The position numbers and the translations under genes were made by a program. From Pseudomonas sp. 7SR1 (lineage in GTDB: Bacteria; Pseudomonadota; Gammaproteobacteria; Pseudomonadales; Pseudomonadaceae), in NCBI RefSeq assembly GCF_900156465.1, contig NZ_LT707064.1, forward strand, positions 5,533,001-5,597,000: a stretch of DNA of 64,000 nucleotides, read 5' to 3'. Positions within the stretch are counted from its first letter, which is position 1; each line of letters starts with the position of its first letter. Under the pieces are notes generated by a model. That model did not search any database, was not told the origin of the DNA, and was given only the letters and a program-made list of their open reading frames with translations. Below, piece after piece: positions 1 to 64,000 of this stretch.

Positions 1-848
1 AACGCCCGGACCTTGGCCGGCAGGTGACGAGCATGGGGATAGAGCGCATAACAATGCCTCGACCCCAGGGTGTAGTCCGGCAGGATCCGCACCAACCTCC
101 CCGCCAGCAGGTCGTCCTGTACCGTCGCCAGGGTAAACGCTGCGATGCCTGTACCAGCCAGGGCGCCGGCGTGCAGAGCGGTGATGGTGTCCGAATGAAA
201 GAAACTGGCGCAATCCCAACTGAACGACTCCCCTTCTTCGTTCACCAGCGACCAGCGGGTCGCCGACGCGTAGGTCAGGAGCCGATGTGCGTCCAGTTCA
301 ACCACGCTCCGAGGCAGGCCATGCTCGAACACGTAAGCCGGCGCCGCGACCAGCACTTGCGGCGACACGCCGAGCAAGCGGGCGACCAGGCTGCTGTCGG
401 CCAGCGGACCGCAGATGCGCAACGCCACATCGAAACCGTCGGCCACCAGGTCGACCAGCGGGTCGGAGCAGGACAGATCAATCCGGATGTCTGGATAGCG
501 CTGTTGGAAAGCCGGCAGCCAGCGGCCCAGTTCCAAGGTACCCAGGGTCAGCGGGACGCTGATCCGAAGCAACCCGGAGGGACGTTCATGTTCCTGCGTC
601 ACGGCTTGGGACGCCGCGTCGACGCGATCCAGAATGTCCACGCAAGCGGCGTAATAGCGCTCCCCGGCTGCGGTGAGGCTCATGCGCCGGGTGTTGCGAT
701 TGAGCAGACGCACGCCCAGCGCGGATTCCAGCTGCTGCAAATGCCGCGAGACGGAAGAGTGGGTTGTATCGAGCCGCTCGGCCGCCGCCGAAAACCCCTG
801 GGCCTCCACGATGCAGCGGAACACGCGCATGGCGAGCATCTGGTTCAT
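1..848 (-). CDS. LysR-family transcriptional regulator (partial, C-terminus off the window)
   Basis: About 282 residues are visible, starting MNQMLAMRVFRCIVEAQGFS at 848. The N-terminal winged helix-turn-helix (about residues 1-60, with AAERLDTTHSSVSRHLQQLE as recognition region) is followed by a LysR co-inducer-binding domain from about residue 90. The gene continues past base 1, so the C-terminus is not seen. It follows the isochorismatase-like gene on the same strand with a gap of only 4 bases, so the two are probably co-transcribed. That differs from the common divergent LysR arrangement. The likely role is local control of the hydrolase or a neighbour to the left; ligand unknown. Family assignment is firm, target is inference. 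Confidence 0.9.
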   Translation of the reverse strand, partial: MNQMLAMRVFRCIVEAQGFSAAAERLDTTHSSVSRHLQQLESALGVRLLNRNTRRMSLTAAGERYYAACVDILDRVDAASQAVTQEHERPSGLLRISVPLTLGTLELGRWLPAFQQRYPDIRIDLSCSDPLVDLVADGFDVALRICGPLADSSLVARLLGVSPQVLVAAPAYVFEHGLPRSVVELDAHRLLTYASATRWSLVNEEGESFSWDCASFFHSDTITALHAGALAGTGIAAFTLATVQDDLLAGRLVRILPDYTLGSRHCYALYPHARHLPAKVRA

Positions 849-852
849 GGCG

Positions 853-1539
853 TCAGCGCACCGGTAGCTTGAGGATCCGGGCAGTGGTCATGACATCGCC
901 GAAAGTGTCCTCGACTTCGGCCAGCGCGGCTTTGTGCAACGCATCCTTGTCGATGGAGTCACCGTTGGTTCGGGTAATGGCACGGGTGGCCGATGCGTCG
1001 GACGCGACCAGCACGTTGTAACCCAGTGGCGCGGCGTCACGGGCGGCGCCGGCGACACAGGCGTGGGTCATGAGGCCGGAGATGATCAGGTTTTCGATAC
1101 CGGCGCGCTTCAAGCGCTTGTCCAGGTCGGTACTGCCAAAGACGCTGACAGTGGTTTTCTGCAATACCCCATCCCTGGCCCTGGGCTGCATCTGCGGATG
1201 GAACTTCACGCCTTCACCCCCCTGGGCAAACACTGCCGATCCTGGGGGTGCAATGTGTTGAATGTGATAGACCGGCATTTTGTGCTCGTCGGCGAATGCA
1301 ATCAGCTCACGGGCCTTGTCCAGCGCCGCTACGCCATCGGGAATCGGCATCTTGCCAGTGAAGTATTCGTTCTGGAAATCGATGATCAGTAACGCGGTCT
1401 TACCGGCGGGCAGTTGGCTCACCGCCTGGGCACCCGACATGGCGCGGATGGTTGGATTGCTTTCAGCCAATGCCCCGGCACTGGCGATAATGCCGGAAAA
1501 TGCACAGGCGGTGAGAAAACGGCGAGTAAAACGTTGCAT
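853..1539 (-). CDS. Isochorismatase-family cysteine hydrolase, exported
   Basis: The 228-residue protein begins MQRFTRRFLTACAFSGIIAS, a signal peptide ending near AGALA, so the mature enzyme should be periplasmic. The hydrolase fold shows the family triad: Asp in ALLIIDFQNEY, Lys in the VLQKTTVSVF strand, and the nucleophile Cys in SGLMTHACV. Known members hydrolyse isochorismate, nicotinamide or other small amides; the substrate here cannot be read from sequence. The start at 1539 is chosen because AAGGAA lies 7 bases upstream and because it gives the signal peptide; a longer reading frame to 1638 has no such features. It is followed by the LysR gene. Confidence 0.85.
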   Translation of the reverse strand: MQRFTRRFLTACAFSGIIASAGALAESNPTIRAMSGAQAVSQLPAGKTALLIIDFQNEYFTGKMPIPDGVAALDKARELIAFADEHKMPVYHIQHIAPPGSAVFAQGGEGVKFHPQMQPRARDGVLQKTTVSVFGSTDLDKRLKRAGIENLIISGLMTHACVAGAARDAAPLGYNVLVASDASATRAITRTNGDSIDKDALHKAALAEVEDTFGDVMTTARILKLPVR

Positions 1540-1662
1540 GGAGAATTCCTTCTGGACAATGGACGAAGGAATGCTAGGGGGACCGGCGGAAATGGAACAC
1601 AGCGCGGCCAAGACAGGACATGTTTGATTCTTGCACAAATGACGCCGCCCAATGGAATTTCG

Positions 1663-2517
1663 TCAAGTGGCTGGCCTGAGGACCTGGGCATCCACGACGA
1701 TCCGCTTGCCGACCTTTTCCCCCACCTCCACCGCCTGTCCATCCCGCTGCTTGCCCTGGCGCGCCTGCCCCACCAACCGGGGGATCAAATCGCCCTCCGG
1801 CAGATGCTGCCAGAACCGCCCGGGCATATGCTGGCGCAACGCCTGGGGATTGAGCCTCGCCGGGTTGAAAATGTGCCGGTAATAGGTGCGCCACAGTTCC
1901 GCGCCGGGGTCTTGGGCATGCTGCGCCCACTGCCGCCACTGTTCAGGGCAATGACGCTGGTAGTCCAGCTTGTGACCATCGTAGCGGATGCCGTCGCGGG
2001 GCGTTGCGATCAACCAGCGTTGGCGTCCCAGTCGCTCGGCAAAATGACCGCTCGCGCTTTCAAGGATGTCATGGGCCGGCTCGTGGAAGGACACCAGGTC
2101 CAGTTGCAACTGACCGGCGACTTCCTGTGGCAACGGTATGAAGCGCACGAAGGCGTGCAGATGATGGGCCTCGCGGCTGACCTGCTTGATCCGTCGCTGC
2201 AGCTCGCTTCCCAGGCGGTCACCGGCGAGCATCGCGGTGCGGTCGCCATGAGCCACCCGCCAGAGCACTTCATACAGCAGGTTCCAGCGTTGCTCGCCCC
2301 GATAACGACTGGCCTGTTCGAGCAATGGCAACAAAGTGGCCGGTACCCGTGTGCGAAACGGCCCCGGGTCTCGTGGCAATGGCGCCGGCACGGCGAGCAG
2401 GTCAACCATGGGCCCCTGGGCCCAGGTTACCTCGACCGGGTCGATACCGTGACCCAGCAGCGTTCGCGCCTGTTCCCGCCAGAGGGAGAAACTGTCGTCA
2501 CAATCCAGCGCAATCAT
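1663..2517 (-). CDS. DUF4130 / TIGR03915-type protein, partner of radical SAM DNA-repair protein
   Basis: This 284-residue protein starting MIALDCDDSF resembles the TIGR03915 'probable DNA metabolism protein' family (DUF4130). Family members are encoded next to a TIGR03916 radical SAM protein, and in some bacteria are fused to a UdgX-like uracil-DNA glycosylase. I recall no established biochemical activity. Charged stretches such as RRIKQVSREAHHLHAF and an aromatic, His-rich middle are visible, but no catalytic motif can be named. The ATG at 2517 overlaps the upstream stop as ATGA, so translation is probably coupled; an in-frame GTG at 2523 is the alternative. The operon carries a LexA-like box in front of its first gene. 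Confidence 0.8.
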   Translation of the reverse strand: MIALDCDDSFSLWREQARTLLGHGIDPVEVTWAQGPMVDLLAVPAPLPRDPGPFRTRVPATLLPLLEQASRYRGEQRWNLLYEVLWRVAHGDRTAMLAGDRLGSELQRRIKQVSREAHHLHAFVRFIPLPQEVAGQLQLDLVSFHEPAHDILESASGHFAERLGRQRWLIATPRDGIRYDGHKLDYQRHCPEQWRQWAQHAQDPGAELWRTYYRHIFNPARLNPQALRQHMPGRFWQHLPEGDLIPRLVGQARQGKQRDGQAVEVGEKVGKRIVVDAQVLRPAT

Positions 2518-3734
2518 CCCCACAACCCCATCTGCACGGGTCGCTGGGGATCACGCAGACGAGCCCTCAACAAGCCGCTGCGCACCTGCGCATCGGGCGG
2601 CCGATAATCACTGGTGACGATGAACGGTCGCGCCTTCTCCAGTACACAACGCAACTGCACCAGGTCGTCATAACGAACGCGACGCTCCCTGCGCAGCGCA
2701 ACCAGACGCTGCACACTACGCAGGCCAATACCGGGAATTCGCGCCAGCAGGGCCGGCTCGGCACGGTTGAGATCCACCGGGAAGACCTCACGATTGGCCA
2801 ACGCCCAGGCCAGCTTGGGGTCGATATCCAAGTCCAGGTTGCCGGTCTGCCGCAACAACTCGCCGGCCTTGTAGCCATAGCCGCGCATGAGGAAATCAGC
2901 CTGGTAGAGACGATGCTCGCGCAACAGCGGAGGCGCCGCCAGGGGTACGCTGGCAGGGCTGTCAGGAATCGGGCTGAACGCCGAATAGTAGACCCGCCGC
3001 AGGCCATACCCCTGATAGAGCGACTCGGCATTGCTGAGGATGGCATGGTCATCGGTGGCATCGGCCCCGACGATCACTTGGGTACTCTGCCCGGCGGGAG
3101 CGAACCGGGGCGCCCGCGCTTCGCCAGCCACCGCTTGCTGTCCCTCCTGGATGGTGCCCATGGCCTGGCGGATCGTCGACAACTGCTTCTCTGGCGCCAG
3201 GCGCCTGAGACTCACCTCGGTGGACAGTTCGATGTTCACGCTCAGCCGGTCGGCCAGCCGCCCGGCCTCTTCGATCAACAGAGGATCGGCATCGGGAATG
3301 GTCTTGAGATGGATATACCCGCGAAACTGATGCTCCTCGCGCAGCAGCCGCGCCACCCGGATCAACTGCTCCATGGTGTAGTCGGCCGAACGAATGATAC
3401 CGGAGCTCAGGAACAGGCCACTGATGCAGTTGCGACGATAGAAATCCAGCGTCAGGCGCACCACCTCCTCCGGCGTGAAGCGCGCCCGCGGTACATTGCT
3501 GGAACGACGGTTGACGCAGTATTGGCAGTCATACAGGCAGAAATTGGTCAGCAGCACCTTGAGCAACGAGACGCAACGCCCATCAGGCGTGTAGCTGTGA
3601 CAGATCCCCATACCGTCCGTGGCCCCTAGCCCATCGCGGCCTCGCGAACTGCGCTTGGGGGCTCCGCTACTGGCGCAGGAGGCGTCGTACTTGGCGGCAT
3701 CGGCAAGAATGCCGAGCTTGGCGATCAGTTGCAT
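2514..3734 (-). CDS. Putative DNA modification/repair radical SAM protein (TIGR03916-like)
   Basis: This 406-residue protein carries a radical SAM cluster motif, CX3CX2C (Cys66, Cys70, Cys73 in FCLYDCQYC), for a 4Fe-4S cluster and S-adenosylmethionine cleavage. Further cysteines precede it (Cys20, Cys45, Cys54). The C-terminal part has a helix-hairpin-helix signature (ARIPGIGLRSVQRLVALRR), which in other proteins binds DNA. Together these fit the TIGR03916 family, annotated as putative DNA modification/repair with unknown reaction. The start at 3734 is chosen because it begins the conserved MQLIAKLGILADAAKYD; the upstream frame has no homology-like character and lies over the LexA-like box at 3750-3769. 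The DUF4130 gene follows with an ATGA overlap. Confidence 0.87.
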   Translation of the reverse strand: MQLIAKLGILADAAKYDASCASSGAPKRSSRGRDGLGATDGMGICHSYTPDGRCVSLLKVLLTNFCLYDCQYCVNRRSSNVPRARFTPEEVVRLTLDFYRRNCISGLFLSSGIIRSADYTMEQLIRVARLLREEHQFRGYIHLKTIPDADPLLIEEAGRLADRLSVNIELSTEVSLRRLAPEKQLSTIRQAMGTIQEGQQAVAGEARAPRFAPAGQSTQVIVGADATDDHAILSNAESLYQGYGLRRVYYSAFSPIPDSPASVPLAAPPLLREHRLYQADFLMRGYGYKAGELLRQTGNLDLDIDPKLAWALANREVFPVDLNRAEPALLARIPGIGLRSVQRLVALRRERRVRYDDLVQLRCVLEKARPFIVTSDYRPPDAQVRSGLLRARLRDPQRPVQMGLWG

Positions 3735-3749
3735 GGAAGCGATTCTCGA

Positions 3750-3769
3750 TACTGGACATAAATACAGTA
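3750..3769 (-). promoter_or_regulatory. Putative LexA (SOS) box before the radical SAM operon
   Basis: TACTGGACATAAATACAGTA has the gammaproteobacterial LexA form CTG-N10-CAG with the flanking TA/TA symmetry. It differs little from the enterobacterial consensus. It ends 15 bases before the ATG of the radical SAM gene, where a repressor would cover the promoter or start of transcription. LexA itself is encoded in this window with its own boxes at 34985-35019. Confidence 0.75.
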
Positions 3770-3824
3770 TTTTGAGTCGCACGGCGATGCAAGCCCCGTC
3801 GGTCCATTCATCGCGCCAGAGGCT

Positions 3825-3854
3825 TTGGGGCCAGGCCGCGAGATGGGCTATAAT
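3825..3854 (+). promoter_or_regulatory. Predicted sigma70 promoter of yhfG-fic
   Basis: A perfect -10 hexamer TATAAT lies at 3849-3854, with a partial -35 (TTGGGG, 3825-3830) 18 bases upstream. The yhfG start codon follows 31 bases after the -10. Confidence 0.55.
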
Positions 3855-3885
3855 CGGCTCACCCACGCAATCCGAGGTCCAGCCC

Positions 3886-4056
3886 ATGGGCACTATCAGC
3901 CTTGAAGCCAAAAAGGCCTATGCAGCCAGAACCCGTAGATCCAACTATGCGGCCAGCCTGCGCCTGGAAGGCTTCAAAGTGGACTTCGCCGACGGCAACC
4001 TCAAGATGCCGACCCGCGAAGAAATCCTCAAGACCTTCACCAAGCCCAGAACCTGA
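3886..4056 (+). CDS. yhfG: YhfG-family antitoxin of Fic
   Basis: The 56-residue protein MGTISLEAKKAYAARTRRSN... is basic at its N-terminus and ends TREEILKTFTKPRT. Small YhfG proteins precede fic in enterobacteria and pseudomonads and act as the inhibitory partner of class I Fic AMP-transferases; the P. fluorescens version is known as AntF. A GAGG Shine-Dalgarno sits 9 bases before the ATG at 3886, and a TATAAT promoter is further upstream. The stop codon overlaps the fic start by one base (TGATG), as expected for coupled toxin-antitoxin expression. The assignment rests on size, position and sequence resemblance. Confidence 0.87.
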   Translation: MGTISLEAKKAYAARTRRSNYAASLRLEGFKVDFADGNLKMPTREEILKTFTKPRT

Positions 4057-4655
4057 TGCTGGACAAATATGGCGTCGGTGAAGACGCCTACTGCTATCCC
4101 GGCTCCACTGTCCTTCGAAACAAACTCGACATTCGCGACGACGCCACCCTGAGCGAAGCCGAGCAGCAACTCACGGCCATCGCGGCGGACAGCGTCGAAT
4201 TCAACCCTCCTCCCTACGACCTCGTTTACCTCCAGAACATCCATCGACGACTGTTCTCGGACTTGTATGAATGGGCCGGAGAATTGCGAACCGTCGGGAT
4301 GGCCAAGCAAGATACGCGCTTCTGCCAACCACAGTTCATGGAAAAGGAAGCCGGCAAGATCTTCAGCCACATGGCCGCCGCCCACTGGTTCGAAGGCCTG
4401 CCCCGGGCAGACCTGATCATTGCCGTGGCCGACGCCTATTCCGATATCAACGTCGTACATCCTTTTCGCGAAGGCAACGGACGAGCCCAGCGCATCCTCT
4501 TCGAACACCTCATCATGAACGCCGGATTCGAGATCAGCTGGTGGGGGATCGAGAAGGAAGAATGGATCGTTGCGAACATCTCGGCCTACAACTGCGTGCC
4601 GGGCCCGATGCAGCAGGTATTCGAGAAGTGTATCGGGCCGGCCATCCAGGCCTGA
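4056..4655 (+). CDS. fic: Fic-domain AMP-transferase (toxin of YhfG-Fic pair)
   Basis: The 199-residue protein has the complete Fic motif HPFREGNGRAQR (residues 135-146). It contains the catalytic His, the phosphate-anchoring GNGR and the acidic Glu (Asp in many relatives) that binds Mg2+. Fic enzymes transfer AMP from ATP to hydroxyl groups of target proteins; the related P. fluorescens enzyme is reported to AMPylate DNA gyrase subunit B. No inhibitory (S/T)xxxE(G/N) helix is evident at either end, so inhibition should come from the separate YhfG protein (class I). Length matches E. coli Fic (200). It is translated from an ATG overlapping the yhfG stop. Confidence 0.93.
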   Translation: MLDKYGVGEDAYCYPGSTVLRNKLDIRDDATLSEAEQQLTAIAADSVEFNPPPYDLVYLQNIHRRLFSDLYEWAGELRTVGMAKQDTRFCQPQFMEKEAGKIFSHMAAAHWFEGLPRADLIIAVADAYSDINVVHPFREGNGRAQRILFEHLIMNAGFEISWWGIEKEEWIVANISAYNCVPGPMQQVFEKCIGPAIQA

Positions 4656-4764
4656 CGATGGGTTAGTCGGGAGGCGGTGATGGCTTCAAGGGATGAACGC
4701 CTACCGGCATCCCCGATACAACCCTGATAAACTGCGCCATTCGCCTCGTTGACTCAGATTGCCA

Positions 4765-5751
4765 ATGTCCCTACAAACCGCTCCGCTCTCCCGTCGTTTT
4801 TCTGTTGCCCCCATGATGGACTGGACAGACGCCCACTGCCGCTTCTTCCTGCGCATCCTCTCGAAACACGCCTTGCTCTACACCGAGATGGTCACCACCG
4901 GGGCGTTGCTCAACGGCGATCATGAGCGTTTCCTGCGTCACCACGAAGCCGAGCATCCCCTGGCGCTGCAACTGGGTGGCAGTGTCCCGGTTGATCTGGC
5001 GGCCTGCGCGCGTATGGCCGAGGCCCATGGTTATGACGAGGTGAACCTCAACGTCGGCTGCCCCAGCGACCGGGTGCAGAACAATATGATCGGTGCGTGC
5101 CTGATGGGGCATCCGGGGCTGGTGGCCGATTGTGTGAAGGCGATGCGTGATGGGGTATCGATTCCGGTGACGGTCAAGCATCGCATCGGAATCAATGGGC
5201 GCGACAGCTACGAGCAGCTGTGCGAGTTCGTCGGGACGGTGCGCGAGGCGGGTTGCAGGAGTTTCACCGTACATGCGCGTATCGCGATTCTGGAGGGGCT
5301 ATCCCCCAAGGAGAATCGCGACATTCCGCCCTTGCGCTATGACGTGGCGGCTCGGTTGAAGGCAGACTTTCCGGACCTGGAGATCGTGCTCAACGGCGGC
5401 ATCAAGACGCTGGAGGCCTGCCATGAGCATCTGCAGACGTTCGACGGGGTGATGCTGGGGCGCGAGGCCTATCACAACCCTTATCTGCTGGCCGAGGTGG
5501 ACCAACAGCTGTTCGGCAGCATGGAACCAGTCATCACCCGGGCCGAGGCCCTGGCGCGGTTGCGACCTTACATTGCCGATCATCTGGCCGCAGGCGGGGC
5601 GATGCATCACATCACTCGCCACGTACTGGGGCTGGGCACCGGGTTTCCGGGCGCGCGGCGGTTTCGGCAGTTGTTGTCGGTGGATATCCACAAGGCCAAG
5701 GATCCGCTGGCATTGCTGGATCAGGCCGCTCAGTTGCTGGAAGGGCGTTGA
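4765..5751 (+). CDS. dusA: tRNA-dihydrouridine(20/20a) synthase DusA
   Basis: The 328-residue flavoprotein reduces uridines in the tRNA D-loop using FMN and NADPH. Visible signatures are RFSVAPMMDWTDAHCR at the N-terminus, the catalytic Cys99 in NLNVGCPSDRVQ, VTVKHRIG and the C-terminal HITRHVLGLGTGFPGAR. DusA-like features such as RIAILEGLSPKENRDIPPLRYD place it in subfamily A rather than B or C. The ATG at 4765 is preferred to an in-frame TTG at 4759. It is followed 178 bases later by transaldolase, the order I recall from other pseudomonads. Confidence 0.96.
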   Translation: MSLQTAPLSRRFSVAPMMDWTDAHCRFFLRILSKHALLYTEMVTTGALLNGDHERFLRHHEAEHPLALQLGGSVPVDLAACARMAEAHGYDEVNLNVGCPSDRVQNNMIGACLMGHPGLVADCVKAMRDGVSIPVTVKHRIGINGRDSYEQLCEFVGTVREAGCRSFTVHARIAILEGLSPKENRDIPPLRYDVAARLKADFPDLEIVLNGGIKTLEACHEHLQTFDGVMLGREAYHNPYLLAEVDQQLFGSMEPVITRAEALARLRPYIADHLAAGGAMHHITRHVLGLGTGFPGARRFRQLLSVDIHKAKDPLALLDQAAQLLEGR

Positions 5752-5929
5752 TCGTCACTGGGTTTGAACCTGCGTGGTGTTTTGGCATCGTATTTACGGA
5801 TACTCGCCCCGCCCATTCAAACAGCCGTTTTCAGGTTGTTGCCGCCGGGGCTGTCGATACCTCTTCACGCCCTTGAGTGGCTGTCAGCCCTCGGGTAATG
5901 TCAACAGACCCATAGGACAGAGCACGCTC

Positions 5930-6856
5930 ATGACTTCCAAGCTGGAACAACTCAAGCAATTCACTACCGTCGTGGCCGATACCGGCGATTTCGAAGCTAT
6001 TGCCCGCATCAAACCCGTGGACGCCACCACCAACCCTTCCCTGTTGCTCAAGGCTTCGGCGATGCACGGTTATGCCGAGCTGCTGAACGCCTGCGTGGCG
6101 GACTGCAAGGGTGATGTCGGCCTGGCCAGCGACCGTTTTGGCGTGGCGGTCGGCCAGGAGATCCTGAAGGTGATTCCGGGGCGTATTTCCACTGAAGTGG
6201 ATGCGCGCCTGTCGTTCGACACCGACGCCATGCTCAAGCGTGCCCATCGCCTGGTCGATCTTTATGAGAAGGCCGGCGTCGGCCGTGATCGCGTCCTGAT
6301 CAAGATCGCATCGACCTGGGAAGGTATCCGCGCCGCCGAGCAGTTGGAGCGCGAAGGTATCCAGTGCAACCTGACCCTGCTGTTCTCCTTCGCCCAGGCC
6401 GCGGCCTGTGCCGACGCTGGGGTATTCCTGATTTCGCCGTTCGTAGGCCGTATCTACGATTGGTACAAGAAGGCCAATGGCAACGATTACACCGGCGCCG
6501 ATGATCCAGGCGTGCAGTCCGTGACACGCATCTACAACTACTACAAGGCCAATGACTACAAGACCGTAGTCATGGGCGCCAGCTTCCGTAACATCAATCA
6601 GATCGAACAACTGGCCGGTTGCGACCGCTTGACCGTCAGCCCGGAACTGCTGGAGAAACTGGCCGCCGACGAAGGCAAGCTGGAACGCAAGCTGGCGCCT
6701 GGACAGGCCGGTGAAGCACGCCTGAGCCTCAACGAAGCGCAATTCCGCTGGCTATCCAACGAGGACGCCATGGCCACCGAGAAACTGGCCGAAGGTATCC
6801 GCCAGTTCGCCCGGGACCAGGAGAAACTCGAGGCGCTGCTGCAAGCCAAGCTCTAA
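5930..6856 (+). CDS. tal: Transaldolase (TalB type)
   Basis: The 308-residue enzyme moves a dihydroxyacetone unit between sugar phosphates in the non-oxidative pentose phosphate pathway. The Schiff-base lysine is Lys125 in [12 protein letters not shown]. Other family marks are [13 protein letters not shown] near residue 30-41 and [11 protein letters not shown]. The length is that of the long TalB subclass. The start at 5930 is chosen over a frame extending upstream to 5774 because [20 protein letters not shown] matches the family N-terminus; AGGA lies about 13 bases upstream. A strong terminator follows the stop codon. Confidence 0.96.
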
Positions 6857-6874
6857 GCGCAGTCGAAACAAGAA

Positions 6875-6908
6875 GGGGGCGAACCTGGATGGGTTCGCCC
6901 CCTTTTTT
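6875..6908 (+). terminator. Rho-independent terminator of tal
   Basis: An 11-bp stem (GGGGGCGAACC with GGTTCGCCCCC) is followed directly by TTTTTT on the + strand, 18 bases after the transaldolase stop. Confidence 0.9.
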
Positions 6909-6953
6909 CATTGCATCAATCCGCAAGCCTTGATGTCGGCCCACGGAGATGAA

Positions 6954-7442
6954 TCAAGAGCCAGGTCGTTCCAGCGCATTCACCAGGTCATGGAACGCCT
7001 CACGATTGGACTCGTTGAGCCCCATCAGGATCTTGTGGGCTTCCAGTACCTTGATCCGCACGTCTTCTTCGGATTGGTCCTGATCAGGCAGGTCGTCCAG
7101 GCACTCGGGGCACGGCACCGGGTCACCGACGATGTTGAACACCTGGTCGAAGCCCATCGACTGCAAGAGGCGGGTAATGTCGCTGTGGGTGGTGACGACG
7201 GTCGGCAGCAGGCCGACCTTTTGCCGCGACAGGATCGACAACTTGGCCAGCAGGCCAAGGGTGGTGCTGTCGATACTGCGGGTTTCAGTCAGGTCGATCA
7301 CGATGGCATTGAAATTCAATGCAGTGAAGATCCGCTCAATAGTCGCATCCAGCGCCGAACAAAGGGTCAGACGCACTTCACCGACAAACTTCAGGACAAA
7401 TGTGCCGTCCTGCTCGGCGAACTGGATTCTACCGGTACTCAT
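6954..7442 (-). CDS. rssC: STAS-domain anti-sigma factor antagonist RssC
   Basis: The 162-residue protein has a STAS domain over about residues 1-110, with the switch serine in RSIDSTTLGLL (Ser59). In family members this serine is phosphorylated by a partner kinase and dephosphorylated by a PP2C phosphatase. The remaining acidic tail (PDQDQSEEDVRIK...) is longer than in SpoIIAA. It lies immediately downstream of rssB with a one-base stop/start overlap (TGATG) and an AGGAA ribosome site, so RssB is the likely phosphatase. The pair is the Pseudomonas version of RssB/RssC, linked to control of the general stress sigma factor; that link is family knowledge. Confidence 0.86.
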   Translation of the reverse strand: MSTGRIQFAEQDGTFVLKFVGEVRLTLCSALDATIERIFTALNFNAIVIDLTETRSIDSTTLGLLAKLSILSRQKVGLLPTVVTTHSDITRLLQSMGFDQVFNIVGDPVPCPECLDDLPDQDQSEEDVRIKVLEAHKILMGLNESNREAFHDLVNALERPGS

Positions 7443-8623
7443 CAAAGGTTCCTGCTCAACACTAACAGGGCGATATCATCCGGCATCTCCCCTAGCGTAG
7501 CTAATCCAAACACTTGCCGCAGACCTTCCAGGCTGCCGCCCGCAGCACTCACCCGTTCAGGCAAGGCCGCTTCTTTCTCTTTGAGTGTAGGCTCCGACAA
7601 AAGATCCAGAATGCCATCAGACATCAGCGTCAGGCTGAATACGGGTGGCAATTCCAGTACGTGGTCCTCGTAGGTCGCCTCGTTGAAAAGGCCCACCGGC
7701 AGACCACGCCCTTCCAGATACCGAACACTGTCCGGGGTGTACAACACAGGCAACGGCAGATGGCCGCCGATGCTATAGGTCAACAAGCCCGTCTCCTCGT
7801 CGATGACTCCACCGACCATGGTGACATGTTTACCCAGCTTACAACTGATCAGGCCCCGGTTGATATGCCCCAGGACCTCCGAAGGCTTGAACTCCGGCAA
7901 CGTGCCATTGCGCTTGGACTCGAACAGCAGGCGCGTGGTCATGAATTTCAGCAGCACCGTCACGAACGCCGACGAGGCGCCATGACCGGAAACATCTGCC
8001 AGGTAAAACGCTACTCGCCGCTCATCGACCCGAAAGTAGTCCACGAAATCACCCGACAGGTATAACGACGGGATGATCTGGTGGGCAAAATGGAAGTCGT
8101 CGACCGACCAGGGGCTGACCGGCAGCATGTTCATCTGCACCTGACGCCCGGCGTTCTGGTCTTCCTGCAGCAGGTTCAGGCTGGCTTCCAGCTCGCGGTT
8201 GGCGGTTTCCAGTTTTTCGCGGTAGCGCTGGTTTTCCACCATCAGCCGCGAACGGTCCAGGGCCCGGCGCACCGAGTGTTCTAGCACGGCCAGGTCTTCC
8301 AGGGGTTTGATCAGGTAATCCGCCGCGCCCAGGCGCAAAGCCTCGACCGCGTCGTTCATCACACCCGCGCCCGAGACCACGATGACGGGTGTCTGCGCGG
8401 AGATCTCGGCGACCTGGCGAATGAGTTCGAGTCCGCCCATCTGCGGCATGCGCAGGTCGCAGATGACCAGGTCGGGCTTGTCTTGCTCGAATACCTGAAG
8501 ACCCTGTTGGCCGTTGCTGGCCTGCAGGACGCTGAAACCACTGTCTTCCAAGTAGGCTGCGAGGCTGGCTCGCACCACTTCGTCATCATCGATTATCAGC
8601 AGCGTGGCACTGGTTTTTGGCAT
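7442..8623 (-). CDS. rssB: Response regulator with PP2C phosphatase output, RssB
   Basis: The 393-residue protein has an N-terminal receiver domain (LLIIDDDE, phosphoacceptor Asp56 in DLVICDLRMP, Lys in YLIKPLED). A short coiled-coil helix (about residues 120-165, LETANRELEASLNLLQEDQ) leads to a PP2C/SpoIIE-type phosphatase domain (SGDFVDYFRVDERRVAFYLADVSGHG, MSDGILDL, MPDDIALLVL). E. coli RssB has a degenerate version of this domain; here the metal-binding aspartates (GDFVDYF, ADVSGHG, SDG, DD) are present. The substrate is probably the STAS protein RssC encoded next. The start at 8623 (MPKTSATLLIIDDDE) replaces a longer frame without family resemblance. Confidence 0.88.
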   Translation of the reverse strand: MPKTSATLLIIDDDEVVRASLAAYLEDSGFSVLQASNGQQGLQVFEQDKPDLVICDLRMPQMGGLELIRQVAEISAQTPVIVVSGAGVMNDAVEALRLGAADYLIKPLEDLAVLEHSVRRALDRSRLMVENQRYREKLETANRELEASLNLLQEDQNAGRQVQMNMLPVSPWSVDDFHFAHQIIPSLYLSGDFVDYFRVDERRVAFYLADVSGHGASSAFVTVLLKFMTTRLLFESKRNGTLPEFKPSEVLGHINRGLISCKLGKHVTMVGGVIDEETGLLTYSIGGHLPLPVLYTPDSVRYLEGRGLPVGLFNEATYEDHVLELPPVFSLTLMSDGILDLLSEPTLKEKEAALPERVSAAGGSLEGLRQVFGLATLGEMPDDIALLVLSRNL

Positions 8624-8967
8624 GTGGGCAAACGGCGCCAGAATTAGGTTGGCGTAGCGGGCTGGGCTGTCGGGCCGGGCGCGCACTACTGGATTCGCTT
8701 TCTAGCCTCTCTGTCGTACAGCTTTCAGGCGTTTGCCCTACACACGTTTACATCAGAGGTGCCCTTCTAAGGCGCAGACGGTACTCCCATCCGCGGGGCG
8801 TTTCAAGCTCATGCGGATAGCCGCTTGCCGTCTTTATTTGTCAAAGTACAGAGAGTTATAAGAACCGAGCGAAGCGTAACTCAATGGAAGGATAAATCCC
8901 GCCCGATGCACCCCGAAAGCACGAAAGGCGGCCTTTCGGGGCCGCCTTTCGTGCGCAGCAGGGTGGA
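8624..8967. other. Intergenic region between rssB and mlaA (344 bp)
   Basis: No protein gene is supported here. A possible -35 TTGACA (minus strand, 8839-8844) lies about 215 bases before rssB, but no good -10 is seen at the right distance. The left end of the region is the rssB 5' leader, and the right end holds the hairpin listed separately. Confidence 0.5.
8911..8954 (-). terminator. Hairpin downstream of mlaA
   Basis: A perfect 14-bp stem GCACGAAAGGCGGC / GCCGCCTTTCGTGC (8919-8932 with 8941-8954) lies 14 bases after the mlaA stop. An alternative shorter stem pairs CCCCGAAAG (8911-8919) with CTTTCGGGG (8933-8941). The U-tract is weak, so it may act as a terminator or as an mRNA 3'-end stabiliser. 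Confidence 0.6.
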
Positions 8968-9657
8968 TCAGAAATCGTCCACTACCTGACCGTCCTTGAC
9001 CTTGAACTCACGGTTCTGCAAGAAGGCATTGCGGATGAATACGTACTTGTCACCGGTCACCATCTTCTCGGCCGACAGCAGGCTGGCGCGGGTGTCGACG
9101 ATGTTCAGGCCGAAGATCGAGTTACGCACCGAGACGTTGTCGATATAGGGATACGGCGTGGTGTAGCTGTCGACAAACCTGGCCGGGGCATCGCGCAAGG
9201 TGCTTGGGCCCAGCAACGGCAGCATGACATAGGGACCACTGTCGAGTCCCCAATAGCCCAGGGTCTGGCCGAAATCCTCGTCGTTGCGCTGCAGGCCCAT
9301 CCTGGTGCCTACGTCGAAGAAGCCCAGCAGGCCGAAGGTGGTGTTGAAGAGCAGTCGGGCGGTGTCGACCCCGGCGGCGGCCGGCTTGCCTTGCAGCACA
9401 TCGTTGGCCAGGTTGCCCACGTCGCCGATGTTGCGGAACATGTTGTGGATACCGTCTTCGAGGAATTGTGGCGTTACATATTGATAACCCTGCGCCAGCG
9501 GTTTGAGCGCATAGGTGTCGACGGTATCGTTGAATTTGAAGATCGGCCGGTTGATGCTTTCCCAAGGATCTTCTTCCGTGGCGGCCTGGGCGGCGAACGG
9601 TACCAGCAGAACACTGGCAGAAAGACACAGCTGAGCTAGACGATGGCTCCAGCGCAT
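8968..9657 (-). CDS. mlaA: MlaA/VacJ family phospholipid-retrieval protein
   Basis: The 229-residue protein belongs to the MlaA family, which removes mislocalised phospholipids from the outer leaflet of the outer membrane together with MlaC and MlaFEDB. Family motifs visible are EEDPWESINRPIFKFND, FRNIGDVGNLANDVLQGK, LLFNTTFGLLGFFDV and DFGQTLGYWGLDSGPYVMLPLLGPST. The N-terminus MRWSHRLAQLCLSASVLLVP...AQAATEE looks like a signal peptidase I signal ending AQA; no lipobox cysteine is present at the cleavage site, although E. coli MlaA is a lipoprotein. The start at 9657 gives this signal; the frame continues to 9687 without reason to use it. Confidence 0.92.
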   Translation of the reverse strand: MRWSHRLAQLCLSASVLLVPFAAQAATEEDPWESINRPIFKFNDTVDTYALKPLAQGYQYVTPQFLEDGIHNMFRNIGDVGNLANDVLQGKPAAAGVDTARLLFNTTFGLLGFFDVGTRMGLQRNDEDFGQTLGYWGLDSGPYVMLPLLGPSTLRDAPARFVDSYTTPYPYIDNVSVRNSIFGLNIVDTRASLLSAEKMVTGDKYVFIRNAFLQNREFKVKDGQVVDDF

Positions 9658-9858
9658 AGGGGAAAACTCCTTGGATTGTTCAGGCAAGGGCGCCGAGCCC
9701 AGGCGGTGAGGTGGCTAGTATAAAGCGGAACGTGTCGATAGGCAGCAGGGTAAAGGAATATGCCTGTAGGACCTTTCTTTCATCCAGCGCCTTCATTTCC
9801 CTGTCACAGAGCTGTCATCGAGGGCCGGTAGGCTCCAGGTTATTTCAAGGACGTTCCC

Positions 9859-10479
9859 ATGCCCCGCGCCGAAGCCCTGCCCCTTCCCGCTCCCAGTCTT
9901 ACCGCCGTACTGTTTGGCCTGAGCGGGTGCCTGGTGGATTTCGGAGCGCGGGTTCGTCAACCGGGTGCGAAACCGGCCGAGCATGCCCACCCGACGCCCG
10001 GTGCGCTGGAAAGCCTCCACCGCCTGCAACTTCAAGAGATACCCTGCGCCTGGCTCGATGAACTGCCTCCCGCCGTCAGCCATGGCCTGGCGGCGTCCTT
10101 GCCGGCGTGGATCAAATCGCCGCAACTTCCTGCAACAAATAATCCGTGGCCAGCGCCCCATGCCTGCTGGCAAGCATTGATGGCCCTGAACGTCCAGCAA
10201 CTGGACGGATGCGTCCTGGTGAGCGGCGAACCCCGGTTGTTGCAGTCCGGACTCAACGCCGGCCTATGGACCATCGGTCTCGCATCCTGCGGCTCGCTGT
10301 GCGGCCTGGCGCCGGCGCAATGGCAGGCCCTGGACCAACAGCAACGCGAAATCAGGCGGGCCAAGGCCACCGTGCAATTGTTCGGGCTGGGGGTGCATTC
10401 GGTGATCGATCATTTGGGCGAACTCGACGCCTGCCTGGCCGATATCAGCCTGCGTCGGCTCAAAGGCGAGAAGCCCTGA
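9859..10479 (+). CDS. HAD-like protein related to phosphonoacetaldehyde hydrolase, catalytic Asp lost
   Basis: The 206-residue protein resembles the Pseudomonas 'phosphonoacetaldehyde phosphonohydrolase-related' HAD proteins. At the position of HAD motif I (normally FDLDGTLVD) it reads FGLSGCLVD (about residues 19-27). Both the nucleophile Asp and the acid/base Asp are therefore replaced (Gly and Ser). The later parts (LVSGEPRLLQSGLNAGLWTIGLA) still look like the HAD core and motif IV region. It should not be a working phosphotransferase; a binding or regulatory role is possible. The gene is divergent from mlaA and 106 bases upstream of the DUF4404 gene. Confidence 0.75.
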   Translation: MPRAEALPLPAPSLTAVLFGLSGCLVDFGARVRQPGAKPAEHAHPTPGALESLHRLQLQEIPCAWLDELPPAVSHGLAASLPAWIKSPQLPATNNPWPAPHACWQALMALNVQQLDGCVLVSGEPRLLQSGLNAGLWTIGLASCGSLCGLAPAQWQALDQQQREIRRAKATVQLFGLGVHSVIDHLGELDACLADISLRRLKGEKP

Positions 10480-10585
10480 CCCGGATCATGCAGGTTGTGC
10501 GGGGGTGGATTACTCTTAAAGCAGGCCATGGACCTTTGACGAAGCGTCGCGGTCCATGGCTGTGCCGATCAATAAGGAGTACGCC

Positions 10586-10852
10586 ATGCCTGGCCGCGAC
10601 GATTTGCAAAAACAGCTCGACCAACTGCGCGATCAATTGGAACAGAACCCGCCGCTGTCCGAACCAGAACGCGAGAACCTGCACCAGTTGATGACTCAGA
10701 TCGAGGCCGAAATCGAACTGGAAAACACTCTTCAGGACAACAGCCTGGTCGACGGCGTGAACCTGGCCGTGGAACGATTCGAAGTCGAACACCCTACCAT
10801 CGCCGGGACCCTGCGCAATATCGTGCAAGCCTTGGGCAGCATGGGTATCTGA
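10586..10852 (+). CDS. DUF4404 family small protein
   Basis: The 88-residue, acidic and helical protein (MPGRDDLQKQLDQLRDQLEQ...) has heptad-like Leu/Gln spacing suggesting a coiled coil over about residues 5-50. A more hydrophobic C-terminus follows (HPTIAGTLRNIVQALGSMGI). It matches DUF4404, a family of small pseudomonad proteins of unknown function. AAGGAGT lies 6 bases upstream of the ATG at 10586, a strong ribosome site. A terminator follows the stop codon. No activity can be stated. Confidence 0.82.
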   Translation: MPGRDDLQKQLDQLRDQLEQNPPLSEPERENLHQLMTQIEAEIELENTLQDNSLVDGVNLAVERFEVEHPTIAGTLRNIVQALGSMGI

Positions 10853-10865
10853 CCCCTGCGCATGT

Positions 10866-10895
10866 AAAAAGCCCCACTTTCGACAGTGGGGCTTT
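10866..10895. terminator. Bidirectional terminator between DUF4404 gene and queF
   Basis: The stem AAGCCCCACT / AGTGGGGCTT (10869-10878, 10885-10894) is flanked by AAAAA on the left and TTT on the right. It can stop transcription in both directions, with the better U-tract for the minus strand (queF). Confidence 0.75.
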
Positions 10896-10926
10896 GCGTT
10901 ACTCACGAACTCAAATGCGATCCTTC

Positions 10927-11009
10927 GTGGGGCCTGCTCGCGATTGCGTACCGTTGCTCAACCCCAAGGCTGAATGCGGCGCCCTCATCGCGAACAGGCT
11001 CGTTTCCCC
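10927..11009. repeat. REP-like inverted pair
   Basis: GTGGGGCCTGCTCGCGA at about 10927-10943 and the opposing TCGCGAACAGGCTCG at about 10988-11002 are degenerate copies of the P. fluorescens-type REP (GTGGGAGCGAGCTTGCTCGCGA-like) in inverted orientation, between the terminator and queF. Confidence 0.5.
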
Positions 11010-11018
11010 GTCGGCGTT

Positions 11019-11849
11019 TCATTGACGGACCAGACGACGATTCGGCAATTGCATCGCTTCGGTGCTGCGATACGGGTTGATGTCCAGTCCACCACGGCGC
11101 ACATAACGCGCATACACCGTCAATTTCTCCGGCTTGAGCAAACGCTGCAGGTCGAGGAAGATCCGCTCCACACACTGCTCGTGAAAATCCGAATGCTGGC
11201 GGAAACTGACGATGTAGGCCAGCAGGCTGGCGTGATCCAGGGCCGCGCCGCGATATTCCACCGCCACGCTGCCCCAATCCGGCTGGCTGGTGACCGGGCA
11301 GTTGGATTTAAGCAAATGACTGTGCAGGCTTTCCTCGACGATGCGCGACGCGTCGCAACGCAGCAACTCCGGGCGCGGATGCGCGTAGGAATCGACGCTG
11401 ATGTCCAGGTCGTCGATGCAAGTGCCGGGCAGTGCCACGATGCCTTCGCTTTCCACCTCCTGGAGGCTGCGAACCCGCACCGCCACCGGCTTGCCGGCCG
11501 CGGCCGAAAGGTCCTGGCGCAAGGTCGCCTCCAGGCTTGCGGTATCGGCGAACGGGGTCTGGTTCAAGGAGTTGAGATACAACTTGAAGGACTTGGACTC
11601 GATGATATTCGGCGAATCCGCCGCAATCGCGAACTCACCGATAGCCACCACCGGCTTGCCGGAAGGCAGCAGCCACGACAACTCGAAACAGTTCCAGAAA
11701 TCCACGCCCTTGTACGGCAGGGTCTCGGCCGTCAGGCCCAGTTCCGCCCATTTCGCGGTGCGCGGGATCGGGAACAGCAGTGACGGCGTGTACGTGGCGA
11801 TGTATTCGCTGGATTTGCCCAGCGGCGAATGTTCGGCTGCGGGATGCAT
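11019..11849 (-). CDS. queF: NADPH-dependent 7-cyano-7-deazaguanine reductase QueF
   Basis: The 276-residue protein reduces the nitrile preQ0 to preQ1 in queuosine biosynthesis. It is the long bimodular (YqfB/E. coli-type) form. Motifs are the [11 protein letters not shown] substrate/NADPH signature (about residues 84-94), the nucleophile Cys184 in [13 protein letters not shown] with the assisting Asp191, and [13 protein letters not shown]. The ATG at 11849 begins the family-like [16 protein letters not shown]. The gene is on the minus strand, downstream of the cupredoxin gene (62 bases). Confidence 0.96.
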
Positions 11850-11910
11850 GACGGAAACCTGACTGAATAATCAGCGGATTCTATCAGCCTTTGCCAGCGC
11901 CTTTGAGTGC

Positions 11911-12432
11911 TTACTGTCTGACGGTCAGGTCACCCTTCATTCCCGCCTGGTAATGGCCGGGAATATTGCAAGCGAACTCCAGGCGAGTGACCTTGCTGAA
12001 GGTCCAGGTCAGTTCGGCTGTCTTGCCCGGCTCCACCAGCACGCTGTTGGGATCGTCGTGGCGCATGCCTGCCTGGCCGTGGCCCATGGCGCCGTGGTCC
12101 ATGCCCTGCTTCATCGCGGTCGGCATCAACTGTCCGTTCTGTTGCATCTTGAGCATCTGCTGCTGGTGTTCGGCATGCATGGCCGCGTCGCCCAGGTTGA
12201 ATTCGTGGAGTAACTGGCCTTTATTGATCAATACGAAACGCACGGTCTCCCCGGCCTTGATATCGAGGGACGCGGGCGAAAAGGTCATGTCCCCCATCAC
12301 CACTTCGATACTGCGACTGGCCTTGGCCGCCGGCGCTGGCTGGCCAAAATCGACATGGCCTGGCGAGGCCCATGACGGCGCACTGAGGACGATTGCACAA
12401 GCAGCCAGGATCAGGCGTTTACCCATTAACAT
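11911..12432 (-). CDS. Periplasmic cupredoxin-like copper protein
   Basis: The 173-residue protein has a signal peptide (MLMGKRLILAACAIVLSAPSWA) and a cupredoxin domain. Type 1 copper ligands are evident: His in GQLLHEFNLG and the Cys-X4-His-X4-Met set in FACNIPGHYQAGM. Between them lies a Met/His-rich insertion (MHAEHQQQMLKM..., MDHGAMGHGQAGMRHDD), typical of copper-handling rather than simple electron transfer. It is divergent from copR with a CopR box between them, so copper-induced expression is expected. GGAG is 7 bases upstream of the ATG at 12432; a second ATG at 12426 is possible. Confidence 0.85.
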   Translation of the reverse strand: MLMGKRLILAACAIVLSAPSWASPGHVDFGQPAPAAKASRSIEVVMGDMTFSPASLDIKAGETVRFVLINKGQLLHEFNLGDAAMHAEHQQQMLKMQQNGQLMPTAMKQGMDHGAMGHGQAGMRHDDPNSVLVEPGKTAELTWTFSKVTRLEFACNIPGHYQAGMKGDLTVRQ

Positions 12433-12509
12433 GTTCAGACTCCCAAGGGATGAGGTTCAGCTTGTGCGAAACTCTATCGCCGTGCGCCTGCCAATCGGCT
12501 GACGGCTCG

Positions 12510-12525
12510 ATTACAACTTTGTCAG
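12510..12525. promoter_or_regulatory. CopR binding box
   Basis: Read on the minus strand the site is CTGACAAAGTTGTAAT. It fits the form CTGACA-N5-GTAAT that I recall for Pseudomonas CopR. It lies between the divergent cupredoxin and copR genes. A possible copR -10 (TATAAC, 12553-12558) is downstream. Confidence 0.7.
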
Positions 12526-12591
12526 GTTGCACCATGGCCCTGCGTGCCACGGTATAACGCCCTCGTTCCAATCCTGCCTCGAGCCGCCACC

Positions 12592-13272
12592 ATGAAATTG
12601 CTGATCGTCGAAGACCAAACGAAAACCGGCCAATACTTGCGCCAGGGCCTGAGCGAAGCCGGGTTCAATGCCGACCTGGTGGCCGATGGCATCACCGGCC
12701 AGCAACTGGCCCTGAGCGGTGAATACGCCCTGTTGATCCTTGACGTGATGCTGCCCGGACGCGATGGCTGGCAGATTCTGCAGGCCGTACGCGGCGCCGG
12801 GCTGGATACTCCGGTGCTGTTTCTCACCGCGCGGGACGCTGTCCAGGACCGGGTGCATGGCCTGGAACTGGGCGCCGACGACTATCTGGTCAAGCCCTTC
12901 GCGTTTTCCGAATTGCTGGCACGGGTCCGCAGCCTGTTGCGTCGCGGCGGTTCGTCGCCCCAGGAAACCAGCCTGCAACTGGCCGACTTGCGCCTGGATC
13001 TGATCCGTCGCCGCGTCGAACGCAGCGGTCGGCGCATCGACCTCACCGCCAAGGAATTCGCCCTGTTGGAGATGCTTTTGCGGCGCCAGGGCGAGGTGCT
13101 GCCCAAGTCCCTGATCGCCTCCCAGGTCTGGGACATGAACTTCGACAGTGACACCAACGTCATCGAAGTCGCGATCCGCCGCCTGCGGATCAAGATTGAC
13201 GACGAATTTCCCAGCAAGCTCATCCACACGGTGCGCGGCATGGGCTATGTGCTCGAAGAGCGAAGCCTGTGA
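12592..13272 (+). CDS. copR: Copper-responsive response regulator CopR
   Basis: The 226-residue OmpR/PhoB-type regulator has a receiver domain ([10 protein letters not shown], phosphoacceptor Asp51 in [10 protein letters not shown], Lys in DDYLVKPF). A winged-helix DNA-binding domain follows, with [20 protein letters not shown] and [14 protein letters not shown]. It closely resembles CopR/CusR/IrlR-type heavy-metal regulators, and the neighbouring cupredoxin gene and CopR box support copper. The start at 12592 (MKLLIVEDQ) is standard for the family. The stop overlaps copS as GTGA. Confidence 0.92.
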
Positions 13273-14627
13273 AGGCCCGGTGGTCCTTGAGCAGTCGCCT
13301 GGCGCTGCTGTTCGCCGCCTGCACCGCCGTGGTGTCGCTGTTTGCCGGGGTGCTGTTCAGCCGCGGCAGCGAGGCGCACTTCATCGAGCTGGATCAACAG
13401 TTGCTGGAAGGCCGGCTGATCGGCTTGCGCCGGGCCTTGCAGGATCTCGACGCCGAGCAGACCCGCAGGCGCCTGGAGGATGAACTCAGCCGCCAGGCCG
13501 ACCTGGCGTTGCGTATCAAGGACAGCAATGGTGTGCGCTGGTACGACAGCTCGATCCGGATTCCACAGCAACTGCCGGAAAGTCCTGGCCTGTCGACCCT
13601 CAGCGATGCAGACACCGACTACCGGGTGCTGAATGCGCCACTGGACCCCAACCGTCCCGGCTCGCCACAACTGACGCTGCTGCTGGACATCACCCACCAC
13701 CAGCATTTTCTGCAACGCATGCAGCGCCTGATCTGGTTGACCGTGGGCCTCTCCGCCCTCGCTACCGCCCTGCTGGGCGCCTGGGCCGCACGACGCGCCT
13801 TGCGGCCGTTGCGGCGCATGGGGGCCATTGCCGGCAGCGTCTCGGCCCGCTCCCTCAACGCCCGCCTGCCCGAAGAGCAGATGCCTGCCGAACTGGCCGA
13901 ATTGGCCCACAGCATCAACGCCATGCTCGAACGCCTTGACGATGCGTTTCAACGGCTCTCGGCGTTCTCCGCCGATATCGCCCATGAATTGCGCACGCCG
14001 CTGTCGAACCTGTTGACCCACACCCAGGTCACCCTCACCCGGGAACGTCCGCTGGAGGACTACCGCGAAGCGCTGCACAGCAATCTCGAAGAACTGCAAT
14101 GGATGGCGCAAATGGTCAACGACATGCTGTACCTGGCCAAGGCCGACCATGGCCTGCTGGCGCCCAACCGTGAGCCGCTGTTACTGGCGGCGGAAGTGGA
14201 TGTGCTGCTGGAGTTCTTCGCACCCTTGGCCGAAGACGTCAATGTACGGCTGAACCGGGAAGGCGACGGTCGCGTGGAGGGGGATCGCAGCATGTTGCGC
14301 CGGGCCTTCTCCAACCTGCTGGACAATGCCTTGCGCTTCACCCCCGGCGGCGGCGAAGTGCGCCTGCAGATCCTTGACGGCCCGCATGCGCTGAAGATCT
14401 ATGTGGAGAACAGCGGCGAAGGCATTCCAGCAGACCTGCTGCCGCGCCTGTTCGATCGCTTCTATCGCGCCGACCCGGCCCGCCGGGAAGGCAGCAGTGA
14501 ACATGCGGGGCTGGGCCTGGCCATTACCCGCTCGATCATCCATGCCCACGGCGGGCATATCCACTGCGAGTCGGCCGATGGCTGGACACGCTTCATGATT
14601 GAATTGCCGAAGGCAGGCCAGCCCTGA
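13269..14627 (+). CDS. copS: Copper-sensing histidine kinase CopS
   Basis: The 452-residue heavy-metal sensor kinase has a first membrane segment (about 9-31), a periplasmic sensor loop to about 152, a second membrane segment (about 155-175), HAMP, and a HisKA domain with phosphoacceptor His239 in [15 protein letters not shown]. The HATPase domain has N-box [11 protein letters not shown]1 VENSGEGIP and G2 HAGLGLAI. The periplasmic loop contains ITHHQH near the second membrane helix, potential metal ligands. The GTG start at 13269 overlaps the copR stop by four bases, indicating coupled translation. Confidence 0.92.
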
Positions 14628-14637
14628 CACAAGACCC

Positions 14638-14774
14638 TGTGGCGAGGGGATTTATCCCCGCTGGGCCGCGAAGCGCCCCCCCCAAAACTGTCAATTCAAC
14701 CTGTCTGATGTACCGAGCTTTCAGGTTCAGGGCTGCTTCGCAGCCCAACGGGGTAAATTCCCTGGCAACAAGGG
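14638..14774. repeat. REP-type repeat cluster after copS
   Basis: TGTGGCGAGGGGATTTATCC continuing to CCCGCTGGG (14638-14666) is the common P. fluorescens intergenic repeat. An opposing partner with the hairpin GGGCTGCTTCGCAGCCC (14730-14746) and ACGGGGTAAATTCCCTGGCA follows. The two halves form an inverted pair between the convergent copS and lolE genes, which otherwise share no obvious terminator. Confidence 0.7.
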
Positions 14775-14795
14775 CCCTGCAGCCGGTCCTGGATA

Positions 14796-16040
14796 TCAGG
14801 AATACCGCAACGCCTGCGCCGGCTCGGTCTTCGCCGCACGCCAGGCCGGGTAGATCGTGGCGAGGAAGCTCAGGATAAAGCCGGCGGCACAGATCAGGAT
14901 CACGTCGCCACGCTGAAGCTCCGACGGCAGGTTGCTGATGAAATACACATCGGAACTGAAGATGTGCTGGCCACTGACCCGCTCCAGCCATCCCACCAGC
15001 TCGCTGACATTCAACGCCGCGATCACCCCCAGCACTCCGCCGATCACCGTACCGACGACGCCGATTACCGTACCCTGGACCATGAAGATCGCCATGATCT
15101 GCCGCGGCGTGGCGCCGATGGTCCGCAGGATCGCGATGTCCGCGCCCTTTTCGTTCACCACCATGATCAGGGTCGCGATGATATTGAACGCCGCCACTGC
15201 GACGATCATCAGCAACAGCAGGCCGATCATGGTCTTTTCCATTTTCATGGCACTGAACAGGCTGCCCTGGGTGTGGGTCCAGTCGTCCGCCTTGTAGCCT
15301 GCACCCAGGCTGCTGGCGATATCGCCAGACACCTTGGGCGCGGCGTACAGGTCCTTCACCGCCAGACGCACGCTCTGCACCTGGTTCGGCTGCCAATGCT
15401 GCATCTGTGCGGCGTCGGCCAGGTGGATCAGCGCCATGGAACCATCCAGCTCGGCGCCCACCTTGAACACACCCACCACGTTCAGTCGCTGCATGCGCGG
15501 AGTGATTCCCCCCGGCGCGGTGCTGACTTCCGGCACGATCAAGGTCAGTTTGTCGCCGACGTTCAAACGAAAGCGTCGAGCCGTGATCTCACCGATCACC
15601 ACACCATATTCGCCCGGTTTCAAGGCATCGAGACGCCCCTGGACAATATGCTGGGCCACGATGGACACCTTGCCTTCCTGGGCCGGATCGATACCGCTGA
15701 TCTGGATCGGCTGCATCGAGCCCTTATGGCTGAGCATGCCTTCCATTTCGGTGAACGGCACGGCCGCCGTCACCTGGGGATTGTTCAATGCCGCGGCGGC
15801 CACCGGTTGCCAGTCATCGATGGGATTGACCCCGACGATGGTGGCGTGGGGCACCATGCCAAGGATGCGCGAGCTCATTTCGCGCTGGAAACCATTCATG
15901 ACCGAGAGCACCACGATCATCGCCAGCACGCCCAGGGCGAGGCCGATCATCGACGTCATGGAGATGAATGAAACGAAGCGATTGCGACGCTTGGCGCGGG
16001 TATAGCGCGTGCCGATAAAGATCGATAACGGTCTGAACAT
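14796..16040 (-). CDS. lolE: Lipoprotein-releasing ABC permease LolE
   Basis: The 414-residue permease has the LolC/E layout: one membrane helix near residues 22-45 ([22 protein letters not shown]), a large periplasmic domain to about 265, then three helices ([51 protein letters not shown]). With LolC and the ATPase LolD it extracts lipoproteins from the inner membrane for transfer to LolA. It is third in the lolC-lolD-lolE operon, hence the name; LolC and LolE cannot be separated by sequence alone here. The start at 16040 matches MFRPL at the start of LolC. Confidence 0.88.
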   Translation of the reverse strand: MFRPLSIFIGTRYTRAKRRNRFVSFISMTSMIGLALGVLAMIVVLSVMNGFQREMSSRILGMVPHATIVGVNPIDDWQPVAAAALNNPQVTAAVPFTEMEGMLSHKGSMQPIQISGIDPAQEGKVSIVAQHIVQGRLDALKPGEYGVVIGEITARRFRLNVGDKLTLIVPEVSTAPGGITPRMQRLNVVGVFKVGAELDGSMALIHLADAAQMQHWQPNQVQSVRLAVKDLYAAPKVSGDIASSLGAGYKADDWTHTQGSLFSAMKMEKTMIGLLLLMIVAVAAFNIIATLIMVVNEKGADIAILRTIGATPRQIMAIFMVQGTVIGVVGTVIGGVLGVIAALNVSELVGWLERVSGQHIFSSDVYFISNLPSELQRGDVILICAAGFILSFLATIYPAWRAAKTEPAQALRYS

Positions 16041-16101
16041 TCGGGGCACCGTAAAAAGATAAATGACCCGGCGCATGGATGCTGCGCCGGGTTCCGGTCG
16101 G

Positions 16102-16800
16102 TCAGATAGGGGTCAGGCAACCTTCCTGCAGATGCAGCACGCGGTCCATCTGCCGGGCCAGATTCATGTCGTGGGTAACCACCAGGAACGCGGTGCGCAA
16201 CGAGGTGCTGAGCTCCAGCATCAGGTCCTGGATGCCTTGGGCGGTGTGGGAATCGAGGTTACCGGTCGGCTCGTCGAGCATCACCAGGCCCGGCTTGTTG
16301 ACCAACGCCCGGGCAATCGCCACCCGCTGGCGCTCGCCACCGGACAGTTCGGCCGGCTTGTGTTCAAGGCGGTGCCCCAGCCCGACCCGCTCCAGCAACG
16401 CCGTGGCCCGCTGGCGAGCTTCGGGAATCGCGGTACGGCCGATCAGCAACGGCATGCAGACGTTTTCCAGTGCGGTGAATTCCGGCAACAGATGGTGGAA
16501 CTGGTAGACGAAGCCCAGGGAACGGTTGCGCAGCAGGCCGCGGCCCTTCTCGTTCAGCGCCGAGAGTTCCTCGCCCGCCAGCCAGACACTGCCGGCGGTG
16601 GGCGTGTCGAGACCGCCCAGCAGATTGAGCAAGGTACTCTTGCCCGACCCGGACGTGCCGACAATCGCCACGCGCTCACCCGGGAACAGCTCCAGTTGCA
16701 GGCCCGACAACACCACTACCGACTCCGGGCCCTCCTCGTAGGATTTACCCAGGTTGCGGCAGCTCAAGATCGCTTTTTCACTCATGCCCGACTCACTCAT
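16102..16800 (-). CDS. lolD: Lipoprotein-releasing ABC ATPase LolD
   Basis: The 232-residue ATPase has Walker [10 protein letters not shown] (residues 48-56), Q-loop [17 protein letters not shown], signature [15 protein letters not shown], Walker [14 protein letters not shown] and the H-loop VTHD. It powers LolCE. The ATG at 16800 overlaps the end of lolC by eight bases and has GGAGG five bases upstream; a second in-frame ATG at 16785 is less well placed. The HLLPEF segment after the Q-loop is typical of LolD and MacB-like ATPases that couple to mechanotransmission permeases. Confidence 0.95.
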
Positions 16801-18043
16801 AACGTAACGCCTCCGCAGGCTGGGTGCGTGCGGCACGCCAGGCTGGATACAGGGTGGCGAGGAAACTCAGGATCAACGCGGCGCCGCAGACCATCACCAC
16901 GTCATCGGACTGCAATTGCGACGGCAGGTAGTCGATGAAGTACACGTCGGCGTTGAGGAACTTGTGGCCGATCAGGCCTTCGAGGGCGGCAATCGCGGCG
17001 CTGACGTTCAGCGCGGCGAACATCCCGACCAGGGCGCCGACAATCGTGCCGATCACACCGATGACCGTGCCCTGGACCATGAAGATGCGCATGATCTGCC
17101 CCGGCGTGGCACCCAGGGTGCGCAGGATGGCGATGTCGCCCTTCTTGTCGTTCACCACCATCACCAGCGTGGAAATGATGTTGAACGCGGCCACGGCGAC
17201 GATCAGCAGCAACAACAGGCCGATCATGGCTTTTTCCATGCGGATCGCCTGGTACAGGTTGCCGTGGGTACGGGTCCAGTCGCGGGCGTAATAACGATCT
17301 TCGCCAAGCTGCTGGGCGATGTTCCAGGCGACACGGGGCGCCTGGAACAGATCGTCGAACTTCAACCGCAACCCCTGGACCTGATCCGGTTTCCAACGAT
17401 GCAGGCGCGCCAGGTCCTGGAGGTTGGTGACCCCCAGGTAGCCGTCCAGCTCGCCGGCACCGACATGGAAAATGCCGACCACGGTAAAACGCTTCATGCG
17501 TGGGAACATGCCGCCGGGGGTCACGGTGACCTCCGGTGCGACGAACGTCAGCTTGTCGCCGATGGCGACGCCGAGCTTGGTCGCGGCCTTGTCGCCGATG
17601 ACGATGCCGAAGCTGCCCGGCGCCAGGTCGTCCAGCCGGCCCTGCCGCATGAAGTTGTCGATAATCGACACCTGCCGTTCGAGCCCGGGGTCGATGCCGT
17701 TGAGCAACACCTTGGACACCTTGCCGTCGTTGGTCAGCAGCCCCTGCATCTGGGTGAAAGGCGCCACGGCCAGCACCTGCGGATTGTGCTTGACCTGGGC
17801 GGCCAGGCTCGGCCAGTCGCTGATGGCCTCGCCGGATTCGACGGTGGCATGGGGCACCATGCCCAGTACACGGGTGCGCATTTCATGATCGAAGCCGTTC
17901 ATCACCGACAGCACGACAATCATCACGACCACGCCAAGGGCCAGGCCGATGATGGACGTCAGGGAAATGAACGATACGAAATGGTTGCGGCGTTTTGCAC
18001 GGGTATAACGCGTGCCGATAAATACGAAGAGAGGTCTGAACAT
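16793..18043 (-). CDS. lolC: Lipoprotein-releasing ABC permease LolC
   Basis: The 416-residue permease is paralogous to LolE; both begin [18 protein letters not shown] and share the membrane helices. One helix lies at about 22-45, a periplasmic domain with [20 protein letters not shown] follows, and three helices are C-terminal, ending [21 protein letters not shown]. It is the first gene of the lolCDE operon, overlapping lolD. The gene is divergent from the PilZ gene with 94 bases between starts, which must hold both promoters. Confidence 0.9.
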
Positions 18044-18137
18044 GTCGGGGCTTGTTCGGAGGGAAAAGGAACGTCCTTGTGGCGGGGGTCACAAACCAGC
18101 TTTACACTCAGACCACCGCCGCTACCATGGGTTCGCC

Positions 18138-18734
18138 ATGTCGACATTAGATGAAGAAGATCGCCGCGAATACTACCGTATCGAGGACACGATCGCACTG
18201 GAAATTCAGCCCCTGTCGATTCCTGAAGCCGCCAGCCAGGAACTGTTGCAGGATGCTTCTCCATTATTCAATCTGCTCAGCGAACTGCACCTGAGCGAAT
18301 TCGAGTCACAACACCTGCTGCGCCAGATCAGCGAGCGCGAACGCAGCATCGCGGCGTACCTCAAGGTGATGAACAAACGCATCGACCTGCTCAGCCAGGT
18401 GATTGCCCTGACGGTGCTGGGGGAGATCGGCGAGCCACAACCGGTGATCATTTCCGAAGGCGGCATCGACTTCCAATACCCCACGCCCATTGCCGTCGGC
18501 GCGCACCTGTCCATCAAACTGGTGCTGATGCCCCAGGCCCTGGGCCTGTTGCTGCGGGCGCGTGTCACCCACTGCGATCCCAAGGGCGATGGCTATGATG
18601 TCGGTACCGAGTTCGAACACCCGACCGACGGCCAGCGCCAGTTGCTGGCCCGCTACATCCTGCAGAAACAGGCGCAAGAACGTCGCCTGGCGCGAGAACT
18701 GAACGAATCAGGTACCCATAAGGAACAACCGTGA
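18138..18734 (+). CDS. PilZ-domain protein
   Basis: The 198-residue protein has a PilZ-type c-di-GMP motif RxxxR near its N-terminus (REYYR in DRREYYRIEDTIALE). A helical insertion of about 80 residues (LFNLLSELHLSEFESQHLLRQISERE) follows, then a beta-barrel (VIISEGGIDFQYPTPIAVGAHLSIKLVL). The second consensus motif, D/N-x-S-x-x-G, reads I-I-S-E-G-G, so the acidic/amide residue is missing and c-di-GMP binding is uncertain. The start at 18138 is taken because MSTLDEEDRREYYRIED is family-like. The stop overlaps the GTG of the phosphodiesterase gene. Confidence 0.82.
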   Translation: MSTLDEEDRREYYRIEDTIALEIQPLSIPEAASQELLQDASPLFNLLSELHLSEFESQHLLRQISERERSIAAYLKVMNKRIDLLSQVIALTVLGEIGEPQPVIISEGGIDFQYPTPIAVGAHLSIKLVLMPQALGLLLRARVTHCDPKGDGYDVGTEFEHPTDGQRQLLARYILQKQAQERRLARELNESGTHKEQP

Positions 18735-19453
18735 CCCTCATCTATGGCCACCGCGGCGCCAAGGGCGAAGCGCCGGAAAACACCCTGACCGGTTTTCAGG
18801 AATGTCTCAAGCACGGCGTGCGCCGTTGCGAACTGGACCTGCACCTCTCCATGGACGGCGAGTTGATGGTGATCCATGACCCGACCCTCAAGCGCACCAC
18901 GGATCGCCGGGGCAAGGTGGTGGAACATACCGCCGCCGAGCTGGTGACCTACGATGCGCGCAAAGGTGGCCCGGGCTGGATCACGCCGTGCCCGATCCCG
19001 CGCCTCGAAGAGCTGTTCGAGAAGTGTGATTTCGAGCATTGGCAACTGGAAGTCAAAAGCGCGTCACGCACCCGGGCGGCGGCGACGGTGCTGGGCATTC
19101 GCGAAATGGCCCAGCGCTTCGGGCTGCTGGACAAGGTCACCATCACGTCCAGTTCCCGGGAGGTGCTCAAGGCTGCCCTGGAGCTGACCCCGGACATTTC
19201 CCGTGGCCTGGTGGCGGAATACGCCTGGCTCGACCCGTTGAAGGTCGCGCAGAGCTATGGCTGTGAGATTCTGGCGCTGAACTGGACCCTGTGCACGCCG
19301 GAACGCCTGATCAAGGCGCAGCGTCAGGGCCTGCATGTGTCGGTGTGGACCGTCAACGAGCCCGCGCTCATGCGCAGGCTCGCCGACTTTGGCGCTGACA
19401 GCCTGATTACAGACTTTCCCGGTTTGGCCACTGCCACGCTCGAGAATTGCTGA
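18731..19453 (+). CDS. Glycerophosphodiester phosphodiesterase family protein
   Basis: The 240-residue TIM-barrel enzyme has GDPD motifs: IYGHRGAKGEAPENTLTGF (HRG and ENT), CELDLHLSMDGELMVIHDPTLKRTT (metal-binding Glu and Asp, catalytic His), LEVK and VWTVNE. There is no signal peptide, so it is cytoplasmic like UgpQ, probably hydrolysing deacylated phospholipids to glycerol-3-phosphate. The GTG start at 18731 overlaps the PilZ stop (GTGA), so the two are translated together. It converges on sthA with a GC-rich hairpin between the genes. Confidence 0.92.
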   Translation: MTLIYGHRGAKGEAPENTLTGFQECLKHGVRRCELDLHLSMDGELMVIHDPTLKRTTDRRGKVVEHTAAELVTYDARKGGPGWITPCPIPRLEELFEKCDFEHWQLEVKSASRTRAAATVLGIREMAQRFGLLDKVTITSSSREVLKAALELTPDISRGLVAEYAWLDPLKVAQSYGCEILALNWTLCTPERLIKAQRQGLHVSVWTVNEPALMRRLADFGADSLITDFPGLATATLENC

Positions 19454-19460
19454 AATCGGT

Positions 19461-19492
19461 CTCCCCGGCCGGCTCAGGCCACCGGCCGGAGC
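19461..19492. terminator. GC-rich hairpin between convergent phosphodiesterase and sthA genes
   Basis: CCGGCCGG (19465-19472) pairs with CCGGCCGG (19482-19489) across a 9-base loop. There is no clear U-tract, so termination activity is uncertain. Confidence 0.4.
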
Positions 19493-19495
19493 CGC

Positions 19496-20890
19496 TCAAA
19501 AAAGCCGGTTGAGCCCGTCGTAGGCCGCTACCCGATAGGCTTCGGCCATGGTCGGGTAGTTGAACGTGGTGTTGACGAAGTACTTCAGCGTGTTCAGCTC
19601 GCCAGGCTGGTTCATGATCGCCTGGCCGATGTGGACGATCTCCGAGGCCTGGTAGCCGAAGCAGTGCACGCCCAGCACTTCCAGCGTCTCGCGGTGGAAC
19701 AGGATCTTGAGCATGCCTTGCGGCTCGCCGGCGATCTGTGCCCGCGCCATGCTCTTGAAGAAAGCCTTGCCCACTTCGTACGGCACCTTGGCCTGGGTCA
19801 GCTCCTGCTCGTTCTTGCCGATGGAGCTGATCTCCGGAATGGTGTAGATACCGGTCGGAACGTCGTTGACGAAGCGCCAGCTGCCATTGTCGACGATGCT
19901 GCCGGCGGCCGAACGACCCTGGTCGTGGGCGGCACTGGCCAGGCTCGGCCAACCGATCACGTCACCGGCGCCATAGATGTTCGGCACGCAGGTGCGATAG
20001 TTTTCATCGACTTCGATCTGGCCACGGCTGTTGACCTTCACGCCGATGTTTTCCAGGCCCAGGGCGTCGGTGTTGCCGGTACGGCCATTGCACCATAGCA
20101 AGGCGTCAGCCTTGATCTTCTTGCCGGACTTGAGGTGCAGGATCACGCCGTTGTCCACACCCTCGACACGGTCGTACTCTTCGTTGTGGCGCACGGTGAT
20201 GTTGTTGTTGCTGAAGTGATAGCTCAGGGCCTGGGAGATTTCCGAATCCAGGAAACTCAACAGCTGGCCACGGTTGTCCACCAGTTCCACCAGTACCCCA
20301 AGGCCGCTGAAGATCGAGGCATATTCACAACCGATCACGCCGGCGCCATAGACGATCAGCTTACGCGGGGTATGGCCCAGGCTCAGGATGGTGTCGCTGT
20401 CGTAGATCCGCGCATGGTTGAAGTCGATATCGGCCGGGCGATACGGGCGCGAACCAGTGGCGATGATGATGTGCTTGGCCACCAGCTTTTCCACGACGCC
20501 GTTGCCACAGACCACTTCGACGGTCTGCTCGTCGGCGAAGCTGCCGGTGCCGAAGAACACATCCACGCGATTGCGAGCGTAGTAGCCGGTACGCGAGGCC
20601 ACTTGCTTGGAAATGACTTTCTCGGCGCTCTTGAGCACGTCCGGGAAGGAAAACCAGCGCGGCTCGCCGATCGCCCGGAACATCGGATTGGTGTTGAATT
20701 GCATGATCTGCCGGACCGAGTGACGCAAGGCCTTGGACGGGATGGTGCCCAGGTGGGTGCAGTTGCCGCCGACCTGCCGACGGCTGTCGACCATCGCCAC
20801 CTTGCGCCCTGCCTTGGCGGCGTTCATTGCCGCGCCTTCCCCCGCCGGGCCGGAACCCAGTACCACCACGTCGTAGTTGTAGACAGCCAT
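19496..20890 (-). CDS. sthA: Soluble pyridine nucleotide transhydrogenase SthA
   Basis: The 464-residue flavoprotein transfers hydride between NADPH and NAD+, balancing reducing power. It has the FAD GxGxxG motif in [15 protein letters not shown], the NAD(P) motif in [15 protein letters not shown] and the C-terminal dimer interface ending LNRLF. At the position of the disulfide of lipoamide dehydrogenases it reads [15 protein letters not shown]: the second Cys is Thr, the known mark of Sth that separates it from disulfide reductases. It lies on the minus strand downstream of apbE, 218 bases away. Confidence 0.96.
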
Positions 20891-21108
20891 GCGTACTCCT
20901 CAGAACAGGCCGCGGCGCCGGACTTGGCGACCACGGCTAAATCACGCCGTTTGCGGCATGAAGGAACAATTTGGGGCCGGTTCACGAGCCCGGCCACAGT
21001 CTATAGAAGCGTCAACGCCGCGCACATTACCCCTTGGTCGCGTCCTAGGCTAGGGGGCACCCCCTTTTGCCTGCGCCATTTCGCCACACCTACCCTTTCA
21101 CCAGCCTG

Positions 21109-22128
21109 TCATCGTTGGGCTTTGCCGGTGCTAAACCGTTCAAATGCATCATTGGTGCGGATGACGAAGCGCCCCTGCTCCCGCACCACGAAAAATACCC
21201 CGATACCGTGTTTTTCGGCATAGTCCCAGCCCCTTTCCGGGCCGAGAATCAGCAACAGCGTCGATAGTCCATCGGCCATCAACGCCGAAGGATGAATCAC
21301 AGTCACTGACGCCAGGTTGTGTCGGACCGGCGAACCGGTGCGTGCGTCGAGCGTGTGGGAATAACGCGTTCCGTCCTGTTCGAAATAATGACGGTAGTCA
21401 CCGGACGTCGAAACCCCATAACCATCGACCTCGATGACACGCTCGGCCACCTGCCGGTCGTCCCGGGGTTCTTCCAGGGCGACTCGCCAGGGCGCGCCAT
21501 CGGGCTTGTGTCCGGCAGCCTTGAGCTCTCCCGTGGCTTCCACCAGGTAGCTGTCGATGCCCAGGGCCTGGAGCCTGGCGGCGATCCGGTCCACGGCATG
21601 GCCCGCGGCGACGCTGTTGAAATCGACTTCCACCGCGGCGTCCTTGCACAACCGCTCACCGTCGATACGCAGGTGCCCGTAGCCGACACGCTGCCGCGCC
21701 TGGGCCAGGGCTTGCGCGGTTGGCACCTTTTCTTCCCGGGACTGGGGGCCGAACCCCCACAGGTTCAACAACGGCTCCACCGTCAGGTCGAAAGCCCCCT
21801 CGCTGTCCAGGGACAACCGTTCCCCCACTCGTATCAGTTCCAGGACCGGCCCGGGCATGACCTTGCAACTGTTGGCCGGCAACCCGTTGAAAAGCTCGAT
21901 CTCGGAATCGCTGCGATAGGTCGAGAACTGCCGGTCCACTTCGGCGAGGATGCTTTCCACCTCGCCCTGCAGCGCTTTCGGGCCAGGGGCGGCGGAATGC
22001 CTGACGTATTGGACAGAATAACGACTACCCATGGTGGGCCCGTCGAATCGCTCGAGGGTGTCGCCGTTGCCGCAGCCGGACAAGGCAGCAACCAGGACCA
22101 CAAGCATCTCCCTGCGTCCAATTAACAA
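21109..22128 (-). CDS. apbE: FAD:protein FMN transferase ApbE (lipoprotein)
   Basis: The 339-residue protein transfers FMN from FAD to Thr/Ser in target flavoproteins such as NqrB, NqrC and RnfG. Family marks are TMGSRYSVQYV, FSTYRSDSEIELFN, VDFNSVAAGHAVDRIA, GELKAAG, STSGDYRHYFEQDG and HTLDARTGSPV. A TTG start at 22128 is proposed: it has AGGGGAG 8 bases upstream and gives a proper lipoprotein signal (MLIGRREMLVVLVAALSGC) with lipobox LSGC. The ATG at 22107 would lack the positive n-region and has the purine run directly against it. No nqr or rnf gene is adjacent here. Confidence 0.88.
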   Translation of the reverse strand: MLIGRREMLVVLVAALSGCGNGDTLERFDGPTMGSRYSVQYVRHSAAPGPKALQGEVESILAEVDRQFSTYRSDSEIELFNGLPANSCKVMPGPVLELIRVGERLSLDSEGAFDLTVEPLLNLWGFGPQSREEKVPTAQALAQARQRVGYGHLRIDGERLCKDAAVEVDFNSVAAGHAVDRIAARLQALGIDSYLVEATGELKAAGHKPDGAPWRVALEEPRDDRQVAERVIEVDGYGVSTSGDYRHYFEQDGTRYSHTLDARTGSPVRHNLASVTVIHPSALMADGLSTLLLILGPERGWDYAEKHGIGVFFVVREQGRFVIRTNDAFERFSTGKAQR

Positions 22129-22251
22129 ATCTTCATCTCCCCTCAAAACCGCGCCCGCCATTATGGGCGTCAGCGCGTGCATGCGCGAATCTGTGGAAGC
22201 GAACCTGGTCGTGATAGTGGAGAGTCAGTCGCATGGGTGCTGATTGATCCG

Positions 22252-22283
22252 TCGCCACCGCCAGCAGGCTCGCTCCCACAGGT
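22252..22283. repeat. REP-like element between apbE and MFS gene
   Basis: CCAGCAGGCTCGCTCCCACA at 22261-22280 is the reverse form of the P. fluorescens REP core (TGTGGGAGCGAGC...). Only a single copy is seen here, in the divergent intergenic region. Confidence 0.6.
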
Positions 22284-22322
22284 ACTGCGATTCCTACAAG
22301 ATTTGCCAGAGTGAGTACCGAC

Positions 22323-23624
22323 ATGTCTTCCAACACGAGCAGCGCCAAGGCGATCTTTCGCGTGGTCAGCGGCAATTTTCTCGAGATGTTCGACTTCATG
22401 GTCTACGGCTTCTACGCCACGGCCATCGCCAGGACGTTCTTTCCCACCGACAGTGCCTTCGCTTCGCTGATGCTGTCCCTGGCCACGTTCGGCGCCGGGT
22501 TTCTGATGCGTCCGCTGGGGGCGATCTTTCTCGGCGCCTATATTGACCGACACGGTCGCCGCAAGGGACTGATCATCACCCTGGCGATGATGGCCGCGGG
22601 CACCTTGCTGATCGCCTGTGTGCCAGGTTACGCCACCCTGGGCGTGATGGCCCCGCTGCTGGTGCTGCTGGGGCGGTTGCTGCAGGGCTTTTCCGCCGGT
22701 GTGGAATTGGGCGGTGTGTCGGTGTACCTGGCGGAAATCTCCACGCCGGGACGCAAGGGTTTCTTTGTCAGTTGGCAGTCCGCCAGCCAACAGGCCGCCG
22801 TGGTGTTTGCCGGGCTGCTGGGGGTGGCCCTCAATCATTGGCTGAGCCCCCAGGAAATGGGCGAATGGGGTTGGCGCGTACCTTTCCTGGTGGGCTGCAT
22901 GATCGTGCCGGCCATTTTCGTGATCCGTCGCTTTCTGGAGGAAACCCCTGAGTTCCAAGCAAGAAAACACCGCCCCACCCTGTCGGAAATCATCCGCTCC
23001 ATCGGTCAGAACTTCGGCATCGTCCTGGCCGGCATGGCGATGGTGGTCATGACCACGGTGTCGTTCTACCTGATCACCGCCTATACCCCGACCTTCGGCA
23101 AGGCCGAATTGAACCTGTCGGATCTGGATGCCTTGCTGGTCACGGTATGCATCGGTCTGTCGAACTTCTTCTGGTTACCGGTGATGGGTGCGTTTTCCGA
23201 CAAGATCGGACGCAAGCCCTTGCTGCTGGGAGCGACAATCCTGGCGATCCTAACGGCATATCCAGCGCTGTCATGGCTGGTGACGAACCCTAGCTTCAGC
23301 CATCTGCTGATGGTCGAACTGTGGTTCTCGTTCCTGTACGGATCCTACAACGGCGCCATGGTGGTGGCCTTGACGGAAATCATGCCGGTTGAGGTGCGCA
23401 CCACCGGCTTTTCCCTGGCCTACAGCCTTGCCACCGCCACCTTCGGCGGCTTTACCCCGGCGGCCTGTACTTATCTGATCCATGAGCTGGGGAACAAGGC
23501 GGCTCCCGGCATATGGCTCAGTGGCGCGGCGGTGTTGGGGCTGGTGGCGACCCTGGTGCTGTTCAGGGGCAATCGTCATGAATTGCGCACTGCACAGGCT
23601 TCGATGGCGGGCGGCGCCAGATAA
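22323..23624 (+). CDS. MFS (MHS family) citrate/tricarballylate-type proton symporter
   Basis: The 433-residue protein has about 12 hydrophobic segments and the metabolite:H+ symporter loop signatures [13 protein letters not shown] (between helices 2 and 3) and [13 protein letters not shown] (between helices 8 and 9). [24 protein letters not shown] in helix 4 and [25 protein letters not shown] near the C-terminus fit the citrate/tricarballylate (CitA/TcuC) branch. Substrate is inferred by resemblance. The ATG at 22323 is chosen with GAGTGAG upstream; a GTG at 22311 is the alternative. It is divergent from apbE and monocistronic, with a terminator after it. Confidence 0.82.
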
Positions 23625-23666
23625 GTCCTGGCGCGAGCAGGCCTTGCGCAGGACATAAAGCTCAGA

Positions 23667-23698
23667 CAAAAAAACGCCCCGACAAGTCGGGGCGTTTT
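23667..23698. terminator. Bidirectional terminator between MFS and GAPDH genes
   Basis: The stem CGCCCCGAC / GTCGGGGCG is flanked by AAAAAAAA on the left and TTTT on the right. It serves both convergent genes and ends 17 bases before the GAPDH stop. Confidence 0.9.
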
Positions 23699-23714
23699 CA
23701 TGGGCGGCCTGGGC

Positions 23715-25178
23715 TTAGCGCGGGAACGCTGGCGGGTTTACACCGGCCATGTCTTCCATTACGCGAACCACCTGGCAGCTGTAACCGAACTCGTTGTCGT
23801 ACCACACATACAGGACAACGCGGTTGTCGTTGCAGATGGTGGCTTCGGCATCGACTACGCCGGCGTGGCGCGAGCCTACGAAGTCGGTGGAGACCACTTC
23901 CTGCGAATTGACGAAATCGATCTGCTTGTGCAGTTCCGAATGCAGCGCCACATAGCGCAGGTACTCGTTCATCTCTTCGCGGCTGGTGGCTTTCTCCAGG
24001 TTCAGGTTGAGAATAGCCATCGACACGTTTGGCGTCGGCACACGGATCGCGTTGCCGGTCAGCTTGCCGGCCAGCTCAGGCAGGGCCTTGGCAGCGGCGG
24101 TGGCGGCACCGGTTTCGGTGATGACCATGTTCAACGCGGCGCTGCGGCCACGGCGATCGCCCTTGTGGAAGTTGTCGATCAGGTTCTGGTCGTTGGTATA
24201 CGAGTGCACGGTTTCAACGTGACCGTTGACGATGCCGAACTTGTCGTTGACCGCCTTGAGCACCGGCACAATGGCGTTGGTGGTGCAGGACGCGGCGGAG
24301 ACGATCTTGTCCTCGGCCGTGATATCGCCATGGTTGATACCGTGAACGATGTTCTTCAGCTTACCCTTGCCAGGCGCGGTCAGCACGACCCGGTCGATGC
24401 CCGGGCAGGCCAGATGCTGGCCCAGGCCATCAGCATCACGCCATACGCCGGTGTTGTCCACCAGCAGGGCGTCCTTGATGCCGTACTGGGTGTAGTCCAC
24501 CTCGGTGGGGTTCTTCGCGTAGATCACCTGGATCAGGTTACCGTTGGCGCAGATGGTGTTGTTTTCTTCATCGATGATGATGGTGCCGTTGAACGAACCG
24601 TGGACCGAATCGCGGCGCAGCAGGCTGGCACGCTTGGTCAGGTCGTTCTCGGCGCCCTTGCGCACCACGATGGCCCGCAGGCGCAGGCCGTCGCCGCCAC
24701 CGGTCTTCTCGATCAGGATGCGCGCCAGCAGACGGCCGATACGACCGAAGCCGTACAGCACCACGTCGGTACCTTTACGGGCCGAAGCGTTCTGTTGACC
24801 CACCACATCGGCCAGCTCTTCGCGAACGAACTGCTCGGCGCTGCGGCCATTGCCCTGGGCCTTGAACTTGACGGCCAGCTTGCCCAGGTCCACCGAGGCG
24901 GCACCGAGCTTGAGCTCGCTCATGGCCTTGAGCAGAGGGAAAGTTTCGTGGACGGACAATTCGCTGTCGTCAGACTGACGGTGGCGAGCAAAGCGGTGAG
25001 CCTTGAGAATCGCGATGACAGACTGGTTGATCAGGCTGCGGCCATAGATCGAGCTCACCACGTTGTTATTGCGGTAGAGCTGACCGATGAGAGGGATCAT
25101 CGCTTCGGCGAGTGCTTCACGATCGATCCATTCACCAAGACACTGGTCGGGCTTCTGAGTCACGGGAACCTTCCACAT
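23715..25178 (-). CDS. Glyceraldehyde-3-phosphate dehydrogenase, long form
   Basis: The 487-residue protein has a GAPDH core from about residue 135: the NAD-binding LYGFGRIGRLLARIL (about 141-155), the active-site Cys298 in SAASCTTNAIVPVL, the His in THSYTNDQNLI-like context (VHSYTNDQN), and the C-terminal VVLYVWYDNEFGYSCQVVRV. An extra ~135-residue N-terminal region (PDQCLGEWIDREALAEAMIP...) is not part of standard 330-residue GAPDH, but is seen in this pseudomonad type, probably the gluconeogenic enzyme. The ATG at 25178 begins that extension. It is divergent from mfd. Confidence 0.92.
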   Translation of the reverse strand: MWKVPVTQKPDQCLGEWIDREALAEAMIPLIGQLYRNNNVVSSIYGRSLINQSVIAILKAHRFARHRQSDDSELSVHETFPLLKAMSELKLGAASVDLGKLAVKFKAQGNGRSAEQFVREELADVVGQQNASARKGTDVVLYGFGRIGRLLARILIEKTGGGDGLRLRAIVVRKGAENDLTKRASLLRRDSVHGSFNGTIIIDEENNTICANGNLIQVIYAKNPTEVDYTQYGIKDALLVDNTGVWRDADGLGQHLACPGIDRVVLTAPGKGKLKNIVHGINHGDITAEDKIVSAASCTTNAIVPVLKAVNDKFGIVNGHVETVHSYTNDQNLIDNFHKGDRRGRSAALNMVITETGAATAAAKALPELAGKLTGNAIRVPTPNVSMAILNLNLEKATSREEMNEYLRYVALHSELHKQIDFVNSQEVVSTDFVGSRHAGVVDAEATICNDNRVVLYVWYDNEFGYSCQVVRVMEDMAGVNPPAFPR

Positions 25179-25347
25179 GTAGGGGCTGAAAAAAGGGGCT
25201 ACATTATGCCGCCGAGTCCACGGCTGAGCAATGCGCGCCTGTCGCGCCGTGGTTTTCCCCTTCGCCAGGGTAGTCTACGACTGACAGCCCCCCCTTTACC
25301 CCGCTACAATTGTCGACTTTGTCGCAACGCTTGGAGCTCAACCTTCC

Positions 25348-28300
25348 GTGCCCGTTCTGCGTCTCCCGCATCTCCCTGCCTGTGCAGGTAAACAGCACTG
25401 GGGCAACCTGCCCGGTGCCGCCCTGAGCCTGGCCATCGCCGAGGCCGCCAGCGCTGCAAAGCGCTTCACCCTGCTGCTGACCGCCGACAGCCAGAGCGCC
25501 GAGCGGTTGGAACAGGAGCTGAGTTTCTTCGCCCCGGATTTGCCAGTGCTGCATTTCCCGGATTGGGAAACCCTGCCCTACGACCTGTTTTCCCCGCACC
25601 AAGACATCATTTCCCAGCGAATCGCCAGCCTCTACCGGTTGCCCGAGCTCAGTCATGGCGTTTTGGTAGTGCCGATCACCACGGCCCTACATCGCCTGGC
25701 ACCGACCCAGTTCCTGCTCGGTAGCAGCCTGGTGCTGGACATCGGCCAGAAACTCGACGTCGAGCAGATGCGCAGCCGCCTGGAAGCCAGCGGCTATCGT
25801 TGCGTCGATACCGTCTACGAGCACGGCGAGTTCGCCGTACGCGGGGCATTGATCGATCTGTTCCCGATGGGCAGCAAGCTGCCTTATCGCATCGACCTGT
25901 TCGATGACGAAATCGAGACACTGCGCACCTTCGACCCGGAAAACCAGCGATCCATCGACAAGGTCCAGTCGGTCCGCCTGCTGCCCGCCAAGGAGTTCCC
26001 GCTGCAGAAGGAAGCCGTGACCCGTTTCAAGGCACGCTTTCGCGAACGCTTCGATGTGGATTTCCGCCGCTGCCCGATCTTCCAGGACCTGAGCAGCGGG
26101 ATCACCCCGGCCGGGATCGAGTACTACCTGCCATTGTTCTTCGAAGACACGTCCACGCTGTTCGACTATCTGCCACAGGACACCCAGGTGTTTTCCCTGC
26201 CCGGCATCGAACAGGCGGCGGAAAACTTCTGGAACGACGTGCGCAATCGTTACGAAGAGCGCCGCGTCGACCCGGCCCGCCCGCTATTGCCGCCGGCCGA
26301 GCTGTTCCTGCCGGTGGAAGACTGCTTTGCCCGCCTCAAGAGCTGGCCCCGCGTGGTGGCCAGCCAGCAGGACGTGGAGCCCGGTGTCGGCCGCGAACGT
26401 TTCCCCGCCAAGCCCCTGCCCGACCTGGCCATCGAAGCCAAGGCCACCCAACCGTTGTGGGCCCTGGCGGGCTTTCTCGACGAATTTCCCGGCCGCGTCC
26501 TGTTCACCGCCGAGTCCGCCGGACGGCGAGAAGTCCTGCTGGAACTGCTCGAGCGCCTGAAGCTGCGACCCAAGACCGTGGACAGCTGGCCGGACTTCGT
26601 CGCCGGCACAGATCGACTGGCGATCACCATCGCGCCGCTGGACGAAGGGCTGGTGCTCGACGATCCGGCCCTTGCACTGGTCGCCGAAAGCCCGTTGTTC
26701 GGCCAGCGCGTGATGCAGCGCAGGCGCCGCGAGAAACGGGCCGACGCCAGCAACGAAGCCGTCATCAAGAACCTCACCGAGCTGCGCGAGGGCGCCCCGG
26801 TGGTGCACATCGACCACGGTGTGGGCCGATACCTGGGCCTGGCCACCCTGGAAGTCGATAACCAGACGGCCGAATTCCTCACCCTGGAATACGCCGAGGG
26901 TGCCAAGCTCTACGTGCCGGTGGCGAACCTGCACCTGATCGCACGCTATACCGGCAGCGACGATGCCCTGGCCCCGTTGCACCGCCTGGGCTCGGAAACC
27001 TGGCAGAAGGCCAAGCGCAAGGCCGCCGAACAGGTGCGCGACGTCGCCGCCGAGCTGCTGGATATCTACGCCCGCCGGGCCGCGCGGGAAGGTTTCGCGT
27101 TCACCGACCCGAAAGTCGATTACGAGACCTTCAGCGCCGGCTTCCCGTTCGAAGAGACCGTCGACCAGCAGACCACCATCGAAGCTGTGCGCGCCGACAT
27201 GCTCGCGCCCAAGCCGATGGACCGGCTGGTGTGCGGCGATGTCGGCTTCGGCAAGACCGAAGTGGCGATGCGCGCCGCGTTCATTGCCGTGCACAGCGGC
27301 AAGCAGGTGGCGATCCTGGTGCCGACCACCCTGCTCGCCCAGCAGCACTACAACAGTTTCCGCGACCGCTTCGCCGACTGGCCGGTGACAGTGGAAGTGA
27401 TGAGCCGCTTCAAATCCGCCAAGGAAGTGAACGCTGCGGTTAAGGATCTGGCCGAGGGCAAGATCGACATCGTCATCGGCACGCATAAATTGCTGCAGGA
27501 CGATGTGAAGATCAAAAACCTCGGACTGGTGATCATCGACGAAGAGCACCGCTTCGGTGTGCGCCAGAAAGAACAGCTCAAGGCCCTGCGCAGCGAAGTC
27601 GACATCCTGACCCTCACCGCCACGCCGATCCCGCGCACGCTGAACATGGCGGTGTCGGGCATGCGCGACCTGTCGATCATCGCCACGCCGCCGGCCCGTC
27701 GCCTGTCGGTGCGCACGTTCGTCATGGAACAGAACAAGAGCACGGTCAAGGAAGCCCTGCTGCGGGAGTTGCTGCGTGGCGGCCAGGTCTATTACCTGCA
27801 CAACGACGTCAAGACCATCGAGAAATGCGCCGCCGACCTGGCCGAGCTGGTACCGGAAGCCCGGATCGGCATCGGCCATGGGCAGATGCGCGAACGTGAA
27901 CTCGAGCAGGTGATGAGCGATTTCTACCACAAGCGCTTCAACGTGCTGATCGCCTCGACCATCATCGAAACCGGCATCGACGTGCCCAGCGCCAACACCA
28001 TCATCATCGAGCGCGCCGACAAGTTCGGCCTGGCCCAGTTGCACCAGTTGCGCGGTCGGGTCGGGCGCAGCCATCACCAGGCCTATGCCTACCTGCTGAC
28101 ACCGCCACGCCAGCAGATCACCCCGGATGCTGAGAAACGCCTGGAGGCCATCGCCAATACCCAGGACCTCGGCGCGGGCTTCGTACTGGCGACCAACGAC
28201 CTGGAAATCCGCGGCGCCGGTGAGCTGCTGGGCGATGGCCAGAGTGGCCAGATCCAGGCCGTCGGCTTCACCCTGTACATGGAAATGCTCGAACGGGCCG

Positions 28301-28797
28301 TCAAGTCGATCCGCAAGGGCGAACAGCCGAACCTCGACCAGCCCCTGGGTGGCGGGCCGGAAATCAACCTCCGGGTACCGGCGCTGATTCCCGAGGACTA
28401 TCTGCCGGACGTGCATGCGCGGCTGATTCTCTACAAACGCATCGCCTCGGCCAGCGATGAAGAAGGCCTCAAGGACCTGCAAGTGGAGATGATCGACCGC
28501 TTCGGCCTGCTGCCGGAGCCGACCAAGAACCTGGTACGTACCACGCTGCTCAAGCTCAAGGCCGAGCAATTGGGCATCAAGAAAGTCGACGGCGGGCCCA
28601 ACGGCGGCCGTATCGAGTTCGAGGCCCAGACCCCGGTCGATCCGCTGGTGCTGATCAAGCTGATCCAGGGCCAGCCCAAACGCTACAAGTTCGAGGGTGC
28701 CACGATGTTCAAGTTCATGGTGCCCATGGAACGCCCGGAAGAGCGTTTCAATACCGTAGAAGCGCTGTTCGAGCGCCTCACCCCGACCACTGCTTGA
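25348..28797 (+). CDS. mfd: Transcription-repair coupling factor Mfd
   Basis: The 1149-residue ATPase removes RNA polymerase stalled at DNA lesions and recruits UvrA. N-terminal UvrB-like modules (LHFPDWETLPYDLFSPH), the RNA polymerase-binding domain near residues 480-540 (GAPVVHIDHGVGRYLGL), the translocase with Walker A GDVGFGKTEVAMR and DEEH box VIIDEEHRFG, motif QLRGRVGRSHHQAYAY, and the TRCF C-terminal domain are all present. Length matches E. coli Mfd (1148). A GTG start at 25348 (MPVLRLPHLP) is used. csiV follows after 10 bases and the helicase gene after a further 11, so the three form an operon. Confidence 0.97.
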   Translation: MPVLRLPHLPACAGKQHWGNLPGAALSLAIAEAASAAKRFTLLLTADSQSAERLEQELSFFAPDLPVLHFPDWETLPYDLFSPHQDIISQRIASLYRLPELSHGVLVVPITTALHRLAPTQFLLGSSLVLDIGQKLDVEQMRSRLEASGYRCVDTVYEHGEFAVRGALIDLFPMGSKLPYRIDLFDDEIETLRTFDPENQRSIDKVQSVRLLPAKEFPLQKEAVTRFKARFRERFDVDFRRCPIFQDLSSGITPAGIEYYLPLFFEDTSTLFDYLPQDTQVFSLPGIEQAAENFWNDVRNRYEERRVDPARPLLPPAELFLPVEDCFARLKSWPRVVASQQDVEPGVGRERFPAKPLPDLAIEAKATQPLWALAGFLDEFPGRVLFTAESAGRREVLLELLERLKLRPKTVDSWPDFVAGTDRLAITIAPLDEGLVLDDPALALVAESPLFGQRVMQRRRREKRADASNEAVIKNLTELREGAPVVHIDHGVGRYLGLATLEVDNQTAEFLTLEYAEGAKLYVPVANLHLIARYTGSDDALAPLHRLGSETWQKAKRKAAEQVRDVAAELLDIYARRAAREGFAFTDPKVDYETFSAGFPFEETVDQQTTIEAVRADMLAPKPMDRLVCGDVGFGKTEVAMRAAFIAVHSGKQVAILVPTTLLAQQHYNSFRDRFADWPVTVEVMSRFKSAKEVNAAVKDLAEGKIDIVIGTHKLLQDDVKIKNLGLVIIDEEHRFGVRQKEQLKALRSEVDILTLTATPIPRTLNMAVSGMRDLSIIATPPARRLSVRTFVMEQNKSTVKEALLRELLRGGQVYYLHNDVKTIEKCAADLAELVPEARIGIGHGQMRERELEQVMSDFYHKRFNVLIASTIIETGIDVPSANTIIIERADKFGLAQLHQLRGRVGRSHHQAYAYLLTPPRQQITPDAEKRLEAIANTQDLGAGFVLATNDLEIRGAGELLGDGQSGQIQAVGFTLYMEMLERAVKSIRKGEQPNLDQPLGGGPEINLRVPALIPEDYLPDVHARLILYKRIASASDEEGLKDLQVEMIDRFGLLPEPTKNLVRTTLLKLKAEQLGIKKVDGGPNGGRIEFEAQTPVDPLVLIKLIQGQPKRYKFEGATMFKFMVPMERPEERFNTVEALFERLTPTTA

Positions 28798-28807
28798 AGG
28801 ACGCCCC

Positions 28808-29374
28808 ATGCGCCTGTTTCGCTCACTGACCTTGTTGATGACCCTGGTCGCTCCCCTGGCGTTCGCCGACGACCTGTATCAGGTTGAAATGATCCTGGTA
28901 CGCCAGAATGCCGAGCCAGCAATCATCAGTCGCGCCGCACCGGAGGACTGGGATGCCGGCGCGCAACGCCTGGCCGCGGACAGCCAGCGCGCGCCAGCCA
29001 TGGGCAACATCGTGGAGAAACTCAACGCAAGCGGCCAGTACACGGTGCTGATGCACAAAGCCTGGCAACAGACCCTGGGCGAACAGGGCAGCAAGGTCGC
29101 CATCAGCGACGGCACCGAACAGTTCGGTCAATTCCCTATCGAAGGCACCCTGGAACTGAAACTGGGACGCTTCACCGACGTGGATGCCGACTTCTGGGTC
29201 AACCAGATCGATGGCAATGGCCTGGTCACCGCCAGCGAACGCCTGAAACAGAAAAGCCACACCAAGAATGGCCAGCTCAATTACCTGGACAACGGTCATC
29301 TTGCCTTGCTGATCAAGATCACCTCCATGACCACGCCCGCCCCACGGCAGGCGCCTGACGTCATTCCCGACTGA
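28808..29374 (+). CDS. csiV: CsiV-family periplasmic protein
   Basis: The 188-residue protein starts with a signal peptide (MRLFRSLTLLMTLVAPLAFA) followed by DDLYQVEMILVRQ, the characteristic start of the CsiV family. Vibrio CsiV is a peptidoglycan-binding activator of the LpoA-PBP1A system; in Pseudomonas the role is not established. The domain runs to about residue 180 with FPIEGTLELKLGRFTDVDADFW in the middle. It sits between mfd (10 bases) and the SNF2 helicase (11 bases), which says it is co-expressed but does not explain function. Confidence 0.85.
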   Translation: MRLFRSLTLLMTLVAPLAFADDLYQVEMILVRQNAEPAIISRAAPEDWDAGAQRLAADSQRAPAMGNIVEKLNASGQYTVLMHKAWQQTLGEQGSKVAISDGTEQFGQFPIEGTLELKLGRFTDVDADFWVNQIDGNGLVTASERLKQKSHTKNGQLNYLDNGHLALLIKITSMTTPAPRQAPDVIPD

Positions 29375-29385
29375 CCGGCGCGCCT

Positions 29386-32079
29386 ATGCCCTCGCCCCTG
29401 AGCAAACCCCTGGCACCTTCCTGGGTCAATCGATTCAAGGAGCAGAGCCTGGAACGCGGGCGCCGCTACGCGCAGGAAAACCGCATCAGGATCGTCGAGG
29501 CCGGTGAAAGCACCATTACCGCCAGTTGCGAAGGCTCTGGCGGCAACGTTTACCGTCAGACCATTCGCCTGAAAGAGTCAGCCAAAGGGACACTGCTGTT
29601 GCTTGAAGCGGCGTGCTCCTGCCCGGTACGCATCAACTGCAAGCACTGTGCGGCGGTGCTGCTGCAAGTCCAGGAAACCCTGGCCTACCCGGCCGCCGAA
29701 AAAGACGCGCAACTGCTGGAAAAACTTCAGGCGGTGCTGGACAACCGCAGCCCCAAGGCCCCGCCGCAAGTGCTTGTGGACAACGTCCAGCCAGTGCCGC
29801 GCCTCTGGCTGGCCAGCATCGAGTTCAGTGCCTTCGAGCCGCGCAATGGCAAGATGCAACGCTATATCCAGCATCGTGCCGCCCTGTCGTTCAGCTACCT
29901 GGACGAGTACGTCAGCGGCCAGCGCAATACCGACGTACTGATTCGCCAGGAAACCCAAACGCTGCGGATCAAACGCCAGACCGATGTGGAACAGTCCTAT
30001 CGCGAACAGCTAAGGATCCTCGGCTTCAAGGTGGCGACCCGACAAAGCAAGGCCCTGCCGGAAAGCGCCGGTGAACTGTACGAAATGGTCAACGACAGCG
30101 CCTGGCTGACATTCACGCTCAATGACCTGCCGAAACTGCGTAGCCAGGGCTGGGAATTGCAGATCGACGAGGATTTCGGCTTCGACCTCACCGCCGTGGA
30201 TGACTGGTACGCCACCGTCGAGCAAACGCCGGAGCGGGACTGGTTCGACCTGGAGCTGGGGATCATCGTCAATGGCGAGCGGCTGAGCCTGCTGCCGATC
30301 CTGCTGAACCTGATGCGCTCGCACATCGAGCTGTTCAACCCGGAACGCCTGGCGAGACGGCGCGACGACGAACTGATTCTGGTCAACCTGCCGAACCGCC
30401 CGAATTCGCAGTTTGGCCCGCAACAAGTGGCCCTGCCCTATGGCCGACTGAAACCGGTACTGGCGACCCTGGGCGAGTTTTACCTGCAGGAACCGGGCAC
30501 TACCAAGCTACGCCTGAACAACGCGGACGCCTTGCGCCTCAACCCGTTGCAGGACATGCCCTTGCGTTGGGAAGGCGGCGAGCATATCCGCAGCCTTGCC
30601 CAGCGCCTTCGAGACATCAAGGACTACACGGCCACCGCGCCAGAGGGACTGAACGCGACATTGCGGCCTTATCAGCTCGAAGGCTTGAGCTGGATGCAAT
30701 CGCTGCGGCAGCTGGAAGTCGGCGGCATCCTCGCGGACGACATGGGCCTGGGCAAGACCCTACAGACCCTGGCGCATATTCTCAGCGAAAAAAATGCCGG
30801 CCGCCTGGACCGGCCCTGCATGGTGGTAATGCCCACCAGCCTGATTCCCAACTGGCTCGACGAAGCAGCCCACTTCACACCGCAACTGAAGGTGCTGGCC
30901 CTGTATGGCGCCGGACGCAAGAAGCACTTCGATCGGCTGGCCGATTACGACCTGGTACTGACCACCTACGCGCTGCTACCCAAGGATGTCGAGCGCCTGG
31001 CGGCGCAATCGCTGCATGTACTGATCCTCGACGAAGCCCAGTACATCAAGAACCCCACCAGCAAAGCCGCCCAGGCCGCCCGAGAACTCAATGCCCGGCA
31101 GCGCCTGTGCCTGTCCGGCACGCCCCTGGAGAATCACTTGGGCGAGCTGTGGTCCCTGTTTCATTTCCTTCTGCCGGGGTGGCTGGGCGACGTCAAGAGC
31201 TTCAACCGCGATTACCGCGTGCCGATTGAAAAACGCGGCAGCGACGCGAGGCTCAAGCACCTCAATGGTCGGGTGAAACCCTTCCTGCTGCGCAGGACCA
31301 AAGAACAAGTGGCGACGGAACTGCCGCCCAAGACCGAGATCGTCCATTGGGTTGAACTCAGCGATGCCCAGCGGGACGTCTACGAAACCATGCGCCTGGC
31401 CATGGACAAGAAAGTCCGCGACGAGATCACCCGAAAAGGCGTGGCTCGCAGCCAGATCATCATCCTCGAGGCGTTGCTCAAGCTGCGCCAGGTGTGTTGC
31501 GATTTGCGCCTGATCAACGACGCCAACCTGCCCAGCAAGGGCAGCACCTCGGGCAAACTCGACAGCCTGATGGAAATGCTCGAAGAGTTGTTCGAAGAAG
31601 GCCGCCGGGTGCTGCTGTTTTCCCAGTTCACCTCGATGCTGGCGCTGATCGAGAGCGAGCTGAAAAAACGCGGGATCGATTACGCCATCCTGACCGGCCA
31701 GACCCGGGATCGGCGCACGCCCGTCAAGGAGTTCCAGAGCGGTAAGCGCCAGATCTTCCTGATCAGCCTGAAGGCTGGAGGCGTGGGCCTGAACCTGACC
31801 GAGGCCGATACCGTGATCCACTACGATCCGTGGTGGAACCCCGCCACCGAAAACCAGGCAACTGATCGCGCCTACCGCATCGGCCAGGAAAAACCGGTGT
31901 TCGTCTACAAGCTGATTGCCCGAGGCACAGTGGAAGAAAAGATACAGCTGCTGCAAAAAGAAAAATCCGACCTCGCTGCGGGCGTGCTGGACGGCCGCGT
32001 GGCAGGAGACTGGCAATTGCAGAGCGACGATATCGAGGCGCTGTTTGCCCCGCTGCCGGATAAGCTGGAAAAGCGCTGA
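29386..32079 (+). CDS. SWIM zinc-finger SNF2-family helicase
   Basis: The 897-residue protein has an N-terminal SWIM finger, CxCx5CxH (Cys77, Cys79, Cys85, His87 in CSCPVRINCKHC). About 350 residues of unassigned sequence follow, then a complete SNF2/Rad54-type ATPase: GGILADDMGLGKTLQTLAH (Walker A), LHVLILDEAQYIKN (DEAQ box), LCLSGTPLENHLGELWSLFHFL, LLFSQFTSMLALIE and YDPWWNPATENQATDRAYRIGQ. Such bacterial proteins translocate on DNA or remodel nucleoprotein; the target is unknown. Its place behind mfd suggests a DNA-transaction role. The start at 29386 gives a short spacing from csiV. Confidence 0.9.
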   Translation: MPSPLSKPLAPSWVNRFKEQSLERGRRYAQENRIRIVEAGESTITASCEGSGGNVYRQTIRLKESAKGTLLLLEAACSCPVRINCKHCAAVLLQVQETLAYPAAEKDAQLLEKLQAVLDNRSPKAPPQVLVDNVQPVPRLWLASIEFSAFEPRNGKMQRYIQHRAALSFSYLDEYVSGQRNTDVLIRQETQTLRIKRQTDVEQSYREQLRILGFKVATRQSKALPESAGELYEMVNDSAWLTFTLNDLPKLRSQGWELQIDEDFGFDLTAVDDWYATVEQTPERDWFDLELGIIVNGERLSLLPILLNLMRSHIELFNPERLARRRDDELILVNLPNRPNSQFGPQQVALPYGRLKPVLATLGEFYLQEPGTTKLRLNNADALRLNPLQDMPLRWEGGEHIRSLAQRLRDIKDYTATAPEGLNATLRPYQLEGLSWMQSLRQLEVGGILADDMGLGKTLQTLAHILSEKNAGRLDRPCMVVMPTSLIPNWLDEAAHFTPQLKVLALYGAGRKKHFDRLADYDLVLTTYALLPKDVERLAAQSLHVLILDEAQYIKNPTSKAAQAARELNARQRLCLSGTPLENHLGELWSLFHFLLPGWLGDVKSFNRDYRVPIEKRGSDARLKHLNGRVKPFLLRRTKEQVATELPPKTEIVHWVELSDAQRDVYETMRLAMDKKVRDEITRKGVARSQIIILEALLKLRQVCCDLRLINDANLPSKGSTSGKLDSLMEMLEELFEEGRRVLLFSQFTSMLALIESELKKRGIDYAILTGQTRDRRTPVKEFQSGKRQIFLISLKAGGVGLNLTEADTVIHYDPWWNPATENQATDRAYRIGQEKPVFVYKLIARGTVEEKIQLLQKEKSDLAAGVLDGRVAGDWQLQSDDIEALFAPLPDKLEKR

Positions 32080-32141
32080 CGTCGGCGAAGCCCCTGTCCA
32101 CGCCCTTCCCCAGTGAGAGCGCACAGGCCCGCAATAGCCGG

Positions 32142-33903
<1,762 letters not shown>

Positions 33904-34081
33904 AATAGTTCCTTGATAATGATGAATCCGCACGGCGGCGGCTGCGCGACCGCACCCTCAGGCGCCTGGCCCGGCAGAACGCGGTCACGCAATGGGAGAT
34001 GGGGCGGATTCGAAACGAGAGTGTGCATGGGCGGCTAGCTTAGCGGATGTAGGCCGCCGCGCCCACCCATGCACCGGGCAC

Positions 34082-34789
34082 TCAGGCCTTGGCGAGCGCC
34101 GGTGTCGATTTGCTGCGCGGACGCAATTGCGCGGCCGCCATGGCGTCGTCGGTGACGCCGCTCTCGGCGCGCATGCCGGCCGCCAGGAACGGCACCATCA
34201 GGCGCATCACCTGCTCGATGGACGTGTTCACGCCGAAATCGGTTTCGGCGATGGCCCTCAAGGCCTTGATACCGGACATGCTGAACGCAGCGGCACCGAG
34301 CATGAAATGCACGCGCCAGAACAGCTCGATGGGCGGGATACGGGGTGCGGCTTCGTTGACCAGAAGCATGTAGCGGCGGAACACCTTGCCGTACATGTCT
34401 TCGAGGTAACGCCGCAGGTGCCCCTGGCTCTGGCTGAAGGCCAGGCCCAGGAGGCGCATGAAAATGGACAGGTCGTTGCCACTGCGTGGTTGCACGGCAA
34501 GCGCCTGCTCGACCAGCATCTCCAGCAGTTCTTCGAGGGTGGGCTTGACGTCGGGCTTGGCCTGGCGGCGTTCCAGCTCGCGGTCGAGGCTGAGGCAGAA
34601 AGGCCCGAGGAAGCGCGAGAAGACCGCCTGGATCAGCGCCTTCTTCGAGCCGAAATGATAGTTCACCGCCGCCAGGTTCACCCCGGCCTTGCTGGTAATC
34701 AGACGCAACGAGGTTTCGGCAAAACCTTTTTCCGCGAACAACTGCTCGGCAGCATCGAGAATGCGTTCAACGGTTTCCGACTGGGCCAT
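34082..34789 (-). CDS. psrA: TetR-family regulator PsrA
   Basis: The 235-residue regulator has a TetR helix-turn-helix at about residues 8-55 (TVERILDAAEQLFAEKGFAE, AGVNLAAVNYHFGSKKALIQ) and a C-terminal domain with MRLLGLAFSQSQGHLRRYLEDMYGKVFRRYMLLVNEAAP. It closely resembles PsrA, which senses long-chain fatty acids, represses fadBA and its own gene, and activates rpoS. The ATG at 34789 has GGAG six bases upstream. Two perfect PsrA palindromes overlap its -10 box, so autorepression is strongly suggested. It is divergent from lexA. Confidence 0.94.
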   Translation of the reverse strand: MAQSETVERILDAAEQLFAEKGFAETSLRLITSKAGVNLAAVNYHFGSKKALIQAVFSRFLGPFCLSLDRELERRQAKPDVKPTLEELLEMLVEQALAVQPRSGNDLSIFMRLLGLAFSQSQGHLRRYLEDMYGKVFRRYMLLVNEAAPRIPPIELFWRVHFMLGAAAFSMSGIKALRAIAETDFGVNTSIEQVMRLMVPFLAAGMRAESGVTDDAMAAAQLRPRSKSTPALAKA

Positions 34790-34804
34790 GGCTACTCCGC
34801 CTGA

Positions 34805-34831
34805 CAAACACTTGTTTGAAACATACGTTTC
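34805..34831. promoter_or_regulatory. Tandem PsrA operators at the psrA promoter
   Basis: CAAACACTTGTTTG (34805-34818) and GAAACATACGTTTC (34818-34831) are both perfect palindromes of the PsrA form (G/C)AAAC-N(2-4)-GTTT(G/C). They share one base, so their centres are 13 bp apart. They cover the -10 of psrA. Confidence 0.88.
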
Positions 34832-34848
34832 AGCCCCCGCGTTGTCAA
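34820..34848 (-). promoter_or_regulatory. psrA sigma70 promoter
   Basis: On the minus strand TTGACA (34843-34848) is separated by 17 bases from TATGTT (34820-34825). The -10 lies inside the right-hand PsrA operator and the start codon is 30 bases further on. Confidence 0.8.
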
Positions 34849-34967
34849 GCCTGGCGGGACGTTTTGCGAACGGGCGGTCAGCTATTTAACCATACCTTTG
34901 ACAGGCTGTAGCCATGGCGCATCCAGCAGCTCCTTCTACCGTCCGGCGGCCCGAGAAAAAAGGAGGA

Positions 34968-34995
34968 TTGCCAAGCGGCCGCCACTGTATATAAT
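34968..34995 (+). promoter_or_regulatory. lexA sigma70 promoter
   Basis: TTGCCA (34968-34973), a 16-base spacer and a perfect TATAAT (34990-34995) precede lexA. The -10 lies inside the first LexA box, so LexA binding would block RNA polymerase. Confidence 0.75.
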
Positions 34996-35019
34996 CCCAG
35001 TCACTGTATAAAAAGACAG
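34985..35019. promoter_or_regulatory. Two LexA (SOS) boxes of lexA-sulA
   Basis: CTGTATATAATCCCAG (34985-35000) and CTGTATAAAAAGACAG (35004-35019) both fit CTG-N10-CAG. They lie 19 bp apart centre to centre, directly upstream of the lexA start, as in other gammaproteobacterial autoregulated lexA genes. Confidence 0.92.
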
Positions 35020-35029
35020 AGCGATCAAT

Positions 35030-35638
35030 ATGCTAAAGCTGACGCCACGCCAAGCAGAGATTCTGGCCTTCATCAAACGCTGCCTAGAAGACAACGGCTA
35101 CCCGCCGACCCGCGCGGAAATCGCTCAGGAACTGGGTTTCAAGTCGCCCAACGCGGCGGAAGAACATCTCAAGGCCCTCGCTCGCAAAGGCGCGATCGAA
35201 ATGACGCCCGGCGCGTCCCGCGGGATCCGCATCCCCGGCTTCGAAGCCAAGGCCGACGAAACCACCCTGCCGATCATTGGCCGCGTGGCGGCAGGCGCTC
35301 CGATCCTTGCTGAACAACACGTCGAAGAATCCTGCAACATCAACCCTTCTTTCTTCCATCCCCGGGCCGATTATCTTCTTCGCGTCCACGGCATGAGCAT
35401 GAAGGACATCGGCATTTTCGATGGCGACCTGCTGGCGGTGCACACCACTCGCGAAGCCCGCAATGGCCAGATCGTCGTGGCGCGTATCGGTGACGAAGTG
35501 ACCGTCAAGCGCTTCAAGCGCGATGGCAGCAAGGTCTGGCTGATCGCCGAAAACCCCGAATTCGCCCCCATCGAAGTGAACCTGAAAGAACAGGATCTCG
35601 TCATCGAAGGCTTGAGCGTCGGCGTCATTCGCCGCTAA
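35030..35638 (+). CDS. lexA: SOS repressor LexA
   Basis: The 202-residue repressor has an N-terminal winged helix ([41 protein letters not shown]) and a C-terminal S24 self-cleavage domain. The Ala88-Gly89 cleavage bond lies in GRVAAGAP, the catalytic Ser123 in [14 protein letters not shown] and Lys160 in DEVTVKRFK. RecA-stimulated self-cleavage releases SOS genes. The operon includes sulA 10 bases downstream. Two LexA boxes upstream show autoregulation. Confidence 0.97.
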
Positions 35639-35648
35639 AGGAGGCTTT

Positions 35649-36122
35649 ATGCATTTCCCTCACACACCACAGCACACGCAACTGCCGCTGTTCGAGGCAT
35701 TCATGGCCCAGCCTTTGGCTCCAGTCCTGAAAGATGTGATCGAATCACCCTGGGGCGTCGAGCCCGAGGCCTTCAGTGAATTGTCGTTACGTGGTGCGGC
35801 CGGGAACTGCCTGAACCTGCTGGCCCCGATCCTGCGGGAGTTGAGCCAGGACCAGGACGCTCGCTGGTTGACGCTGATCGCGCCTCCGGCGAGCGTTACC
35901 CAAGCCTGGCTGCGAGATGCCGGCCTCAATCGCGAGCGTATCCTGCTGCTGCAGCCCCGAGGCACTCAGAGCGCCCTACAGTTGACGTGCGAAGCACTGC
36001 GCCTGGGCCGTAGCCATACGGTGGTCAGCTGGCTCAACCCGCTATCCCCTGCCGCGCGGCAACAGTTGATCAGCGCCGCTCGCGTCGGAGACGCACAAAG
36101 CCTGAATATTCGTTTGGGCTAG
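35649..36122 (+). CDS. sulA: SOS cell-division inhibitor SulA
   Basis: The 157-residue protein resembles SulA, which binds FtsZ and halts septation during the SOS response. The central part (FSELSLRGAAGNCLNLLAPI, RWLTLIAPP, ERILLLQPRGTQSALQLTCEALR, HTVVSWLNPL) matches the RecA-like SulA fold without nucleotide-binding motifs. It starts at ATG 35649 with AAAGGAGG just upstream and lies 10 bases after lexA, so it is induced with it. The weakly structured inverted repeat GGCTTCTC/GAGAAGCC at 36134-36156 follows. Confidence 0.9.
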   Translation: MHFPHTPQHTQLPLFEAFMAQPLAPVLKDVIESPWGVEPEAFSELSLRGAAGNCLNLLAPILRELSQDQDARWLTLIAPPASVTQAWLRDAGLNRERILLLQPRGTQSALQLTCEALRLGRSHTVVSWLNPLSPAARQQLISAARVGDAQSLNIRLG

Positions 36123-36194
36123 GACAACCACGAGGCTTCTCCAGGACAGAGAAGCCGGTCAGCAAATCATCTTTCAAAAACCGACAAACGGGTA

Positions 36195-36428
36195 TCAATG
36201 AAGAACCCGTGGTCCTTCTTCCTTGCTGAACTCACCTTCAACCAGGCGCCCTGCCATTTGGACACCCACGCTCAACATCGCCTTGGCGACTTCGACGTGC
36301 TGCCCCTGAAGGAACGCCTTGGCGTCTTCGGAGAAACTCAGGGTAACCAGGGAACCCTCGTCCTCAGCCCTGCGCAGCTCGATGCGGCCGTCAGGAAGTT
36401 CGACAATTTCTAGAAAGGACGTAGGCAT
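36195..36428 (-). CDS. Conserved hypothetical small protein
   Basis: The 77-residue protein starts MPTSFLEIVELPDGRIELRR and continues AEDEGSLVTLSFSEDAKAFLQG, a plausible small beta-rich fold followed by a helix ending GEFSKEEGPRVLH. I do not recognise a characterised family. The ATG at 36428 is preferred over the longer frame to 36509 because GGAG lies upstream and the preceding residues look unlike the rest. It lies between sulA and a DUF6586 gene, on the minus strand, where other pseudomonads also carry a small gene of this kind. Confidence 0.7.
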   Translation of the reverse strand: MPTSFLEIVELPDGRIELRRAEDEGSLVTLSFSEDAKAFLQGQHVEVAKAMLSVGVQMAGRLVEGEFSKEEGPRVLH

Positions 36429-36534
36429 AAAAGTCTGTTCTCCACGAAAGGCGAGGATTATATCGCCATCGGCCAGGATTCGCTCGGGATCTTGACCAAG
36501 CGTTGTCAATGAACGTTACGGTCCGAAAAGACCA

Positions 36535-37059
36535 TCAGCATTCGTTCAACCCTTCACGGAAACGAATCGCCAGGCTTTTGAGATTCTGGCGCCAGCTCTC
36601 CAGCTCCTCCCGACTCAATTCGTCCTCAGGCTCCGGTTCGTCCAGGTTGACCGCCACAATCAACGGCTGGGTTACATCGCCCTTGGGCTTGTGCGGTGCC
36701 CGCGGCGGCTGGAACAGCGCCCCATGGGCCGCCAGCAATCTGGCCAGCCAGGTTTCAGGGTTCTGAGCCAGTTCGAGCATTTCCGCCAGCTCGGGGATGG
36801 CGATGTCCTGGAGGACCTCGCGGGTCAACAGCAGCTCTGCACGCGGAGCATTGGCCTGAGGCAAGCGATAGAAGCCTGCGATTTCATGACACAACCCCAA
36901 TAACGCACCGTACAGGTGAAACAAGGCGGACTCACGCCCAGCCTGGATCAGTGCAGGGGAGTTCATTGCTCGTCCATCCTCGGCCCTGGCGAGCGCCTCG
37001 AGCGACAGGCCGGCGAAATAGATTTTCTGGTTGGTGCGGGTGTAGAGCTCGTGGGCCAT
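36535..37059 (-). CDS. DUF6586 family protein
   Basis: The 174-residue, largely helical protein begins MAHELYTRTNQKIYFAGLSLEALARAE and contains HLYGALLGLCHEIAGFYRLP and a Pro-rich segment (FQPPRAPHKPKGDVTQPL). It resembles the DUF6586 family, pseudomonad proteins of unknown function encoded between sulA and topA. The ATG at 37059 has AGGATG just upstream. No signal peptide, membrane segment or catalytic motif is visible. A terminator for topA lies 79 bases upstream of its start. Confidence 0.78.
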   Translation of the reverse strand: MAHELYTRTNQKIYFAGLSLEALARAEDGRAMNSPALIQAGRESALFHLYGALLGLCHEIAGFYRLPQANAPRAELLLTREVLQDIAIPELAEMLELAQNPETWLARLLAAHGALFQPPRAPHKPKGDVTQPLIVAVNLDEPEPEDELSREELESWRQNLKSLAIRFREGLNEC

Positions 37060-37137
37060 GGCGGCATCCTCCCAACGACATGAAAGCTTCACGCAAGAGC
37101 GACAGTGTCATGGATCAACCGAGGCGACTGCAAGCCA

Positions 37138-37171
37138 AAAACAGAAAAGGCCCCATGACGGGGCCTTTTCT
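37138..37171 (-). terminator. Terminator of topA
   Basis: A 12-bp stem AGAAAAGGCCCC / GGGGCCTTTTCT (37143-37154 with 37160-37171) is followed on the minus strand by GTTTTTG. It lies 79 bases after the topA stop. Confidence 0.8.
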
Positions 37172-37249
37172 GTTCAACAACGGTGCTGTGGGAGCTGCCT
37201 GGTCATTCTGCGCACGCAAGCACTTTCATCCCCAAGTCATTGCCGACAA

Positions 37250-39862
37250 TCAGCGTTTGTCTTCAACGGTCCACTTGCCGCCGTCGTAGTACGCCTTCCA
37301 GCCGGTGGGCTTGCCGTCGACCTCAGTCTGGACGTACTGCTCCTTGGTCTTGCGACTGTAGCGAATCACCGCCGGGCGACCGTCCGGATCCTTCTGCGGC
37401 GCTTCGCAAAGGAAATGGTACTTGGGATCGATCTCGTCCTTGTGCGGCAGCAGCTCTATCACCAGCGGTGCCCGGGTTTCACGGTTTTTCGGGAACTGGC
37501 TGGCGGCCAGGAACAGGCCGGACGCACCGTCACGCAGGATGTAGGTGTCGTTGACCTTCTCGCACTTGAGCTCAGGCATCTTCACCGGATCCATCTTCGG
37601 CGGTGCGGCGTCACCACTGCGCAGCAGTTTGCGGGTGTTCTTGCAGGTCGGGTTGGTGCAACCGAAAAACTTGCCGAAACGGCCGGTCTTGAGCTGCATC
37701 TCGCTACCGCACTTGTCGCACTCCAGGCTCGGGCCTTCATACCCCTTGATGCGATAGCTGCCCTCTTCGATCTCGTAGCCCGCACAATCCGGATTGTTAC
37801 CGCAGATATGCAGCTTGCGCTTCTCATCCAGCAGGTAGGCATCCATCGCCGTGCTGCAGATCGGGCAGCGATGCTTGCCACGCAACACCAGGGATTCCGA
37901 TTCCCCCTCGTCGTCCGCTGCGATTTCATCCCCCGGAACCAGGTTGACCGTGGCCTTGCAGCGCTCCTTGGGTGGCAGGCTGTAGCCCGAGCAACCCAGG
38001 AAGACGCCGGTCGAAGCCGTGCGGATCTGCATTGGACGACCGCAGGTCTGGCATGGAATATCGGTCATGACCGGCTGGTTGGCCCGCATGCCGTTGTCCG
38101 GGCTCTCCGCCACTTCGAGTTTTTTCTTGAAGTCGCCGTAGAACTCATCCAGGACGTTTTTCCAGTCCCGCTCGCCCTGGGCCACATCGTCGAGATTCTC
38201 TTCCATATCGGCGGTAAAGCCGTAGTCCATCAGGTTCGAGAAGCTCTCGGACAGGCGCTCGGTCACGATATCGCCCATCTTTTCCGAGTAGAACCGACGA
38301 TTATGCAGCGCTACATAGCCACGATCCTGGATGGTGGAAATGATCGCTGCATAAGTCGAAGGACGACCGATACCACGCTTTTCCATCTCCTTGACCAGGC
38401 TGGCTTCCGAGTAGCGTGCCGGTGGCTTGGTGAAATGCTGCGTCGGATCGAGCTTTATGAGTTTCAGCACGTCGCCCTGGGCCATGTCCGGCAGGACATC
38501 GTCATCCCCAGGCTTGGTGATCTGCGGCATGACCCGGGTGTAGCCGTCGAACTTGAGGATGCGGCCCTTGGCGCGCAGCTCGAAGTCCCCGGCACCGACG
38601 CTGACGGTGGTGGACAGGTACTGGGCAGGCAGCATCTGGCATGCCAGGAACTGACGCCAGATCAGCTCGTACAGGCGCTCGGCATCACGCTCCATGCCCG
38701 ACAGCTTGCTCGGCTCGGTATTGGCATCGGAGGGACGAATCGCTTCGTGAGCCTCCTGTGCGCCTTCCTTGCTGCTATAGACATTTGGCGTGTCCGGCAG
38801 GTACTTCTTGCCGAATTCGCTTTCGATGTAGGTGCGCGCCATCGCCACGGCATCGGCCGAAAGGTTGGTCGAGTCGGTACGCATGTAAGTGATGTAGCCC
38901 GCTTCGTACAGACGCTGGGCCATCATCATGGTTTTCTTCACGCCGAAGCCCAGGCGGTTGCTCGCGGCCTGCTGCAGCGTGGAGGTAATGAACGGCGCCG
39001 ATGGCTTGCTGCTGGTCGGCTTGTCTTCACGCTTGACGATGCTGTAGCTGGAAGCCTTGAGCTTCTCCAGCGCAGCCATGGCCTGGGCTTCGTTGAGCGG
39101 CTTGAAGGCTTCGCCCTTCTCGCGGGCGACTTCGAAGCGCACGGTCGCGCCCTTGGTCGTGCCGAGGTCCGCATGCACTTCCCAATACTCTTCGGGAATG
39201 AACGCACGAATTTCCCGCTCGCGCTCCACCACCAGCTTCACTGCTACCGACTGCACTCGACCGGCCGACAGGCCGCGGGCGATCTTGGCCCACAGCAGGG
39301 GCGAAACCATGTAGCCCACCACCCGGTCGAGGAAACGACGCGCCTGCTGGGCGTTGACCCGATCGATGTCCAGCTCGCCCGGCTCGGAGAACGCTTCCTG
39401 GATGGCCTTCTTGGTGATCTCGTTGAACACCACGCGCTTGTAGCGGCTGTCATCCCCCCCGATGGCTTCGCGCAGGTGCCAGGCGATGGCTTCCCCTTCG
39501 CGGTCCAAGTCCGTCGCCAGGTAGATGGTGTCGGCATCCTTGGCGAGCCGACGCAACTCTTCGATGACCTTTTCCTTGCCCGGGAGGATCTCGTACTTGG
39601 CCTTCCAGCCATGCTCCGGATCGACTCCCATGCGCGAGACCAGCTGCTTGCGCGCCTTTTCCTTCGGCGACAGCGCCGGCGCTTCGCCCGCAGTGGCCTT
39701 GCCGCGCTTGGCGGCTGGCTCCTTGCTGGCGCTAGCCGAACCGCTGGTGGGCAGGTCACGGATATGGCCGATACTCGACTTCACCACGTATTGGTTACCC
39801 AGATACTTGTTGATGGTCTTGGCCTTAGCCGGGGATTCCACAATGACCAGCGATTTGCCCAT
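37250..39862 (-). CDS. topA: DNA topoisomerase I TopA
   Basis: The 870-residue type IA topoisomerase relaxes negative supercoils. The N-terminal TOPRIM domain starts [20 protein letters not shown]. The catalytic Tyr is in [14 protein letters not shown], and the C-terminus carries three zinc-finger-like modules with CxxC pairs (CQTCGRPM...[12 protein letters not shown]...[13 protein letters not shown]...CKNTRK). Further C-terminal ribbons end [11 protein letters not shown]. Length is in the usual range for this family. A Lys/Ala/Pro-rich insertion at about residues 40-70 ([18 protein letters not shown]) lies in the TOPRIM region. Confidence 0.97.
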
Positions 39863-39977
39863 GGATCAGAAAATTCCTGAATTCTAAAAAGTGAAAGGCG
39901 GTTGGCGCCTGACGCGGCACCGCTATATATAGTGGCTGTAAGGTGAGGTCAAGCGCAGGGGGTCCCGCACGAAGGCC

Positions 39978-40214
39978 TCATGGCCTGGAAAAAATGCTCT
40001 CTTCGGCCTGCACCAAAGCAAAGCGCGGCACCTGTTCGCCGTCAACCTCGACGGACTCCTGGAACATGCTCAAGGGACGCACCCAAAAGCCGTAATCGCC
40101 ATACAGGGCCTGGTAGAAGACCACTTCTTCCTCGGTCTCGGAATGCCGCGCGATGCTGAATACGCGGTACTGCGGACCTTTGTAATGTTGGTAGAGCCCT
40201 GGTTGTATCGGCAT
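39978..40214 (-). CDS. DUF1653 domain protein
   Basis: The 78-residue protein MPIQPGLYQHYKGPQYRVFSI... matches DUF1653, a small beta-barrel-like family (YQHYKGxxYxV, VFYQALYGDYGFWVRPLSMF). In other bacteria it is found alone or fused to enzymes; function unknown. The ATG at 40214 with GAGG 8-10 bases upstream is preferred to a TTG at 40232. It lies between topA and fadA on the same strand. Confidence 0.85.
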   Translation of the reverse strand: MPIQPGLYQHYKGPQYRVFSIARHSETEEEVVFYQALYGDYGFWVRPLSMFQESVEVDGEQVPRFALVQAEESIFSRP

Positions 40215-40264
40215 GCTTCGGCCCTCGCTCAAGTCCTTTCAAAATAAAAACAAAATAAATCCGG

Positions 40265-40294
40265 AAAAACAAAAACCGGGGCACTCGGCCCCGG
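40265..40294 (-). terminator. Terminator of fadBA
   Basis: The stem CCGGGGC / GCCCCGG (40276-40282 with 40288-40294) is followed on the minus strand by TTTTTGTTTTT. It lies 18 bases after the fadA stop. Confidence 0.85.
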
Positions 40295-40312
40295 CTTCCA
40301 TCGACGCAACGC

Positions 40313-41503
<1,191 letters not shown>

Positions 41504-41518
41504 CTAGTCGTTGGGCGC

Positions 41519-43666
<2,148 letters not shown>

Positions 43667-43815
43667 CAACTGATCTCCACGATATGGACGCTGAACAGTA
43701 CACGTTGAACGCTGACCACTGGTTCGGCATTGACGTTACCGTCGATGCTACGCCAATCCGCCAGGCACACCCGCCAACGCGATAGTCGGGGTTCTGTAGG
43801 AGCATTAGGAAAATA

Positions 43816-43842
43816 CAAACGCTCAATTCATACGCCCGTTTG
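43816..43842. promoter_or_regulatory. Tandem PsrA-like sites upstream of fadB
   Basis: CAAACGCTCAATTC (43816-43829, left half perfect) and CATACGCCCGTTTG (43829-43842, one mismatch) follow the PsrA form. They share one base exactly as the two perfect sites at psrA do, giving the same 13-bp spacing. Confidence 0.7.
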
Positions 43843-44124
43843 ATTTGGGTACGTCACCTTCACGGAAATTCCGACAATTGTCAATCGCCCTAAACAGGGC
43901 GCCGAGCGCGACTTGACAGTCATTTCCGTACCGTACGGATCCGCAACACGGCGCCGCATGCAAGGCCATTCATAAGATCAATAATTAGAAAAGTCGCCCT
44001 AATTCCAGGCACGCTGATTTCGACCGGCTATGCTGGCGTAAGTGCGTTTGAAAACGGTCGGCTGATGAGGTCGCGAACGAACGTCCGGACAAGAATTCTG
44101 TTTACCGGCCTGCCTGGCCAACCC

Positions 44125-44150
44125 GCCCGATGAAGCTGTCGGGCTTTTTT
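44125..44150 (+). terminator. Orphan intrinsic terminator (candidate sRNA 3' end)
   Basis: GCCCGA (44125-44130) pairs with TCGGGC (44139-44144) and is followed by TTTTTT. It reads in the + direction where no + strand gene lies upstream. On the minus strand it has no U-tract. Confidence 0.8.
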
Positions 44151-44192
44151 ATGGGTGCGGACGGCGACGCCCCATGACCTTCCGCCGCCCCG

Positions 44193-44630
44193 TCAAGCCA
44201 ATGCCTTGAGCACATCGGAAATGTCCTGCAATACAGTGGCCTCGCCTTTTTCGCCCCAGTACAACGCGATCATTTGCCGATCGGCTTGGATCTTGTAGAC
44301 GTTGGCGGGCAGCTTCTCCAGATGGGCGAGCAGCGCCTCATCCTGGCAGACTTCCCGCCACTGGTTGACCCAGACACCTGGCGCGCTTTGCCAGTAGCTC
44401 CAACTGGCCGGTTGCTTGCCGCGCCGGGGCCGGAGGTACTGGGCGCAAGGATTCGGTGGCTGCGGCTCGAGCCAGTGCGGCCACTCCTGGGGTGCCAGTT
44501 GCATGGCCAGGCCGAGGCGCCGCGCCTCCATGCGCAGGGCCATGCGACCGCTCTGTACACGGGACGGCCGCAACCATGCCAGGGGGCTCAACACCACCAG
44601 CAGGATTGACACCACTATCCAGACCGTCAT
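44193..44630 (-). CDS. Hypothetical membrane-anchored protein
   Basis: The 145-residue protein has one N-terminal hydrophobic segment (MTVWIVVSILLVVLSPLAWL), then a basic region (RPSRVQSGRMALRMEARRLG) and a hydrophilic C-terminal domain ending KGEATVLQDISDVLKALA. No family is recognised. The topology suggests an inner-membrane anchor with the C-terminal domain in the cytoplasm (positive-inside rule). The ATG at 44630 has GGGAG seven bases upstream, preferred over the frame to 44678. It lies divergently from the universal stress protein gene. Confidence 0.8.
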   Translation of the reverse strand: MTVWIVVSILLVVLSPLAWLRPSRVQSGRMALRMEARRLGLAMQLAPQEWPHWLEPQPPNPCAQYLRPRRGKQPASWSYWQSAPGVWVNQWREVCQDEALLAHLEKLPANVYKIQADRQMIALYWGEKGEATVLQDISDVLKALA

Positions 44631-44732
44631 ATCTGTACTCCCGAATTCTGATGGGCCATTGACCGAGGTCGCCGTCAATGCGCTTGAAACCAGCCATACT
44701 TAACCGTATCGCAATTCTCTGGAGTGCTTTCC

Positions 44733-45173
44733 ATGTACTACGAACACATCCTGGTCGCCGTCGACCTTACTGAAGAATGCGATCCCGTCGTCAAGCGTGC
44801 CCTCGCGCTTTGCGAAGGCCGAGACACCAAGCTTTCGCTGGTGCATATCGTCGAACCGATGGCCATGGCCTTCGGCGGCGACGTGCCAATGGACCTATCC
44901 CAGCTGCAACAACAGCAATTCGACCAGGCCAAGGAACGCCTTGACCGACTGATCGCGAAATATCCGGCCCTGAAGAAGGAATTCAGCCACCTGACCTACG
45001 GCCAGCCGCGCCAGGAAATCCACCACCTGGCCAAGGAACAGGGTTGCGACCTGATCGTGGTCGGCAGCCACGGTCGCCATGGCCTGGCACTGCTGCTGGG
45101 CTCTACCGCCAATGATGTGCTGCACGGCGCGCCTTGCGATGTGCTGGCGGTGCACCTGATCAAGCGCACATGA
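44733..45173 (+). CDS. Universal stress protein (UspA type)
   Basis: The 146-residue UspA-domain protein begins MYYEHILVAVDLTEECDPVV and carries the ATP-binding-type loop DLIVVGSHGRHGLALLLGSTANDVLH (G2xG9xG-S/T). The Gln-rich middle (QLQQQQFDQAK) is a helix. Such proteins support survival under stress or energy limitation. A GGAG lies about 10 bases before the ATG at 44733. It is monocistronic, with a REP-like hairpin and a bidirectional terminator behind it. Confidence 0.92.
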   Translation: MYYEHILVAVDLTEECDPVVKRALALCEGRDTKLSLVHIVEPMAMAFGGDVPMDLSQLQQQQFDQAKERLDRLIAKYPALKKEFSHLTYGQPRQEIHHLAKEQGCDLIVVGSHGRHGLALLLGSTANDVLHGAPCDVLAVHLIKRT

Positions 45174-45178
45174 TCCAT

Positions 45179-45202
45179 GGGGAGCGAGCCTGCTTGCTCC
45201 CC
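45179..45202. repeat. REP-like hairpin after usp gene
   Basis: GGGGAGCGAGCCTGCTTGCTCCCC is an imperfect palindrome related to the P. fluorescens REP family, between two convergent genes. Confidence 0.55.
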
Positions 45203-45223
45203 ATGGAGAGCGTTTTCAAATGA

Positions 45224-45257
45224 AAATCCCGGTATTCATTGCTGAACGCCGGGATTT
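45224..45257. terminator. Terminator between usp gene and uup
   Basis: AAATCCCGG (45224-45232) pairs with CCGGGATTT (45249-45257). The minus-strand side continues TTTTCATTTG, so it probably ends the uup transcript; the plus side has a shorter U-tract. Confidence 0.65.
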
Positions 45258-45272
45258 ACTTGCAACGGTTGA

Positions 45273-47192
45273 TCACGCGTCCAGTTCGGCCCAGCGCTCG
45301 ACCAAGGCATCCAGCTCGGCCTGCAACTGCTCCAGCTGCGCGATCACCTTGGCGGTTTCGGCGGGAGGGCGCTGATAGAAACCGGCCTCCGCCATTTCAG
45401 CTTCCACCGCCGCGATCTGCGCTTCCTTGGCCTCGATATCGCCGGGCAAGGCTTCCAGCTCGCGCTGCAGCTTATAGCTGAGTTTTTTCCTGGCCGGTGC
45501 CGGGGCGGCAGCCGAGACAACCGGTGCAGGTTCGGCCTTGACCACGGCCGAGTTCAGGTCGGCCTTGCCGGACTTGCTCTCGGTCACGCCCAGGAGGCGC
45601 GGCGAGCCACCCTGGCGCAACCAGTCCTGATACCCGCCGACGTATTCGCGAACCTGTCCCTCGCCTTCGAACACCAGGGTGCTGGTAACCACGTTGTCGA
45701 GGAAGGCCCGGTCGTGACTGACCATCAGCACCGTGCCGCTGAAGGTCAGCAACACTTCTTCCAGCAACTCCAGGGTTTCCACGTCCAGGTCGTTGGTCGG
45801 TTCGTCGAGCACCAGCAGGTTCGCCGGCTTGCTGAACAGCTTCGCCAGCAAGAGACGGGCACGCTCACCGCCGGACAAGGCCTTGACCGGCGTACGCGCA
45901 CGCTGGGGGCTGAACAGGAAGTCGCCCAGGTAGCTCAGTACGTGGCGGCTCTGGCCATCGATCTCGATGAAGTCGCGGCCCTCGGCGACGTTGTCGATCA
46001 CCGTCTTTTCCAGATCCAGCTGATGGCGCAACTGGTCGAAGTAGGCGACATCGATCCTGGTGCCCTCTTCTACCTTGCCGCTGGTAGGCGTCAGGCCACC
46101 GAGCATCAGCTTGAGCAAGGTGGTCTTGCCGGTGCCGTTGGCACCCAGCAGGCCGATACGGTCGCCCCGCTGCAGGACCATGGAAAAGTCCTTGACCAGG
46201 AGCGGTCCGCCCGGATGGGCAAAGCTGACGTTCTCCAGCACCATCACCTGCTTGCCGGACTTCTCGGCGGTGTCGAGCTGGATATTGGCCTTGCCGGTAC
46301 GCTCGCGACGCTCGCTGCGTTCGACACGCAGGGCCTTGAGGGCGCGTACGCGGCCTTCGTTGCGAGTACGCCGGGCCTTGATGCCCTGGCGAATCCAGAC
46401 TTCTTCCTGGGCCAGGCGCTTGTCGAACAAGGCATTGGCGGTTTCTTCGGCCGCCAGCATGGCTTCCTTGTGCACCAGGAAACTGGCGTAGTCGCCGTTC
46501 CAGTCAATCAGGCCGCCGCGATCCAGCTCGAGGATGCGGGTCGCCAGGTTCTGCAGGAAAGAACGGTCGTGGGTGATGAACAGCACCGCCCCCTGGAAAT
46601 CCTTCAAGGCCTCTTCGAGCCAGGCGATGGCGCCGATGTCCAGGTGGTTGGTCGGTTCGTCGAGCAGCAGCAGGTCCGGCTCGGACACCAGGGCCTGGGC
46701 CAGCAGGACCCGGCGGCGCCAGCCACCGGACAGATCGGCCAGGGTCTTGTCGGCCGGCAATTGCAGGCGGCTCAGGGTGCTGTCGACCAGTTGCTGCAGG
46801 CGCCAGCCATCACGGGCCTCGAGGTCATGCTGCACGTGCATCAGCTTTTCCAGGTCGGCATCGGTGACGATGTTCTGGCTCAGGTGATGATACTCGGCCA
46901 GCAGCGCACCGACGCCGTCCAGGCCCTCGGCAACCACATCGAACACCGTCCGCTCGTCGGCCACCGGCAATTCCTGGGGCAATTCGCCGATCTTCAGGCC
47001 CGGGGCCCGCCAGACGGAGCCGTCGTCGGGCTTCTGGTCACCCTTGACCAGCTTCATCATGCTGGACTTGCCGGTACCGTTGCGGCCGATGATGCACACC
47101 CGCTCGCCACGGGCGATCTGCCAGGACACCTTGTCCAACAACGGCATGGCGCCGAACGCAAGGGACACATCGCTGAATTTGAGCAGGGTCAT
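45273..47192 (-). CDS. uup: ABC-F ATPase Uup
   Basis: The 639-residue protein has two ABC domains in one chain without membrane segments: Walker A GRNGTGKSS and GANGTGKTT, signatures LSGGWRRRVLLAQAL and LSGGERARLLLAKLF, and the ABC-F linker between them (RNEGRVRALKALRVERSERRE). The C-terminal coiled-coil (LQRELEALPGDIEAKEAQIAAVEAEM...) is the DNA-binding tail of Uup, which separates it from EttA and YheS. Uup limits transposon excision and acts on replication intermediates or ribosomes. The ATG at 47192 has GGAG six bases upstream. Confidence 0.95.
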   Translation of the reverse strand: MTLLKFSDVSLAFGAMPLLDKVSWQIARGERVCIIGRNGTGKSSMMKLVKGDQKPDDGSVWRAPGLKIGELPQELPVADERTVFDVVAEGLDGVGALLAEYHHLSQNIVTDADLEKLMHVQHDLEARDGWRLQQLVDSTLSRLQLPADKTLADLSGGWRRRVLLAQALVSEPDLLLLDEPTNHLDIGAIAWLEEALKDFQGAVLFITHDRSFLQNLATRILELDRGGLIDWNGDYASFLVHKEAMLAAEETANALFDKRLAQEEVWIRQGIKARRTRNEGRVRALKALRVERSERRERTGKANIQLDTAEKSGKQVMVLENVSFAHPGGPLLVKDFSMVLQRGDRIGLLGANGTGKTTLLKLMLGGLTPTSGKVEEGTRIDVAYFDQLRHQLDLEKTVIDNVAEGRDFIEIDGQSRHVLSYLGDFLFSPQRARTPVKALSGGERARLLLAKLFSKPANLLVLDEPTNDLDVETLELLEEVLLTFSGTVLMVSHDRAFLDNVVTSTLVFEGEGQVREYVGGYQDWLRQGGSPRLLGVTESKSGKADLNSAVVKAEPAPVVSAAAPAPARKKLSYKLQRELEALPGDIEAKEAQIAAVEAEMAEAGFYQRPPAETAKVIAQLEQLQAELDALVERWAELDA

Positions 47193-47416
47193 GAGCTTCT
47201 CCAAAAACCGGGCGCGCATTCTACCCGAGATAGGACCTTGCAGGGCCGCCTATTTCGTCACCCGAGGGCTCTTTACAGGTTCGGCGCGACAAAAACCGCG
47301 AACTTGCACCGATGGCCCCGCAAAGCTTTCGCCGCTTGCTGGCAAAAGGCTAAGCTACAGACAGTTACCCTGGGTTTTCCCTTGGGCTTGTCATGTTTTT
47401 TCTGCCCGGACGTATC

Positions 47417-49345
47417 ATGCGCAGTCGCCTTTTTAGTGTCTTGTCCTGTTTTTTCGTGTGTGCCACTGCCATCCAGACCGCCCAGGCGGTGGATATCTCC
47501 ACTCAACGCCAGTATTACGATGAGGCCAAGCGTGCCCTGGCCAAGGGCGACTCCGGCCCGTACTTGCGCTACAGCCAGGCCTTGCGCGACTATCCGCTGG
47601 AGCCGTACCTGGCCTATGACGAACTGACCGCGCGCCTCAAGAGCGCCAGCAACGCCGAAATCGAGAAGTTCCTCGCTGAACACGGTGACCTGCCCCAGGC
47701 CAACTGGATGAAGTTGCGCTGGCTGCGCTGGCTGAGCGAACGCGGCGACTGGCAGACCTTCGTCAAGTATTACGACCCCAAGCTCAACTTCACCGAACTG
47801 GACTGCCTCAATGCCCAATACCAGCTCACCCATGGCTTGAAGGCCGAAGGCTACGCCAACACCGAGAAACTCTGGCTCACCGGCAAGTCCCAGCCGCAGG
47901 CGTGCGACGCGCTGTTCGGCCTGTGGGCCTCCCAGGGCCAGTTGACGGAACAGAAACGCTGGGAGCGGGCCAAGCTGGCCGCCCAGGCCCGCAACTATCC
48001 GCTGGCCAACAGCCTGGTCAGCGGCCTGACCACCCTCGCCCCCCGAGGCAAATTGCTGGTGGACGTGGCGCAGAAACCCGAACTGCTCAACCAGCCGTCG
48101 CGCTTCAGCCCGGCGGACGAACCCATGTCCGATATCGTCAGCCTCGGCCTGCGCCGCCTCGCCCGCCAGGATCCTGACAAAGCCATGGCATTGCTGGACG
48201 GCTACGCCAGCACCATGCACTTTTCCCGCGACGAGAAGGTCGCCATCGCCCGGGAGATCGGCCTGACCCTGGCCAAGCGTTTCGACAGTCGTGCCCTGGA
48301 CGTGATGACCAGATACGATCCGGAGCTGCGGGACGACACCGTGTCGGAATGGCGCCTGCGCCTGTTGCTGCGCCTGGGTCGCTGGAATGAGGCCTATGAA
48401 TTGAGCCGGCGCCTGCCCGAGTCGCTGGCCACCACCAACCGCTGGCGCTACTGGCAGGCCCGTAGCCTGGAACTGGCGCAACCGCAGAACCCCGAGGCAC
48501 AGGCGCTTTACAAGCACTTGGCGCGTGAGCGGGACTTCTACGGGTTCCTGGCCGCCGACCGCTCCCAGTCGCCCTACTCCCTGGTCAACAAACCGCTGGT
48601 GATGAGCCAGGCGCTGGTCAACAAGGTGCGCAATACCCCAGGCGTACGCCGGGCGCTGGAGTTTCATGCCCGCGGGCAGATCGTCGACGGTCGCCGCGAG
48701 TGGTACCACGTCAGCCGGCATTTCAGCCGGGAGGAAATGGTCGCCCAGGCGAAACTCGCCTATGACCTGAAATGGTATTTCCCGGCGATCCGCACCATCA
48801 GCCAGGCCAAGTACTGGGACGACCTGGACATCCGCTTCCCGATGGCCCACCGCGAGACCCTGGTGCGCGAGGCCAAGGTTCGTGGCCTGCATTCGAGCTG
48901 GGTCTTCGCGATCACCCGCCAGGAAAGTGCCTTTATGGATGACGCCCGCTCCAGCGTCGGTGCCGCCGGCCTGATGCAACTGATGCCCGGCACCGCCAAG
49001 GAGACCGCGCGCAAGTTCAGCATCCCCCTGGCCTCGCCACAGCAGGTATTGAACCCCGACAAGAACATCCAGCTGGGCGCGGCCTACCTGAGCCAGGTGC
49101 ACAGCCAGTTCAACGGCAACCGCGTACTGGCTTCGGCCGCCTACAATGCCGGCCCCGGGCGCGTACGCCAGTGGCTGCGTGGCGCCGATCACCTGAGCTT
49201 CGACGTCTGGGTCGAAAGCATCCCGTTCGATGAAACCCGCCAATACGTGCAGAACGTGTTGTCCTACTCGGTGATCTACGGCCAGAAACTCAACTCGCCG
49301 CAGCCGTTGGTGGATTGGCACGAGCGGTACTTCGATGATCAGTGA
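47417..49345 (+). CDS. slt: Soluble lytic murein transglycosylase Slt
   Basis: The 642-residue protein begins with a signal peptide (MRSRLFSVLSCFFVCATAIQ...AQA). A long helical U-domain (VDISTQRQYYDEAKRALAKG...) follows, then a C-terminal lysozyme-like SLT domain with catalytic Glu503 in AITRQESAFMDDARSSVGAAGLMQLMP and AAYNAGPGRVRQWL. It cleaves peptidoglycan to 1,6-anhydromuropeptides, the substrates later handled by NagZ, also encoded in this window. The start at 47417 gives a regular signal peptide; an ATG at 47393 is upstream. Confidence 0.95.
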   Translation: MRSRLFSVLSCFFVCATAIQTAQAVDISTQRQYYDEAKRALAKGDSGPYLRYSQALRDYPLEPYLAYDELTARLKSASNAEIEKFLAEHGDLPQANWMKLRWLRWLSERGDWQTFVKYYDPKLNFTELDCLNAQYQLTHGLKAEGYANTEKLWLTGKSQPQACDALFGLWASQGQLTEQKRWERAKLAAQARNYPLANSLVSGLTTLAPRGKLLVDVAQKPELLNQPSRFSPADEPMSDIVSLGLRRLARQDPDKAMALLDGYASTMHFSRDEKVAIAREIGLTLAKRFDSRALDVMTRYDPELRDDTVSEWRLRLLLRLGRWNEAYELSRRLPESLATTNRWRYWQARSLELAQPQNPEAQALYKHLARERDFYGFLAADRSQSPYSLVNKPLVMSQALVNKVRNTPGVRRALEFHARGQIVDGRREWYHVSRHFSREEMVAQAKLAYDLKWYFPAIRTISQAKYWDDLDIRFPMAHRETLVREAKVRGLHSSWVFAITRQESAFMDDARSSVGAAGLMQLMPGTAKETARKFSIPLASPQQVLNPDKNIQLGAAYLSQVHSQFNGNRVLASAAYNAGPGRVRQWLRGADHLSFDVWVESIPFDETRQYVQNVLSYSVIYGQKLNSPQPLVDWHERYFDDQ

Positions 49346-49389
49346 GGGTTAGCGTCGAGCTTCAAGTGGCAAGCGGTTCCTCAAAAGCG

Positions 49390-49427
49390 AAAAAAATGCC
49401 CGTATAGAAAGCCACGGGCATTTTTTT
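49390..49427. terminator. Bidirectional terminator between slt and the exporter gene
   Basis: ATGCCCGT (49396-49403) pairs with ACGGGCAT (49414-49421), flanked by AAAAAAA and TTTTTTT. The two genes converge here. Confidence 0.9.
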
Positions 49428-49457
49428 GTCGGTTACCGGACCTTACGGCGGCAGTCC

Positions 49458-51230
49458 TCAGCCAGTTGCCGACTCCCGGCCAGCATCGAACTGCAACGCC
49501 GCCAACCGCGCATACAGCGCATTGCTGGCCACCAGCTCCTGATGAGTGCCCACGGCAACCACTTTGCCCTGGTCCATCACCGCGATCCGGTCGGCGTTCT
49601 TCACCGTCGCCAGGCGATGGGCGATGACCAGGGTGGTACGGTTCTTCATCAGACTGGGCAGGGCTTGCTGGATCAAGTGTTCGCTTTGCGCATCGAGGGC
49701 GCTGGTGGCCTCATCCAGCAGCAGGATCGGTGCATCCACCAGCAGCGCCCGCGCGATGGCCAGGCGTTGACGCTGGCCACCGGACAGCCCCAGGCCACCA
49801 TCGCCCAGGTGGGTCTGGTAGCCATCGGGCATTTTTTCGATGAAGTCATGGGCGTGGGCGATCTGCGCCGCCTCGCGTACCTGCGCGGAGGTCGCCTGGG
49901 GATTGCCGTAGCGGAGGTTTTCTTCCACGGTGCCGAAAAACAGTGCCGGATTCTGCGACACCAGGGCGAAATGACGCCGCAGGTCCAGCGGATCGAGCCG
50001 GGTCAACGGTACGTCGTCGATCAGGATCCGGCCCTGCTGTGGGTCGTAGAATCGCAGCAACAAGTCATACACGGTGGATTTGCCCGCCCCGGACGGCCCG
50101 ACCAGGGCCAGGGTCTCACCAGCCCTGACGCTCAGGTCCAGGCCATCGACCGCGTAGCTTTCCGGCCGGGAGGGATAGGAAAAACGCACGCCCTCGAGAC
50201 GCAGATCACCCCGCACCCGCGGGGGCAAGGTCACCAGGCCCGAGCTTGGAGGCTGGATGATGTTCTGCGAGCGCAGCAGTTCGGCGATGCGTTCCGCGGC
50301 ACCGGCTGCCCGCTGCAGCTCGCCGATCACCTCGCTCAAGGTGCCGAAGGCACTGCCGACGATCAGGCTGTAGAACACGAAAGCAGCCAGTTCACCGCCG
50401 GAAATCCGTCCGGCGATCACGTCCATGCCGCCCACCCAGAGCATGACCCCTACCGCTCCCAGCACCAGCACGATCACCAGCGTGATCAGCCAGGCCCGCT
50501 GGGCGATGCGCTTGCGAGCCGTGTCGAAAGCCTGCTCCACCGTGACGGCGAAACGTGCCTCGTCCTGGACCTGATGATTGTAGGCCTGGACGGTCTTGAT
50601 CTGGCCCAGGGTTTCGGCGACGTAGCTGCCGACATCGGCGATGCGGTCCTGGCTCTCGCGGGACAGGCTGCGCACCCGGCGCCCGAAAACCAGGATCGGC
50701 GCCAGCACCAGCGGCAAGGCAATCACCACGATGCTGGTGAGCTTGGGGTTGGTGACGAACAGCAGCACGATGCCGCCGACCACCATCAAGGCATTGCGCA
50801 GGAACAACGACAGCGAAGAACCGATCACCGATTGCAGCAAGGTGGTATCTGCGGTCAGGCGCGACTGGATTTCGGAACTGCGGTTGTTCTCGTAGAACCC
50901 CGGGTGCAAGTACACCAGGTGGTTGAACACCTGGCGGCGGATATCGGCCACCACCCGCTCGCCAATCCAGGACACCAGGTAGAAGCGGGCGAAGGTGCCG
51001 ACCGCCAACCCCGCCACCAGCACCATGAACAACCCGATGGACTGGTTGAGCAGATGAGGGGAACGGGTCATGAAGCCCTGGTCTACCAGTAACCGGATGC
51101 CCTGGCCCATGGACAAGGTTATGCCCGCCGTGACGATAAGGGCCAGCAAGGCACCGGCGACCTGCTTGCGGTAGGGGGCGATAAAACCACTGGCCAGGCC
51201 AATGGCCCGGCGATGTCGAGAAGAAAGCAT
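49458..51230 (-). CDS. MsbA-like ABC exporter (fused membrane and ATPase domains)
   Basis: The 590-residue half-transporter has six membrane segments within about residues 15-310 and a C-terminal ATPase: Walker A LVGPSGAGKSTVYDLL, Q-loop LVSQNPALFFGTVEENLRYG, signature LSGGQRQRLAIARAL, Walker B ILLLDEATSALD and H-loop VIAHRLATVKNADRI. It works as a homodimer or with a partner; the substrate (lipid or drug) is not readable. It starts MLSSRHRRAIGLASGFIAPY at 51230. The gene is monocistronic, convergent with slt and divergent from the 59-residue gene. Confidence 0.9.
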   Translation of the reverse strand: MLSSRHRRAIGLASGFIAPYRKQVAGALLALIVTAGITLSMGQGIRLLVDQGFMTRSPHLLNQSIGLFMVLVAGLAVGTFARFYLVSWIGERVVADIRRQVFNHLVYLHPGFYENNRSSEIQSRLTADTTLLQSVIGSSLSLFLRNALMVVGGIVLLFVTNPKLTSIVVIALPLVLAPILVFGRRVRSLSRESQDRIADVGSYVAETLGQIKTVQAYNHQVQDEARFAVTVEQAFDTARKRIAQRAWLITLVIVLVLGAVGVMLWVGGMDVIAGRISGGELAAFVFYSLIVGSAFGTLSEVIGELQRAAGAAERIAELLRSQNIIQPPSSGLVTLPPRVRGDLRLEGVRFSYPSRPESYAVDGLDLSVRAGETLALVGPSGAGKSTVYDLLLRFYDPQQGRILIDDVPLTRLDPLDLRRHFALVSQNPALFFGTVEENLRYGNPQATSAQVREAAQIAHAHDFIEKMPDGYQTHLGDGGLGLSGGQRQRLAIARALLVDAPILLLDEATSALDAQSEHLIQQALPSLMKNRTTLVIAHRLATVKNADRIAVMDQGKVVAVGTHQELVASNALYARLAALQFDAGRESATG

Positions 51231-51403
51231 TCAGGAACGTCCGATAATGCAACGGGAACGGGATCGGCAACGGTGCCGAAAACACAGCGGAACCAAGTTG
51301 AATCAGAATGAGTCAGGTTAAATATGACCACAACGACTAGTGACTAGATGTTATCGGTCTAAAGTCTGGGTGGAAACGCAACGATGTTTCTGTTTGAGTG
51401 AAG

Positions 51404-51454
51404 GTGTCGCCATGAACCTACAAGGAGTGTCATGGCTCGGTCACCTGGCGACAC
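51404..51454 (+). other. Stem-loop with short ORF in the leader of the 59-residue gene
   Basis: GTGTCGCCA (51404-51412) and TGGCGACAC (51446-51454) form a perfect 9-bp stem around a 33-base loop. An ATG at 51412 opens a 16-codon frame (MNLQGVSWLGHLATLN, stop at 51462) with AAGG 8 bases upstream. It could be a leader peptide or chance. Confidence 0.4.
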
Positions 51455-51489
51455 TAAACTAGGCACACAACCTGATGAGGAGACAGGCC

Positions 51490-51669
51490 ATGTCCTTGCA
51501 ACACAGCAGCGACGACAAGATTCAAGTGATCCGCACGCAACCGGACCAGTCCCTGGGCTGCTCGTTCATCGACGCCCAAGGGCGCGAAGTCCCGATCACC
51601 GAAGACATGATCCAGAAAGCCTGCAGCGAGCTGGAGAAACGACTGGTCAAGCCTGCCGAACAAAAGTGA
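51490..51669 (+). CDS. Small conserved hypothetical protein (59 aa)
   Basis: The 59-residue protein MSLQHSSDDKIQVIRTQPDQ... has a short beta-hairpin-like centre (GCSFIDAQGREVPITEDMI) and a C-terminal helix (QKACSELEKRLVKPAEQK). Similar short proteins occur in pseudomonads; no function is known to me. AGGAG is 7 bases upstream of the ATG at 51490. A clear terminator follows the stop. The leader holds a stem-loop and a tiny ORF. The alternative 85-residue frame starting at 51432 overlaps it and has the composition of a shadow frame. Confidence 0.72.
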   Translation: MSLQHSSDDKIQVIRTQPDQSLGCSFIDAQGREVPITEDMIQKACSELEKRLVKPAEQK

Positions 51670-51688
51670 TACAGCCCGTCTTCAACTG

Positions 51689-51714
51689 AACCCGACCTCG
51701 ACGTCGGGTTTTTT
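51689..51714 (+). terminator. Terminator of the 59-residue gene
   Basis: AACCCGAC (51689-51696) pairs with GTCGGGTT (51703-51710) and is followed by TTTT, 20 bases after the stop codon. Confidence 0.85.
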
Positions 51715-51775
51715 CTGCCTGCCTGGATAGGCAACTTATCTGTCATCCCAGCCCCATCGCGCCACGTAAACGGCC

Positions 51776-52918
51776 CTATTCCGCGGTGGCCCCCAGCGCG
51801 GTCACGATCTGCTGCAATGCCGGGGAGTGCCCTTCGATGTGCACCTTCAGGCTGTCGATCTCCCGGCGTGGCGGGTAATGCTTGCGCAAGGCATCGAAAG
51901 CGCGGCGCTGTTCGTCTACCGTGCCGACGAGACTGCGACGAAAATCTGCATCGTCGCGACGTGGGTCGTAGACGCTGCGGCACAGCGCCGCCAAGGCCCA
52001 GGCCGGGTCCGTCGCGGCATCCAGGGTGATGCCACCCAGCCATGGCCTGGGCAGCAGGTCGGCAAGGCTGACTTGCGCCGGGCGCTCCAGGAAATCGCAC
52101 AAGGCCGCGTAGATCTGCGCCGTGCCGCGCTGGCGACCGTCAAGGCTATAACCGGCAATGTGTGGCGTGGCGATCACGCACAGGTCGGCCAGGTCCACAT
52201 CCACCGTCGGCTCCTGCTCCCAGACGTCCAGCACCGCTTGCAGGTCTTCGCGCTCCAGCAGCACGCTGCGCAGCGCGACGTTGTCGATGACCGGCCCACG
52301 CGCGGCGTTGATCAACCAGGTGCCAGGCTTGAGCATGTTCAGGCGTGCTTCGTCGAACAGATGCCAGGTCGGCTGCCCGCCATCGCGGGTCAATGGCGTG
52401 TGCAGGCTGATCACGTCGCACTGCTCGATGATCTGCTCCAGGCTGACATAGTCCCCGCCCTCGGCGGCCTGGCGAGGTGGATCGCAGACTTTCACCGTCC
52501 AGCCCAGCCCCCTGAGCACTTGGATCAAGCGCCCGCCCACCTGGCCCGCGCCGACCACGCCGAAGGTGCGCTGACGCAAATCCGCGCCTTCGATCTCGGC
52601 CAGGGTCATCAGGCTGCCCAGCACATAGTCCACCACGCCACGGGCATTGCAACCCGGCGCGCTGGCCCAGCGGATACCGGCCTCGGCGAAGTAGGCCAGG
52701 TCCAGGTGATCGGTACCGATGGTGCAGGTACCGACGAAGCGCACCTTGCTGCCTTCCAGCAGCGCCCGGTTGACCTGGCTGACCGAACGCACCAGCAGAA
52801 TATCGGCCTGGGCGACCAGCGCCCGGTCGATGCCCCGCCCCGGTACCCGGCGAATCTCGCCGAAACCTTGAAAGAATGCATCGAGCAGGGGGATGTTTTC
52901 GTCGGCGACGATCAGCAT
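51776..52918 (-). CDS. pdxB: Erythronate-4-phosphate dehydrogenase PdxB
   Basis: The 380-residue D-isomer-specific 2-hydroxyacid dehydrogenase family enzyme catalyses the second step of DXP-dependent pyridoxal phosphate synthesis. It has the NAD-binding [43 protein letters not shown] and [20 protein letters not shown] with the catalytic His. The C-terminal extension ([17 protein letters not shown]...) is the PdxB dimerisation domain, absent from other family members. It starts [16 protein letters not shown] at 52918 and is divergent from the MATE gene. Confidence 0.95.
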
Positions 52919-53080
52919 GGCAGAGCTCCTTTGGCGGGATGGGCAGTGTAGGCGTTCCGCTCAGCCCGTGCATTCACAAGTCGAGCAGGCGATTACAAAT
53001 CCACAACACAGGTTTTTTCCTGACCGCCGTGTCAAGGCGTAGAATCCGCCGTTTCATGCTATTTCTCGGACGCTTCGCCT

Positions 53081-54484
53081 GTGAATCCTGTAATCGACAC
53101 CGCCGTCACCCTCTCCCGCCCGGCCCGGGTCCGCCTGGAGCTCAAGACGCTGCTGGCCCTGGCATTGCCGATCATGGTGGCGCAGCTGGCGACCACCGCC
53201 ATGGGCTTTGTCGATGCGGTGATGGCCGGCCGTGTCGGTCCACGGGACCTGGCGGCGGTGGCACTGGGCAACTCCATCTGGGTGCCGGTGTTCCTGTTGA
53301 TGACCGGGACATTGCTGGCCACCACGCCCAAAGTTGCCCAGCGCTTCGGCGCCGGGACCTTCGACGAGATCGGACCGCTGGTGCGCCAGGCGCTGTGGCT
53401 GGCATTGGCAGTGGGATTGCTGGCGACACTGGCGCTGTACAGCGCCGAACCGATCCTGCACCTCATGAAGGTGGACCCCGAACTGGTCGGACCGTGCATG
53501 GAATACCTGCGGGGCATCGGTTCCGGCCTGCCGGCGGTGGCGCTGTACCACGTACTGCGCTGCTTCAGCGACGGCCTGGGCCGCACTCGACCCGCGATGG
53601 TGTTGGGGTTGTGCGGGCTGGCACTGAACATCCCGCTCAATTACATCTTCATCTATGGGCACCTGGGCGTGCCGGCCATGGGGGGCGTCGGTTGTGGCTG
53701 GGCCACGGCCATCGTCATGTGGGTCATGGCCCTGGGCATGGCCGGTTGGGCGCGCTGGGCACCGGCCTATCGATCGAGCCGTCTGTTCAGCCGTTTCGAC
53801 TGGCCGCAGTGGACGGTCATCAAGCGCCTGCTGGGCATCGGCCTGCCCATTGGCATCGCCGTGTTCGCCGAGTCGAGCATCTTTGCGGTGATCGCCCTGC
53901 TGATCGGCAGCCTGGGCGCTACGGTGGTGGCCGGGCACCAGATCGCCCTGAACTTCAGCTCCCTGGTGTTCATGATCCCCTATTCCCTGGGCATGGCCGT
54001 GACGGTGCGGGTCGGCCAGGCCCTGGGGCGACGCCAGCCTCGGGAAGCACGCTTTGCCGCCGGCGTCGGCATGGGGGCCGCCCTGGCGTACGCCTGCCTG
54101 TCGGCCAGCCTGATGTTCGGCTTGCGTGGCCCCATCGCCTCGATCTATACCGCCGACCCCGTGGTGATCGAAGTGGCGTCGATGCTGATCGTCTACGCGG
54201 CGCTGTTCCAGTTTTCCGATGGCATCCAGGTGACGGCGGCGGGTGCCTTGCGCGGCTACCAGGATACTCGGGTGACGATGATCCTGACGCTGTTCGCCTA
54301 TTGGGGCATCGGCCTGCCGGTGGGTTACGCCCTGGGGCTGACCGATTGGCTGGGGGCGGCCAGCGGCCCGAGCGGGCTGTGGCAGGGGTTGATCGTTGGC
54401 TTGAGCTGCGCGGCGCTGATGCTGTCGATCCGCCTGGCCCGCAGCGCACGCAAGCAGATCCGCATCAGCCGCTCGGCGGGTTAA
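53081..54484 (+). CDS. MATE-family multidrug/Na+ or H+ antiporter (NorM/PmpM-like)
   Basis: The 467-residue protein has about 12 membrane segments with MATE features: [37 protein letters not shown] near the N-terminus and [39 protein letters not shown] in the second half. The NorM cluster is the best match; pseudomonad relatives (PmpM) use H+ and export fluoroquinolones and quaternary ammonium compounds, which is family knowledge. The start is GTG at 53081. The stop overlaps that of the convergent tusA gene (TTAA). Confidence 0.9.
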
Positions 54485-54732
54485 GCGAGCTTCTTGCGGA
54501 TCCAGTAGCGGTAGGTGCCGTTCTCTTCGTCCTGGGCCACCAATTGGTGGTCGAGGAACACGCAGAACTTGGGAATATCACGGCGGGTCGAGGGATCGGT
54601 GGCAATCACCATCAACAGCCCGCCCGGCACCAGGTCGCGGATGTGCTGGTGCAGCATCATCACCGGCTCAGGGCAATTGAGACCGCTGGCATCCAGGGTG
54701 CCGTCGACCGGCGTATCGTTCATCTGACTCAT
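54481..54732 (-). CDS. tusA: TusA-family sulfur carrier/transferase
   Basis: The 83-residue protein has the CPxP motif with catalytic Cys in [21 protein letters not shown] and the C-terminal [21 protein letters not shown]. In E. coli TusA passes sulfur from IscS to the TusBCD relay for tRNA thiolation. AGGAG is 7 bases before the ATG at 54732; a second Met (54723) is possible. Its last bases overlap the stop of the convergent MATE gene. Confidence 0.9.
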
Positions 54733-54805
54733 CTTTCACTCCTGAAACTGGCGGGCATTGTCGCGCAATGTCGGCGCTCGGTCACCCCTGGCTTCACACT
54801 GCCTC

Positions 54806-54893
54806 CTGTGGGAGCGAGCTTGCTCGCGACAGCGGTGGGTCAGCTTGCATCCATGTTGAATGTACCGACGTCATCGAGACTCGCTCCCACAAG
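54806..54893. repeat. REP inverted pair between tusA and rlmM
   Basis: CTGTGGGAGCGAGCTTGCTC followed by GCGAC (54806-54830) is the classic P. fluorescens REP. GACTCGCTCCCACAAGG at 54877-54893 is the opposing copy. The pair sits in the 182-base spacer before rlmM's stop. Confidence 0.8.
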
Positions 54894-54914
54894 GAACTGC
54901 ATCAATTCCGAGGG

Positions 54915-55988
54915 CTAGCGGGACTTCGGCTTCTTCGTGTCCAACCGCCGTAAATGGCACGTCACCTCCTCACGGTCGTGATACAGCTGCTTGCAGCCGA
55001 TCTGCACCTTGACGCCTCGCGCCTTGAAACCATCGGCGATGCGTTCGAGCAGACGTTTGACTTCGGCATAACGCTGCTTCATTGGCAGCTTGAGATTGAC
55101 CACCGCCTCGCGACAGTGACCCTCGCCGATCCACTCCTCCAGCATCGCCGCGTTGCGCGCCGGCTTCTCGACGATGTCGCAGACCATCCAGTCCACCGGT
55201 TGTTTCGGCTTGAAGGTAAAGCCATCCGCCATCAGGTGTTGCACCAGGCCGGTTTCCATCAGGCTCTCGGCCATCGGACCGTTATCGATGGCGGTCACCA
55301 GCATGCCGCGATTGACCAGCTGCCAGGTCCAGCCACCCGGCGCGGCGCCCAGGTCGACACCGGTCATGTCGCTGTGCAGCCGCTCGTCCCACTGGTCCCG
55401 GGGTATGAAATGGTGCCAGGCCTCTTCAAGCTTGAGCGTGGAGCGGCTCGGCGCCTCCCGCGGAAACTTCAGGCGCGGGATGCCCATGGGCCACATTGCC
55501 GAGTTGTCGGCTTCCGCCAGCCCGAGAAACACTTCACGGCCGCTCTTGAAGGTCAACAGCAGACGCGGCCGGGCGTCATCGTCGATCAGTTTGCCGGCCC
55601 CGATCAGCGCCTTGCGCAAGGGCCCCTCGAATTTCTTGCAGAAGTTCGAAAGCTCCTTGCCATCGTTGGTGTCCAGCACCTCCAGCCACAGGCTGCCGCA
55701 GATGGGGAATGCGCTCATGTGGGACAGGATGACACTGATGCGGTCGGTTTCCGGCAGCTCGATGAAGGTGCCGCGGGCCCATTGGCGAGGGAAGATCAGA
55801 TCGGCAAAACGCTGGCCGCGCATCAATCGCTCGGCACCCTCGTCTTGCGTACAGACGAATTCTGCGCAAGCACTGGCCGGCTTGGCCTTGGCATAGCCGG
55901 CCACGTTCAGGCGCGCGGCGTGTTCGGCGATTTCGGAGCAGACTTCTCCCTCGAAACCCGGCCGGCAATGCATGAAAAGCGTGTTCAT
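54915..55988 (-). CDS. rlmM: 23S rRNA (cytidine2498-2'-O)-methyltransferase RlmM
   Basis: The 357-residue protein has an N-terminal THUMP-like RNA-binding region (MNTLFMHCRPGFEGEVCSEIAEHA) and a C-terminal RrmJ-type methyltransferase. The SAM site is in GVDLGAAPGGWTWQLVNRG, with VDWMVCDIVEKPA and VVNLKLPMKQRY supplying catalytic Asp/Lys. It modifies the peptidyl transferase region of 23S rRNA. The start at 55988 is chosen because MNTLFMHCRPGFEGE is the family N-terminus; the frame runs on to 56030. It is divergent from acnA. Confidence 0.95.
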   Translation of the reverse strand: MNTLFMHCRPGFEGEVCSEIAEHAARLNVAGYAKAKPASACAEFVCTQDEGAERLMRGQRFADLIFPRQWARGTFIELPETDRISVILSHMSAFPICGSLWLEVLDTNDGKELSNFCKKFEGPLRKALIGAGKLIDDDARPRLLLTFKSGREVFLGLAEADNSAMWPMGIPRLKFPREAPSRSTLKLEEAWHHFIPRDQWDERLHSDMTGVDLGAAPGGWTWQLVNRGMLVTAIDNGPMAESLMETGLVQHLMADGFTFKPKQPVDWMVCDIVEKPARNAAMLEEWIGEGHCREAVVNLKLPMKQRYAEVKRLLERIADGFKARGVKVQIGCKQLYHDREEVTCHLRRLDTKKPKSR

Positions 55989-56159
55989 TGAAACTCCGTA
56001 GCAAAGCCTGTCACGAAACCGGCGCATCATAGCGGAGTTCGGAACCCCAAACCTGCCCGCGGTGTCCTGTGATTAGTCATTACTTGAAATCAGGGCTAGG
56101 TTAAAGGCTCTGTCTGTTCCGTCAGTCCGTAGCCGTGCGGACTCAAAGGAGTGATCTCA

Positions 56160-58901
<2,742 letters not shown>

Positions 58902-58918
58902 AAAGACCCCTCCTACAG

Positions 58919-58947
58919 AAACACCGCCTCTTTCAGGCGGTGTTTTT
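58919..58947 (+). terminator. Terminator of acnA
   Basis: ACACCGCCT (58921-58929) pairs with AGGCGGTGT (58935-58943) and runs into TTTTT, 18 bases after the acnA stop. Confidence 0.85.
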
Positions 58948-59008
58948 GTATTGGGGCTGCCTATAATTCCGCCGTCTTGCCGCTCTCGCTTCGATTCAAG
59001 GATGTCCT

Positions 59009-59797
59009 ATGCCCGCCCTACCCTGGCCTTACCTGGCCCTCCTGTCCGCCGGCTACTGCCTGGCCGTGGCCTATGGCCAACTGGCCTGGACCGCCCTGAT
59101 CTCGGTCGCCCTGCTGCTGTTCGCCGGGTACGCGGTCCGCCAGCAGCAGACCCCTGTCGGCCGCTTCCTCGGCCACGCCCTGTTCCTGGTGATGGCCCTG
59201 GCCCTGGCGTTGCACTGGATGCCGGGCTTCTTCAACGGACGGGCCATCCCGGCACAACGCCTGACCGCGGATGCCGCGCCATTCGCCATGTATTTCAATC
59301 AGGACAAGCCACTGATCGGCTTCTGGCTGTTGCTGGCATGCCCCTGGATCGTCGGTCGGCGCGGGTTTCGCCTGTCGGTCCATGCGACGGCCCTGGGGCT
59401 GGCGCTGAGCGCGATCCTGGCCTTGGGTGGGGCCATGTTGCTGGGCATGATCCAATGGGCGCCGAAATGGCCGGACCATGCGTGGCTGTGGGTTCTCAAC
59501 AATCTTTTATTGGTGACGCTGGTGGAGGAAGCGCTGTTTCGTGGCTACATTCAGGGGGGCCTGAGCCGGCGCTTCAAGCACCTGGCCCATGGCGACAACC
59601 TGGCGTTGCTCCTGGCCTCGCTGCTGTTCGGCCTGGTACACGCCGGTGCTGGTTGGGAATGGGTGCTGCTGTCGGGCCTCGCGGGGCTCGGCTACGGCCT
59701 GGCGTATCGCTTCGGCGGCCTGGGAGCTGCGATCGCCACGCACTTCGGCCTGAACCTGATTCATTTCACTTTGTTTACATACCCGATGCTGGCGTGA
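59009..59797 (+). CDS. CPBP-family (CAAX-like) intramembrane metalloprotease
   Basis: The 262-residue membrane protein has about eight hydrophobic segments. The C-terminal half carries the CPBP/Abi motifs: EEALFRG (motif 1, in [14 protein letters not shown]), FGLVHAG (motif 2, conserved His) and HFGLNLIHF (motif 3). These residues are proposed to coordinate a metal for proteolysis within the membrane. Substrate unknown. It starts [17 protein letters not shown] at 59009. It lies between acnA and aer on the same strand. Confidence 0.87.
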
Positions 59798-59873
59798 AAC
59801 CGATGGGGAAAATAACTTCAATAAATACCTGACGTGGCCGACAACCTTTCAAAGCCTTGCGGATCTACACACC

Positions 59874-61439
59874 ATGCGTAACAACCAACCTGTCACCCAA
59901 CGCGAAAGGACCTTCCCGGCCCAACAACGACTGATTTCCACCACCAATGCCAAGGGAGTGATCACCTACTGCAACGACGCATTCGTCGAGATCAGTGGGT
60001 TTTCCAAGGAAGAACTGATCGGTTCGCCTCACAATCTGGTGCGCCACCCCGACGTCCCGTCGGCCGTGTTCGCCCATATGTGGAATACCCTGAAACAAGG
60101 CTTGCCATGGATGGGCATCGTCAAGAATCGCTGCAAGAGCGGAGACCATTATTGGGTCAACGCCTACGTCACGCCCATATTCGAGGGTAACCAGGTGATC
60201 GGCTACGAGTCGGTGCGCGTCAAGCCCACCGCCGAGCAGGTCTCCCGGGCCGAAGCGCTCTACCGACGCATCAACCAGGGCAAGCCGGCCGTCCCGCGGA
60301 GCGACAAGTGGCTCCCGATACTGCAGGATTGGCTGCCGTTCATCCTGGTGAGCCAGTTGAGCTTCATCGTAGGCGCCTTCCTCAACTCCTCCTGGGGCTT
60401 CGCCCTGGCCGCCCTGCTGTCGGTGCCCCTGGGCCTGATGGGCCTGCAATGGCAGCAACGGGGCATCAAGCGCCTGCTGCGCCTGGCCGAGCAGACCACC
60501 TCCGACCCGCTGATCGCCCAGATGTACACCGACAGCCGTGGGGTCCAGGCACGCCTGGAAATGTCCATCCTCAGCCAGGAAGCGCGCCTGAAGACCTGCC
60601 TGACCCGCCTGCAGGATACCGCCGAGCACCTCAACGACCAGGCGCGACAGTCCAACGCGCTGGCCCACAACAGTTCCAGCGGCCTGGAACGCCAGCGAGT
60701 GGAGACCGAACAGGTGGCCACGGCGGTCAACCAGATGGCCGCCACCACCCAGGAAGTCGCCAGTCACGTGCAACGCACCGCCGACGCGACCCAGGAAGCC
60801 AACCGACTGACCGGTCGTGGCCGCGATATCGCCGGGGAAACCCGCGAAGCCATCGAGCGCCTGTCGGTGGTGGTGGGCGAGACCGGACAGACCGTGACCC
60901 AGCTGGCCAAGGACAGCGACGAGATCGGTGGCGTGGTGGATGTGATCAAGGGCATCGCCGACCAGACCAACCTCCTGGCCCTGAACGCCGCCATCGAAGC
61001 GGCCCGTGCCGGCGAAATGGGCCGCGGCTTTGCCGTTGTGGCCGATGAAGTGCGGCAACTGGCGCAACGCACCAGCGAATCCACGGGGCAGATCCATGCC
61101 CTGATCGCCAAGCTCCAGCAGACGGCCAACAATGCCGTGCAGACCATGGACGCCGGTCACCGCCAGGCCGAGGAAGGCGTGGCACGCGTCATGGAGGCCG
61201 ACCAGGCGCTGGTGGGGATCAGCGAAGCGGTGGCCAACATCACCGACATGACCACCCAGATCGCGGCCGCCACCGAGGAACAAAGCTCTGTGGCCGAAGA
61301 GATCAGTCGCAACATCAGCAACATTTCGGAACTGGCCGACCAGACCTCGGACCAGGCCCACAACTCGGCGCTGCTCAGCGAAGAACTGACCCGTACAGCC
61401 AATACGCAGTACTCATTGGTGGAGCGGTTCAACCGCTGA
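59874..61439 (+). CDS. aer: Aer-type aerotaxis receptor
   Basis: The 521-residue receptor has an N-terminal PAS domain (residues ~20-115: [27 protein letters not shown]) with the layout that binds FAD in Aer. A hydrophobic hairpin follows at about 155-200 ([33 protein letters not shown]), then a HAMP-like linker and a methyl-accepting signalling domain with the hairpin tip [38 protein letters not shown]. There is no large periplasmic domain, so it senses from the cytoplasm. A terminator follows. It precedes the cbb3 oxidase genes. Confidence 0.93.
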
Positions 61440-61453
61440 CAGATGCCTGCCTC

Positions 61454-61488
61454 AAAAAAAACCGGACAGCGAAAGCTTCCGGTTTTTT
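61454..61488. terminator. Terminator after aer
   Basis: AACCGGA (61460-61466) pairs with TCCGGTT (61478-61484) with AAAAAAA before and TTTTTT after, so it can act both ways between aer and the convergent hydrolase gene. Confidence 0.8.
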
Positions 61489-61546
61489 ATTGCCTCCCAG
61501 TCTCTTCCCACAAGGTCATGGATCGTCCGTCCAGGTGCATCGCAAT

Positions 61547-61569
61547 TGTGGGGGCGAGCCTGCTCGGGA
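61547..61569. repeat. REP-like element
   Basis: TGTGGGGGCGAGCCTGCTCG (61547-61566) is a P. fluorescens REP-like sequence in the space between aer and the hydrolase gene. Confidence 0.6.
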
Positions 61570-61583
61570 TGAGGCCATGGTCG

Positions 61584-62282
61584 TCAACCAAGCGTTGATT
61601 GGAGAAATGCTGCCACCTTGCTCGCCGCCGTCTCCAGATGCTGCTCATGGCTGAATCCAGAAGCCTTCAATGGCTTCAAGTCATGATCCCCCGCCACCAG
61701 CCACAGCACTTCGATATCCGGTGACAAGGTATAGCCCTGGACCGTTTCACGGTTGCCCAACGCATCGCGCTCGCCCTGGACGATCAAGGTGGCGGTCTTC
61801 AGTCCCGCCAGATGCTCGACCCGTGGCTTCTCCGGCTTGCCCGCCGCATAGAAGGGATACCCCAGGCACACCAACGCGTCAGCGCCCAGCTCATCGGCCA
61901 GCAAACTCGCCATCCGCCCGCCCATGGACTTGCCGCCAATGGCCAGCCGCCCAGCGACATAAGGCCGCACCGTGGCGTACACCTCACGCCAACACTCCAG
62001 CAGTTTCGGTGCCGGGTTCGGAGGACGCTTGCCACCGTCCTGGCGCCGTTGGGCCATGTAGGGAAACTCGAAGCGCAACACGTTGACCCCATGTGCGGCA
62101 AGGCGCGCGGCCATTTCGTCCATGAAACCACTGTCCATCGGCGCACCGGCTCCGTGGGCCAGGATCAGGGTTGGCGCCCCGGCATGCGAGGCCGGTTGCG
62201 CGGCGGTCCATAACCAACCGTTTTGCGCCACGCACCGCGCCCATTGATCCCCGTCAATACTGGCCTTGTGCTGTTTGTCCAT
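61584..62282 (-). CDS. Alpha/beta-hydrolase family protein (KANL3/Tex30-like)
   Basis: The 232-residue protein has an alpha/beta-hydrolase core: [20 protein letters not shown] (oxyanion region), the nucleophile elbow [13 protein letters not shown] (Ser in GKSMGG), GERDALGN (acid) and VAGDHDLKP (His). This pattern fits the KANL3/Tex30 group of bacterial hydrolases; the substrate is unknown. It starts at ATG 62282, where the first codons overlap the region in front of ccoN. An ANR-like box lies in its codons 9-13. Confidence 0.88.
62244..62257. promoter_or_regulatory. ANR/FNR-like box upstream of ccoN
   Basis: TTGATCCCCGTCAA fits the Pseudomonas ANR form TTGAT-N4-(A/G)TCAA. It lies inside the 5' end of the divergent hydrolase gene, 120 bases before the ccoN start. 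A -10-like TATAAC is at 62306-62311. Confidence 0.6.
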
Positions 62283-62377
62283 GCTTGCCTCGCTTTCAGT
62301 CTGCCTATAACTCCAGGCGAAGATGCCCCGCTGCCTTGCGCAGGCGCGCTCTTCGGCTGAACCGTGGATGGGGAACC

Positions 62378-63802
62378 ATGAACACTTCTATCAGTACCGC
62401 CTACAACTACAAGGTGGTCCGCCAATTCGCCATTATGACGGTGGTGTGGGGCATCGTCGGCATGGGGCTCGGGGTTTTTCTCGCCGCCCAATTGGTCTGG
62501 CCACAGCTCAACTTCGATCTACCGTGGACCAGCTTCGGCCGCCTGCGCCCGCTGCACACCAACGCGGTGATCTTCGCCTTCGGTGGCTGCGCCCTGTTCG
62601 CCAGCTCGTTCTATTCGGTGCAGCGCACCTGCCAGACCCAGCTGTTTGCGCCAAAGCTCGCCGCATTCTGTTTCTGGGGCTGGCAACTGGTGATCCTGCT
62701 GGCGGCCATCAGCCTGCCGCTGGGCTACACCAGCTCCAAGGAATACGCCGAACTGGAATGGCCGATCGACATCCTGATCACCATCGTCTGGGTCGCCTAC
62801 GCCATCGTGTTCTTCGGGACCGTGGCCAAGCGCAACACCAAGCACATCTACGTGGGCAACTGGTTCTTCGGTGGGTTCATCCTGACCGTGGCGATCCTGC
62901 ACATCGTCAACAACCTGGAACTGCCGGTGAGCCTCACCAAGTCCTACTCGGTGTATGCCGGGGCCACGGACGCGATGGTGCAATGGTGGTACGGCCACAA
63001 CGCCGTGGGCTTCTTCCTCACCGCAGGCTTCCTGGGGATGATGTACTACTTCGTGCCGAAACAGGCCGAGCGTCCGGTGTATTCCTATCGCCTGTCCATC
63101 GTGCACTTCTGGGCGCTGATCACCCTGTACATCTGGGCCGGTCCGCACCACCTGCACTACACCGCGCTGCCGGACTGGGCCCAGTCCCTGGGCATGGTGA
63201 TGTCGCTGATCCTGCTGGCACCGAGCTGGGGCGGCATGATCAACGGCATGATGACCCTCTCCGGCGCCTGGCATAAGCTGCGCAGCGACCCGATCCTGCG
63301 GTTCCTGGTGGTGTCCCTGGCGTTCTACGGCATGTCGACCTTCGAAGGTCCGATGATGGCGATCAAGACCGTCAACGCCCTCTCCCACTACACCGACTGG
63401 ACCATCGGCCACGTACACGCCGGCGCCCTCGGCTGGGTGGCAATGATCTCCATCGGCGCGCTGTATCACATGATCCCGAAAGTCTTCGGCCGCGCGCAGA
63501 TGCACAGCATCGGCCTGATCAACGCGCACTTCTGGCTCGCGACCATCGGCACCGTGCTCTACATCGCCTCGATGTGGGTCAACGGCATCGCCCAGGGCCT
63601 GATGTGGCGCGCGGTGAACGAAGACGGGACCCTCACCTACTCCTTCGTCGAAACCCTGGTGGCCAGCCACCCCGGCTTCGTCGTGCGGCTGGCAGGCGGG
63701 GCGATCTTCCTCATCGGCATGCTGCTGATGGCCTACAACACCTGGCGCACCGTGCGGGCCTACCAGCCTGCCGAAGCCGCCGCTGCCGCGCAGATGGCCT
63801 GA
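62378..63802 (+). CDS. ccoN: cbb3-type cytochrome c oxidase subunit I CcoN
   Basis: The 474-residue catalytic subunit has 12 membrane segments. Heme/copper His ligands are visible in [44 protein letters not shown] and the helix 10 pair [12 protein letters not shown]. It reduces oxygen to water with high affinity under low oxygen. The ATG at 62378 follows GGGGA; the open frame extends to 62171 but that part is antisense to the hydrolase. ccoO follows after 10 bases. Whether it is isoform 1 or 2 cannot be told from the window. Confidence 0.96.
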
Positions 63803-63812
63803 GGAGTCCGCC

Positions 63813-64000
63813 ATGAAACACGAAACAATCGAAAAAAACGTCGGCCTGCTGATGCTGCTGATGGTCCTGGCCGTGAGCATCGGTGGCCTGACCCAGATCG
63901 TTCCTCTGTTTTTCCAGGACGTGACCAACAAGCCGGTGGACGGCATGAAGCCCTACACCGCCCTGCAACTGGAAGGCCGCGACATCTATATCCGTGAAGG
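63813..64000 (+). CDS. ccoO: cbb3-type cytochrome c oxidase subunit II CcoO (partial)
   Basis: The first 62 residues are visible: [20 protein letters not shown]... with the N-terminal anchor and [36 protein letters not shown], the characteristic CcoO start before the heme c site. The gene runs off the right end. GAGGAG lies 7 bases before the ATG. It is co-transcribed with ccoN. Confidence 0.95.

Follow-up and report, generated by a model that had tools for sequence, protein, structure and literature searches.

The window analysed here, 64,000 nucleotides of Pseudomonas sp. 7SR1 (contig NZ_LT707064.1, positions 5,533,001 to 5,597,000), raises the question of whether a short palindrome places a radical SAM operon under the control of the SOS response and, if so, what the products of that operon do to DNA. 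The palindrome, TACTGGACATAAATACAGTA, lies at 3750-3769, in a source genome that consists of one contig of 6.09 Mb, and reads letter for letter as a preliminary description of the window had given it. The window coordinates also confirmed the spacing claimed there, with a gap of 15 bases (3749-3735) between the palindrome and the ATG of a TIGR03916-like radical SAM gene, and the claimed ATGA overlap with a DUF4130 gene, in which the radical-SAM stop codon TGA (2516-2514) shares bases with the DUF4130 start codon ATG (2517-2515). Both proteins score above the curated cut-offs of their families, as follows:

3750 to 3769, minus strand: predicted LexA(1)-type SOS operator, 5'-TACTGTATTTATGTCCAGTA-3' on the minus strand, identified by pattern, matrix and conservation
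2514 to 3734, minus strand: TIGR03916 radical SAM protein, 406 aa (TIGR03916, 535 bits; cut-off 343.5)
1663 to 2517, minus strand: TIGR03915/DUF4130 protein, 284 aa, without a UDG domain (TIGR03915, 190.9 bits; cut-off 112.25; PF13566 DUF4130)

Among the best 80 of 592 matches, the closest named relatives of the radical-SAM protein come from P. ceruminis (91% identity) and P. putida (90%), and in the radical-SAM tree the window protein pairs with the 90%-identical P. putida strain.

The palindrome has a CTG-N10-CAG core, in which one CTGTAT half is perfect and the other half, CCAG, is like that of the box at 34985 in front of lexA. The lexA locus lies within the same window:

34985 to 35000, plus strand: first LexA-like box of lexA, CTGTATATAATCCCAG, found with the matrix; it shares its half-site type with the box at 3750-3769
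35004 to 35019, plus strand: second LexA-like box of lexA, CTGTATAAAAAGACAG, found with the matrix
35030 to 35638, plus strand: lexA, encoding LexA1 (TIGR00498, 256.8 bits)
35649 to 36122: sulA

The first lexA box is thus built alike to the operon box, CTGTATTTATGTCCAG. With up to one mismatch the pattern TACTG-N10-CAGTA has three occurrences in the window, where 0.25 would be expected, and exact matches are found at five places in the genome. Allowing one mismatch across the genome gave 66 places compared with 220 for a reversed-pattern control, so the bare pattern is not enriched and the argument for a LexA site rests on other evidence. We built a LexA matrix from five SOS-type sites outside the window (L053, L054, L056, L059 and L060), chosen out of ten listed places, one of which was lexA's in the window and nine outside it, for having a neighbour that either resembled an SOS gene or turned up more than once; these neighbours are yebG, topB, a PA0069-family radical SAM gene and two DUF1654 genes. 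The places left out were L055, which has a levansucrase-like neighbour by eye, L057, L058 and L061. Using this matrix the box at 3750-3769 ranks first in the window with 18.9 bits, followed by lexA's own two boxes with 17.4 and 12.1 bits. Within 6 Mb of first-order Markov DNA no site reached 18.9 bits, and 12.1 bits was reached 40 times.

Several of the sites elsewhere in the genome are observations in their own right. A LexA-type box (L056, G000:C1:5381708) lies 71 bases upstream of the ORF for DNA topoisomerase III (topB), and near-perfect boxes are found at the starts of two DUF1654 genes (L059 and L060, G000:C1:3634911 and 3668002), although the L059 box precedes its gene only when a start internal to the listed ORF is assumed. 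One perfect CTGTAT-N4-ATACAG (L057, G000:C1:5715542) lies close to where a small ORF without a family match begins. Another (L055, G000:C1:2342533) stands before the levansucrase-like gene, either as an odd SOS target or as a false positive, and a palindrome by itself is consequently no proof of SOS control. The remaining case is the PA0069-family radical SAM gene (NF033668), whose ORF start has a perfect palindrome of LexA type 17 bases upstream (L054, G000:C1:1448332-1448347). On the strength of this box a second radical SAM gene is likely to be under SOS control in the source genome. The two proteins are both radical SAM enzymes, but that of the PA0069 family has no sequence similarity to the TIGR03916 protein (best BLASTP E 3.3), and the literature searched contained no paper joining PA0069 with LexA.

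The preliminary description had proposed aligning the regions upstream of TIGR03916 operons across Pseudomonas. The gene is present in 78 of 99 sampled genomes of the genus and missing from the other 21, and in a sister genus none of the 25 species has it. Our upstream set of 78 orthologues comprised 30 loci from the genus scan, 47 that were fetched and the window itself. In 77 of the 78, CTG-N10-CAG lies 60 to 20 bases ahead of the profile start, represented by 30 distinct sequences, where this counting interval had been fixed after a first look at the orthologues. Mononucleotide shuffles of the same regions gave a mean of 0.77 out of 78, and elsewhere in the 78 regions, each of 400 bases, the pattern occurs only 11 times, in 10 loci. 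The sole exception, L109, carries CTGTATGAAAAACCAC, one base off CTG-N10-CAG. The site in the window stands above chance because it combines the top matrix score with a position at which all but one of the 78 orthologous promoters have the box.

Two putative promoter elements were placed around the palindrome:

3787 to 3792, minus strand: putative -35 element TTGCAT, separated by 17 bp from the putative -10 element; of the 76 distinct promoter segments from orthologues, 62 have TTG there
3764 to 3769, minus strand: putative -10 element TACTGT, within the operator; TA directly precedes CTG in each of the 76 distinct segments

The -35 offset was located by scanning offsets from -45 to -6, which placed TTG 25 bases upstream of CTG and gives the arrangement TTGnnn, 17 bases, TACTGT. 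From this spacing the operator would overlie the putative -10 element and the start site. The -10 hexamer TACTGT is a poor match, and a generic promoter scan called no promoter in 1400-4100.

Since the palindrome sits between divergent genes, it is possible to read it as serving the other side, a small ORF and a Fic gene (PRK10347 equivalog) at 3887-4655, or as the site of another regulator, or as chance, as the genome-wide count of the bare pattern would allow. A candidate for such a regulator exists, as the genome has a second LexA gene (L256, G000:C1:5370336-5370938) with GTACAAATGTAC just upstream and imuA/imuB-like ORFs (by eye) following, which makes it a LexA2-type locus. We regard all of these readings as highly improbable. 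The box keeps its fixed distance from the radical-SAM gene, and the Fic motif was not found in the 3.6 kb upstream in any of the 11 other named Pseudomonas loci among the best 80 of 592 matches, which suggests that the Fic neighbour may be locally acquired. The LexA2 promoter has GTAC-N4-GTAC and no CTG-N10-CAG, and the box at 3750-3769 closely matches lexA1's own boxes. The earlier reading of a LexA box in front of a radical SAM/DUF4130 operon is supported by conservation, by the overlap with the putative -10 element and by the resemblance to the lexA boxes, and on this sequence evidence 3750-3769 is very probably a LexA operator.

SOS-type sites are also found at this gene beyond Pseudomonas. 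We scanned 150 bases upstream in a named-locus set consisting of the best 80 of 592 confirmed matches, which is biased to close relatives. In this set CTG-N10-CAG was present at 11 of 11 Pseudomonas loci, both loci from other gammaproteobacteria and 11 of 11 betaproteobacterial loci, ten of the last within the 150 bases and one (L210) spanning the match start. All three Verrucomicrobia loci among these best 80 of 592 matches lie within one mismatch of TGTTC-N4-GAACA, one of them exactly, a motif which we take to be of the LexA type. No motif was found upstream of the two Xanthomonadaceae loci in the same best 80 of 592. The 51 alphaproteobacterial loci of this best-80 set have CTG-N10-CAG in only two cases, and 47 of them carry GTTC-N7-GTTC in either direction, with four missing the strict motif; GTTC-N7-GTTC is given as an alphaproteobacterial LexA motif in a passage of PMC8565304. 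In a separate draw across the phylum, TIGR03916 was matched in 46 of 249 genomes, 39 of them above the cut-off. Thirty of these loci were examined and 28 have a motif within 250 bases (25 of the GTTC type and 3 of the CTG type), while L110 and L126 have neither there. The named, phylum and genus sets overlap, so these counts are not additive. Judged by such predicted sites, the motif switches with lineage while some SOS-type site persists at the radical-SAM gene. That the switch is kept in nearly all Pseudomonas examined, and has counterparts at distant loci, would place the radical-SAM/DUF4130 pair very probably in the DNA-damage response.

Membership of that response leaves room for more than one kind of chemistry. 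The pair could make or edit a modified base, as a DNA modification system without lesion repair for which SOS merely sets the timing. The family title, 'putative DNA modification/repair radical SAM protein', accommodates this, and in a figure legend of PMC3765255 DUF4130 is a predicted mutagenesis-related enzyme found in association with SplB-like photolyases and UDGs, and the phrase 'which might modify thymines' can be read as referring to any of these. We nevertheless consider modification unlikely. SOS-type sites in several lineages suit damage better than a standing modification, the PADLOC defence library gave no match for the pair, and the gene is rare in phage records (10 of 50,697), where one that was inspected looks chromosomal. 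The record labelled Acinetobacter phage (L222, CAKLQH020000003.1 86371-99549) has glyQ, glyS and aidB together with a radical-SAM/DUF4130 pair, and looks like a bacterial chromosome mislabelled as phage.

A second alternative comes from earlier work on a related operon. The Pseudomonas operon resembles the COG1573-COG4277 operon in having two genes, an SOS-type site upstream and a protein of the same radical-SAM family, where we take COG4277 to be TIGR03916 and that operon to be of the radical-SAM/DUF4130 type. It differs in that the Pseudomonas partner is DUF4130 alone, with no UDG, and its site belongs to the LexA1 type of Pseudomonas. Excerpts of PMC8565304 predict SOS-type sites at the COG1573-COG4277 'uracil-DNA glycosylase' operon in Bacteroidetes, cite work on Verrucomicrobia and on Caulobacter (Alphaproteobacteria) to the same effect, and read the operon as serving base excision repair by way of UDG. 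A section of PMC3765255 likewise connects DUF4130, within SOS neighbourhoods, to UDGs and to radical SAM proteins of the SplB-like kind. As SOS control is already in print for what is taken to be the same type of operon, the novelty is smaller than the preliminary description had suggested, even though its proposal of LexA control stands. The class of regulation is known, and what is added here is a near-fixed operator in Pseudomonas, a variant free of UdgX and a tree of UdgX gain and loss. The literature searched contained no report of a radical-SAM/DUF4130 operon under SOS control in Pseudomonas; coverage was incomplete and such a report may be in print.

Following this published interpretation, the operon of the window would be an SOS-regulated UDG system that removes, through uracil base-excision repair, the wrong nucleotides left by error-prone polymerases. 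Support comes from the partner proteins. Among the best 80 of 592 matches, 73 partners had sufficient length for a scan, of which 72 belong to TIGR03915 and 53 have UdgX fused to DUF4130. The UdgX part of the fused partners matches a solved UdgX at 3.3e-68, and the GEQPG, RxH and HP[SA] motifs occur jointly in 50 partners from the same best 80 of 592. The window protein differs, as family profile searches found no UDG domain in it and the source genome has no match to TIGR03914, the UdgX family, at E <= 0.001. The named Pseudomonas loci among the best 80 of 592 agree with this, with ten resolved partners consisting of DUF4130 alone and the eleventh interrupted by a contig end. Across 57 relatives two congeners have UdgX directly behind the radical-SAM gene, one of them below the cut-off, and five non-congeners gave weak UdgX matches, all below the cut-off. 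A third congener (G054, L036) has GEQPG behind its radical SAM gene, and by these matches UdgX is not foreign to Pseudomonas. A further point against uracil repair is that UdgX, according to a passage of PMC10359453, bonds covalently to the abasic site that it makes instead of turning over.

The tree of 77 radical SAM proteins bears on the same point. The UdgX label requires at least nine changes on this tree, seven of which are forced by supported branches, and across the loci compared the constant parts are the radical SAM protein, DUF4130 and, in most loci, a predicted SOS-type site. As UdgX is gained and lost while the radical-SAM/DUF4130 pair persists, the SOS-controlled core is probably the pair and not uracil excision. 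We therefore find it doubtful that the operon serves uracil repair.

The sequence of the radical-SAM protein offers some indication of how the pair might work. Two features were located:

3516 to 3539, minus strand: radical SAM cluster motif C66-x3-C70-x2-C73 (CLYDCQYC), from the alignment
2655 to 2777, minus strand: helix-hairpin-helix-like C-terminal stretch, residues 320-360 (PF12836, 23.9 bits, E 4.5e-5, below the cut-off of 27)

Three further cysteines upstream of the cluster motif, C20, C45 and C54, are equally invariant, which gives six invariant cysteines in 31 of 31 aligned proteins. Spore photoproduct lyase, or SplB, is comparable as a radical SAM enzyme of DNA repair, and SplB-like photolyases are placed beside DUF4130 in part of PMC3765255. 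The TIGR03916 protein is set apart from it by the three extra invariant cysteines and by the helix-hairpin-helix-like tail, and no spore photoproduct lyase was found among its 22 sequence matches of solved structure at E <= 1. For the partner, profile-profile comparison gave no support for kinship with the DHH-superfamily phosphoesterases (RecJ, Cdc45, NrnA, PAP phosphatase; probability 0.1%), and the DUF4130 alignments contain no D-x-D or D-H-H string among their invariant or nearly invariant columns.

The best explanation overall, and one that we hold to be likely, is a LexA1 operator on an operon whose products process DNA lesions together. LexA1 bound at 3750-3769 would cover the -10 element and the expected transcription start and keep the operon silent, and upon DNA damage RecA-stimulated cleavage of LexA would switch it on. 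Both proteins would be produced together through translational coupling, and the radical-SAM and DUF4130 products would then most probably act as one DNA-lesion-processing enzyme, in which the radical-SAM component would carry the helix-hairpin-helix-like tail together with a canonical [4Fe-4S] cluster and possibly another one. In many other bacteria the DUF4130-fused UdgX would trap uracil-derived abasic sites, and the Pseudomonas pair would work without it. We lean towards the view that the two proteins are a lesion-processing pair. A more far-reaching picture, which we consider less likely than not, is an SOS-induced pair that uses two iron-sulfur clusters to carry out radical reactions on DNA. 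DUF4130 would grip the lesion, or the end of it, by means of a degenerate DHH-like fold, and UdgX would be a dispensable first module that delivers covalently trapped abasic sites.

If this more far-reaching picture is correct, the pair would be a second type of radical-SAM DNA repair, alongside spore photoproduct lyase. With the predicted operator the vague annotation 'putative DNA modification/repair' becomes a testable claim, that of a radical enzyme made upon DNA damage across lineages with differing LexA motifs. A naturally UdgX-free pair in readily cultured Pseudomonas also makes it possible to study the core chemistry of the pair separately from uracil excision, the purpose that earlier work assumed.
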